In this document: positions 1 to 64,000 of the stretch, one piece after another | Numbering within the stretch: position 1 is the stretch's first letter | Layout: every line of letters starts with the position of its first letter | Notes under the pieces: generated by a model | Databases searched by the model: none | Seen by the model: only the letters and a program-made list of their open reading frames with translations | Told to the model about the DNA's origin: nothing | Position numbers and translations under genes: made by a program | Assembly: GCA_021815405.1 (NCBI GenBank) | Contig: JAKAGV010000008.1 | Coordinates: forward strand, 186,001-250,000 | Direction of reading: 5' to 3' | Origin: Bacteroidota bacterium | GTDB taxonomy: Bacteria > Bacteroidota > Ignavibacteria > Ignavibacteriales > Ignavibacteriaceae | DNA: 64,000 nucleotides

Positions 1-1091
1 GCTGATGTCCTTTCTATTACTCTTTTTTCCAGTTCTTCTTTAGTCCGTTCAAGAGCCTCAAGGCTATATTTACGCTGAGTGCTGTCTCTTACTATTGCCA
101 AGCCTCCGATAACTTTCTTATCTTTATCAAACAAAGGTGAATAATATGCTTCAAAATATCCTTCCCTTCCAGTCTCAGGAACATAAAACCATCTGTCCTT
201 TGCAATAACATAATTTCCTTTTAATGTTTCGAAATAATATTTATCCTCGCCGATATCTTTTAAAAACGGCAATACCTCAAAAGCATTTCTGCCAAGCGTC
301 TTGGATTTACTTATTCCCATTATCGATTCCATACCAGGATTCCACAAAGTAAATCTGCATTGGTCGTCAAATGCTACTATTCCATCAATGCTGCTGTTTA
401 ATAACCTTTCGGAAAATTCCATCTCCCGTCGTATTGCTTCTTCAATTTTTTTCCTTTCAGAAATTTCTCTCTCAAGAATGTAGAAAACGGTTAAGAATAT
501 TACAGAACTTACAAGAGTACCGACAACGATAGTAATAAATGTATTTTTAACATTTGATACCAGCAGTTGGTCCTTGGACTGAAGCAGATTATACTCCTCT
601 GATTCGATTTGTGCAATTTGCTGGTAAATCTCATTCATATATTTTCTACCGGTTTTCTGTTTTAGCCTCGCAACTGCTTTATCAAAGCCCTCTTTCTCTT
701 GTATTTGAATAGTTGCTTGAAGGCTGAGAAACCGGTTCATTATTAAAGTATCAAGTCCATTCAGTCTCTTAATTTGTTCTTTGTTATTTTTTAAAAGGAT
801 TCGAAGGCTGCTCATATCGAGTTTTACATTGTTAATGCTCTTGTAAAACGGCTCAAGGTAAGATTCATCATCTGTTAAAAGAAATGATCTTTGCCCTTCT
901 TCAGCACTTACAATTTGAGCCAACACATCTTCTGTAGTGTTCAGAATATTGTAAGAATTAGCTCGCCATTCAGCGGTCTCAAAAACTTCATTAATGTTTC
1001 TGTAAGACACCACTCCTATTCCAATTATTAAAATTAGAATAAATAATAAACCGAGCTTTGGAGAATTTAATTCATTAAAAAAAGAAAACAT
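1..1091 (-). CDS. CHASE3-domain + PAS sensor protein (probable histidine kinase), 3' part cut off by window edge
   Basis: Own translation of the minus strand from ATG at 1091 (MFSFFNELNSPKLGLLFILILIIGIGVVSYRNINEVFETAEWR...VLAQIVSAEEGQRSFLLTDDESYLEPF...): N-terminal TM, CHASE3-like motif, second TM, PAS-like segment. Open to position 1, so absent from the ORF track. Confidence 0.8.
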   Translation of the reverse strand, partial: MFSFFNELNSPKLGLLFILILIIGIGVVSYRNINEVFETAEWRANSYNILNTTEDVLAQIVSAEEGQRSFLLTDDESYLEPFYKSINNVKLDMSSLRILLKNNKEQIKRLNGLDTLIMNRFLSLQATIQIQEKEGFDKAVARLKQKTGRKYMNEIYQQIAQIESEEYNLLQSKDQLLVSNVKNTFITIVVGTLVSSVIFLTVFYILEREISERKKIEEAIRREMEFSERLLNSSIDGIVAFDDQCRFTLWNPGMESIMGISKSKTLGRNAFEVLPFLKDIGEDKYYFETLKGNYVIAKDRWFYVPETGREGYFEAYYSPLFDKDKKVIGGLAIVRDSTQRKYSLEALERTKEELEKRVIERTS

Positions 1092-1189
1092 AAGCAGCAT
1101 TCGCTATTAAAATGAAACCGAAATAAATAAGCATCGTCACTTAAATATCATTATTGGCATTAGATACACAATTACACTAAATAAGTTAA

Positions 1190-1322
1190 TTACAGCTGAA
1201 GTTAAGCAAAAAAAATAAAATGGTCCATTTGTCATTCCGAACTTGTTTCGGAATCTTTATTTTTAAGCTGTTTTTAGATGCTGAAACAAGTTCAGCATGA
1301 CAATTGCGTAACTTCAGTTACA
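1190..1322. repeat. Palindromic intergenic repeat family A, copy 1
   Basis: TIR-like ends cagctgaagttaagcaa / ttgcgtaacttcagtta around two hairpins (cattccgaacttgtttcggaat; tgctgaaacaagttcagca). Confidence 0.8.
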
Positions 1323-1812
1323 GGATTAAAAGTATATTTTCTTAATAATATATTAAGAATAAAATTTAATAAATACTATTTTGAATTAGGTCCGTTAAAG
1401 GTAATTATCCCCCTTCAAGAAAGTAAAAAAAAAGAAATTGAACTTAAAGCATAAAAAGTTTAAATGCCAATGAAATCAATAACATTAAAATAAATTAATT
1501 TGTTTTAAAATATGGAATTTCTTTGTCACGATTCAAAATTTTTCTTATGTTAACCGTAAATCTTAAAATATTTGTTTAGTACATTTAGACAATAATTTAA
1601 TTGGTTAAAAGCAGAAATTTCGGTTATATTCAACCTCATGTTTTGCGGAAAACCTATCGCCCTTATTAAATAATTGTTAAATCTAAAAATTTACTTGATT
1701 GCAAAGAATGATCACTAAATATTTGCACTCAAAAAATTATAACAATTTTTAATCTTGAACTACGTTCAATATGTTAAATCACTAATTCCAAAAACAAACT
1801 CCAGGAGATAAA

Positions 1813-4800
1813 ATGAAGTTAATGGCTACTAAGCTTTTTTCTTTTGCAGTTCTAGTTTTACTAATCTTGTCAAGCAATTCTTTGTTTGCACAAGGCGTAA
1901 CTACGGCTGCAATACACGGCACAATTACAGACGAGAAGGGTAATGCCTTGCCATCGGCAACAATAATGGCTGTGCATACCCCCACCGGAACTCAATATGG
2001 AACTACTGCAAGAATCGACGGCAAGTATAACATTTTGGGATTAAGAGTCGGAGGACCATACACAATTACAGTTTCTTATGTTGGCTACGAAACTCAGAAA
2101 AAAGAGAATGTATTTTTAACTTTAGGACAAAACTTAAAGTTAGATTTTAAGCTTACCACTTCCGCAGTTAAACTTTCAGAGGTAACTGTTGTCGGTCAGC
2201 GCAGTTCAATTATTAGCAGTTCAAGAACCGGTGCATTCCAGAACGTATCTGCAAAACAAATGGAAGAACTGCCTACAATCAGCAGAACATTCCAGAACTT
2301 TGCAAAACTCTCGCCGTTCTTCAGCGGAACAAATATGCAGGCTGCGGGCAGAAACAACCGCTACAATAATATTCAGATAGACGGAACCCAGTACAATGAT
2401 CTATTTGGTTTAGGTTCATCCGGAACACCTGGCGGACAAACAGGCGCCAATCCTATAAGTATGGATGCTATCCAAGCATTTCAGGTAGTTATCGCGCCAT
2501 ATGATGTTAGGTACGGCGGCTTTACTGGCGGTGGAATAAACGCAATTACACGCAGTGGTACCAACGCCTTCGAAGGTTCGGTATATGGTTACGGAAGAAA
2601 CCAGGACTTAGTTGGTCTCAGCCCTACTCCGCAAAAGACGAGATACGCGAATTTCACGGATGATCAATACGGCTTCCGTTTAGGCGGACCAATTATGAAG
2701 GATAAATTATTCTTCTTCACTAACGTTGAATTGACACAGCATACGGTACCTTTATCGAATGCTTCTTTAGGAGAGAATCCATTAGCCCAGGCATGGTCTG
2801 ACAGTTTGAGCAGTATCCTTGCCGCGCACGGTCTTAATCCCGGTAGTTACGCAAGTACAGATGTTAATCAGCCTAGTACTAAATTTTTCTTACGTTTTGA
2901 TTATAATATTGATGAAAACAATAAACTTACAATACGGAACAATTTTGTCCATTCTTACCAGGACAATTTAAATGACCGTACTACAACTAACGCGTTAAGT
3001 TTTGATACTTACAATTATAGAATAACTAACAATACTAATTCTACAGTATTGGAATTAAACAGCACACTCGGCAATACAATGTCGAATGAATTGATCTTAG
3101 GTTATACAAAAATCAGCGATGACAGAGGTCCAACACTTGCACCTTCACCGGAAATAAATGTTGTTATGCCGGGAGGATTTACTTTATACGCCGGAACAGA
3201 CAGATATTCATCGGCTAACAGCCTCAATCAGAATATTTTTGAATTTACTGATAACTTCACTTATATAAACGGAAACCACACATTTACATTCGGAACTCAT
3301 AATGAATTCTTCTCATTCAAGAATTTGTTTATTCGTTCATACTGGGGATATTATCAGTATAAAGTAAATTATCTCTCTGAACTTAATTTAGATAAACCAT
3401 CATGGTACCAGAGGGTATATTCAATTACTTCTGATCAACAGCCTGCCGCGCAATTTAGTGTTAACCAACTTGGTCTTTATGCTCAGGATGAATGGGCAAT
3501 TGCACCAAACGTTAAATTAACTTACGGCTTAAGAATAGATGTTCCTTATTTTCCAACCAAGCCGGCACAGAATGATTCAGTAAGTTACTATTTCCCAGGA
3601 TACAGCACGACCAATGTACCGAGCGGAAATATAATGTGGTCTCCGCGTATTGGATTTAACTGGGATGTTTTGGGCGAACATACAACCCAGGTAAGAGGCG
3701 GAATCGGTGTATTTGCAGGTCGAGTTCCATATGTGTGGATGTCTAATAATTATGGTAATACTGGAACAATGCTTGCAGAAATTGATCGATATAATCAGAC
3801 AACAGGCTTTGTTGCTACGCCTACCGGTCAACCTGGTTTAGCCCCTGGTTCAGTAGCTAAAACCACTTCGGAAATTGATCTTGTTGATCCGAATTTAAAA
3901 ATGCCTCAAGTACTCAGACTTGATGTAGGTGTTGATCATCAATTACCATTTAACATAACCGGAACTGTTGAAGCTCAATATTCTAAAACTTTGTATGATA
4001 TGCTTTATAAAGAAGTCAACCTGAATCCTGCTATTGGAACGTTACCAGACGGTAGAACTCTTTACAGCGGTACCAACAGTGGAAATGGTAATTTCTACGG
4101 TGTATATTATTTAACTAATACTACCGAAGGCTATCAATATAACTTAAGCGTTCAATTACAGAGAAATGTTGCAAGAGGAATTTCAGGAAATATCGGTTAT
4201 ACATTCCAAAGATCATTTGATCAAAACGGTGTTCTATCTTCACAGGCACAATCCCAGTTGAGATACAACCCGATTGTTAATGATCCTAACAATCCGGCTT
4301 TGACCACTTCAGATTTCGAAATCAGGAATAGAATCTTTGTATCTTTAGCTTATACTCACGAGTTCTTTAAAGATGCACCAACAAGTATTTCACTCTTCTA
4401 CAATGGTCAATCAGGAACTCCGTTCTCCTTCACTGTTTACGGTGACTTAAACCATGATGGCTTTGACGGAAACGATTTGTTTTACATTCCTAAAAATGAT
4501 GGCGATATAGAGCTCGGAACTGTAAAGAACGGAGTTTATACAAAAGCTCCTCAAAGTACTTATAATGCACTAGATGCAATGATAAATGGAAACTCTTATC
4601 TTTCTTCGCATAGAGGACAGATATCTCAGAGAAACGCAACAACTTATCCTTGGAGGAATGAGCTTGATTTAAGAATCGCTCAGGATATTCCCTCTATTTA
4701 TCAAGGTCATATAATTTCAATTTCTCTTGATATTCTAAATGTACTTAATTTGATCAACAGCAATTGGGGCTGGGATGTCAGCGGTGGTTATAATAACAAT

Positions 4801-4938
4801 TCAATTGTTTCTTACCAGGGAATGGATAATGCTACCGGACAACCGGTTTACAGCTATAACCCTGCTTATAAACCATGGAACTATAATGATCTTACATCCC
4901 GCTGGACAATGCAGCTTGGATTAAGATATACATTTTAA
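1813..4938 (+). CDS. TonB-dependent receptor, Oar-like, with N-terminal carboxypeptidase-regulatory-like domain
   Basis: Signal peptide, GTITDEKGNALPSATIMAVHTPTG...VSYVGYETQ domain, plug (NNRYNNIQIDGTQYNDLFGLG) and C-terminal beta-barrel ending in aromatic residue. Confidence 0.9.
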   Translation: MKLMATKLFSFAVLVLLILSSNSLFAQGVTTAAIHGTITDEKGNALPSATIMAVHTPTGTQYGTTARIDGKYNILGLRVGGPYTITVSYVGYETQKKENVFLTLGQNLKLDFKLTTSAVKLSEVTVVGQRSSIISSSRTGAFQNVSAKQMEELPTISRTFQNFAKLSPFFSGTNMQAAGRNNRYNNIQIDGTQYNDLFGLGSSGTPGGQTGANPISMDAIQAFQVVIAPYDVRYGGFTGGGINAITRSGTNAFEGSVYGYGRNQDLVGLSPTPQKTRYANFTDDQYGFRLGGPIMKDKLFFFTNVELTQHTVPLSNASLGENPLAQAWSDSLSSILAAHGLNPGSYASTDVNQPSTKFFLRFDYNIDENNKLTIRNNFVHSYQDNLNDRTTTNALSFDTYNYRITNNTNSTVLELNSTLGNTMSNELILGYTKISDDRGPTLAPSPEINVVMPGGFTLYAGTDRYSSANSLNQNIFEFTDNFTYINGNHTFTFGTHNEFFSFKNLFIRSYWGYYQYKVNYLSELNLDKPSWYQRVYSITSDQQPAAQFSVNQLGLYAQDEWAIAPNVKLTYGLRIDVPYFPTKPAQNDSVSYYFPGYSTTNVPSGNIMWSPRIGFNWDVLGEHTTQVRGGIGVFAGRVPYVWMSNNYGNTGTMLAEIDRYNQTTGFVATPTGQPGLAPGSVAKTTSEIDLVDPNLKMPQVLRLDVGVDHQLPFNITGTVEAQYSKTLYDMLYKEVNLNPAIGTLPDGRTLYSGTNSGNGNFYGVYYLTNTTEGYQYNLSVQLQRNVARGISGNIGYTFQRSFDQNGVLSSQAQSQLRYNPIVNDPNNPALTTSDFEIRNRIFVSLAYTHEFFKDAPTSISLFYNGQSGTPFSFTVYGDLNHDGFDGNDLFYIPKNDGDIELGTVKNGVYTKAPQSTYNALDAMINGNSYLSSHRGQISQRNATTYPWRNELDLRIAQDIPSIYQGHIISISLDILNVLNLINSNWGWDVSGGYNNNSIVSYQGMDNATGQPVYSYNPAYKPWNYNDLTSRWTMQLGLRYTF

Positions 4939-4962
4939 TTCCCAGCATAAATTAAAAAAGAT

Positions 4963-4992
4963 AAGCCTCCGGATATTCCGGAGGCTTTTTTA
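4963..4992 (+). terminator. Rho-independent terminator downstream of TonB-dependent receptor
   Basis: aagcctccgga-tat-tccggaggctt stem followed by T-run. Confidence 0.85.
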
Positions 4993-5078
4993 TTTAAGTA
5001 CTTATATTATGTGACGTTGTGCACTGTACAGATAATAATTTATTCCAATCTTTTCAGCCGGAATTTTTAGTTATTATT

Positions 5079-5237
5079 ATGATGATGTGGATACTAATTT
5101 TGCTTCTCTTCCTTTTTTGGCTGGCTGGCATTATTTTAAAATTTTCAGCTGGCTGGTTTTTGCACATTATCCTAATTGTAGCCGTTATCCTCCTTGTAAT
5201 CAATCTTTTAAGAACAACAAAAGCTAAGTCTGTTTGA
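5079..5237 (+). CDS. Small lmo0937-family / DUF5670-like membrane protein
   Basis: MMMWILILLLFLFWLAGIILKFSAGWFLHIILIVAVILLVINLL resembles the family pattern; the ORF-track start at 5019 looks too far upstream. Confidence 0.6.
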   Translation: MMMWILILLLFLFWLAGIILKFSAGWFLHIILIVAVILLVINLLRTTKAKSV

Positions 5238-5239
5238 CT

Positions 5240-5713
5240 TTATTTTTCACCTTGCCTTAAAACTTCTATAATAACATTTGCAGTACCTTTGGAAATCATT
5301 CCTAGTTTCTTAGCTGCCGCGTAAGAAACATCAATAATTCTTCCCTTCTTTATCGGACCTCTATCATTTATTCTTAATAGAATAGATTTGCTATTCTCGG
5401 TATTTATTACACGTACAATTGAATTGAAGGGCAGTTCAGGTTCTGCAGCAGTCATGTCATTCATGTCGTATAGTTCACCGTTTGAAGTTCTTCTTCCGTT
5501 GAATTCATCTGAATAATAGGAGGCGATACCGGAATAAGTTTTCAGCGGCTTGACATTTTCGTATAAAGCTAAATCATTTTCATTAGAGGATATATTATTT
5601 TTCTCCTTTATTCTGGCATTCTCATTTACTCTTTTTACTGAGGTAAATCTCGGAACACTGCTGCATGCAGCTAAAGTCAACGTGAATAATATAAGAAAGA
5701 GATATTTTGTCAT
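5240..5713 (-). CDS. rlpA: RlpA-like double-psi beta-barrel lipoprotein
   Basis: Lipobox LAACSS; GIASYYSDEFNGRRTSNGELYDMNDMTAAEPELPFNSIVRV...INDRGP. Confidence 0.9.
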   Translation of the reverse strand: MTKYLFLILFTLTLAACSSVPRFTSVKRVNENARIKEKNNISSNENDLALYENVKPLKTYSGIASYYSDEFNGRRTSNGELYDMNDMTAAEPELPFNSIVRVINTENSKSILLRINDRGPIKKGRIIDVSYAAAKKLGMISKGTANVIIEVLRQGEK

Positions 5714-5797
5714 TAATATTAGAATTATGAGCTAGAGCTTGCACTTCATTATTAGACTAAGTTATCTAACTTTTATTTCCCTATTATACAAGATGCA

Positions 5798-6487
5798 CTA
5801 AAGCATCGAAGCACATTTAATAATCGCTGTTTCAGAACGAAGACGATTCTCAGTTAGTTTAAATATCTGTTGTTTATCAAAGAGCTGAAGTTCTTTTTCT
5901 GTAAAACCACCTTCTGGACCGAATAAAAAATAAAAGTTTTCCTTCGGATTCCTTTTAAGATTACCAAATTGATTTTCTGATTTTTGATCAAATATAATCT
6001 TTTCTCCCGCAAGTTCATTTATCAATTTCACTGAATCGATTAAAGATATTTTCGGAAGGAAACTTCTAAGCGATTGCTTCATTGCAGAAAGAGCAATCTT
6101 ATTCCAGCGTTCAAGCTTAGATGATGTGGAAATCGTTCTTTCGGATTCAAATATTAAAAAGTTTGTTATTCCAAGCTCAACGCACTTTTCGAGAGCAAAC
6201 TCAAACCTTTCAGGATTTTTTAACTTTGGGATGCAAAAGTGGATATTATCAAAATTATTTATGTAGGTAAATGTTTTTTCCAGTGAAAGTTTGAACTGTT
6301 CTTTACTGGTCTCAACTATCTTTGCAGAAAATATTTTTCCTTCACCGTTTGTAATGAATAAAATATCGCCAAGACGATGTCTCATTACCCTAAAAGCATG
6401 TTTGAACTCATCGTCAGTTAAAATTATTTCTTCACCGCAATTTTCGGGAAGAGAATAATAAAGTTCTATATCAGAAAGATAATCCAA
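5798..6487 (-). CDS. rsmE: 16S rRNA (uracil1498-N3)-methyltransferase RsmE
   Basis: FGPEGGFTEKEL and LRSETA motifs; start in track is TTG and overlaps the upstream ORF by 17 nt. Confidence 0.9.
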   Translation of the reverse strand: MDYLSDIELYYSLPENCGEEIILTDDEFKHAFRVMRHRLGDILFITNGEGKIFSAKIVETSKEQFKLSLEKTFTYINNFDNIHFCIPKLKNPERFEFALEKCVELGITNFLIFESERTISTSSKLERWNKIALSAMKQSLRSFLPKISLIDSVKLINELAGEKIIFDQKSENQFGNLKRNPKENFYFLFGPEGGFTEKELQLFDKQQIFKLTENRLRSETAIIKCASML

Positions 6488-7805
6488 GTCCTAAAATAAA
6501 TTGTGGTTGTCCTAAATCATTAAATGCGTATTCAAGCCTAAGAAGATTATACGGCAGCACTAAGAAAATAAGTCCTGTTCCATAGCCGCTGTAAAGATGC
6601 CGGATGCTGAGCGGCTGCCCCCAGTTTGTAACTGTTCCGGTATCGGAAAATAATTCTGCATAAACTGCAAATCTGTAAGTGAGCAGAGACTTTGGAATTA
6701 TCGGCACAAAATCAAAATTAATATTTAAATCTTTTATTAAAGGATAATTAAATTCGACGGAACCAAAATATAAATTATTCCCTTCCATCTCTTTATTAAA
6801 ATAACCTCTTATTCTTTCATCGTAACCGAAGTAAGAATAATTATAATAAGGTACAAGCTTACCGAAGGTCATTCGAGTTGCCAATCTAAATTTAAATCTT
6901 AAGTCGTCGCCGATGACAAAATATTTTCGCAAATCTATATTGGCAATCTGATAATTTATATCATTTAATCCAAGTCCCTCAAAAAAGTAACTTGCATTAG
7001 CATAAGTGCCGACTGCCGGAAATTGTGTTAAATCTCTTGTATCGTATGAATAGCTGGCACCAAGAGAATACTGTCTATCAATTCTGTTGTTAGAAGCAGA
7101 AATTCCCTTAATAAACACAGGATTCTCCACATAATCATAACCAACTTGTAAATCAAACCGGTTGAATAGATTAAATCGTTTTCCTAAATCGATGTAGCCG
7201 CCAATAAATTTTTGATTGAAGTCCTTACCATATAAATTAAAAGCATTTTCACTTTTGTTTTTTGCATTTTGGTAATAGACTTCCATGTCAAGGTAAATTT
7301 CTTGGCTCCGGATGATATACGGTCTGTTGTATTCTAAAATTAATTTGGGATCGTAGCCGAAAGCTGCAATTGCTCGCAGAGTTTCATTCTCACCTCTAAA
7401 ATTTCTGACTACAAAATCTAATCCGTAGGAAATCTTTTTCCAATCTTTATCTTGGAACTCAAGAAAAGGAATTGGATAGATGTACCAGCTTTCTGAAACA
7501 AATATCAACAAAAAATTTTCATTGCCAACTCTGTATGGAATTAGGCTAACCCAGGTGAAAATACCTAAACTATAAATTCTGTTGGAATTGTATTCAGCAA
7601 TCTTTGGAGTTAAGGTATCTCCCACGCCGAACGTCAATTCCCTAGTAATCACATCGGGATCAGTAATTTTGTTTCCTTCAATTTGGATCGAATCTATTTT
7701 TATAGCGTAGTTACCGTGGTAATAAACAGTATCCATACTTCTACAAAAAGCTATTTGTGAAATTGAAAACAAGATTAGGGTGGCAAAAAGAAATTTTAGC
7801 ATCAA
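6471..7805 (-). CDS. BamA/TamA-family outer membrane protein with POTRA-like domain
   Basis: Signal peptide, IEGNKITDPDVITREL POTRA-like segment, beta-barrel with terminal F. Confidence 0.8.
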   Translation of the reverse strand: MMLKFLFATLILFSISQIAFCRSMDTVYYHGNYAIKIDSIQIEGNKITDPDVITRELTFGVGDTLTPKIAEYNSNRIYSLGIFTWVSLIPYRVGNENFLLIFVSESWYIYPIPFLEFQDKDWKKISYGLDFVVRNFRGENETLRAIAAFGYDPKLILEYNRPYIIRSQEIYLDMEVYYQNAKNKSENAFNLYGKDFNQKFIGGYIDLGKRFNLFNRFDLQVGYDYVENPVFIKGISASNNRIDRQYSLGASYSYDTRDLTQFPAVGTYANASYFFEGLGLNDINYQIANIDLRKYFVIGDDLRFKFRLATRMTFGKLVPYYNYSYFGYDERIRGYFNKEMEGNNLYFGSVEFNYPLIKDLNINFDFVPIIPKSLLTYRFAVYAELFSDTGTVTNWGQPLSIRHLYSGYGTGLIFLVLPYNLLRLEYAFNDLGQPQFILGLGLSF

Positions 7806-7860
7806 GCCTTAATGCTTTTACTTAAACAATTCGTATAAAATTTTTTCGTGAAATTTCAAC

Positions 7861-7942
7861 TTATTCTCTCGCTCGTAATCGTACTCTTAATCTATATCTG
7901 ATTAAAGCATGTAAAAGCATGATTACGATTAAGAGAATAAGA
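7861..7942. repeat. Palindromic repeat family B (CTCTTAATCGTAATC type), copy 1
   Basis: ttattctctcgctcgtaatc...gattacgattaagagaataag inverted repeat; related sequences at 36859 and 55083. Confidence 0.6.
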
Positions 7943-7955
7943 AATATTATTAGAG

Positions 7956-10856
7956 TTAAGAGACTGTCTCTTCAATATAATCAGAAATCGGATTGCAGCT
8001 ACAAATCAAATTTCGATCTCCGTAAGCATTATTGATTCTGCTGACGCTCGGCCAGAATTTATTTACTTTCAGCCAGGCTGCCGGATAAGCTGCTTTCTCT
8101 CTAGAATACTGATGATTCCATTCATCTGATATTACACTTCTTGCAGTATGCGGAGAATTTTTCAAAACATTATCGATAACATCAGCTTTTCCATTTTCGA
8201 TTTCTTTCATCTCATTATATATTGAAATCATTACATCACAAAATCTATCAAGCTCAGGTTTTGATTCGCTTTCAGTTGGCTCGACCATTAAAGTTCCGTG
8301 AACTGGGAACGATACAGTTGGTGCATGAAAGCCATAATCCATAAGCCTTTTGGCGATATCTTCAACTTCAATTTGAGCGGAGGATTTAAAATCTCTCATA
8401 TCGAATATCAACTCATGAGCAACTCTTCCTTTAGCTCCGGTATAAAGTGTTTTGAAGTAAGGCTCTAATTTTGCTTTAATATAGTTTGCATTCAAGATAG
8501 AAATAATGGAAGCTTTTTTAAGCCCTTGAGCACCCATCATTTTAATATAAGCATAGGATATTACAAGAATATCCGCACTTCCCCACGGCGCTGACGATAC
8601 AGCACTAATTCCTTTTTCATGACCAAGATTAACCACAACATGCGACGGAAGAAAAGGTACAAGATGTTTTGCTACTCCAATCGGACCCATGCCTGGACCT
8701 CCGCCTCCATGTGGAATGCAGAATGTTTTATGCAAATTAAGATGACAGACATCTGCGCCAATTTCAGCCGGACTTGTTAATCCTACTTGCGCATTCATGT
8801 TTGCACCGTCCATATAAACCTGTCCGCCATTATCATGAATGATTTCACATATCTCTCGGATATTTTCTTCAAACACACCGTGAGTCGATGGATAGGTTAT
8901 AAGAAGTGCAGCAAGATTATTTTTATATTCATTAGCCTTTTTCTTCAGATCACTTATATCAACATTGCCCTTCTCATCGCAATTCACAACAACCACTTTC
9001 ATACCTGCCATTACTGCGCTTGCAGGATTCGTTCCATGAGCAGAAGAAGGAATTACAACAACGTTTCGGTGCTGTTCTCCTTTATTTTTCAAATATTCTT
9101 TGATTACCATCATTCCCGTATACTCGCCTTGGGCTCCGGAATTTGGCTGAAGCGAAATAGCATCAAAGCCTGTAATTTCGCATAGCTGCTTTTCTAATTC
9201 TTTAAAAAGAAATTGATAGCCCACAGCTTGATCAAGCGGTGCAAACGGATGTATACTGCTGAATTCAGGCAATGTAATTCCAATCATTTCTGTTGTTGCA
9301 TTCAGTTTCATGGTGCATGAACCGAGAGGAATCATAGAATGAACTAATGACAAGTCCTTGTTCTCCAACCGCTTCATATAACGGAGTATTTCTGTTTCCG
9401 AATGGTATGTATTGAATACCGGATGCTGGAGATATTTGCTTTGTCGAGTAAAATTTTTAGGGAATGCAATTTGAACTTCATCTTGAAATTTTTGTAAATC
9501 CTTTTCAGTAATTTTCTGATTTGCAGTTTCTGAAAAGACGGAAATAATTTCTTTAACATCTTCGAGTTCCGTTGCCTCGTTTAATGAAATTCCAATTTCA
9601 TTATCATTGATGTACCTGAAGTTCATCCCTTTCGTTTCTGCTAAGCTTCTGATTGATTTAATTTTGCTTTTTGATTTATCATCAAATCTAATCTTTAGAG
9701 TATCAAAATAATTTTGATTTGTCTGATTGTATTCAAGTTTTTTTAATGACAAATCAAGTACTTTGGTTAGCAAATGAATTTTTTCGGCAATAGCTTTTAA
9801 TCCATCCGGACCATGATATACAGCGTACATTCCTGCTATTACTGCAAGTAGTACCTGCGATGTACAAATATTGCTTGTAGCCTTTTCTCTTCTTATATGC
9901 TGTTCTCTTGTTTGAAGAGCCATTCTGTATGCATGATTTCCGCTTGCATCAACAGAGACGCCAATAATTCTTCCGGGCAGTTGTCTTTTAAATTCATCTT
10001 TGGTTGCAAAGTAAGCAGCGTGTGGTCCGCCATAGCCCATCGGAACTCCAAATCGCTGAGTATTTCCGACGACAATATCCGCTCCAAACTCTCCTGGAGA
10101 CGTTAGCAGAGTAAGACTAAGTAAATCAGCAGCAACTACCGCAAAGGTGTTATTCTGATGAGCATGCTCGAATAATTTTTTATAATCATAAAACTCACCG
10201 TTTTCGGCAGGATATTGAAGCAGCATTCCGAAAATCTTTTCGCTGAATTCAAGTTTTGAATGGTCACCGATTTGAAGCTCAATTCCAAATGGCTTTGATC
10301 GTGTTCGTAAAACATCAATCGTCTGAGGATAGCATTGTTCAGAGACAAAGAATACATTTGCATCGTGAGATTTTCTCATAGAATAAAGCATCGTCATCGC
10401 TTCAGCAGCGGCAGTTCCCTCATCAAGAAGAGAAGCGTTTGCAATCTCCATCCCGGTTAAATCGATTACCATAGTTTGGAAGTTAAGCAGCGCTTCAAGT
10501 CTTCCTTGAGAAATTTCAGCTTGATATGGCGTGTATTGAGTGTACCATCCCGGATTCTCTAAAATATTTCTCTGTATTACTGCCGGAGTAATCGTTGGAT
10601 GGTAGCCCATACCTATGTATGATTTAAATATCCTGTTCTTGCTGGCAACATCTTTAAGGTGCTCTATAAATTTATATTCGGTTAACGGTTGGTCTAATTC
10701 TAATTCTTTTTTAAGTTGAATATTTTGGGGAATTGTAGAATTGATCAGTTCTTCTAAACTGCCTACTCCGATTGTCCGAAGCATCTCGTGGATTTCTTCG
10801 GCATTAGGACCGATGTGTCTGTTAACAAATTGATCCGGATGATTAAATTTACTCAT
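7956..10856 (-). CDS. gcvP: Glycine dehydrogenase (decarboxylating), P-protein
   Basis: 966 aa; [13 protein letters not shown]..., PLP site [23 protein letters not shown]. Confidence 0.97.
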
Positions 10857-10941
10857 AAAATTGAAATTCTTTCTGAATAAAAGTTGAAAAATTTAGTGTT
10901 GAAAAATAAGGAAAGTTTGTCACCTAAAAAATGAAAATTGC

Positions 10942-11724
10942 TCATGAATTTTCATTAAAAATTTTAATCAAAGCCATGTGGGCTGCATTTTGTTCCGCCG
11001 ATTTTTTATTTCTCCCTGTTCCTACACCATACTCCATATTTCCGATCTTTACCTTAATTGTAAATAGTCTGTTATGCTGAGGACCTTCTTCCTTAATAAC
11101 AGTATAGTTGGGATTATCCATTTTATGTGCCTGAGTATATTCAAGCAATTGGCTCTTGAAATTTTCATCGACTAGATAAATACCTTCTTTTATATTCGGT
11201 TCGATTAATATTCTTTTTATAAATTCCTTCGCTGACTTTAAGCTGTTATCTAGATATACCGCACCTATTAAAGCCTCCAGAGCATCTGAAAGCACTGTTC
11301 TTGAACCGTTTGTAAAGTTGTTTGAAAGGTTCTTACTAATTAAAAGAAAGTTTTCAAGATTGATTTCTTCAGCAGCATCGGCTAATGCGGAACGATTTAC
11401 AATTTTCGCTCTAACTTTTGTCAAGAAGCCTTCGTCTTTATCTGTAAATTCTTCAAAAAGATATTCCGCAACAGCAAGACTGAGAACAGAGTCACCCAAG
11501 AATTCTAATCTCTCATTGGAAACTGAAAAATCACTGCTTGTTTCAAGAAAAGATCTGTGCATTAAAGCTTGGATAAAGAATTCTCTGTTTTTTATACTGA
11601 ATCCGATTATCTTTTCAAGCTCTGCAAATTTTTGAGGAGTGAGGATCCGGGAAATTTCTTTAGCTTTATTTTTCTCGGCTCTTTGTTTTAACTTTTCAAT
11701 CAGCCACGAAACGAATTTTCCCAA
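10942..11724 (-). CDS. rnc: Ribonuclease III
   Basis: NERLEFLGDSVLSLAVAEYLFE signature and C-terminal dsRBD. Confidence 0.96.
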   Translation of the reverse strand: MGKFVSWLIEKLKQRAEKNKAKEISRILTPQKFAELEKIIGFSIKNREFFIQALMHRSFLETSSDFSVSNERLEFLGDSVLSLAVAEYLFEEFTDKDEGFLTKVRAKIVNRSALADAAEEINLENFLLISKNLSNNFTNGSRTVLSDALEALIGAVYLDNSLKSAKEFIKRILIEPNIKEGIYLVDENFKSQLLEYTQAHKMDNPNYTVIKEEGPQHNRLFTIKVKIGNMEYGVGTGRNKKSAEQNAAHMALIKIFNENS

Positions 11725-11726
11725 AA

Positions 11727-21150: not shown

Positions 21151-21284
21151 TTAATACTCACGTTACGCACATGTCATGCTGAACTTGATTCAGCATCCCA
21201 AAAATGCTGAAAAATGAGATTCCGAATCAAGTTCGGAATGACAAAGTAAATTAGATCCTTAATTGTGCGTAACGTGAGTTAATA
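21151..21284. repeat. Palindromic repeat family A, copy 3 (variant TIR)
   Basis: Ends actcacgttacgcac / gtgcgtaacgtgagt are perfect inverted repeats around two hairpins. Confidence 0.8.
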
Positions 21285-21495
21285 TATATATCCATTTCTA
21301 AAAAAAGCATTAACCGCATTTTAGAGCAATGCGGATAAAGCCTTTTTAATTATTCTCATCTTTTATCCGTTAATAAATCGAACGGCAATTAATTTATTTT
21401 CAATTTTATTGATACCTATGTAGGGTAATATTTATCTCAAATCATTTAAATTATTATAAGTATCTTTCTTATAATTTTTATTTGAAGAAATACCA

Positions 21496-22647
21496 ATGCA
21501 AGAGCTAAAAATAAAATCAAAGCTGCCGCAAGTAGGCACAACAATTTTTACAATAATGACTAAGATGGCGTTGGACTACGGAGCTATAAATCTTTCGCAA
21601 GGCTTCCCTGATTTTGAATGTCCCGATGAATTGAAAGAGCTTGTTAACCATTATATTCAAGCCGGAAAGAACCAATATGCACCAATGGCTGGGGTTCCGC
21701 TTCTTCGCGAAAGGATTTCCGCAAAGATTCAAAAGTATTACGGACATTTATATAATCCTGAAACCGAAATAACTATAACGGCAGGGGCTACACAAGCCCT
21801 GTTTACTGCAATTACTGCATTAGTCCATCCAGGCGATGAAGTAATTATATTTGAGCCCGCTTTTGATACTTATGTCCCTTCCGTACTTGTCAATGGAGGT
21901 AAACCTGTAACTATTCCATTAAATGAAAGAGACTTTTCAATCGATTGGGATAGATGTAAAAATGCAATTACAAGTAAAACTAAGCTTATAATAATTAACT
22001 CGCCTCATAATCCTACCGGCAGTGTTATTACTTTGGGCGATTTAAAACGCCTCGAGGAAATTACTAAGGATACAAATATTTTTATCATAAGTGATGAAGT
22101 ATATGAGCACATTGTCTTTGATGGATTAAGACATATAAGTCTTTCACGTTCAGGCGAGCTTGCTAAGAGAAGCTTTATTATTTCGTCTTTTGGAAAAACA
22201 TACCACACAACAGGCTGGAAGATTGGTTACTGCGCTGCTCCTGAAAATTTAATGCGCGAGTTTAGAAAGGTTCACCAGTTTAATGTATTCGCGGTAAACA
22301 CTCCCATCCAGCATGCCTATGCAGATTTTATTTTGAACGAAAATCATTTCCTCCGTCTCAGCGATTTTTATGAACGCAAAAGAAATACATTGGTTAAAGC
22401 TTTGAAGGATTCGAAATTTAAACTCTTAAAATCGAAAGGAACATATTTTCAACTTCTGGAATATTCAGGCATCTCGGATAAAAATGATTATGATTTTGTT
22501 GAATACCTAACAAAGGAAATCGGAGTAGCGGCAATTCCGCTTTCGCCGTTTTATTCCAAAGAGAATGAAAGAAAAATAATCAGGTTATGCTTCGCTAAGA
22601 AAGATGAGGTGCTTTTAGAAGCAGCAGATAAACTGTGCAAGGTTTGA
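21496..22647 (+). CDS. PLP-dependent aminotransferase, class I (methionine aminotransferase-like)
   Basis: INLSQGFPDFECPDEL, NSPHNPTGSV, SSFGKTYHTTGWKIGY. Confidence 0.9.
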   Translation: MQELKIKSKLPQVGTTIFTIMTKMALDYGAINLSQGFPDFECPDELKELVNHYIQAGKNQYAPMAGVPLLRERISAKIQKYYGHLYNPETEITITAGATQALFTAITALVHPGDEVIIFEPAFDTYVPSVLVNGGKPVTIPLNERDFSIDWDRCKNAITSKTKLIIINSPHNPTGSVITLGDLKRLEEITKDTNIFIISDEVYEHIVFDGLRHISLSRSGELAKRSFIISSFGKTYHTTGWKIGYCAAPENLMREFRKVHQFNVFAVNTPIQHAYADFILNENHFLRLSDFYERKRNTLVKALKDSKFKLLKSKGTYFQLLEYSGISDKNDYDFVEYLTKEIGVAAIPLSPFYSKENERKIIRLCFAKKDEVLLEAADKLCKV

Positions 22648-22663
22648 ATGATTTAGAGTAGAA

Positions 22664-22745
22664 GTCATTGCGAGGAGTGAAACGGCGAAGCAATCTTTTG
22701 TTTTTAATTCAAAATTCAGATCACTTCGCTTCGCTCGTGATGACA
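22664..22745. repeat. Palindromic intergenic repeat (cattgcgaggag...gaagcaatct type)
   Basis: gtcattgcgaggagtgaaacggcgaagcaatc ... acttcgcttcgctcgtgatgac has an inverted-repeat character. Confidence 0.5.
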
Positions 22746-22784
22746 AAATTACTTTTTGGACAGCCCGACAGATTAGAAGTTGAT

Positions 22785-24077
22785 CTATTTCGTCATTTCA
22801 ATTATACTTTTTTCCCCGGTATTTAATGAATCGTTTTCTTTTACCGTTTTTATTTTCGGTACTTCAACTCTTTGAAGAATAATTAAACCGGCAAGAAAAA
22901 ATAATCCAATAGCAAGTGCGGCAATGCGCTGGTTTGAGATATCTGCAATAATCCCATAAAATAACGGACCAACAACCGCAGAAGATTTTCCGAACAATCC
23001 GTCATAAAATCCGAAGAACTCCGCTTCCCTTTCTTTAGGTGTAAGCAGAGCCATTAAGCTGCGGCTGCATGATTGAGATGAACCGATTGAAAGTCCGGCA
23101 GTTAATCCTACCAGATAGAACTGAAAAACATTTTGAACGAAGAAAGCGCCGACTACAACAATCAGCCAAATAACTAATGTTATCGTAATTGTTTTCTTCG
23201 GTCCAATATGATCTGAAATAATTCCAAATACAAACGCACCTCCGACTGCTGTGCTTTGGACTATAACAAAAAAGTAAATTACTTGATCGGTGGACATCTT
23301 TAATATTCCGGAGGCGAATATGGAAGCAAAAGCTATTATCGTAAGTATTGCATCGTTATATAAAAAGAATGCAAGAAGAAATCTTGAGATTGAAGGATAC
23401 TGCTTGTGAATAAAAATTGCTTTTAATGTTTCTTTGCTTTTATTTATTCCGATTCTAAAAGCGTTCTTCTTTACCGGCGCGGTTATTTGCGGCTCATGGA
23501 CAAAAAGAAAAATCGGCAGTGAAAAAAACATGAAGAAAACAGCAGCTACAACGAATGAAAGTCTTATATAAAAATAATAATCCGGTGAAGACTGCGGCGG
23601 AAGCAGAACCATTACAATTAATAATACCGCAAGCGCACCCACATATCCCATTGCAAATCCATAACCGGAGACTCTTCCAAAATTCTTCTTCTCTGTTAAA
23701 CTCGGAAGAAACGCATCATAAAAAACTAATCCTGATTCAAATCCGATATTTGCCAATATAAAAAGTACAAGTCCGAAGATCACGTCACCTTTGTGCACAT
23801 AAAACATAAGTGCAGTACAAATGACTGAGAGAATGGTGAACATTAATAAAAATCTTTTCCGGTTTCGGGAAACATCAGCAACAGCGCCTAAAGGAGGGCT
23901 TAGCATAGCAGAAATAATCATTGAAATACTAACCGCTAATCCCCACAGCCACTTTTTCCCTCCGGCAACGTGGTTGGAAAAGTATTTAGAGTAAATAACG
24001 GTTACTATAATAACCGAAAAGGCGGTGTTGGCAAAATCGAACAGCGTCCAGAAAAAAATCTTTGACTTAGATTTCAT
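22785..24077 (-). CDS. MFS transporter, UMF1/Atg22-like
   Basis: WTLFDFANTAFSVIIVTVIYSKYF plus about 12 hydrophobic segments. Confidence 0.85.
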   Translation of the reverse strand: MKSKSKIFFWTLFDFANTAFSVIIVTVIYSKYFSNHVAGGKKWLWGLAVSISMIISAMLSPPLGAVADVSRNRKRFLLMFTILSVICTALMFYVHKGDVIFGLVLFILANIGFESGLVFYDAFLPSLTEKKNFGRVSGYGFAMGYVGALAVLLIVMVLLPPQSSPDYYFYIRLSFVVAAVFFMFFSLPIFLFVHEPQITAPVKKNAFRIGINKSKETLKAIFIHKQYPSISRFLLAFFLYNDAILTIIAFASIFASGILKMSTDQVIYFFVIVQSTAVGGAFVFGIISDHIGPKKTITITLVIWLIVVVGAFFVQNVFQFYLVGLTAGLSIGSSQSCSRSLMALLTPKEREAEFFGFYDGLFGKSSAVVGPLFYGIIADISNQRIAALAIGLFFLAGLIILQRVEVPKIKTVKENDSLNTGEKSIIEMTK

Positions 24078-24562
24078 TCTTCGTCTTGTTTGGATTGTTT
24101 CGACGGCGTTTCTTCAAGTAATCCCCTCCCGGTCTTATTTAAATTTCCTGATTCTTTAAGATCAGACAAAATTGCATCGAGAATTCCATTGATAAACTTA
24201 CCGCTTCCGGCGGTGCTGTACATCTTTGCAATTTCTATTGCCTCATTGATGGAAACCTTTGGCGGAATATCCGGAAAATAAAGAAGCTCACAGATCCCCA
24301 TTCTTAAAAGCAGCTTGTCAATTAATGCAATACGGTTTAATTCCCAATTATCTACTCTTTTCTTTATTTCCTTATCGAGATCATCTTTATAAATTAAAAC
24401 TTTATTAACCAGTTCGTTAGCAAAGTCTCTATCAGCTTTTTCATCAACATCGGCAAGCATAGCGCCAATTAAAGCTTCAAGAGATTCCTTGTTCATTGTA
24501 TAAGCATATAAGATTTGGAGTACTTTTTCTCTAACAACTCTGCGTTTGAAAACTTTGGGCAT
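24074..24562 (-). CDS. nusB: Transcription antitermination factor NusB
   Basis: RRVVREKVLQILYAYTMN...PPKVSINEAIEIAKMYS...GKFINGILDAI. Confidence 0.93.
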   Translation of the reverse strand: MPKVFKRRVVREKVLQILYAYTMNKESLEALIGAMLADVDEKADRDFANELVNKVLIYKDDLDKEIKKRVDNWELNRIALIDKLLLRMGICELLYFPDIPPKVSINEAIEIAKMYSTAGSGKFINGILDAILSDLKESGNLNKTGRGLLEETPSKQSKQDEE

Positions 24563-24678
24563 TTATTAAAAGTATCCTTCAAAATATTTTATGGAAATGT
24601 TTTTCACTGAAGCGAACATAATTTTCTTTATTCCGCTGGCAAAGTTAGCAAAAAAATGTTAAATATCACTTGAAAATA

Positions 24679-25719
24679 TCAAAGCGCAAAGAACCAGAAA
24701 ACCAGAAGCGCAATACTTTCTTTAAATTTATAATATAGATTATGTTCAAAGTTCATTTTCAAGTTTGAAGCCGCCAAACCGGCTTTAACGCCAAAAAATC
24801 CGCACATCTCATGCACTCTTGTTAGATGGTAAGAATCGGAGACAATAATTATTTTCCCGATGTTCGGCTTTGTTAATATGCTGTCTTTTATATATCGTAT
24901 TTGATCCGCTGTAGAGACTGTTTTGTTTTCAAGCCAGATATCTTTGCTATTTATCTTGCTTAACTTGATGTAATTGTCCGCAACTTCAGCTTCGGTCATT
25001 TCGCCTGGCGCATTTCCTCCCGTAAGCTGAATTTTATTTACAATTCCTTTTTTGTATAGTTCAACAGCTTTATCAGCACGTGCTGCCAAACTTGGACTCG
25101 GAGAATTATGAGACCAAACTGCTGCTCCAAGTACAACAGCAACATTTTCCAAATGTTTATCTGTAGAAAAGCCCTGTCTAAAATTCTTTTTCAAATTTAT
25201 ATAAACGAAAGTAAGCGCTAAAAGTAAAAGTACTAATGCCGCAGAATCAAATATTGCTCTAACTAAAATCAATTCCTTACCGCCCAGAATATTAAACCAC
25301 AATACTGCTATAAACATAAATTGTAAATACTGGTAAAATGAAAATAAAGCACCAATTAAAATCAGACTAAGCGGATGATCAATAAAATAAATATTAGGAA
25401 GCGGCAGGTGAATTTTTGTACTTTCATAAGCAATAAAAAGAAAAACGGTAAGTAAAACAGGAAATAATATGATTAGTATTGATTTAAATTTCGATTTCAT
25501 CCTAACCGCATAAACAATTACACCAAGAATCGCAAGGAATGTAAATATTGCATTTAGAAAATTCCCGGTATAAAGAATATTTAATTTGGAGAAAGGTAAT
25601 CCTTGGTTTTTATATTTAAAATAATAAAGCATTAAAAGGTCAAATAGCAAAATCATTATTGCTATTGACGATGGAACAATTCTTTTACTGGTTGATCTAT
25701 TTTTTCCAGGCATATTCAA
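24679..25719 (-). CDS. YdcF/DUF218-family membrane protein
   Basis: VVLGAAVWSHNSPSPSLAARADKAVELYKKG...LTGGNAPGEMTEAE; N-terminal TMs. Confidence 0.85.
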   Translation of the reverse strand: MNMPGKNRSTSKRIVPSSIAIMILLFDLLMLYYFKYKNQGLPFSKLNILYTGNFLNAIFTFLAILGVIVYAVRMKSKFKSILIILFPVLLTVFLFIAYESTKIHLPLPNIYFIDHPLSLILIGALFSFYQYLQFMFIAVLWFNILGGKELILVRAIFDSAALVLLLLALTFVYINLKKNFRQGFSTDKHLENVAVVLGAAVWSHNSPSPSLAARADKAVELYKKGIVNKIQLTGGNAPGEMTEAEVADNYIKLSKINSKDIWLENKTVSTADQIRYIKDSILTKPNIGKIIIVSDSYHLTRVHEMCGFFGVKAGLAASNLKMNFEHNLYYKFKESIALLVFWFFAL

Positions 25720-25815
25720 ATATTCTTACCTAATACTTCCCTCTTCTTTATTATATTATTTTCAGAAGGTTTTTAATATAAACTCAGTTAATATAGATTC
25801 TATAAAGTAAAACAT

Positions 25816-27387
25816 TTATGGTAATTTAAAAGAACTTTGCAGAAAATTAATGGCAGCGGGTAGTTTTTTAATGATATCCGTAGCAGTATAACCAAACTCA
25901 GTAAATTCATTGACAAGCAAGTCTGCAGCAAGGCTGTGAATATAAACTCCGGCAATTGCTGCTTTTTCTAAATCCTTTAATTGAGATAAAAAACCTGCAA
26001 TAGTTCCGGTAAGCACGTCGCCTGTTCCAAACTTTGCAAGACCGGGATTTCCTGTCGTATTTATTAAAGCTTCGCTGGAAGGTGTAAAGATAATTGTCGG
26101 CGCTCCCTTAAGTACTAAAAAAGCACCTGTTTCTTTCACAAATTCTTTTCCGTAATTAAGAATATCTTTTTTCAATTCCGTCACTTCGATTCCGATTAAG
26201 CTTGCAAACTCCGCATGATGCGGTGTAAGAATTGAATTTTTCAAATTCAGATTTCTATAACGACCCGCGTTCAATGCAAACACTGCATCGGCATCGATTA
26301 TAAATCTTTTACCATTTTTTCTTTTTAGAATTTCATTTATTGCCAACTGAGTTTCTTCTTCTCTACCAAGCCCGGGACCAATTGCTATTACATCAGCCCA
26401 GTCCAATCTTTTGTCAATCTCGCTTAAATTTTTTTCAGTTAAGAATTCCTTACTGTTATCCTCGTACGCATTAACCACAACTTCAGAAATATTTTTAAAA
26501 GCTAATTTTCTTACGGATTTTGGGAAGCACAAAATCGATGCGCCAGCTCCAACTTTCATCGCAGCTTTCGCAGTCATCAAGGCAGCGCCGGGAAAATTAC
26601 CCGAACCGGCTATTGTCAAAACTTTTCCAGCGGAATATTTATGCTCATTCTTTTTCTTCTTTGGAAAGATATTAAATACGTCTTCCGGTTCTATCAAATA
26701 TTCTTCCGGTTCAAATCTATCAAAGAAAGAATCGTTAATGCCTATATTCCCTTTTTCAATTTGTCCGCAGTTAACGTAACCCTCGCCGAAGAATAATCCT
26801 TTTTTGAATTCACCGAGCGTAACCGTCAAATCAGCATTAAAAACTAATTCTGCATAACCGGTGTCTGCATCCAAACCGGTAGGAATATCAACCGCAACTT
26901 TGTATGCCTTCATCCTATTCAAATCAGAAACGATAGAGTTGTACGGTTCTTTCAAGCCGCCGTGTGCGCCGCTGCCGAGTAAGGAATCTAGAATAATATC
27001 GCAGTCAGCAAGGTATCTTAAATCTTTTTCCGATTCATATTTCTTAATAAATATTTCCTGGTTGTTATGTGCTAATGCAGAAAGGATTCTGAAATTCGCC
27101 AGGCAATCAGGTGACATTTCTCCTTCATTCCCAAGATGAATTACATTTACAGAAAAACCATGGTTTGAAAATTGTCTTGCAGATGCAAAGCCATCGCCGC
27201 CGTTATTGCCTTTGCCGCACACAATCCCAATCTTTTTTCTTTTCTTAAGATGTTGAGTTTTTTCTAAAACGTTAGAGAAAATTTGAATTGCAGCATTCTC
27301 CATCAGTACTAATCCGGGAATGCAAAGCAGATTGATTGCATAATCATCAACTTCCCTGATCTGGCTTGTAGAAAATAGAGGTATCAT
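25816..27387 (-). CDS. nnr: Bifunctional NAD(P)H-hydrate epimerase / ADP-dependent dehydratase
   Basis: GIVCGKGNNGGDGFASARQF N-domain; TGNPGLAKFGTGDVLTGTIAGFL C-domain. Confidence 0.95.
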   Translation of the reverse strand: MIPLFSTSQIREVDDYAINLLCIPGLVLMENAAIQIFSNVLEKTQHLKKRKKIGIVCGKGNNGGDGFASARQFSNHGFSVNVIHLGNEGEMSPDCLANFRILSALAHNNQEIFIKKYESEKDLRYLADCDIILDSLLGSGAHGGLKEPYNSIVSDLNRMKAYKVAVDIPTGLDADTGYAELVFNADLTVTLGEFKKGLFFGEGYVNCGQIEKGNIGINDSFFDRFEPEEYLIEPEDVFNIFPKKKKNEHKYSAGKVLTIAGSGNFPGAALMTAKAAMKVGAGASILCFPKSVRKLAFKNISEVVVNAYEDNSKEFLTEKNLSEIDKRLDWADVIAIGPGLGREEETQLAINEILKRKNGKRFIIDADAVFALNAGRYRNLNLKNSILTPHHAEFASLIGIEVTELKKDILNYGKEFVKETGAFLVLKGAPTIIFTPSSEALINTTGNPGLAKFGTGDVLTGTIAGFLSQLKDLEKAAIAGVYIHSLAADLLVNEFTEFGYTATDIIKKLPAAINFLQSSFKLP

Positions 27388-27572
27388 TGAATGTCTGTGA
27401 ATAAAAATTGATTGTTTCCTATTGCAAAGATAACTTCAATTTTTGTTAGATAAAAAGATAGAAAAGAAATTTGATTATAACGAAAAGAAGATATCGAAGA
27501 AGTTGTCTTTTCTTGGCATCTTTGCGTCTTAGCAGGAAAATTTCTTCACTGCAAAGGCGCAAGGTTTGTTTC

Positions 27573-29003
27573 TCATCTAAAAAACGAAGTAATCAAGCCA
27601 ATCAAAGAGCCTGGCGCAATACCAATTACTATTACAAGAAGCACCGAAATAATAACTGCTAACAAACCGGTATTGCTTCGCTCAAGCGTTAATTCCGTTT
27701 CCGTTTCTCTAAAATACATCAGCACGACTACACGAATATAAAAGTAAACACTGATAACGCTTGATAAAACTCCCGCAATCGCCAGCCATGTAAGATGAGC
27801 TTTTATTGCCGCGATGAAGATATAATATTTTCCAAAGAATCCCGCAAACGGCGGAATACCAGCAAGTGAAAACATTACAATCGCAAGCAGCGCCGCAAGC
27901 ATAGGACTTCTTGATGCCAGTCCGGAATAAGATTTTAATTCGAGGTTTGCTTCTTCCCTTCCCTCAATCAAAGCTACAATTCCAAATGCACCAAGATTCA
28001 TGAACGTGTAAACAGCGAGATAAAAAATTATTCCGGCGATGCCGTCATAATTTCCGGCTGCTAAACCGATAATCATGTATCCTGCATGAGAGATTGAAGA
28101 ATAAGCAAGCATTCTTTTAATATTTGTCTGAGAAATTGCAACAATGCTTCCAAAGAACATTGAGAGAACTGCAATAACAGCTAAGTAAGGCTCAAAGATA
28201 TTACCGATTGTATTGTGCAATAATATTCCAATCATTACAATTATAGCACTGAAGGCAGCAGCTTTACCGCCTGTAGAAAATAATCCGCCGATAGTTGAAG
28301 CGGAGCCGTGATAAACATCCGGTACCCACATATGGAACGGGAATGCCGCAATCTTAAAAGAGAATCCGATTAAGAATAAGAGCACTCCTGCATCGAACAA
28401 AAGGTTGTGTTGAAGCTGAGTAAACTTAGAGGTAATAACATCGATTGATGTTGACTGAGCGGTTCCGTAAATGAGCGCAATTCCGTAAACTATAAATCCG
28501 GTTGCGAATGCGCCTAGCAAAAAATATTTAAGAGAAGCTTCGTTTGCATTCAATCTCTTTCGGTTGATCCCTGCTAAAGCGTAAAAGCTTACAGACATTA
28601 CTTCCAATCCGAGGAAGATTACAAATAAATCTTTCGCACCAGCCATCAGCATCATACCGAGGACTGAGCATTGAATCAGCAAATAATACTCGCCGTAATA
28701 AGTTCCGTACTTCTTCAGGTAATCAATTGAAAGAAGCGAAACAATAGCTGCGCCGAAAGTGAAGATAAAATAAAATACATTTACGTTACCGCCGGTTGCA
28801 AGCATATTTTGAAAAACAACCGAAATTGAATTTACTGTTGCTAATGCATAGAATCCGGAAGCTAAAAAGACTATTATCGATACCCATGGCAAAACGGCTT
28901 CACTCTTATTAAAATACATTTCAATAAGAAGTGAAACCAAAATACCCGCGCCTAAAATTACGAGCGGCAAAATGTTGTAAAATTCTTGAATGTTGTTCAG
29001 CAT
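27573..29003 (-). CDS. nuoN: NADH-quinone oxidoreductase subunit N
   Basis: Antiporter-like subunit; FPFHMWVPDVYHGSAS, MLAYSSISHAGYMIIGL. Confidence 0.93.
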   Translation of the reverse strand: MLNNIQEFYNILPLVILGAGILVSLLIEMYFNKSEAVLPWVSIIVFLASGFYALATVNSISVVFQNMLATGGNVNVFYFIFTFGAAIVSLLSIDYLKKYGTYYGEYYLLIQCSVLGMMLMAGAKDLFVIFLGLEVMSVSFYALAGINRKRLNANEASLKYFLLGAFATGFIVYGIALIYGTAQSTSIDVITSKFTQLQHNLLFDAGVLLFLIGFSFKIAAFPFHMWVPDVYHGSASTIGGLFSTGGKAAAFSAIIVMIGILLHNTIGNIFEPYLAVIAVLSMFFGSIVAISQTNIKRMLAYSSISHAGYMIIGLAAGNYDGIAGIIFYLAVYTFMNLGAFGIVALIEGREEANLELKSYSGLASRSPMLAALLAIVMFSLAGIPPFAGFFGKYYIFIAAIKAHLTWLAIAGVLSSVISVYFYIRVVVLMYFRETETELTLERSNTGLLAVIISVLLVIVIGIAPGSLIGLITSFFR

Positions 29004-29007
29004 AAAA

Positions 29008-29373
29008 TTATTCTATAAATAAAATGTCTTCGTCTGTTTTTTCAATTGTTACTTTATGTTCGTCTTCAAGATGAACGACTAACTTAAAATGATTTTTGAA
29101 ATCAAAAATATCCTTATCTTTCTCAACAGCGATCAATTTAATTGATTCATATTTTGTAACTGCTTCTTTCAAATTCTTAAATTGCTTGAAATAAATTTCC
29201 GTGAAGCTTTCGGTTTCATTTAAATAAATTGCCTTTGAGCCCGGCGAAAAATCCATGATAATATCATCTTCAATTATCACTTTGAGCAGCCAGCAGTTTA
29301 ACGGTAATATCAGTCGGTTACCGTAATAAAGTCCGGTCAAATTGTTATTTAAAGCATCTTCAATTGTTTTCAT
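29008..29373 (-). CDS. Hypothetical protein between nuoN and NhaD-type antiporter
   Basis: 121 aa ORF filling the gap between co-directional genes; no recognised family. Confidence 0.6.
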   Translation of the reverse strand: MKTIEDALNNNLTGLYYGNRLILPLNCWLLKVIIEDDIIMDFSPGSKAIYLNETESFTEIYFKQFKNLKEAVTKYESIKLIAVEKDKDIFDFKNHFKLVVHLEDEHKVTIEKTDEDILFIE

Positions 29374-29375
29374 TT

Positions 29376-30830
29376 TTAACCTCTCCCGAAAAAGAAAATC
29401 AACCAGATAACAGCAAAAATAGGAACAAGTATTATAAAAGAATACTTAATTATATAAACAAAAAAGCTAGGCATCTCTATTCCGGCTCTTTCGCTAATAG
29501 ACTTCACCATAAAATTTGGTCCGTTTCCAATGTAAGTCATCGCGCCAAAAAAGACTGCCGCGACCGAGATTGCCTGCAGATATACTTCGTCAACAGTAAC
29601 AAAATGGGCTACCTGAAGTTTATCAACTACATCCAGACCGTATTTGCCCATTGCAGCGCTGAGAAAATTCATGTATGTCGGAGTATTATCAAGTACCGCG
29701 GACAAACCACCTGTCGCCCAATAAAAAACTCCAGCGTTCAGTTTATCACCTAAAGTATGCGCTTCACTGGCAATCAACTGCAAAGCTGGAATCATTGTCG
29801 CAAATATGCCAACGAATAAGTAAGCTACTTCTTTAATTGGCTCGAAATCAAATTCATTATCTTTAAGAACTCCTTTATCTGCTTTCTTATAAGAGAAATA
29901 AACAACCGCAAACATAATAATCTCTCTTAATCCAAAAGGAAGCGGTGCTAAACTCGGCACCCCAGGAATAACAGTAGGATCTATAAACACAGCTATGATA
30001 ATAACTGCAAGAAAAATTAAATTCTTGTATCCCTTAAAGTAAATCTTGCCGCTGTACGAAATATCCTTCCCTTCATCTTTCTTATTGTTAATATCATACA
30101 AATAGAAAGCAAGAAGAATTAGCAGGAGCGCCGGAATCCAAATATACCATACATTATCAATTACCCAGAAAAACGGAACTCCGCTTAAGAATCCAAGAAA
30201 CAGGGGCGGATCTCCAATTGGTGTTAAAGCTCCACCAACATTACTTACAATAAATATAAAAAAGATAATGTGGTATGGCTTAATCCGGTTTCTGTTCATT
30301 CTTATAAAAGGTCTGATAAACAGCATCGATGCACCAGTCGTACCTATTATATTCGCGATGACTGCGGCTATCAATAGGAAAATGACATTAACCATTGGAG
30401 TTGATTTCTTATCAACTCTAATCAGGATTCCACCGGAAGCAACAAACAAAGAACTAAGCAGCGCAATGAATGAAATATACTCGGTTAAAGTATGAAGAAG
30501 CGAGTGGTAGTTATTCAAAAATAAAATATAATAGATTACCACAACTAAACCGAGAATGATAGATACTTTCGGATAATGCTTCTCCCAAAAATGTTTGTAG
30601 AAAAGCGGACCGGTTGCAATCATCAAAAGAAGAAGCAGAAACGGAATTACCATAAACGGCGTTGGAAGTATATGCTCGATTCCGGATGCATTTGCAGCCG
30701 CTTTAGCCGTCGTATCCGCAACAGTCTGAGCAGCAGCCTTCAAGTTGAAAAAGAACAAACAGAAAACCACAGATAATAATATCTGTGTTATTCTGTGAAA
30801 TCTGTGTCTCTTACCATGCTTTATCACCAA
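29376..30830 (-). CDS. Sodium:proton antiporter, NhaD / citrate-transporter-like superfamily
   Basis: IIGTTGASMLFIRPFIRMNR...SNVGGALTPIGDPPLFLGFL; GLSAVLDNTPTYMNFL. Exact N-terminus uncertain. Confidence 0.85.
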   Translation of the reverse strand: MVIKHGKRHRFHRITQILLSVVFCLFFFNLKAAAQTVADTTAKAAANASGIEHILPTPFMVIPFLLLLLMIATGPLFYKHFWEKHYPKVSIILGLVVVIYYILFLNNYHSLLHTLTEYISFIALLSSLFVASGGILIRVDKKSTPMVNVIFLLIAAVIANIIGTTGASMLFIRPFIRMNRNRIKPYHIIFFIFIVSNVGGALTPIGDPPLFLGFLSGVPFFWVIDNVWYIWIPALLLILLAFYLYDINNKKDEGKDISYSGKIYFKGYKNLIFLAVIIIAVFIDPTVIPGVPSLAPLPFGLREIIMFAVVYFSYKKADKGVLKDNEFDFEPIKEVAYLFVGIFATMIPALQLIASEAHTLGDKLNAGVFYWATGGLSAVLDNTPTYMNFLSAAMGKYGLDVVDKLQVAHFVTVDEVYLQAISVAAVFFGAMTYIGNGPNFMVKSISERAGIEMPSFFVYIIKYSFIILVPIFAVIWLIFFFGRG

Positions 30831-32373
30831 TCAAAGCCTTATGGTAGTTGTTATTAAATCCTACTGTCTTTTCGGGTAAAACCTGCTGTATAACATTTTG
30901 AGTTGATTTTGCCGAGACGTTTAAGAAAGTGCTTGGATAAACTCCAATCCAAATTACAAAAACAAAAATCGATGCAAGGATAAACATCTCTCTCTTATTC
31001 ATATCGGTAAGATTATTCATCTTCGGATTTTTAACTTCACCAAAGATAATTTTTTGATACCACCACAATAAATAAACAGCGGCAAAAATCACTCCGCTTG
31101 TTGCAAAGATGGTGTATCCCCAGCTATTTAATACCGGTGATTTGAAAGAGCCGAGAAGAATTAAAAACTCTCCGACGAAACCGTTTAATCCCGGAAGTCC
31201 AACTGATGATAAAGTTGCAATCATTAAAAATGTTGAATAAATTGGAACTATCTTAGCAATACCTCCGTATTCTGAAAGCTCGCGTGTATGAGTTCTCTCG
31301 TAAATAACTCCAACCATCAAGAATAAAGCGCCGGTAGAAAGTCCGTGGTTAATCATTTGGATTACAGCGCCTTGAATCGACTCTTGAGTGAGCGCGAAAA
31401 TTCCAAGTACAACAAATCCGAGGTGTGCAACAGAAGAATAAGCAACAAGCTTCTTCATATCTTTCTGAACCATTGCAACAAGCGCACCATAGATAATTCC
31501 GATGATTGCAAGAACCGAAATGTATGGCGCAAATGTTATCGCAGCCTGCGGAAAAAGCGGCAGGCAAAATCTAAGCAATCCGTAAGTTCCCATCTTCAGA
31601 AGAACACCGGCAAGAATAACACTTCCTGCTGTTGGAGCTTGCACGTGTGCATCCGGCAGCCATGTGTGAAGCGGGAAAATTGGGACTTTAATTGCAAAGC
31701 TGAATGCGAACGCAAGAAACATCCATTCTTGAATGTTTTTTTGAATAGTAGGTCCTACACTGTATAGTTCGATTAAGTCGGTAGAAAAATGTCCAAGCGG
31801 AGCCGAAGCATAAACAGCCAACCAGATAATCGCAACCAGCATGAGTAAACTGCCGAACATTGTATAAAGGAAAAACTTGACAGTTGCATAAACTCTCTGG
31901 TCGCCGCCCCAAATGCCGATAATAAAGTACATCGGTATTAGCATCGCTTCCCAGAAGATATAGAACAAAAACAAATCGAGCGATACAAAAACCCCAAGCA
32001 TTCCAACTTCAAGCATCAGCATGAAGAAAGTGAATTCTTTGACTTTGCTTGTAATCGCTTTCCAGCTTGAGAGCAAAGTTAAAGGAGTTAGAAATGTCGT
32101 CAGCAAAACAAGAAGCAGCGAAATACCGTCAACACCAACATGATAGCTGATATGAAGGTTCGCAATCCAGTTGAACTTGTCCATCAATTGGAAACCGCCT
32201 TTATTTGTATCATAGCCGGCATAAAGGAATAAAGAAATTATAAAAGTAATAACAGAAAAAGCAAAACCGAAGTACTTGATAAAATTTTCTTTACTTTTAT
32301 TTATAAATAGAAGTAAGATTCCTCCGGCTAACGGAGCTAAAAGTAAATATGAAACTAAATGGTTGTTTTCCAT
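30811..32373 (-). CDS. nuoM: NADH-quinone oxidoreductase subunit M
   Basis: FPLHTWLPDAHVQAPTAGSVILAGVLLKMGTYGLLRF. Confidence 0.95.
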   Translation of the reverse strand: MENNHLVSYLLLAPLAGGILLLFINKSKENFIKYFGFAFSVITFIISLFLYAGYDTNKGGFQLMDKFNWIANLHISYHVGVDGISLLLVLLTTFLTPLTLLSSWKAITSKVKEFTFFMLMLEVGMLGVFVSLDLFLFYIFWEAMLIPMYFIIGIWGGDQRVYATVKFFLYTMFGSLLMLVAIIWLAVYASAPLGHFSTDLIELYSVGPTIQKNIQEWMFLAFAFSFAIKVPIFPLHTWLPDAHVQAPTAGSVILAGVLLKMGTYGLLRFCLPLFPQAAITFAPYISVLAIIGIIYGALVAMVQKDMKKLVAYSSVAHLGFVVLGIFALTQESIQGAVIQMINHGLSTGALFLMVGVIYERTHTRELSEYGGIAKIVPIYSTFLMIATLSSVGLPGLNGFVGEFLILLGSFKSPVLNSWGYTIFATSGVIFAAVYLLWWYQKIIFGEVKNPKMNNLTDMNKREMFILASIFVFVIWIGVYPSTFLNVSAKSTQNVIQQVLPEKTVGFNNNYHKALIGDKAW

Positions 32374-32395
32374 AACCTTTAAAACTTTGGCTTAA

Positions 32396-34333
32396 TTATA
32401 AACTTAGAATTAACCAGAAAAAAGCTACAACAATGCCGAGCATCATCATCAAAGCGTAGAACTGCGCAACACCTGTCTGAACTTTACGGATTCGCTTTGA
32501 AACAAAATCAATCACCGAAGCAGTGCCGTTAACAACACCATCGATAATTTTAGCGTCGGTAAATTTCCATAGAACCGTTTCCGAGCCTTTAACTATCGGG
32601 TTGACGACAACTGCATCGTAAGCTTCATCAACAAAATATTTGTTGAGAAGAAGCTTGTACCACCCTTTGAATTTCTTGCTGTATGCTTCCGGCAAGTCCG
32701 TTCGCTGCAGATACAAGTATCTTGCATAATAGATACTCGCAACCGCACCTACAATTGTTACGATCATCAGTAAAATTTCCGTACCATGTCCGTATGAACC
32801 GTAAACAGCAAGCTTGTTGTTTGCCGGAGCGAAAACCGGCTCCAGCCAATTCTCAAATGCATTGCCATGTGGACCCGAAAAAATTTCCGGTATTCCTATA
32901 AATCCACCGATTGCGGAAAGAACTCCGAGAACGATTAACGGAATTGTCATAACGCTTGGAGATTCATGCGGATGCTTGTCATGCCCGAATCTTTCTTCGC
33001 CATAAAAAGTAAGATAAACTAAACGGAACATATAGAATGCAGTTAATAAAGCAGTGAATGTACCGATGAACCAGAAGAAGAAGTTACCATTAGCAAACGA
33101 GTACCAGAGAATATCATCCTTACTGAAGAATCCGGCGAAAGGCGGAATGCCTGAGATTGCTAGTGAAGCTACTAAAAATGTCATAAAAGTTTTCGGCATG
33201 TATTTCTTAAGTCCCCCGTAGTGTCGAATATCCTGATCATCATGCATTGCATGGATTACCGAACCGGCGCCGAGGAACAACAAAGCTTTGAAGAAAGCAT
33301 GAGTCATTACATGGAAAATTCCGGAAGCAAAAGCGCCAACGCCCATTGCTAGGAACATATATCCAAGCTGACTAATTGTTGAATATGCTAAAACTTTTTT
33401 AATGTCATTCTGAACTAGTCCAATAGTAGCGGCAAACAAGGCAGTCAAAACTCCAACTACAGCAACAACAGTCATTATCGCCGGTGCGGATGCAAAGATG
33501 ATTGAGCACCTTGCAACCATGTAAACTCCGGCAGTAACCATTGTAGCAGCATGAATCAATGCTGAAACTGGTGTAGGACCAGCCATCGCATCCGGCAGCC
33601 AAACATAAAGTGGAATCTGGGCGGACTTTCCGGTTGCGCCGATAAACAAGAATAATGCAATTAAATTAAAAGTACCGGTTGGAATGTTTATAGAAACAGC
33701 TCTCGTAAAAACATCATTAAAGTTTAGACTTCCGAATGTCAAATAGATTAAAAATATTCCAAGTAAAAATCCGAAGTCGCCGATTCTGTTTACGATAAAT
33801 GCTTTCTTTGCCGCATCGCTTGTTGTGCTCTTTTCAAATTTTCTATCATACCAGAATCCGATAAGAAGATAAGAGCAGAGACCAACGCCTTCCCAGCCGA
33901 GGAATAAGAGAACGAAGTTATCACCTAAAATCAAATTCATCATTGCAAAGATGAATAAATTTAGGTAGGCAAAGAATCTCCAGAAGCCTTTATCGCCGTG
34001 CATGTAGCCGATTGAATAAACATGGATGATGAATCCTACGCCGGTTACAATCAAAGCCATAACTAATGAAAGCTGATCTACCTGGTAAGCAACGTTTACG
34101 TTTAGTCCGCCAACATTGAACCATGAAAATAAATTTACAATTGTTTGTCTTTGCTCGACAGGCAGGCTTAATGTTTGGAAGAAGGCGCCTAGAACAATTA
34201 GAAACGATATCCCGATTGTTCCGCTTCCGATAATTCCAATTATTTTTTCATTCTTTATTTTGCTGCCAAATAGTCCGTTGATTATAAATCCGGCGAGCGG
34301 CAGTAAAACCGTCAAATAAATTAAATGGATCAT
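32396..34333 (-). CDS. nuoL: NADH-quinone oxidoreductase subunit L
   Basis: 645 aa; LFLGWEGVGLCSYLLIGFWY, PLYVWLPDAMAGPTPVSALIHAATMVTAGVYM. Confidence 0.96.
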   Translation of the reverse strand: MIHLIYLTVLLPLAGFIINGLFGSKIKNEKIIGIIGSGTIGISFLIVLGAFFQTLSLPVEQRQTIVNLFSWFNVGGLNVNVAYQVDQLSLVMALIVTGVGFIIHVYSIGYMHGDKGFWRFFAYLNLFIFAMMNLILGDNFVLLFLGWEGVGLCSYLLIGFWYDRKFEKSTTSDAAKKAFIVNRIGDFGFLLGIFLIYLTFGSLNFNDVFTRAVSINIPTGTFNLIALFLFIGATGKSAQIPLYVWLPDAMAGPTPVSALIHAATMVTAGVYMVARCSIIFASAPAIMTVVAVVGVLTALFAATIGLVQNDIKKVLAYSTISQLGYMFLAMGVGAFASGIFHVMTHAFFKALLFLGAGSVIHAMHDDQDIRHYGGLKKYMPKTFMTFLVASLAISGIPPFAGFFSKDDILWYSFANGNFFFWFIGTFTALLTAFYMFRLVYLTFYGEERFGHDKHPHESPSVMTIPLIVLGVLSAIGGFIGIPEIFSGPHGNAFENWLEPVFAPANNKLAVYGSYGHGTEILLMIVTIVGAVASIYYARYLYLQRTDLPEAYSKKFKGWYKLLLNKYFVDEAYDAVVVNPIVKGSETVLWKFTDAKIIDGVVNGTASVIDFVSKRIRKVQTGVAQFYALMMMLGIVVAFFWLILSL

Positions 34334-34464
34334 AAATTTTTAGTAAATAAAATTTTCATAACCTAATAAAAAACTTAAACAAAGGTATAATGGAATAAAG
34401 AAATAAGGACAGTATCATGAATCTTATACCTTAAAACTTTATAACATATACCTAAATGTGGTAC

Positions 34465-34770
34465 TCACCACTTGAGTATATTTATCTCGTCAATGTTCAT
34501 TGTCAGCTTGTTCCTGAACATTGCTATAATGATTGCAAGTCCTACGGCAGCTTCCGCAGCGGCAACAGTCATTACGAAGAAGACGAACAATTGTCCTATG
34601 GAATTTCCAAGGTAAGAAGAAAAGGCAACCAGAGTTAAGTTCGCTGAATTCAACATCAATTCAACAGACATAAAAACTATTATAGCATTTCTTCTAATCA
34701 AAACTCCCGTAACGCCGGTAATAAACATGAATGCGCTCAGGATTAAATAAAAGTCAATTGGAATAATCAT
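34465..34770 (-). CDS. nuoK: NADH-quinone oxidoreductase subunit K
   Basis: [46 protein letters not shown]. Confidence 0.95.
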
Positions 34771-34774
34771 AACT

Positions 34775-35287
34775 CTATTCGAATTTCTTTTTAGCTAAAA
34801 CCAATGCACCGATTGTAGCCGCAAGCAGTAAATAACCCGCAGCTTCAAAAGGCAGAATGTAATTTGTATAAAGTTCTTTCCCTATTTCTTCAATCGTTCC
34901 GGCTTTAACGCTTGCCGCAACAGCAGGATTTTCAGAGCTAGAAGGATTAGAAAGGAAAATCATATAAACTAATTGCAGGAAAACCAGTGCAGCTATTACT
35001 ACTGCAAAAACTTTTATCTTCGGATGGATACCGAACAACTTTTCGTGTTCAGGCTTAAGAAGCATTATAACGAAGAGAAATAAAACCATTATAGCGCCGG
35101 CATAAACAATAACCTGAGTTACTGCAATGAATTGGGCATTAAGCAGCAAGTATAATCCCGCTAGAGCTGCAAAGTTCAGAATCAGAAACAATGCACTGAT
35201 TACCGGATTGGACCGTGTAATCATCAGAATTGAAGACACCGCTGCTATAATCGCAAAGACAAAGAATAAAATTATTTCGAGAGGCAT
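34775..35287 (-). CDS. nuoJ: NADH-quinone oxidoreductase subunit J
   Basis: [51 protein letters not shown]. Confidence 0.94.
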
Positions 35288-35446
35288 TATCTAGTAAAAA
35301 ATTTATTGTTCAATATTTGTTAAAATAAATTTAAGTCCATAGTCACTTCGACAAGCTCAGAGACCGATCATTTGAAAATCAATGAGTTTGCCTTATACCA
35401 TTTGCCGTACCTGTTGTCGAAGCAATAACCAACCTTCTACCACCAA

Positions 35447-36730
35447 TTACGGAGTATTCCGGTAAATCATTCTTGCAAACGGAATGGTTTCTCTTACATG
35501 GTCGAGTCCGCAAATCCAAGCCACAGTCCTTTCAATTCCAAGTCCGAATCCCGAATGCGGAACAGAACCATATCTCCTCAAATCAAGGTACCACTCAAAA
35601 GCTTCCATCGGCAGGTTTTGCTCTTGAATCCTCTTTACAAGCAAATCGTAATCATCTTCTCTCTGGCTTCCGCCGATAATTTCACCATAACCTTCAGGAG
35701 CCAGTACATCAACAGCTAACGCAAGCTTATCATTCTGCGGATCCCGCTTCATATAGAAAGCTTTTACTTCCGCGGGATAATGATGAACCATTACAGGACT
35801 ATTAAACTGGTTTGAAACAACCGTCTCATCAGTTCCGCCTAAATCATTACCCCACTCAAACTCAATTCCATTTTTCTTTAAAATATCTACTGCTTCATCA
35901 TAAGAAATTCTCGGAAGAGGTTTCTTTACATTCTGAAGCTTTGTTGTATCGCGTTCAATTACTTTTAATTCTTCGGCTCTATCTTTTAGAACTGTTTGAA
36001 CTACATATTCTAAAAAGTCTTCGGCTAAATCCATATCGTCGTTCAATTCTGCAAACGCAACTTCCGGTTCCACCATCCAGAACTCTGTAAGATGTCTTCT
36101 TGTTTTAGATTTTTCTGCTCTGAATGTTGGTCCAAATGTATAAACTTTGCCGAAAGCCATTGCCCCGGCTTCGGCATATAACTGACCGGACTGCGATAAG
36201 TAGGCTTTTCCTAAATCAAAATAATCCGTTGCAAATAGAGTCGAAGTTCCTTCGCAGGCGGCAGGAGTTAAGATGGGCGTATCCATCAAAGTAAAACCAT
36301 TTCCGTCAAAATAATCTCTTATTGCTTTAATTATTCTGTGGCGTATTCTTAGGATAGCATGCTGTTTGCTTGAACGGAGCCACAAGTGACGATGGTCCAT
36401 TAAAAATTCGGTGCCGTGGTCTTTGGGTGTAATTGGATAGTCTTTGGCTTCCGATATTACTTTCAAACCGGTTGCATCAAGCTCATATCCGCCGGGAGCT
36501 CTTGGCTCAACTTTTACTTTTCCGGTTACTTCAATGGATGATTCCTGTCCCAATTTATCGGCTAAATTAAAAACTTCTTCTGAAACATTGCCTTTAAAAT
36601 AAACGCATTGAAGAAGCCCGGTGCCGTCTCTTAATATTATAAACTTTATCTTCCCGCTTGATCTTTTATTGTAAAGCCATCCTTTTAATGTGACTTCTTT
36701 ACCGACAAATTCACCTAAATCTTTTATCAA
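35447..36730 (-). CDS. asnS: Asparaginyl-tRNA synthetase
   Basis: Class II aa[55 protein letters not shown]. Confidence 0.93.
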
Positions 36731-36858
36731 TTTTAACTATGTTTTTTAGTTCAAAGTTCTAAATTTAAGTTTCAAATATATGTACACCCTGCTATAAATG
36801 CAAAATAAACTGTGTATAAAACATCAAATAACAAAACACAAATTAAAATTTATTCCTT

Positions 36859-36941
36859 ATTCTTACGTCTTTCTTTTAGTCTTCATCTTTCTCTTAATTG
36901 ATTTTAAATCCGATTAAGATTAAGGGCACGATTAAGAGTTC
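36859..36941. repeat. Palindromic repeat family B, copy 2 (degenerate)
   Basis: ttcctattcttacgtc..., tctcttaattg...gattaagattaagggcacgattaagag. Confidence 0.5.
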
Positions 36942-36960
36942 TCCGAGTAACATAATTTAA

Positions 36961-37088
36961 TAACTGAAGTTACGCAATTGTCATGCTGAACTTGTTTCAG
37001 CATCTAAAAACAGCTTAAAAATAAAGATTCCGAAACAAGTTAGGAATGACAAATGGATCATTTTATTCATTTTGCGTAACTTCAGTTA
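36961..37088. repeat. Palindromic repeat family A, copy 4 (best preserved)
   Basis: Perfect 17-bp terminal inverted repeats taactgaagttacgcaa / ttgcgtaacttcagtta; internal hairpins as in other copies. Confidence 0.9.
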
Positions 37089-37094
37089 ATAAGT

Positions 37095-37247
37095 CATTCC
37101 CGATAGTTTCGATACTTCTTGATGAATCGGAATTACTCATTCGCTTTGCCGGAAATGAAAGGTCATTGAGTTTCTCCGGTCGCTTCGATACTATTCCTCA
37201 AAGACTCAGAATAACTCAGCGACCGGAGAGGTATCGAGATGACCGTC
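37095..37247. repeat. Composite palindromic repeat family D, copy 2
   Basis: ggtcattgagtttctccggtcgct...agcgaccggagaggtatcgagatgacc stem, arranged as at 19374..19607. Confidence 0.65.
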
Positions 37248-37285
37248 TGGGTTCTTCACAAATTATTCTAATTCTTATTAAGAAT

Positions 37286-37474
37286 CTCTGTTTCTTTCTC
37301 TAAGAAACTCAGAAAATTCCACTGAAACTCCGTGCATGTTCACATGAATTTTTTAAGCTTTCATAAGACTTCTATGGCATTTTCCAATGGTTCCGGGGAA
37401 TGTCACAGAGCTTTCGGGGACTTCCACAGGTATTTCGTGGAGTTCCACAAATGTTCTGTTGTATTGGTTCAGCG
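37286..37474. repeat. Second tandem array of ~9 degenerate 21-bp units
   Basis: TTTCGG-like anchors at 37286, 37307, 37328, 37349, 37370, 37391, 37412, 37433, 37454; best units ttccggggaatgtcacag, tttcggggacttccacag, tttcgtggagttccacaa. Confidence 0.75.
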
Positions 37475-37536
37475 TGAAATGGAATTTCAAGTTGATTAAG
37501 TAAGGTGAAAAATCAGTCCGTCTAGCGACGAGGTTT

Positions 37537-38442
37537 TCAACTAACATGTTTCACCTCATAACGAGCTTTTTTAGCTGATTGTAATTTAATATTTCTTTGA
37601 TCAAGTTTCTCATTAATTCTGTTATTCAAGAAATCATCGGGAGTAAGATAAAATAAAGAGCTGTGCAGTCGCTTGTTGTTATAATAATCGACAAACTTAG
37701 CAATCTGCTCTATGGCATCATCAAGGTTTATCATAGACTTAGCCTGAATGCACTCTAGCTGAATGGTCCTATGGTAACGCTCAATCTTACCGTTACTCTG
37801 AGGATATGCAATTGAAGTGCGAATATGCTGCAGCCCGGCAAGCTTCAAGTAAACTGCAAAGTCTTTAGAGATATACTGAGGTCCATTATCAGTAATGAGT
37901 CTGGGTTTAACACCGGGATATTTCTCCAGGGCTTTCTGCACGGTAAGCTCTATATCGTACTCCTGCATATTTAGCCTTAGCTCATGATGGACAATATAAC
38001 GCGAATAACCATCAATAACAGAGATAAGAAATAAGAAGGTGCCGCGGAAGTTAACGTACTTAATATCATTGTGCCAGTGCTGATGAGGCGCAGTCGGCTG
38101 AATAAACCCGCTGCCTTTGGATGATTTCTTAACCTGGTTCCAACGATTAAGCAAGCCGACAGATTTCAAGACTCTGTAAGTAGTTGAAGGACTTACGGCT
38201 GCTATGTTATCGTCTATCATCATGTAGGTTAGTCTTCTGTAGCCTTCACCAAAATGTTCTTTGGCATAGTTAATAATGGCTTGTCTTTCCCAGTCCAGTA
38301 TCCAGTGCTGCTTTGGAATGGTGCCGTTATGATTGTTGGCTTTATCTTTACGGTCAACCCAGGAGTAGTACTTACTGGAGCTGATGCCTATAAGCTGAAG
38401 CAGCTTACCGTTCGGAATATTTGTTTTAGATGTCATCATCAA
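37537..38442 (-). CDS. IS3-family OrfB-like integrase/transposase (rve/DDE)
   Basis: WHNDIKYVNFRGTFLFLISVIDGYSRYIV...RLITDNGPQYISKDF...YPQSNGKIERYHRTIQLE; track start is TTG and the frame stays open 24 codons upstream to the orfA stop. Confidence 0.85.
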   Translation of the reverse strand: MMMTSKTNIPNGKLLQLIGISSSKYYSWVDRKDKANNHNGTIPKQHWILDWERQAIINYAKEHFGEGYRRLTYMMIDDNIAAVSPSTTYRVLKSVGLLNRWNQVKKSSKGSGFIQPTAPHQHWHNDIKYVNFRGTFLFLISVIDGYSRYIVHHELRLNMQEYDIELTVQKALEKYPGVKPRLITDNGPQYISKDFAVYLKLAGLQHIRTSIAYPQSNGKIERYHRTIQLECIQAKSMINLDDAIEQIAKFVDYYNNKRLHSSLFYLTPDDFLNNRINEKLDQRNIKLQSAKKARYEVKHVS

Positions 38443-38514
38443 AGTAAACTCTACAATGTTATCTCGTACGTCAGGCTCGACCCACTGAGCATTTAGTTGT
38501 CCCCATCGATACTT

Positions 38515-38826
38515 TTACGCCAAAGGCGCACAGGTTTTTATTTCGATGTTCTCCCTAAGAAGAAAACTAATTGCCTCATCACGGTCTTTGAGCTTAGACT
38601 GGAGCTTCTCGATCTTTCTCTGTTCTGCAGAAAGCTGCTGAGAGTTGGATACTTTCGGCTTAAAAATATCTTGGGCAGATTCAAATAGCTTTTTCTTCCA
38701 GTTGTAGATGTCATTTGGTCTGACTTGATACTTTTCTGCTATTTGGCTGATATGGACATTGTTCTCTAATAATTCGCGTAGGATTATTACCTTTTGTTCT
38801 GCTGAGTACTGCTTTCTTTGTTTCAT
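38515..38826 (-). CDS. IS3-family OrfA-like HTH protein
   Basis: QYSAEQKVIILRELLENNVHISQIAEKYQVRPNDIYNWKKKLFE. Confidence 0.85.
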   Translation of the reverse strand: MKQRKQYSAEQKVIILRELLENNVHISQIAEKYQVRPNDIYNWKKKLFESAQDIFKPKVSNSQQLSAEQRKIEKLQSKLKDRDEAISFLLRENIEIKTCAPLA

Positions 38827-38944
38827 GGAATCTCCTATAATATTTTACACTAATTGTAATTTACGAAATTCCATTTCCATCTGAAGCTTTACAATATCAT
38901 TCATAGTCACCCAATTGCTATTCATATTCTTTGAAGCGAAGGAG

Positions 38945-40609
38945 CTACTGGTTTTTAAAATAGAAATTTATCCCCGTCACCGTCCATCTTGCCCGAAGGT
39001 TTAACGTATCGGGATAAAAGACAAATTTTTCAGCAGGCTTGAAAGGTAATGGCTTGCCGAATGAATAAGTTTTGCTGCTGTCCGTATCGTAAAAACCCCA
39101 AAGTAAATATTTGCCGGGCTGGACTCTGTCGAATTTGAAACTGTTTGAATTCTTCATGGGCTGCTGATATTTTAATTTGTCAGCGTCTATACCTTGAAGT
39201 ACTAAGTATGGATTGCTAGAAAAGTTCACTCCTTCAGCCGTGCCTGAAACTCCGGTAAAGTCAAGTCCGTTTATCGTTCTAAACTTATATTGATATACCG
39301 AATCGTAAGCGTTTCCGGCGGCATCTTTAAATGCGTTTAGGTTTAATTTGATTATATAATCCGTGTTAGCTTTCAATTTTTGCTTTGGTAAAACTTTGAA
39401 TGAAGCATTGTCTACAAAATAAACTTCAATTGGATATTGCATACCCGAAGTATCTGTTAATGAAATGTTTTTCTTCGCGGCTAAAGAATCGAATCCATCA
39501 TTAAAAGAAAAAGAGATTACAGCGTCTAGAAAATCAACTTTATCCGAATTTGGCGGCGGAATAACACCTGCAACTCCAGGTTTAGTTGTATCGGACTTAT
39601 CACTAAGAGTAACCTGTGCAAAGTCATTGACAAAGATATTTCCTAATTTATCTTTAATCGAATCTACAATTACATAAACTTCATCTTTCATCGGAAAATC
39701 AGCATTCGTAACAAGTACCATTTCGGTAGGCTTAGTGTTTCCTTTGAAGGCAAAGACCGGAGTAAAAGTATTTTTTGATGTTGAATCAATTAGAGAAAAA
39801 TTCTTAGTGCTGATGGTTGAATAATCGACTTCTTTTGTAAAATTTAAAAGTATATGATATTTATCTGTCATCGCAGCGCTGATAAGTCGTGGTTTAACTG
39901 TGTCCAATTTAGTCAGGAAAAAATTAACTCCGGTGGCAATTGTATCTGTTTCAGTCAACTTAATATCGCTTGATGGCATACCGATGTCATCCTGCTCAGG
40001 CTGATAAATCAAATCTTTGTACTGGTCTCTAACTGCGAAGACCCTGTAAGTTGCCGGGGCTAAGCCAAGTAATTTATATGAACCGTCAATGCCGGTTTGA
40101 GAAATATAGTCAGGTTTATATTTCATTGGATTAACTGCGCTGTCTCCAACGGTGTAAGCAAATATCATTATTCCGTCAGGCTTTTCATCATAGACTTTGC
40201 CTTCGATTTCACCTTTATCAATTTTATCACCTGTTGAAAAAGTTAAAGTGTAGGACTGAGACATCCTGTTGTGGTTGTAATAATCCTGCAAGTCAGTCCC
40301 GATGGTCATAACATAAGTAATATTTTTTTTCAATGCTGAAGGAAAAGAAATCTTAACCGATGTCCCAGTCCAATCAAAATTCATATCTCCTTCAATTGCC
40401 GGTGAGATGAACAAGGCATTCTTCAAAGTTGATTTATCAATATATTTTGAAAAATCAAACTGAACATAATCCCCATTAAAATTTGTTGTTCCGTTTGCAG
40501 GATAAACGTCAACGATCTTAGGAGGAACTGTATCAACTGCACCGCCGCCGGGAGGAAGCTGGTTGGCGCACCCTGATAACAGCAGCATTATAAAAAAAGT
40601 ATATGGCAA
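38945..40609 (-). CDS. Ig-like (Big_5/SbsA-type) domain lipoprotein
   Basis: Lipobox LLLSGC; PPKIVDVYPANGTTNFNGDYVQFDFSKYID, repeated Ig-like segments. Confidence 0.75.
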   Translation of the reverse strand: MPYTFFIMLLLSGCANQLPPGGGAVDTVPPKIVDVYPANGTTNFNGDYVQFDFSKYIDKSTLKNALFISPAIEGDMNFDWTGTSVKISFPSALKKNITYVMTIGTDLQDYYNHNRMSQSYTLTFSTGDKIDKGEIEGKVYDEKPDGIMIFAYTVGDSAVNPMKYKPDYISQTGIDGSYKLLGLAPATYRVFAVRDQYKDLIYQPEQDDIGMPSSDIKLTETDTIATGVNFFLTKLDTVKPRLISAAMTDKYHILLNFTKEVDYSTISTKNFSLIDSTSKNTFTPVFAFKGNTKPTEMVLVTNADFPMKDEVYVIVDSIKDKLGNIFVNDFAQVTLSDKSDTTKPGVAGVIPPPNSDKVDFLDAVISFSFNDGFDSLAAKKNISLTDTSGMQYPIEVYFVDNASFKVLPKQKLKANTDYIIKLNLNAFKDAAGNAYDSVYQYKFRTINGLDFTGVSGTAEGVNFSSNPYLVLQGIDADKLKYQQPMKNSNSFKFDRVQPGKYLLWGFYDTDSSKTYSFGKPLPFKPAEKFVFYPDTLNLRARWTVTGINFYFKNQ

Positions 40610-40611
40610 AA

Positions 40612-40705
40612 GATATAGGGAATAAGGTTTATGGTATAAGTTATAAGCAATACCTTTGTTTCGTTTCCATATACCATATACCCTATACCCTATACCTAAA
40701 TACCG
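40612..40705. repeat. Intergenic repeat family C (tataccctatacc type), copy
   Basis: tatagggaataaggtttatggtata...tataccatataccctatacc inverted repeat; related segments at 42140 and 34380. Confidence 0.5.
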
Positions 40706-40734
40706 TAGAGTAATGTGTGAATTCGTAATATGTG

Positions 40735-42129
40735 TTACCGGTTTTTTAATGAATCCAGCCTTTTATAATATTTATCAGCATTCTTTAGATGCTCTTTATA
40801 ATTCGAGGTAAATAAATGTCCTCCGTTACCGCTGGCTACAAAATATAGATAATCGGTTTTAGCCGGATAAAGCGCAGCCAAAATTGCTGCCTTAGCCGGA
40901 TTGTCTATTGGACCTGGCGGCAGTCCGTAATTCCGGTAAGTGTTATAAGGCGAATCAATTTTCAAGTCATTGTTATTTAATCTGACCCACTTTCCCTGCC
41001 TGGCAAATTCAACTGTCGGATCAGCTTGAAGCTTCATTCCTTTTTTCAATCGGTTATAATAAACACCTGCAATTAAAGGCATCTCGGATTTTTTATTCGT
41101 CTCGCCCTGAACAATTGAAGCAATTGTTAGAACCTTCTGAACTGAATAACCAATCTGCTTTGCACGCTGCCTCAAAGAATCATTCATAAATTTTTTGAAT
41201 CCATTGACAAGAATTTTAACCGCTTCTTCCGGCGAGCTTCGTTCATAAATGTAATATTGCTCCGGTATAATATAACCTAGAAGCGAAGAAGAACTTACTC
41301 CAAGCGAATCTAAAAAATCTTTATCCTCGCACAAACTTAATATTGATGATGAATCAATAAAAGCATCATGCTGAACTTGCGAAGCGACCCATTGCAGAGA
41401 AGAACCTGGGATAATATTTATAACCTTTAGTAAATCCCCTTTAACGCTTATAAAATAATCAAGTAGGTCGAGATAACTTAGCCCATTCGGAATATAATAT
41501 CGTGCCGCTTTAACTTTCTTTTCAGCACCGTAAATAAAAGCTGCAATCTTAAAATTTGTTTTGCTTGGAATTATACCTTTGGAATAAACATCATCCACTA
41601 TCTCAGAAAAAGGCTCACCTCTTCTCACTTCAACTTCGATTGGCGATTTGCCTTTGTAATAATTCGGCGTAAAAAAAGTAAAGTACATTATCAATAGGAT
41701 GATAACAAAGAATGCTCCGACAATAAAAAATTCTTTTTTAGACAGAAGCTTACCAAATCCTACCTTCATCTTCTTTGCCGAGATATTAAAAATATTTCCT
41801 TTATCTTGTTCTTCTCTTTGTATAGCGCGCGATTCATCAAGTATACGTTCATAAATTCTTAGAAGCGCCTCTTTAGTTAAAGGCTCTTCAACATAGGAAC
41901 CGATTCTGTCGGCAATTTCTTTTTCTCTTTGCGGATTATAAGTCGGAAGGTTCATCGATCGCTTCACTCTGCCGATAAGAACGGAATGCAGTGTCCTCTT
42001 GCTTATCAAAGGCACTACCTGCTTATCAATTTCATCTATTCCGTCTCTTAGCTTTTTAAGAAGTTCCTCCCGCTCCTTAATGCTTAGCGTATTTAATTCA
42101 TTCTCTATTTTTCTAATTATGTCTTCCAT
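40735..42129 (-). CDS. mltG: Chorismate mutase (AroQ-type) - MltG (YceG-like endolytic transglycosylase) fusion
   Basis: aa ~20-108 LRDGIDEIDKQVVPLISKRTLHSVLIGRVKRSMNLPTYNPQREKEIADRI...LLRIYERILDESRAIQ matches the AroQ pattern; TM at ~131-150; C-terminal MltG motifs IASIVQGETNKKSEMPLIAGVYYNRLKKGMKLQADPTV, YGLPPGPIDNPAKAAILAALYPAKTDYLYFVA. Confidence 0.9.
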   Translation of the reverse strand: MEDIIRKIENELNTLSIKEREELLKKLRDGIDEIDKQVVPLISKRTLHSVLIGRVKRSMNLPTYNPQREKEIADRIGSYVEEPLTKEALLRIYERILDESRAIQREEQDKGNIFNISAKKMKVGFGKLLSKKEFFIVGAFFVIILLIMYFTFFTPNYYKGKSPIEVEVRRGEPFSEIVDDVYSKGIIPSKTNFKIAAFIYGAEKKVKAARYYIPNGLSYLDLLDYFISVKGDLLKVINIIPGSSLQWVASQVQHDAFIDSSSILSLCEDKDFLDSLGVSSSSLLGYIIPEQYYIYERSSPEEAVKILVNGFKKFMNDSLRQRAKQIGYSVQKVLTIASIVQGETNKKSEMPLIAGVYYNRLKKGMKLQADPTVEFARQGKWVRLNNNDLKIDSPYNTYRNYGLPPGPIDNPAKAAILAALYPAKTDYLYFVASGNGGHLFTSNYKEHLKNADKYYKRLDSLKNR

Positions 42130-42139
42130 CAGTGCCTAA

Positions 42140-42236
42140 ACTATGGTATAAAGGTATTGGGATAAAAGTTATACGGTATATTGGAACGAAAGTACAAAGG
42201 GAAGTAGTCTACCACTATACCGATATACCCTATACC
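42140..42236. repeat. Intergenic repeat family C, copy
   Basis: ctatggtataaaggtattgggataaaag...ctataccgatataccctatacc. Confidence 0.5.
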
Positions 42237-42300
42237 GAATTCTGCTATTACATAAACTTAAAAATTTATCAGTCATATACTCTTTACATGCCGTTACATC

Positions 42301-43317
42301 TTAACCCGCGAAGTGAGCTTTTGTTAACCCCGGGAAAGGGCTGTAAGTCAATTGCGATTGATAACCTTCTTCAAAAAGCTTTAAGCCGCGATACGCTATC
42401 ATAGCAGCATTATCACCGCAAAATTCCATCCGCGGAATTACAATTTTCTTTCTATGCTTCTCAGCTATTGCAATTGCTGCTTCTCTTAATGCTTTATTTG
42501 CAGCTACTCCGCCGGCAACGGAAATTGATTTTACCTCAAAATTCTTCAAAGCCTTTTCCAAATTCTTTGATAAGGCTTTAACAGCCGCTACTTGAAACGA
42601 AGCAGCAATATCATTCAATTCATTTTCCGGGATGTTTCCGCCATCGGGATAATTTTTCTGAACATATCTTAACACCGCAGTCTTCAATCCGCTGAGAGAA
42701 AAATTATAAGGATCTTTCAACTCGGCAACCGGGAAAATAATTTTTTTCCCGTTACCATTCGAAGCAGCTTTCTGAATTTTCGGTCCGCCTGGATAACCGA
42801 GACCTAAAATCTTTGCAACTTTATCAAAAGCCTCACCGGCAGCGTCGTCAACAGTTGTACCGAGCTTTCTAATTTTTGTATCGCTTTCAACAATCAGTAA
42901 TAAAGTATGACCACCTGAAACCACAAGCGCAAGATAAGGAAACTCCGGCTGCTCTTCCATTAAAAAGCCGGAATAAATATGTCCTTCAATATGATTTACT
43001 GCAACAAATGGTTTTTGTAAAGAATATGCTAAGCCTTTCGCAAAGGTTAAACCAACAAGCAAGGCGCCAATCAATCCCGGACCCGCAGTAGAGCACACCA
43101 AATCGATGTCGCTCAAATTCAATTTTGATTTTTCAAGTGCATCTTTAAGAAGAGGAATAACAATCTGAAGATGAGCACGGCTCGAAAGCTCCGGCACTAC
43201 TCCGCCGTACTTTGAATGAAAATCTTGAGACGAAATTAAATTCGCTGTCAGTTTTCCATCAGATATAATTGCGACCGAAGTTTCGTCGCATGAGCTTTCG
43301 ATTCCTAATACATTCAT
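42301..43317 (-). CDS. tsaD: tRNA N6-adenosine threonylcarbamoyltransferase TsaD
   Basis: MNVLGIESSCDETSVAI; VNHIEGHIYSGFL. Confidence 0.97.
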   Translation of the reverse strand: MNVLGIESSCDETSVAIISDGKLTANLISSQDFHSKYGGVVPELSSRAHLQIVIPLLKDALEKSKLNLSDIDLVCSTAGPGLIGALLVGLTFAKGLAYSLQKPFVAVNHIEGHIYSGFLMEEQPEFPYLALVVSGGHTLLLIVESDTKIRKLGTTVDDAAGEAFDKVAKILGLGYPGGPKIQKAASNGNGKKIIFPVAELKDPYNFSLSGLKTAVLRYVQKNYPDGGNIPENELNDIAASFQVAAVKALSKNLEKALKNFEVKSISVAGGVAANKALREAAIAIAEKHRKKIVIPRMEFCGDNAAMIAYRGLKLFEEGYQSQLTYSPFPGLTKAHFAG

Positions 43318-44216
43318 TATTTAGCTGTAAATAAACTTTTAAAAATATATCCTGCAATCTGCGGATTTTCTTTTAACCTTCTAACCGAATACGGGTACCA
43401 ATCTTTTCCGAACGGAACATAAATTCTGATTTTGTAGCCTTCGGAGTTCGTCTTGTCACGCCGGTCTTCTCTTACACCAAGCAGCATTTGAAATTCATAT
43501 TTATCTTTCGGGACGTTTAGCTGCTCGATCATTTTCTTTGCCGAATTAATAAGATAATCATCATGAGTTGCAATGCCAACATAATTACCTGATTTTAACA
43601 TCAACTCAAGTACTTTCAAATAATTTTCTCTCACCTTCTCGCGGTCTTTATATGCAATTGACGCCGGCTCAATATAAATTCCTTTACACAGCCGGTAGTT
43701 AGTTCCAAGCTTGTTCAGCAGAACCACATCGTCGAACGTCCGTTTCAAATATGCCTGGACTACGATGCCGACGTTGTCGTAATTCTCAATCAATTTTTTA
43801 TAAAGATTGATTGTTGCATCCGTGTATGGCGAATCCTCCATATCAATACGAACGAAGTTGTTCAGTTGTTTTGCTTTCTCTACAAGTTCTTTAATTTGAT
43901 TGAAAGCAAAGTCTTTATCGATGCTCAATCCCATCTGCGTAGGCTTGATCGAAAGATTGGCTTTCAGCTTTTCAGTTTCAATAGTGTTAAGAACTTCAAG
44001 CGCTTTGTTCTTGGCTTCCACGGCTTCTTCTTTGTTCTTTACCGATTCGCCGAGAACGTCAATTGTCGCATAGATTCCTTTTTCATTTAATGATTTTACC
44101 ATTTTAATTGCTGAGTCCAGTGTTTCGCCGGCAATATATCTTTTGGAGAAAAAGCCGACCATCGCTTTTGGCATCATCTGGACTATCGCTACAATAATTT
44201 TGTTAAAGAACGACAC
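43317..44216 (-). CDS. Monofunctional proline dehydrogenase
   Basis: IRIDMEDSPYTDATINLYKKL, VQAYLKRTFDDV, RLCKGIYIEPASIAY, EFQMLLGVREDRRD, IYVPFGKDWYPYSVRRLKENP. Confidence 0.92.
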   Translation of the reverse strand: MSFFNKIIVAIVQMMPKAMVGFFSKRYIAGETLDSAIKMVKSLNEKGIYATIDVLGESVKNKEEAVEAKNKALEVLNTIETEKLKANLSIKPTQMGLSIDKDFAFNQIKELVEKAKQLNNFVRIDMEDSPYTDATINLYKKLIENYDNVGIVVQAYLKRTFDDVVLLNKLGTNYRLCKGIYIEPASIAYKDREKVRENYLKVLELMLKSGNYVGIATHDDYLINSAKKMIEQLNVPKDKYEFQMLLGVREDRRDKTNSEGYKIRIYVPFGKDWYPYSVRRLKENPQIAGYIFKSLFTAK

Positions 44217-44272
44217 AAGTACTCCTGTTTATTATCCTGTTCCGCTGAACTTGTATTATACGAAACAGCCGT

Positions 44273-45106
44273 TCAGCTCTTATATGTTTTTCCTGCTTCG
44301 TATGTACCAAACTTTTTTATGCTAAGTGAAATTTCTGATAGATGGTTTATCGCATTCTTTACTCTTTCTTCTTCGAGACTGCCAGTCAAGTCAGCGTAGA
44401 ACATGTACTCGAAGGGCTTGTGCGGAATCGGTCGTGATTCAATCTTTACAAGATTTATATCCCGCAATGCAAACACACTTAATGATTTGAAAAGTGCGCC
44501 CGGAATATTCTTAAGCTCAAAGCAAATTGAGGTCTTCGGATTCTGAAACTCATCTTGGATTTTCTTTTTACTGATTATTAGAAATCGCGTGTAATTTTCC
44601 CGGTTGTTTTGAATCTGACTCTTGAGAATTTTAAGATTATAAATCTCCGCTGCTTCCCTGCTTGCGACCGCTGCCGAAGGAACGCCTTTATCCTGAAGCG
44701 AAATCAGCGCTGAGCCTGCTGTATCGTATGCCGGAACAAGTTCTGCATTCTTTAATGTTTTTAAAAAAATTGAGCACTGCCCCAGTGCCTGCGGATGCGA
44801 ATAAATCTTTTTGATGTCTTCCAGCTTATAATTTTGATTTGCAAGCAGACAATGGTTTATCTGCAAGTTAAGCTCGCCGACTATCGTAAGCGAATATTGA
44901 AGCAGTAAATCGTAAGTTTCAAACACACTGCCATAAAGAGAATTCTCAATAGGGATGATTCCAAAATCAACCGAGCCGTTTTTTACTTTTATAAAGACGT
45001 CTTCAAACGAAAACGAAGGTGAGACCGAAACACCATCGCCAAAATATTTCATCGAGGCAATTTCGCTAAACGCGCCGCGTTCACCCTGGAATGCAACATT
45101 AACCAT
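44273..45106 (-). CDS. pheA: Prephenate dehydratase (PDT + ACT), no chorismate mutase domain
   Basis: VNVAFQGERGAFSEIASMKYF, NYTRFLIISKK, C-terminal ACT-like KTSICFELKNIPGALFKSLSVFALRDINLVKIESRP. Confidence 0.94.
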   Translation of the reverse strand: MVNVAFQGERGAFSEIASMKYFGDGVSVSPSFSFEDVFIKVKNGSVDFGIIPIENSLYGSVFETYDLLLQYSLTIVGELNLQINHCLLANQNYKLEDIKKIYSHPQALGQCSIFLKTLKNAELVPAYDTAGSALISLQDKGVPSAAVASREAAEIYNLKILKSQIQNNRENYTRFLIISKKKIQDEFQNPKTSICFELKNIPGALFKSLSVFALRDINLVKIESRPIPHKPFEYMFYADLTGSLEEERVKNAINHLSEISLSIKKFGTYEAGKTYKS

Positions 45107-45719
45107 TAGTAATTATCAAACCTTTTAAAATTGATGCGAGCAAGGAAGCTTTATTTTTCAAGTCATCCTTGCTGCCGTTATTTTCAAATACAAAATCAGC
45201 AGCCTGAGCTTTCTCATCATCCGGAATCTGATTCTCATTCCGCTTTACGAATTGTTCGGCAGAATATTTTTCAGAGCTCATTTTTCTTTTCATTCTGACT
45301 TCCTCCGGTGCGGTAATTAAAACAACAAAATCAAAATTATTTTCCATTTTAGCTTCATAAATCAAAGCTGCCTCTGCCGCTGCGATGTCATTATCTTTCA
45401 AAATATCATCCGCTAAAATATTAACTTTTTGAATAACTTTTGGGTGGATAATCGAATTAATTTTCTCAACATTTTCCGGATTAGAAAAAACTTTCTCTGC
45501 AAGGAATTTCTTATCCGGCTTGCCGTTAATAAAGGATTCCTTGCCAAAAGTTTTCTTTATCTTTTCAATAATCGCTTTATCGCTCTCGAGCAGTTTCTTA
45601 GATACATCATCCACATTGATTACCGGAATTCCATTCTGCTTCAGATATTCACAGAACAAAGATTTACCGGAACCAATGCTTCCGGTAACCGCAAGCTTTA
45701 TCTTTTTTCTTTTATTCAC
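45099..45719 (-). CDS. coaE: Dephospho-CoA kinase
   Basis: LAVTGSIGSGKSLFCEYLKQNGIPVINVDDVSKKLL. Confidence 0.93.
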   Translation of the reverse strand: MNKRKKIKLAVTGSIGSGKSLFCEYLKQNGIPVINVDDVSKKLLESDKAIIEKIKKTFGKESFINGKPDKKFLAEKVFSNPENVEKINSIIHPKVIQKVNILADDILKDNDIAAAEAALIYEAKMENNFDFVVLITAPEEVRMKRKMSSEKYSAEQFVKRNENQIPDDEKAQAADFVFENNGSKDDLKNKASLLASILKGLIITNG

Positions 45720-45881
45720 AAACTACCGTTCATTAAAAAGCGAAGACCAAAAATAATTCAGTCTCCGCCGTGTTTACATCTTATGCAACTTTAGAAGTCA
45801 AAAAATTAAAATATAAAATTTAAATTAATTTTTTTCATTCTTTTGCAACTTCGAAGGTTGCTCACCTGATATTGTCAAAGC

Positions 45882-47444
45882 TTATTTAGCATATCCAATC
45901 TTCCGAACTTCCCGGATAACCGTTACCTTTATCTGTCCGGGGTATTCCATTTCGCCTTCAATCTTTGCCGCGATGTCGTGTGCAAGCTTTTCAGCGACAA
46001 GGTCGTCAATCTTATCGTGCTCGACAACTACTCTTACTTCTCTTCCTGCCTGGATTGCATAAGTCTTCGCAACTCCTTCAAATGATTTTGCAAGCGCTTC
46101 AAGATTTTCAAGCCGCTTCACATAGCCTTCCAGAGGCTCTCTTCGCGCGCCCGGTCTTGCACCGCTTATTGCATCCGCCGCCTGCACAAGAGGTGCAATC
46201 GGGTGTTCCATCTCGATATCTTCATGGTGGGAACCAACCGCATTTATAACTATTGGATGCTCTTTATATTTTTTTGTTAACTCATAACCAAGCAATGCAT
46301 GCGGACCTTCAACACTTTTGTCCACAGTCTTGCCAATGTCGTGAAGAAGCCCTGCACGCTTAGCAATAGTTGCATCAAGTCCAACCTCTGCCGCCATTAT
46401 TCCGGTTAAGTAAGCAACTTCAATACTGTGCTGCAAAAGATTTTGACCGTAACTTGAGCGGTATTTCATTCTTCCGATGTGCTTAATCAGTTCCTGGTGC
46501 ATGTTGTGTAAGCCAAGTTGAAGAATTGTATTTTCACCATCGCGAACCATGTCTTCCAAAAGTTCCTGCTGGACTTTCTGAACTATCTCTTCAATCCTCG
46601 CTGGATGAATTCTACCGTCAAGAATTAATTTTTCCAGAGATACTCTTGCAACTTCTCTTCTGAACTGGTCAAATGAAGAAAGGAGAATGGCTTCCGGCGT
46701 ATCATCGACAATAACATCAACTCCGGTAGCGGCTTCGAACGCACGGATGTTGCGTCCTTCCTTGCCTATAATTCTCCCCTTCATCTCGTCGTTATTTATC
46801 TGCACAACGGAAACAGTAGTTTCGATAGAATGGTCCGCAGCCGTTCTTTGAATAGCCTGGACAATTATTTTCTGTGCTTCTTTCTTTGCATCGGCTTTTG
46901 CTTTGTCATGCATTTCTTTAACCATGACCGAAACATCTGCCCGCGCAGAATTGGTCATGTTTTCAATCAGCATTTTCTTTGCCTCTTCGGCAGTTAAGCC
47001 GGAAATCTTTTCCAGCTTTTCGTTTTGTTCTGCTTCAAGCCTCTGAGCATCGGCAAGCTTTTGCTCGATGTTCTTTTTTAAATCAAGTAAATCTCTTTCA
47101 GTATGCTTATTCTCCTTCTCTTTCCTAATTACTAAATCGAACTTCTTCTCAATATTTTCTTCGCGTACGTTTAACTGTTTCTCAAGGTTACTGATTTTTT
47201 GTCTTTTCTGATTTACTTCGTTATCGAATTCAACTTTCTTTTTGTACCATTCGTCTTTTACTTCAAGTAATTTTTCTCTCTTAATGTTATTGGCTTCCTT
47301 CTGAGCTTCGGCAATAATTTGTTTGGATTTATCTTCCGCTGCATTTATACTCTTCTTTCCAATCCTATTATTAAACTGCCATCCTAAGTAGAAAAATAAT
47401 ACCACGAGAACAATGACCATAGGTATTAGTATAATTACATCCAT
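45882..47444 (-). CDS. rny: Ribonuclease Y
   Basis: N-terminal TM, coiled coil, KH (GRIIGKEGRNIRAFE) and HD (GLLHDIGK) domains; start set at ATG preceded by ggagga. Confidence 0.96.
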   Translation of the reverse strand: MDVIILIPMVIVLVVLFFYLGWQFNNRIGKKSINAAEDKSKQIIAEAQKEANNIKREKLLEVKDEWYKKKVEFDNEVNQKRQKISNLEKQLNVREENIEKKFDLVIRKEKENKHTERDLLDLKKNIEQKLADAQRLEAEQNEKLEKISGLTAEEAKKMLIENMTNSARADVSVMVKEMHDKAKADAKKEAQKIIVQAIQRTAADHSIETTVSVVQINNDEMKGRIIGKEGRNIRAFEAATGVDVIVDDTPEAILLSSFDQFRREVARVSLEKLILDGRIHPARIEEIVQKVQQELLEDMVRDGENTILQLGLHNMHQELIKHIGRMKYRSSYGQNLLQHSIEVAYLTGIMAAEVGLDATIAKRAGLLHDIGKTVDKSVEGPHALLGYELTKKYKEHPIVINAVGSHHEDIEMEHPIAPLVQAADAISGARPGARREPLEGYVKRLENLEALAKSFEGVAKTYAIQAGREVRVVVEHDKIDDLVAEKLAHDIAAKIEGEMEYPGQIKVTVIREVRKIGYAK

Positions 47445-47473
47445 TTTTCCTCCGTTGTAAGGATTAATATAAG

Positions 47474-47677
47474 TACCGCATCTGTCAGTCACTGAATAAT
47501 AAGGCGAAAAACCCTATTAAATCAGTGTGGGAACTTGCCCGAACGCTTTTTGCTTCCTCTGTCCCGAAATCGGGATTCCGATTAAATCGAAATGAGGCCT
47601 GTAATAGACGCCGAAAGTCAAACTCCCTGTGTATAGAAAGTTAGTTTTTCATTTTATTACGGACTGACAGAGCGGTA
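47474..47677 (-). ncRNA. ssrS: Candidate 6S-like RNA (ssrS) in zapA-rny intergenic region
   Basis: ~200-nt non-coding interval; outer inverted repeat TACCGC-TCTGTCAGTC / GACTGACAGATGCGGTA; inner pairing GGGAGTTTG / CAAGTTCCC; apical hairpin ATTTCGAT-TTA-ATCGGAAT. Synteny with zapA is typical of 6S RNA genes. Confidence 0.55.
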
Positions 47678-47684
47678 GTAACTT

Positions 47685-47981
47685 TTAAGATGGGTTAGAC
47701 ATAGCCGGGTCATTCAAGAGAAGCTTAATCTTTTTGATTTTGTCGGAAGCCTGAATAATAAACTCGCGGTTCTTATTCTTCTCAAGGAATAAGTCGTAAG
47801 CAATGTTTAGGCATGCAATAATTGCAATGGTCTGCGCCGGTTGGTCGGGCAGTTCTTCCTTTGTTTCCTCCATTACTTTGTTTACGTAGAGTGCAAGTTC
47901 TTTTGCAATCTCTTCGTTTTCAACTAATAGAGAATATTCTTTGTCAAATATTTTTATTTTAAGCTTTTTCTTGTCCTTCAT
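47685..47981 (-). CDS. zapA: Cell division protein ZapA
   Basis: KIKIFDKEYSLLVENEEIAKELALYVNKVMEE...AIIACLNIAYDLFLEK. Confidence 0.85.
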   Translation of the reverse strand: MKDKKKLKIKIFDKEYSLLVENEEIAKELALYVNKVMEETKEELPDQPAQTIAIIACLNIAYDLFLEKNKNREFIIQASDKIKKIKLLLNDPAMSNPS

Positions 47982-48019
47982 TATGTCTTTTCCACCTAAC
48001 AAACAATAAGTTTAAGAAC

Positions 48020-48364
48020 TTATGCCTGCCTTTCTGCCTTGCTTTCGGGCAGATTGGTAGACAGATGATATTCAATTTTAGAAATCAAATTTTGTATCCT
48101 AATTTTTAAATTCTCTCTCTCCTTCAAATTTAATGAATTAAACAAATTAGTTTCACCATCCTCTTTTTGGCTTTGAATTTCTCCTTCAATTTTAGAAAGT
48201 TTCTGCGTTAAGAAAGTATTCTCCGTCTTCAACTGTTTCAATTGCTCTTCAAGCTCGGCATTCCTGGAATGCAGCTCCTGATTTTTATGAGCAAGACTTG
48301 AAAGCTGCGTCTCAATCGCAGTCAAATCGTTTATAAGGACTTCGTACTTGGTTAAGTCTGCCAC
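48020..48364 (-). CDS. Small coiled-coil protein (ZapB-like context)
   Basis: Heptad-rich helical sequence between zapA and pheT. Confidence 0.6.
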   Translation of the reverse strand: MADLTKYEVLINDLTAIETQLSSLAHKNQELHSRNAELEEQLKQLKTENTFLTQKLSKIEGEIQSQKEDGETNLFNSLNLKERENLKIRIQNLISKIEYHLSTNLPESKAERQA

Positions 48365-50773
48365 TTACGTACCTCTTAATGTTGCGTTGAATTTTTTACT
48401 TACTTCAGAAATTAATTTGGAAAACTCTTTTTCTATTTCTTCTTCGGTCAGCGTACGCTCATCGGAAAAATATTCAAGACTGAACGCCATGCTCTTTTTG
48501 TTTTCACCAAGCGACGGGTTCTCAAACAAATCGAATATCCTTACTGATTTCAGAAGCTCCGAACTCATTTGCCAAATGAACTTAATTACTTGTTCATAAG
48601 TTACTGATTTATCGAACACAAAAGCAAGGTCTCTTATAGATTTAGGATATTTTAGCGGCTCCTTATATTTTCTCCCCTCCGACTTAATGCTCTTAAGCAG
48701 ATTCAAGTCAAATTCAAAGCAGTAAACATCTTGCGGAATGTCGAACTGTTTCAGCAATTCTTTTTTTACTCTTCCGCCTGTGCCTAAAATTTTTCCTTTG
48801 TAGGATTTTGTATAGTATAAATCGAAAATTGTTTCTTCATTGTTATAATAAGAATCGGCAACTACTTTATCAAGTGAAAGCCTTAGTAGATAGCTGTCGA
48901 CAATTCCTTTTAAAGAATAAATGTCAAATGACTTCTCCGGCTGCTGCCATGTCTTTTCATTTTCTTTTCCTGTAAGAATAAAAAGCAGCTTCTGCACTTC
49001 TGTAAAATCTTCAAAACTTTCAATCTTTTCTTTATCCGGATTTAAGTTAAATACATTTCCGATTTCAAAAAGATGAAGAGTCTTTTCTCCAACGTTAATG
49101 TTTTTTGCAACCACTGATAGAGCGCCTGGAATGAGTGAAGTCCGCAGATACGCCATATCAATACTCTGCGGATTAAGTACCTGGATTCTGTTTCCGGTTA
49201 TTTCCGCAAGGCTTTCTCCTTGAAGAGGATTGTTCAGCATTTCATAAAAGCCAAGTGAGCATGCAATCTCTCTCGTTTGGTCTACAAAGCTTGATTCATC
49301 AACTTTTTCGCCGAGTGAAATTGAAATCTTAGAAATAGTTGGGATGTTATCGTATCCATTAATTCGAGCAATCTCTTCGATTAGATCAATCTCACGCTCG
49401 ATGTCTGAACGGTAAGTTGGAACAGAGAAACGAAATTCTTTTTCAGACTCGAATTTCACTTTAAGTCCGAGCCGTTTTAAGATTGAGATTACTTTTTCAT
49501 TCGGAACAGAATAACCGAGAATTTTTTTAATTCTTTCAAACCGGAGCGGCACTTCCTTCTCAACAATCTTTTCCGGATAAACATCTATAACGCCGTTTAG
49601 AATTTCACCTTCGCCAAGTTCCGCTATCAGTTGAGCTGTTCTTTCGGCAGCAAACAAAGTTCCTGAAGGGTCGACCCATCTTTCAAATCTATAAGATGCT
49701 TCGGTGCTTAATCCAAGCCGCTTTGAAGTTTTTCTAACGCTTGCCGGATTGAAAAATGCGCTTTCAATTAAAATATTTTTTGTTGAATTACTAATCTCTG
49801 AATTCTCTCCGCCCATTACTCCGGCAATTGCAACCGGCTTCTCTCCGTCGCAAATCATAAGAGTTCCGGCGGGCAGCTTCCTTTCTTTTGAATCGAGAGT
49901 TGTAAAAGTTGATTCAACTTCCGTACTCTTTACAACAATTTTATGCCCGGCAAGCCTGTCCAAATCAAATGCATGCAGCGGCTGACCCAACTCATACATA
50001 ACAAAGTTGGTTACATCCACTACGTTGTTAATCGGTCTCAGACCGATTTTAGTCAGCCTGTTCTTCAGCCACTCCGGCGATTCTTTAATCTCCACATTTC
50101 TAACAACCATAGCTGTATATCGCGGACAGTTTTCCGAATCTTCAATTTCAACCGAAGCAAAATCTTTTATTTTATGTGAAGATTCATGAAGCTTTAGTGA
50201 AGGCAGTTTAAATTCTTTATTATAGATTGCAGCCAAATCTCTTACAACGCCGATATGCGAAAGTGCATCAGGTCGGTTTGGAGTAATTGCAATCTCCATT
50301 ACGGTATCATTCAAAGAAAGCTCATCAGCGATTGATTTGCCGACGTTTACTTTTTCATCCAGCACCAAAATACCGGAATGGTCGTCGCTTAAATCAAGCT
50401 CGTCCTCGGCGCAAATCATTCCGTAAGATTCTACTCCGCGGATTTTTGCTTTTGTTATCTTAAAATTTCCTTTAGGTATTAAAGTTCCGATTGGTGCGAA
50501 AACAACTTTTTGCCCGGATTCAACATTAGGCGCTCCGCATATAACCTGCAAGTCTTCCGTTCCGGTGTTTACTATGCAGAGAGAAAGTTTATCTGCATTC
50601 GGATGTTTCTTTTTCTCTTTTACGTAGGCGACAATAAAGTCCTTGTAAATAGCAGTCTCGTCAACCACATCTTCAACTTCAAGACCGGACATAGTCAACC
50701 TCTCAACTATGTCATTCGAAGCAATGCCTTTTAAATCAATATAATCTTTTAACCAGTTTAATGATACTTTCAA
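48365..50773 (-). CDS. pheT: Phenylalanyl-tRNA synthetase beta subunit
   Basis: 802 aa; MKVSLNWLKDYIDL; tRNA-binding, B3/B4, B5 and FDX-ACB regions. Confidence 0.97.
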   Translation of the reverse strand: MKVSLNWLKDYIDLKGIASNDIVERLTMSGLEVEDVVDETAIYKDFIVAYVKEKKKHPNADKLSLCIVNTGTEDLQVICGAPNVESGQKVVFAPIGTLIPKGNFKITKAKIRGVESYGMICAEDELDLSDDHSGILVLDEKVNVGKSIADELSLNDTVMEIAITPNRPDALSHIGVVRDLAAIYNKEFKLPSLKLHESSHKIKDFASVEIEDSENCPRYTAMVVRNVEIKESPEWLKNRLTKIGLRPINNVVDVTNFVMYELGQPLHAFDLDRLAGHKIVVKSTEVESTFTTLDSKERKLPAGTLMICDGEKPVAIAGVMGGENSEISNSTKNILIESAFFNPASVRKTSKRLGLSTEASYRFERWVDPSGTLFAAERTAQLIAELGEGEILNGVIDVYPEKIVEKEVPLRFERIKKILGYSVPNEKVISILKRLGLKVKFESEKEFRFSVPTYRSDIEREIDLIEEIARINGYDNIPTISKISISLGEKVDESSFVDQTREIACSLGFYEMLNNPLQGESLAEITGNRIQVLNPQSIDMAYLRTSLIPGALSVVAKNINVGEKTLHLFEIGNVFNLNPDKEKIESFEDFTEVQKLLFILTGKENEKTWQQPEKSFDIYSLKGIVDSYLLRLSLDKVVADSYYNNEETIFDLYYTKSYKGKILGTGGRVKKELLKQFDIPQDVYCFEFDLNLLKSIKSEGRKYKEPLKYPKSIRDLAFVFDKSVTYEQVIKFIWQMSSELLKSVRIFDLFENPSLGENKKSMAFSLEYFSDERTLTEEEIEKEFSKLISEVSKKFNATLRGT

Positions 50774-50922
50774 ATCATAACTCCTGGAGTAAATACTTAC
50801 CCAATAAGTTTTTCATTCCAATTTATTTTTCATTCAAATCATCCAAGATGCAAATCCCAAATGACCAACCCGCTCAGTTAGTCATCCCTTCTCTTCCTAA
50901 GAGAAGCGGTTGGGGGTTGAGT

Positions 50923-51936
50923 TCAAAACTGCCTTAGGAACCTGAAATCATTTTCAAAGAAAATGCGGATGTCGTCAATCCCATACTTAAGCAGTGCAGT
51001 TCTTTCGATGCCCATTCCGAAAGCGTAGCCGGTGTATTTTTCATGGTCAATGTTTACGTTACCAAAAACGTTTGGGTCAACCATACCGCATCCAAGAATT
51101 TCAAGCCAGCCGGAATGCTTGCAGACTCTGCATCCTTTTCCGTGACAAAGGAAACAAGTTATATCCATCTCAGCGCTTGGTTCCGTAAACGGGAAAAAAC
51201 TTGGACGAAATCTATACTTCAAACCTTCACCATAAAATTGCTGTGCGAATGAAACGAGCGTTCCTTTCAGTTCGGCAAAAGTAACATCAGTGTCAACATA
51301 CAATCCTTCAACCTGATGAAACACGCAATAACTTCTTGAGCTGATTGCTTCGTTACGATAGCAAAGTCCCGGCATTATAACTCTGATTGGCGGCTTATAC
51401 TTCTCCATCACTCTTATTTGAACCGGCGAAGTGTGGGTTCTTAAAAGAAAATCTTCAGTAATAAAAAACGTATCCTGCATGTCTCTTGCCGGATGGTTTG
51501 GAGGAAAGTTTAACGCGCTAAAATTGTTGTAATCGGATTCAAGCTCCGGTCCGCCGACAACAGAAAAACCCAATCCCTTAAAAATTGTTTTAATTTCATC
51601 AAGCGTCTGAGTTATTAAATGCTTGCTGCCGATTATTCTTCTTGTACCCGGCAAGCTTAAATCAATTTTATCTTCTTCTTTTTCTTTGGAATTTTCAAGC
51701 TGGATTTTTACCGACTCGTACTTTGCCGTTAAGTCGGTTCGAAGTGTGTTGAGAGATTTTCCCAAAACCGGTTTCTCTTCCTTGGAGGCATTTTTTAATT
51801 CGTCAAAAAGCTGGGAGACTAACCCGTTCCTGCTGAAGTATTTTATTCTTAATTCTTCAAGCTGCTTTTGGTCTTTAATAGTAGCAATGTCCTGGTTGAA
51901 GCCGGAATTTATTTCGGAGATTTTTTCTTCAAGCAT
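50923..51936 (-). CDS. pheS: Phenylalanyl-tRNA synthetase alpha subunit
   Basis: [55 protein letters not shown]. Confidence 0.97.
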
Positions 51937-51956
51937 AAAATTTTAAAATAGAATTA

Positions 51957-51989
51957 CCCTCCCGGAATAATAAAATTATTCCAAGAGGG
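51957..51989 (-). terminator. Intercistronic hairpin between rplT and pheS
   Basis: ccctcccggaataat-aaa-attattccaagaggg inverted repeat; no strong downstream U-run, so terminator/attenuator status uncertain. Confidence 0.4.
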
Positions 51990-51996
51990 CAAAAAA

Positions 51997-52344
51997 TTAG
52001 TTAGCGGAAAACTTAACTATTTCAGTAAATGCTGCCGGGTTTTCAACGGCGAGGTTGGCAAGAATCTTCCTGTTTATATCTACGCCTTTTTTGTTGAGCG
52101 CACTGATTAACCTGGAATAAGTTGTTCCGTTTAATCTTGCGGCTGCATTTATTCTAACAATCCAGAGCTGTCTGAATGTTCTTTTCTTAAGTCTTCTGTC
52201 TCTATAAGCATGAACCAAGCCTTTCTCAACGTGGTTCTTGGCAACAGTCCATACTTTACTTCTGGCGCCCCAGTAACCTTTGGCTAGTTCTAATACTCTC
52301 TTGCGTTTTCTATGTGAAGCTACTTTATTTTTTGAGCGTGGCAT
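51997..52344 (-). CDS. rplT: 50S ribosomal protein L20
   Basis: [58 protein letters not shown]. Confidence 0.97.
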
Positions 52345-52362
52345 CTTTAACCTTTCATTGCA

Positions 52363-52557
52363 TTATTTCTGAAGCATAATTCTTACACGCTTTACTTCGG
52401 CTTCGGATACCAATGTAAGGCGTCTCAACTTGCGTTTTCTCTTTGTACTTTTGGAAGTAAGTATGTGGCTTTTAAAAGCGCTTACTCTCTTGAACTTCCC
52501 GGAGGCGGTTTTTCTGAATCGCTTTCCCGCTCCGCTGTTGCTTTTCATTTTTGGCAT
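52363..52557 (-). CDS. rpmI: 50S ribosomal protein L35
   Basis: [24 protein letters not shown]. Confidence 0.97.
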
Positions 52558-52570
52558 TTTATGTTCCTAT

Positions 52571-53101
52571 TTATTTCTTGCTTTTCATCTTCGATGGAAT
52601 CAGAATTACAGTCATGTTCTTCCCTTCCAAACGGATTGGGACTTCAACTTTTGCCACATCCTGAACCTTCTCGACGAACTTATTTAACAGTTCCTCGCCT
52701 TGTTCGGTGTAAGCTAATTCTCTTCCTTTAAACATTACAACTACTTTTACTTTATTTCCTTCTTCAAGGAAATTTAAAGCGTGCTTTGCTTTGAACTCAA
52801 AGTCATGCACGTCGGTATTTGGATGCAACCGTATTTCTTTTAGCAAAGAAACCTGCTGGTTCTTCCGCTGAATCTTTTCCCTTTTCTGCTGCTCGTATTT
52901 GAATTTTCCGAAATCAAGTATCTTGCACACCGGCGGCTTAGCCTGCGGCGCTATTTCAATTAAATCCTGACCGCGTTCGCCTGCAATTCTCAACGCATCT
53001 CTTACAGTGTAAATTCCAAGCTGGGCTCCATCGACATCTATCAGCCTTACCTTAGATGCCTTGATTTCCTCATTTACACGAACTTCTTCTTTTTGAGCGA
53101 T
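52571..53101 (-). CDS. infC: Translation initiation factor IF-3 (probable AUC start)
   Basis: VRVNEEIKASKVRLIDVDGAQLGIYTV; no ATG near the N-terminus; ATC at 53101 lies 6 nt after agagagg. Confidence 0.93.
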   Translation of the reverse strand: MAQKEEVRVNEEIKASKVRLIDVDGAQLGIYTVRDALRIAGERGQDLIEIAPQAKPPVCKILDFGKFKYEQQKREKIQRKNQQVSLLKEIRLHPNTDVHDFEFKAKHALNFLEEGNKVKVVVMFKGRELAYTEQGEELLNKFVEKVQDVAKVEVPIRLEGKNMTVILIPSKMKSKK

Positions 53102-53112
53102 TAGCAACCTCT

Positions 53113-55062
53113 CTAATTTGTTGTTGTAATTTTATTTTTAATTTCGGTCTCAATATTATCAATAAAATCAGACAAAGACAAAGAACCTAAGTCACCTTTT
53201 TTATGCTGCCTAACGGAAACATTTTGCGCAGCTTGTTCCTTCTCGCCTACAATCAGCATGTAAGGAACCTTGTGGTTTTCCCAATCTCTAATCTTATACC
53301 CGATTTTTTCATTCCTCTCGTCAAACTCTGCACGGATGTTTCTTCTTTTCAAAGATTCGTAAACTGACTTTCCGTAATCAATGTAATTTTGCGAAATAGG
53401 AATGACCGCAGCTTGAACCGGCGCCAGCCAGAGCGGGAATTCCCCAGCGTAATGCTCAATCAAAACTCCGATGAATCTTTCAAGTGAACCGAACGGAGCG
53501 CGGTGAATTACAACCGGTCTGTGCTTTTGTCCGTCGCTTCCGGTGTACTCAAGATTGAATCTCTCCGGCATTACATAATCAATTTGAACTGTACCGAGCT
53601 GCCATTTTCTTCCAAGCGCATCTTTAACCATAAAGTCGATTTTAGGTCCGTAGAATGCTGCTTCGCCTTCAGCAACGTAATAAGTAAGATTCATTTTGTC
53701 GGCGGCTTCTTTAATTTCCTGCTGGGCTTTTTCCCAAAGAGCAACATCGCCGCCGTACTTATCAACATTGTCATCACGGAATGAAAGCTGCGTTGTAAAT
53801 TCTTTAAATCCCATCTGACTGAAGACAACCTGGATGAGCTCGATTACGTTACAGACCTCATCTTTTAGCTGGTCTTGTCTTACAAACATATGCGAATCAT
53901 CCACAGCAAAAGAACGAACGCGAGTCAATCCGTTCAATTCGCCGGATTGCTCGTAACGGTAAACAGTTCCAAATTCCGCATAACGAATCGGAAGATCTCT
54001 GTAGCTTCTCGGCTTCGAAAGATAAATCTGGAAATGATGCGGACAATTCATCGGTTTAAGAAGATATTCTTCTTTGCCGTCATCCAATTTTATCGGAGGA
54101 AACTGGCTGTCTTTGTAATAAGGATAATGCCCGCTGGTTTTGTACAGATTTATATTTCCGATGTGTGGAGTAATAACCGGCTCGTAACCGCGCTTTCTTT
54201 GTTCTTCTCTAAGATAATTTTCAAGAGTCTCTCTAAGAATTGTTCCTCTCGGAAGCCATACCGGAAGTCCGCTGCCGATACTTTGAGAAATGAAAAACAG
54301 TTCGAGGTCTCTGCCTAATTTTCTGTGGTCACGCTTCTTTGCTTCTTCCAATCTTTGAAGATATTCATCAAGCATTTTCTTCTTAGGAAAAGAAACGCCG
54401 TAAATTCTCTGAAGCTGTTTATTATGCTCGTCGCCTCTCCAGTAGGAACCGGAAATGCTAAGTAGTTTTATATACTTTATCTTTCCAGTTGAAGGCAAAT
54501 GAGGACCGCGGCAAAGATCGGTAAAGTTTCCTTCTTTATAAATGCTGATGTCTTCCGAGTTCTCATCAATCTCTGAAAGAATTTCAACTTTGTAATTGTC
54601 ACCTTTCTTCTCAAAAAATTTTATTGCCTCCGATTTCGAAAGGTCTTGACGGACAAATGAGTTATTCTCCTTAGTCAGCTCACTCATCTTACCTTCGATT
54701 TTTTTCAAATCATCTTCAGTAAGATTCGAGTTGATATCAACGTCGTAATAAAATCCGGTTTCTATAGCCGGACCAACACCAAACTTTGCTTCCGGATAAA
54801 TTTCCTGTATTGCATGCGCCATCAAATGCGAAGTTGAATGCCAGTAAACTTCCTTCCCATGCTCATCATCGAAGGTAAGGAACTTAACAATAGCATTTGC
54901 ACTAAGCGGAGCGTGCAAGTCTTTAATAATTCCGTTCATCTCAACAGCAAGAGCTTCCTCAGCTAATCGCGGTGAAATTGACTCCGCAATTTTATAAGCC
55001 GAAGTTCCCTTCTCGAACTCTTTGCTGCTTCCATCCGGAAATGTAATTTTTATTTTATCCAT
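53113..55062 (-). CDS. thrS: Threonyl-tRNA synthetase
   Basis: 649 aa; TGS/SAD/catalytic motifs, MNCPHHFQIY, RVRSFAVDDSHMF. Confidence 0.97.
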   Translation of the reverse strand: MDKIKITFPDGSSKEFEKGTSAYKIAESISPRLAEEALAVEMNGIIKDLHAPLSANAIVKFLTFDDEHGKEVYWHSTSHLMAHAIQEIYPEAKFGVGPAIETGFYYDVDINSNLTEDDLKKIEGKMSELTKENNSFVRQDLSKSEAIKFFEKKGDNYKVEILSEIDENSEDISIYKEGNFTDLCRGPHLPSTGKIKYIKLLSISGSYWRGDEHNKQLQRIYGVSFPKKKMLDEYLQRLEEAKKRDHRKLGRDLELFFISQSIGSGLPVWLPRGTILRETLENYLREEQRKRGYEPVITPHIGNINLYKTSGHYPYYKDSQFPPIKLDDGKEEYLLKPMNCPHHFQIYLSKPRSYRDLPIRYAEFGTVYRYEQSGELNGLTRVRSFAVDDSHMFVRQDQLKDEVCNVIELIQVVFSQMGFKEFTTQLSFRDDNVDKYGGDVALWEKAQQEIKEAADKMNLTYYVAEGEAAFYGPKIDFMVKDALGRKWQLGTVQIDYVMPERFNLEYTGSDGQKHRPVVIHRAPFGSLERFIGVLIEHYAGEFPLWLAPVQAAVIPISQNYIDYGKSVYESLKRRNIRAEFDERNEKIGYKIRDWENHKVPYMLIVGEKEQAAQNVSVRQHKKGDLGSLSLSDFIDNIETEIKNKITTTN

Positions 55063-55082
55063 AATTCGTATATAAAAAAATC

Positions 55083-55172
55083 GGAATCTAATCCGATTAT
55101 AGCCTTATTCTTGCTTTTAATCTTACTCCCAATCTTAATCGAACGAAATCGAATAAGAGCAAGATTAAGACT
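55083..55172. repeat. Palindromic repeat family B, copy 3
   Basis: cttattcttgcttttaatctta...aatcgaataagagcaagattaag inverted repeat. Confidence 0.55.
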
Positions 55173-55200
55173 GAAAGTAAATCAAACTAATCTATTTTCG

Positions 55201-55275
55201 TGGGCTCTAGAGGAGTCGAACCTCTGACCTTCTGTACGTCAAACAGACGCTCTAACCAAACTGAGCTAAGAGCCC
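55201..55275 (-). tRNA. tRNA-Val(GAC)
   Basis: Cloverleaf GGGCTCT TA GCTC AGTTTGGTTA GAGC G TCTGT TTGACGT ACAGA AGGTC AGAGG TTCGACT CCTCT AGAGCCC A. Confidence 0.9.
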
Positions 55276-55332
55276 TGAATCGGTCATTATCTACTGCAAT
55301 GATCAATGGCTGATGACAAATAATCAATTTAG

Positions 55333-55418
55333 TACCGAGAGCCGGACTCGAACCGGCACGGGTGAAAACACCCACAGGATTTTAAGTCCTGTGCGTCTAC
55401 CAATTCCGCCATCCCGGC
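55333..55418 (-). tRNA. tRNA-Leu(TAA)
   Basis: GCCGGGATGGCGGAATTGGTAGACGCACAGGACTTAAAATCCTGTGGGTGTTTTCACCCGTGCCGGTTCGAGTCCGGCTCTCGGTA; long variable arm. Confidence 0.93.
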
Positions 55419-55603
55419 TTATAAAGAACATCCTTCAAAACTCAAATTTTAATTAAATTTGCTTTTTGCATTTTCATCATTCGGGTTTAATCCACTTCTC
55501 TTTGGGATATTCCCCGAAGGTTTTCAAAATTGGCGTGTAAATATAGATAAACACTGATATTATTGCAAGATTTGGCAGTCTAAATCAGAATTTTTCTACC
55601 TGA

Positions 55604-55643
55604 AAATAAAAAGAGATGAACCATTGTTCATCTCTTTTTATTT
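55604..55643 (-). terminator. Intrinsic terminator downstream of pfk
   Basis: aaataaaaagagatgaac / gttcatctctttttattt inverted repeat with flanking T/A tracts. Confidence 0.7.
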
Positions 55644-55668
55644 ATTGAAGTTTCATAACACGAAATTT

Positions 55669-57051
55669 TTAAGGCAGCATGCTGCCATTCTCCCCTTTTA
55701 CTTCTTTAACTTTTCCAGCAATTGTCGGCTTATGTGCATCGTTAGTTTCAACAGCCGCAAGCATGATATTTCCTTCTTTCAGGTTTTTGTAAAGCAAATC
55801 TTCTTCCATAAGGTAAAAGAATTGATTTCTAAATTCATCCAAGGAAATTCCACATGTAGCTGCATATTTAGCCAATTCATGTGGGTCTTCAAAATCAGCC
55901 TGGTTTAGCCTTAGCATATATCTGCGGGCAATATAAAAAGATTCTGAAGAGGGATCTACCATTCTCACTTTAGTTTTTTTAGTTGCCGGATCTATAATAT
56001 CCTTAAAATACATCGGAACAAAGCGTCCATTCTGAATCGATACCATTGCACCAGTGCCGCCGTTTAAAATAAATTGTGCAGCCGCAAAGCCGAGATCTCT
56101 GGTATATTCCATATCAAAGGGAATCGGATCTGCACAGCGAAGCTCATAACCAATATTCTTTGCTACTATCGTTGATTTAATTCCAAATTCTTTTAACCTT
56201 TCCTGAACTTTGTATTTAAGAATTTCTCCGAAGTTGACTTCAGCAAGTCTGATATTATCATGAGCATCTCTTTCAATATTAACGAGGGGTTCAAGTTCTT
56301 CGGGCTTTAAATGCTCTACCAAGCCTTCAGCAAGAATTGCAACGCCGTCTTTCCTCCCATAACTCAACCTTTTGATTATAGCTCCGACAAGTATATCAAC
56401 CATGTGAGACAGTTTGATATTCGGTCCGGGAAATTCTTCCGGAATTAAAGTAAGAGTGGCACCGGTTGCTTTGCCGATTCCTAATGCAAGATGACCGGCT
56501 TTTCTTCCCATCGAAACAACGAAATACCACCTTGAAGTTGTTTGTGCATCAACCATAAGATTTTTTACAACTTCAACACCAATATGCCTTGCCGTTTGAA
56601 AGCCGAAAGTCGGGATTCCATGAGGAAGATCCAAATCATTATCGATTGTTTTGGGAACGTGAACAACTTTTATTCTTCCATCAGCCATTTCATCAACTTT
56701 AAGTGCGCTGAAGGCAGTATCATCTCCGCCAATTGTAATTAGCTTATCAACGTTTAACCGAAGCAAAGAAGTAACTGTATTTTCAAGATGTCTTTTGTCT
56801 TTAGTTGGATTGTTTCTAGCAATGCCAATATAAGAACCACCTCTAAAATGAATTCGGCTTACATTTTCAATAGTTAATTCTTTTACGTGTGAAATGTCAC
56901 CTTCCATTATCCACTTAAAGCCGTCTCGTATACCAATTACTTCAACACCTTCTAATGCAGCCCGAATAGTAGCAGCTCCAATAACACTATTGATTCCCGG
57001 TGCAGGCCCGCCTCCAACTAAAATTGCCAATTTTTTAGGCGCGATGGACAT
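55669..57051 (-). CDS. 6-phosphofructokinase family, residues suggest PPi-dependent type
   Basis: ILVGGGPAPGINSVIG, GGDDTAFSA, PKTIDNDLDLP. Confidence 0.9.
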   Translation of the reverse strand: MSIAPKKLAILVGGGPAPGINSVIGAATIRAALEGVEVIGIRDGFKWIMEGDISHVKELTIENVSRIHFRGGSYIGIARNNPTKDKRHLENTVTSLLRLNVDKLITIGGDDTAFSALKVDEMADGRIKVVHVPKTIDNDLDLPHGIPTFGFQTARHIGVEVVKNLMVDAQTTSRWYFVVSMGRKAGHLALGIGKATGATLTLIPEEFPGPNIKLSHMVDILVGAIIKRLSYGRKDGVAILAEGLVEHLKPEELEPLVNIERDAHDNIRLAEVNFGEILKYKVQERLKEFGIKSTIVAKNIGYELRCADPIPFDMEYTRDLGFAAAQFILNGGTGAMVSIQNGRFVPMYFKDIIDPATKKTKVRMVDPSSESFYIARRYMLRLNQADFEDPHELAKYAATCGISLDEFRNQFFYLMEEDLLYKNLKEGNIMLAAVETNDAHKPTIAGKVKEVKGENGSMLP

Positions 57052-57143
57052 TGTCTCAACTCCTTGATTTATATTTTGATTTTATCGACAATATTTTTTT
57101 CATATCTTTATTCGGAAAAAATATTTTAAATTATTTAAGTAAA

Positions 57144-59324
57144 TTAAAGAACTTTTAACTTCGCAAATTTAAGCATTAATTGCTTAACATTGTTGCCTTC
57201 GAAAACTACCGTAGCTTTCTGCATATCACCGGCACCTACCACCTGAGTCACCTTTCCTAATCCGAATTTTTCATGCATTACTCTGCTGCCTGGGCGTAAT
57301 GTTTTATTATCCTGATCGAAATCTTCATAATCAACAGATTCAAAATATTCATAGTACATTTCTTTCTTCGATTTACGCATCGAAGATTTTCTACCTATAC
57401 CACCGTTTACCTCACTATAAGTGGAAGGATCCAATTCATCAATAAACCGTGATCTGCTTTGGTATGCTACTTCACCAAAACGATAACGAGAACGAGCATG
57501 AGAAATATATACTTTGTTTTGAGCACGAGTAACGGCTACATAAAATAATCTCCTTTCCTCTTCAACAGTTGCATCGGTGCTAAATCTGTTGGATAGAGGG
57601 AAAATATCTTCTTCGCAGCCTGAAATAAATACTACGGGGAACTCTAATCCTTTTGCAGCATGCACAGTTAAAAATGTCACTGTATTCTTCTCTTCTTCAA
57701 AAGAATCTGCGTCAGACATAAGCGATACATCTTCAAGGAACTGCTCAAGCTTAGCTTCTTTATTGGTATTCGAAAATTCACTAAGCGCAGAAAGAAGTTC
57801 ATTAATATTTTCCCAACGCGCCATAGATTCCGGAGTATTCTCTTCTTTGAACATTCGCATTACTCCGAGTTCATCTACAAGTGCCCTTGTCAATTCTCCG
57901 ACTGAAAGTTTATCCTTCAAATCAATATATTTGTCCAAAAGAACTTTAAATCCTTTTACATTCTTCTGGATTCTTTCTTTAATGTCGATTACTTCAAACA
58001 CTCTCGACATCGTTTCAAATAAGCTCAAATTAAGCTTACGAGCAAATGCTATCATCCTCTTAATAGTTGTTGATCCGATACCTCGCTGAGGAAAATTCAT
58101 TACGCGAAGCAGGCTTTCTTCGTCATTCGGATTTACAATTATTCGGAGATAGGCAATAATATCTTTTACTTCTTTGCGTTTGTAAAATTCCAGTCCGCCT
58201 ATAATTGTATATGGAATTTTTTCCCGTCTAAAAATATCTTCCAAAGCTCTAGATTGTGCGTTAGTTCTATAAAGAACTGCAAAGTCTTTCAATGATAATT
58301 TTTTCTTAGAAATTTCGTGCTTGATGAATTTAGCGATTTGAAATGCTTCATCCTTTTCGTCTGCACATTTAACGAGTGTAACCTGATCACCATCGTTGTT
58401 CTCTGTCCAAAGGGTTTTAACAATCTGCCCTTTGTTATTTTTAATAATTGAATCAGCTGCAGCTAAAATATTTTTAGTTGAACGATAATTCTGTTCCAAT
58501 TTGAAAATCTTATGTTTCTGAAAATCTTTTTCAAAGTCCAGCATATTTGCAAGATTTGCACCTCGGAAACTGTATATGCTCTGAGCATCATCGCCAACTA
58601 CACATATCTTGCCATTAGTTACCAGGAGCTTTAACAACTCATACTGAGCTTTATTTGTATCCTGAAATTCATCAACAAGAATGTATGAAAATTTCTTTCT
58701 GTATTTTTGTAAAAGTTTGGGATTTTCATTAAAAATATCAATAGGCTTCAGAAGCAGGTCATCAAAATCCATTGCATTATTTTCAACCAGCCGCTTTTGA
58801 TATTCATCGAAAATATCTGCGAACTTTTCATCAATAAAAGATTTTACATGATGTTTCCTGAATTCTTTTGGAAGTATCATGTGGTTTTTATTATTACTGA
58901 TTCTATGCCGGATAGAATTTGGAGTTAAACCTTCAATATTTATCTCAAAATTTGAAAGGATATTAGAAACCAAAGACGTCGAATCTTCAGTGTCATAAAT
59001 TGAAAAATTACTTTTGAAATTAAGATTCTTGGCTTCTATCCTAAGTATTTTTGCAAAGATAGAATGGAAAGTTCCCATCCAGATGCTGCCTGCTTTTTGC
59101 CCGACCAGATCTTTTATCCGCTCTTTCATTTCGTTTGCAGCTTTATTGGTAAAGGTTAATGCAAGAATACTATCCGGCTCATAACCAACATCTATAAGGT
59201 AGGCGACCTTGTATGTTAAAACTCTTGTTTTTCCCGAACCCGCCCCTGCTACAATCATCTCGGGACCGTTGACGTACTCAACAGCCTTCCGTTGTTCACT
59301 ATTAAGAGATTTTAGGTTGATCAT
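57144..59324 (-). CDS. UvrD/PcrA-type superfamily I DNA helicase
   Basis: LNSEQRKAVEYVNGPEMIVAGAGSGKTRVLTYKVAYLI; VDEFQDTN; VTRAQNKVYISHA. Start reassigned to MINLKSLN. Confidence 0.93.
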   Translation of the reverse strand: MINLKSLNSEQRKAVEYVNGPEMIVAGAGSGKTRVLTYKVAYLIDVGYEPDSILALTFTNKAANEMKERIKDLVGQKAGSIWMGTFHSIFAKILRIEAKNLNFKSNFSIYDTEDSTSLVSNILSNFEINIEGLTPNSIRHRISNNKNHMILPKEFRKHHVKSFIDEKFADIFDEYQKRLVENNAMDFDDLLLKPIDIFNENPKLLQKYRKKFSYILVDEFQDTNKAQYELLKLLVTNGKICVVGDDAQSIYSFRGANLANMLDFEKDFQKHKIFKLEQNYRSTKNILAAADSIIKNNKGQIVKTLWTENNDGDQVTLVKCADEKDEAFQIAKFIKHEISKKKLSLKDFAVLYRTNAQSRALEDIFRREKIPYTIIGGLEFYKRKEVKDIIAYLRIIVNPNDEESLLRVMNFPQRGIGSTTIKRMIAFARKLNLSLFETMSRVFEVIDIKERIQKNVKGFKVLLDKYIDLKDKLSVGELTRALVDELGVMRMFKEENTPESMARWENINELLSALSEFSNTNKEAKLEQFLEDVSLMSDADSFEEEKNTVTFLTVHAAKGLEFPVVFISGCEEDIFPLSNRFSTDATVEEERRLFYVAVTRAQNKVYISHARSRYRFGEVAYQSRSRFIDELDPSTYSEVNGGIGRKSSMRKSKKEMYYEYFESVDYEDFDQDNKTLRPGSRVMHEKFGLGKVTQVVGAGDMQKATVVFEGNNVKQLMLKFAKLKVL

Positions 59325-64000: not shown

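Follow-up and report, generated by a model that had tools for sequence, protein, structure and literature searches.

Plasmid iterons, such as those of pSC101, R6K and P1, are Rep-binding direct repeats that are directional and non-palindromic, lie next to a gene, have units specific to each replicon and are spaced at about two helical turns, being kept in phase with the B-DNA repeat (PMC5043065). In type III toxin-antitoxin loci (ToxIN, CptIN, TenpIN), a short tandem-repeat array adjoins a small gene, and the array is transcribed as a repeat RNA that binds or restrains the adjacent protein. Intergenic DNA also harbors MITEs and other IS-derived elements, and palindromic repeats of the REP/BIME type. 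Here we describe DNA arrays repeating every 21 bp, that is, two turns of the double helix, which are found in two classes of one bacterial phylum beside genes for three families of small, mostly helical proteins, although the repeat sequence differs from array to array. We found no description of such arrays in the curated family libraries and the literature searched, and the feature is apparently undescribed.

The starting point was an island within a 64,000-nucleotide stretch of a Bacteroidota genome of the Ignavibacteriaceae (GCA_021815405.1, contig JAKAGV010000008.1, positions 186,001 to 250,000 of the forward strand; hereafter the window, with coordinates counted from its first base). A sequence-only reading had noted that two islands share a modular order, a family A repeat, a family D repeat and a 21-bp array, that the second lacks the ORF present in the first and is abutted by an IS3-like element, and had proposed a mobile or recombining composite element with a decayed or ORF-less second copy. 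The observation was confirmed in our analysis. In the second island, family A is a non-autonomous MITE of 122 bp on the plus strand (36964–37085), with inverted ends CTGAAGTTACGCA/TGCGTAACTTCAG and the 7-bp target duplication TTAATAA on both sides (36957–36963 and 37086–37092). Family D (about 37095–37255) is a palindromic repeat with inverted arms at 37173–37184 and 37218–37229, matched by blastn at only a handful of other sites in the genome. The array consists of seven 21-bp units at 37328–37474, assigned to the minus strand only by analogy with the first island; TRF alone detects 37404–37449. The gap between D and the array is about 72 nt, a little more than the roughly 40 nt estimated initially, and contains no ORF of 90 aa or more. 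The IS3-type element (37476–38877, minus strand) has inverted ends at 37476–37488 and 38865–38877 and carries an HTH_Tnp_1 OrfA (38515–38826) and an rve OrfB (37537–38442); it begins about one base after the last unit and is present as a single copy. No target duplication was recognised at 37475/38878, possibly because it has decayed, and the right flank has no unit-like sequence, so that the array does not resume beyond the element.

The first island also has the order initially described. It consists of a family A copy of the A1 subfamily (18461–18597, minus strand, 90% identity), a D-type repeat (19390–19612) just 3' of an ORF (19610–20284, minus strand), an array of about 13 units upstream of that ORF (20381–20757, minus strand), and a family A copy at 21147–21284 (plus strand) that belongs to a second subfamily, A2, at about 80% identity. 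The two subfamilies have different ends (CTGAAGTTACGCA and CTCACGTTACGCAC); about 40 copies at 90% identity or more occur in this genome, a further family A copy in the window lies at 1196–1320, and with many copies 96–99% identical and target duplications of about 7–8 bp ending in TAA, family A appears to have been recently active.

The interpretation as a single composite mobile element is only partly supported. The shared order is not due to chance, as D and the arrays co-occur well above background: D has about ten sites in the genome and none in 420 kb of evenly spread sequence, and 7 of 10 sites lie within 2.5 kb of an array, against about 8% of 5-kb background windows (3 of 6 when sites found through A or the array are left out). 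D lies 3' of the gene in island 1 and at C1:79 kb, and close to the array in island 2, for which "ORF-less copy" is a fair description, given that arrays of this kind belong beside helical-protein genes. However, D was seen beside array-gene pairs only in the window's own genome, family A transposes alone with its own target duplication, the IS is an independent single copy, and there are no shared outer ends or duplications around the whole island. In another locus (L026), a family A copy with its own duplication interrupts an array, so there the array is older. About nine A copies lie within 500 bp of an array, but this enrichment is weaker evidence, since both are intergenic and most of these loci were picked for A. 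We also compared the orthologous asnS-upstream site in relatives, as had been suggested as a test. One relative, G012, has a gene-less 21-bp array there (z 11), without A, D or IS and without unit similarity to the window's array; ten other relatives show no array in the sequence examined, and no linked gain or loss of A, D and array was seen. A composite element is thus considered unlikely, and A, D and the IS are best viewed as separate elements gathered in the same intergenic islands.

The period of 21 bp defines a genome-wide class. A lag scan of 407 kb found period 21 (and 42) far above any other, and within the range of 13–40 period 21 stands alone in this genome. A composition-corrected score over about 827 kb gave 22 hits at period 21, with z up to 21.7, and only scattered weak hits elsewhere; in an evenly spread 420-kb sample there are five or six such arrays. 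The arrays were sampled, and the loci centred on A are biased toward A. The units differ completely between most arrays, and a search for a common motif gave a sense-strand similarity only slightly above the reversed control. Two orphan-like arrays next to D (L036 and L055) share a palindrome-like unit (TTGGAAATTTCCAA), unlike most arrays. A sub-period of 7 bp was considered and rejected, because the signals at periods 14, 28 and 35 are harmonics of our score and the unit autocorrelation shows no clear signal.

Many arrays in this genome lie next to an unannotated ORF of roughly 130–240 aa, with gene calls based on ORFs, although several have no such gene. One of these proteins (L050:2378–3085; the same locus has, at 25–690, an ORF made of near-perfect 16-aa coding repeats, LDELGSRYAFAKSNSQ, with masked bases near its end) proved to belong to a multi-copy family of about 235 aa in relatives, and most homologs carry their own 21-bp array upstream. 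A profile search detected this first family in 53 of 299 genomes of the class, representing 32 of 154 genera; some matches are short and weak, and the profile included the island-1 protein, whose self-match is therefore not evidence. Named loci belong to Stygiobacter and other Ignavibacteria or Bacteroidetes MAGs. A second family, helical with an Fn3 tail, has arrays upstream in 6 of 6 homologs, followed in most loci (L165, L166, L168, L170, L171) by a recurring motif resembling AGTGCGAAAATNGAGTAAAAACG, a possible fixed array end. A third family (query L018:2842–3438) led to another class of the phylum, where 33 of 396 genomes have members and the arrays lie mostly 0–300 bp downstream (18 downstream, 4 upstream); two homologs (L254 and L263) have very strong 22-bp arrays instead (z 24.8 and 21.8). 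The first and third families are unrelated by profile comparison (hhalign probability 4%) and the first family's profile does not pick up the Fn3-tailed protein, these being the comparisons on which the separation of the families rests.

With a single score and a threshold that we set (z21>7), arrays are present at 39/56, 6/6 and 24/29 homolog loci of the three families, against 3/34 control loci (1/11 asnS loci, 0/12 aminotransferase loci and 2/11 loci with family A matches in relatives), whereas the median z for periods 20 and 22 is about 3 in the two larger families. Stretches totaling 360 kb from five other genomes (G013, G018, G190, G009 and G003), of which only G003 has a detected family-1 match, contain no period-21 array, and in 420 kb from four genomes with the family (G025, G020, G022 and G251) period 21 appears only inside coding regions with heptad repeats. 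These results bear on the possibility that the arrays are ordinary minisatellites, created without function by replication slippage in intergenic DNA next to fast-evolving genes. The divergence of units between arrays, the presence of 42-bp higher-order repeats, occasional phase slips that look like a tandem-duplication history, and the existence of orphan arrays are all compatible with this view. Nevertheless, slippage does not explain one exact period in over 90 arrays of unrelated sequence, the association with three gene families, or the absence from random intergenic DNA of other genomes, and the arrays of many other periods that it predicts beside these genes at a similar rate were not observed. 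We consider this explanation unlikely.

To explore what is conserved within the units, column conservation was Fourier-analysed over the 21 positions. The spectrum peaks at 10.5 bp, with values of 2.27 in the first 41 arrays, 1.93 in 30 others and 2.15 in 24 arrays of the third family (2.13±0.17 over 95), compared with about 1.6 for matched AR(1) noise, so the excess looks real but is modest. There is no 3-bp peak (power 0.93 at period 3, below the null), which argues against decayed coding sequence of heptad-repeat coiled coils, in which 7 codons would equal 21 bp. Period 21 does arise in real coiled-coil ORFs, and 22 of 41 arrays have an open sense frame against 13.5 expected, but 19 of 41 have stops in all three sense frames, and this origin appears very unlikely. 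Palindromic units were not found above chance, and folding calculations, which did not include pseudoknots, gave no excess fold energy (mean z -0.2). In the first family the sense strand is purine-rich in 35 of 41 arrays, which speaks for directional arrays; in the third it is not. Units resemble each other only when the proteins share more than about 45% identity (Mantel r 0.30, p 0.0045), although few pairs lie in that range.

An RNA module comparable to type III toxin-antitoxins would be compatible with the array-then-gene layout of the first two families, with the patchy, multi-copy and fast-diverging distribution and with the purine-rich sense strand. It is, however, considered unlikely: apart from the fold-energy result and the lack of palindromic units, the third family mostly has the array downstream, the first family's protein is predicted to be all-helical and not ToxN-like, with no Pfam or PADLOC match, and an RNA gives no reason for conservation at 10.5 bp.

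No match in Pfam, NCBIfam, PHROGs, PADLOC or PDB sequences explains the array-linked proteins, the hits obtained being scattered weak coiled-coil matches that were discarded. AlphaFold models of families 1 and 3 are all-helical bundles (mean pLDDT 85 and 88) without a significant Foldseek match, the most plausible being the McpS sensor bundle for family 3 (TM 0.52, E 0.52). The 224-aa protein of island 1 is not significantly related to the main family when left out of the profile (E 0.18), and is regarded here only as an array-linked protein with a similar tail (GG..TPPPTPPAQ).

Taken together, the analysis establishes that the 21-bp arrays are noncoding DNA held at exactly two B-DNA turns beside genes for at least three families of small, mostly helical proteins in two classes of the phylum, whereas the binder, the binding itself and any biological role are inferences from sequence. 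In the reading that we favor, although we regard it as no more than about as likely as not, each array would be a row of directional protein-binding sites displayed on one face of the double helix, so that a binder, most simply the product of the neighboring gene or a partner of it, could assemble cooperatively along it, as on plasmid iterons, resulting in gene control or a local nucleoprotein structure. In this view the unit drifts with its gene and only the spacing is kept, and the window's array is an orphan whose gene was lost or never present, now surrounded by an independent MITE, a D repeat and an IS insertion. The main weakness of this model is that no DNA-binding domain was recognised in any of the proteins. 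Furthermore, the presence of several protein families beside the same kind of array fits a common array with a variable gene as well as a gene product that binds its array, and the downstream arrays of the third family without purine bias, the arrays lacking a gene and the absence of unit similarity at the asnS sites also count against it. A broader and more tentative hypothesis is that of a phylum-wide class of chromosomal phased-array loci, in which unrelated small helical proteins are each paired with a private row of roughly 6–24 direct repeats, conserved only in their 21-bp spacing, that act as one-face assembly platforms for nucleoprotein filaments or bundles built by the neighboring protein. 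A repeat class defined by an exact helical spacing and not by sequence would be missed by sequence-based repeat and RNA-family searches. The association links many unannotated small proteins to a specific DNA feature and turns "hypothetical protein" into the testable question of whether each protein reads its own array and whether the spacing matters; if so, this would be a DNA-organising or regulatory principle for Bacteroidota/Ignavibacteriota, amenable to study in vitro with short synthetic DNA.

Among described elements, family A is a MITE, but it is separate from the array. D resembles REP/BIME-like repeats in being an intergenic palindrome, but it is rare here (about ten sites) and linked to arrays. 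The island-1 protein and another array-linked protein weakly match the NCBIfam PQLLE family (NF052641; E 1.2e-6 for the island-1 protein), far below the model's cut-off (28 vs 80 bits), and literature searches returned no description of that family. Type III toxin-antitoxin loci likewise place a short tandem-repeat array next to a small gene, but here the units are of 21 bp, roughly 6–24 in number, without detected RNA structure in the fold-energy analysis, often downstream, and the protein is helical. Plasmid iterons share with the arrays direct repeats in helical phase, at 20–22 bp, the period here being exactly 21 bp apart from the two loci with 22-bp arrays; by contrast, the arrays are chromosomal and often several per genome, they accompany several gene families with a binder that is only inferred, and the adjacent protein, modeled as a helix bundle without a Rep or winged-helix match in Pfam, NCBIfam or PHROGs, is not a Rep initiator.
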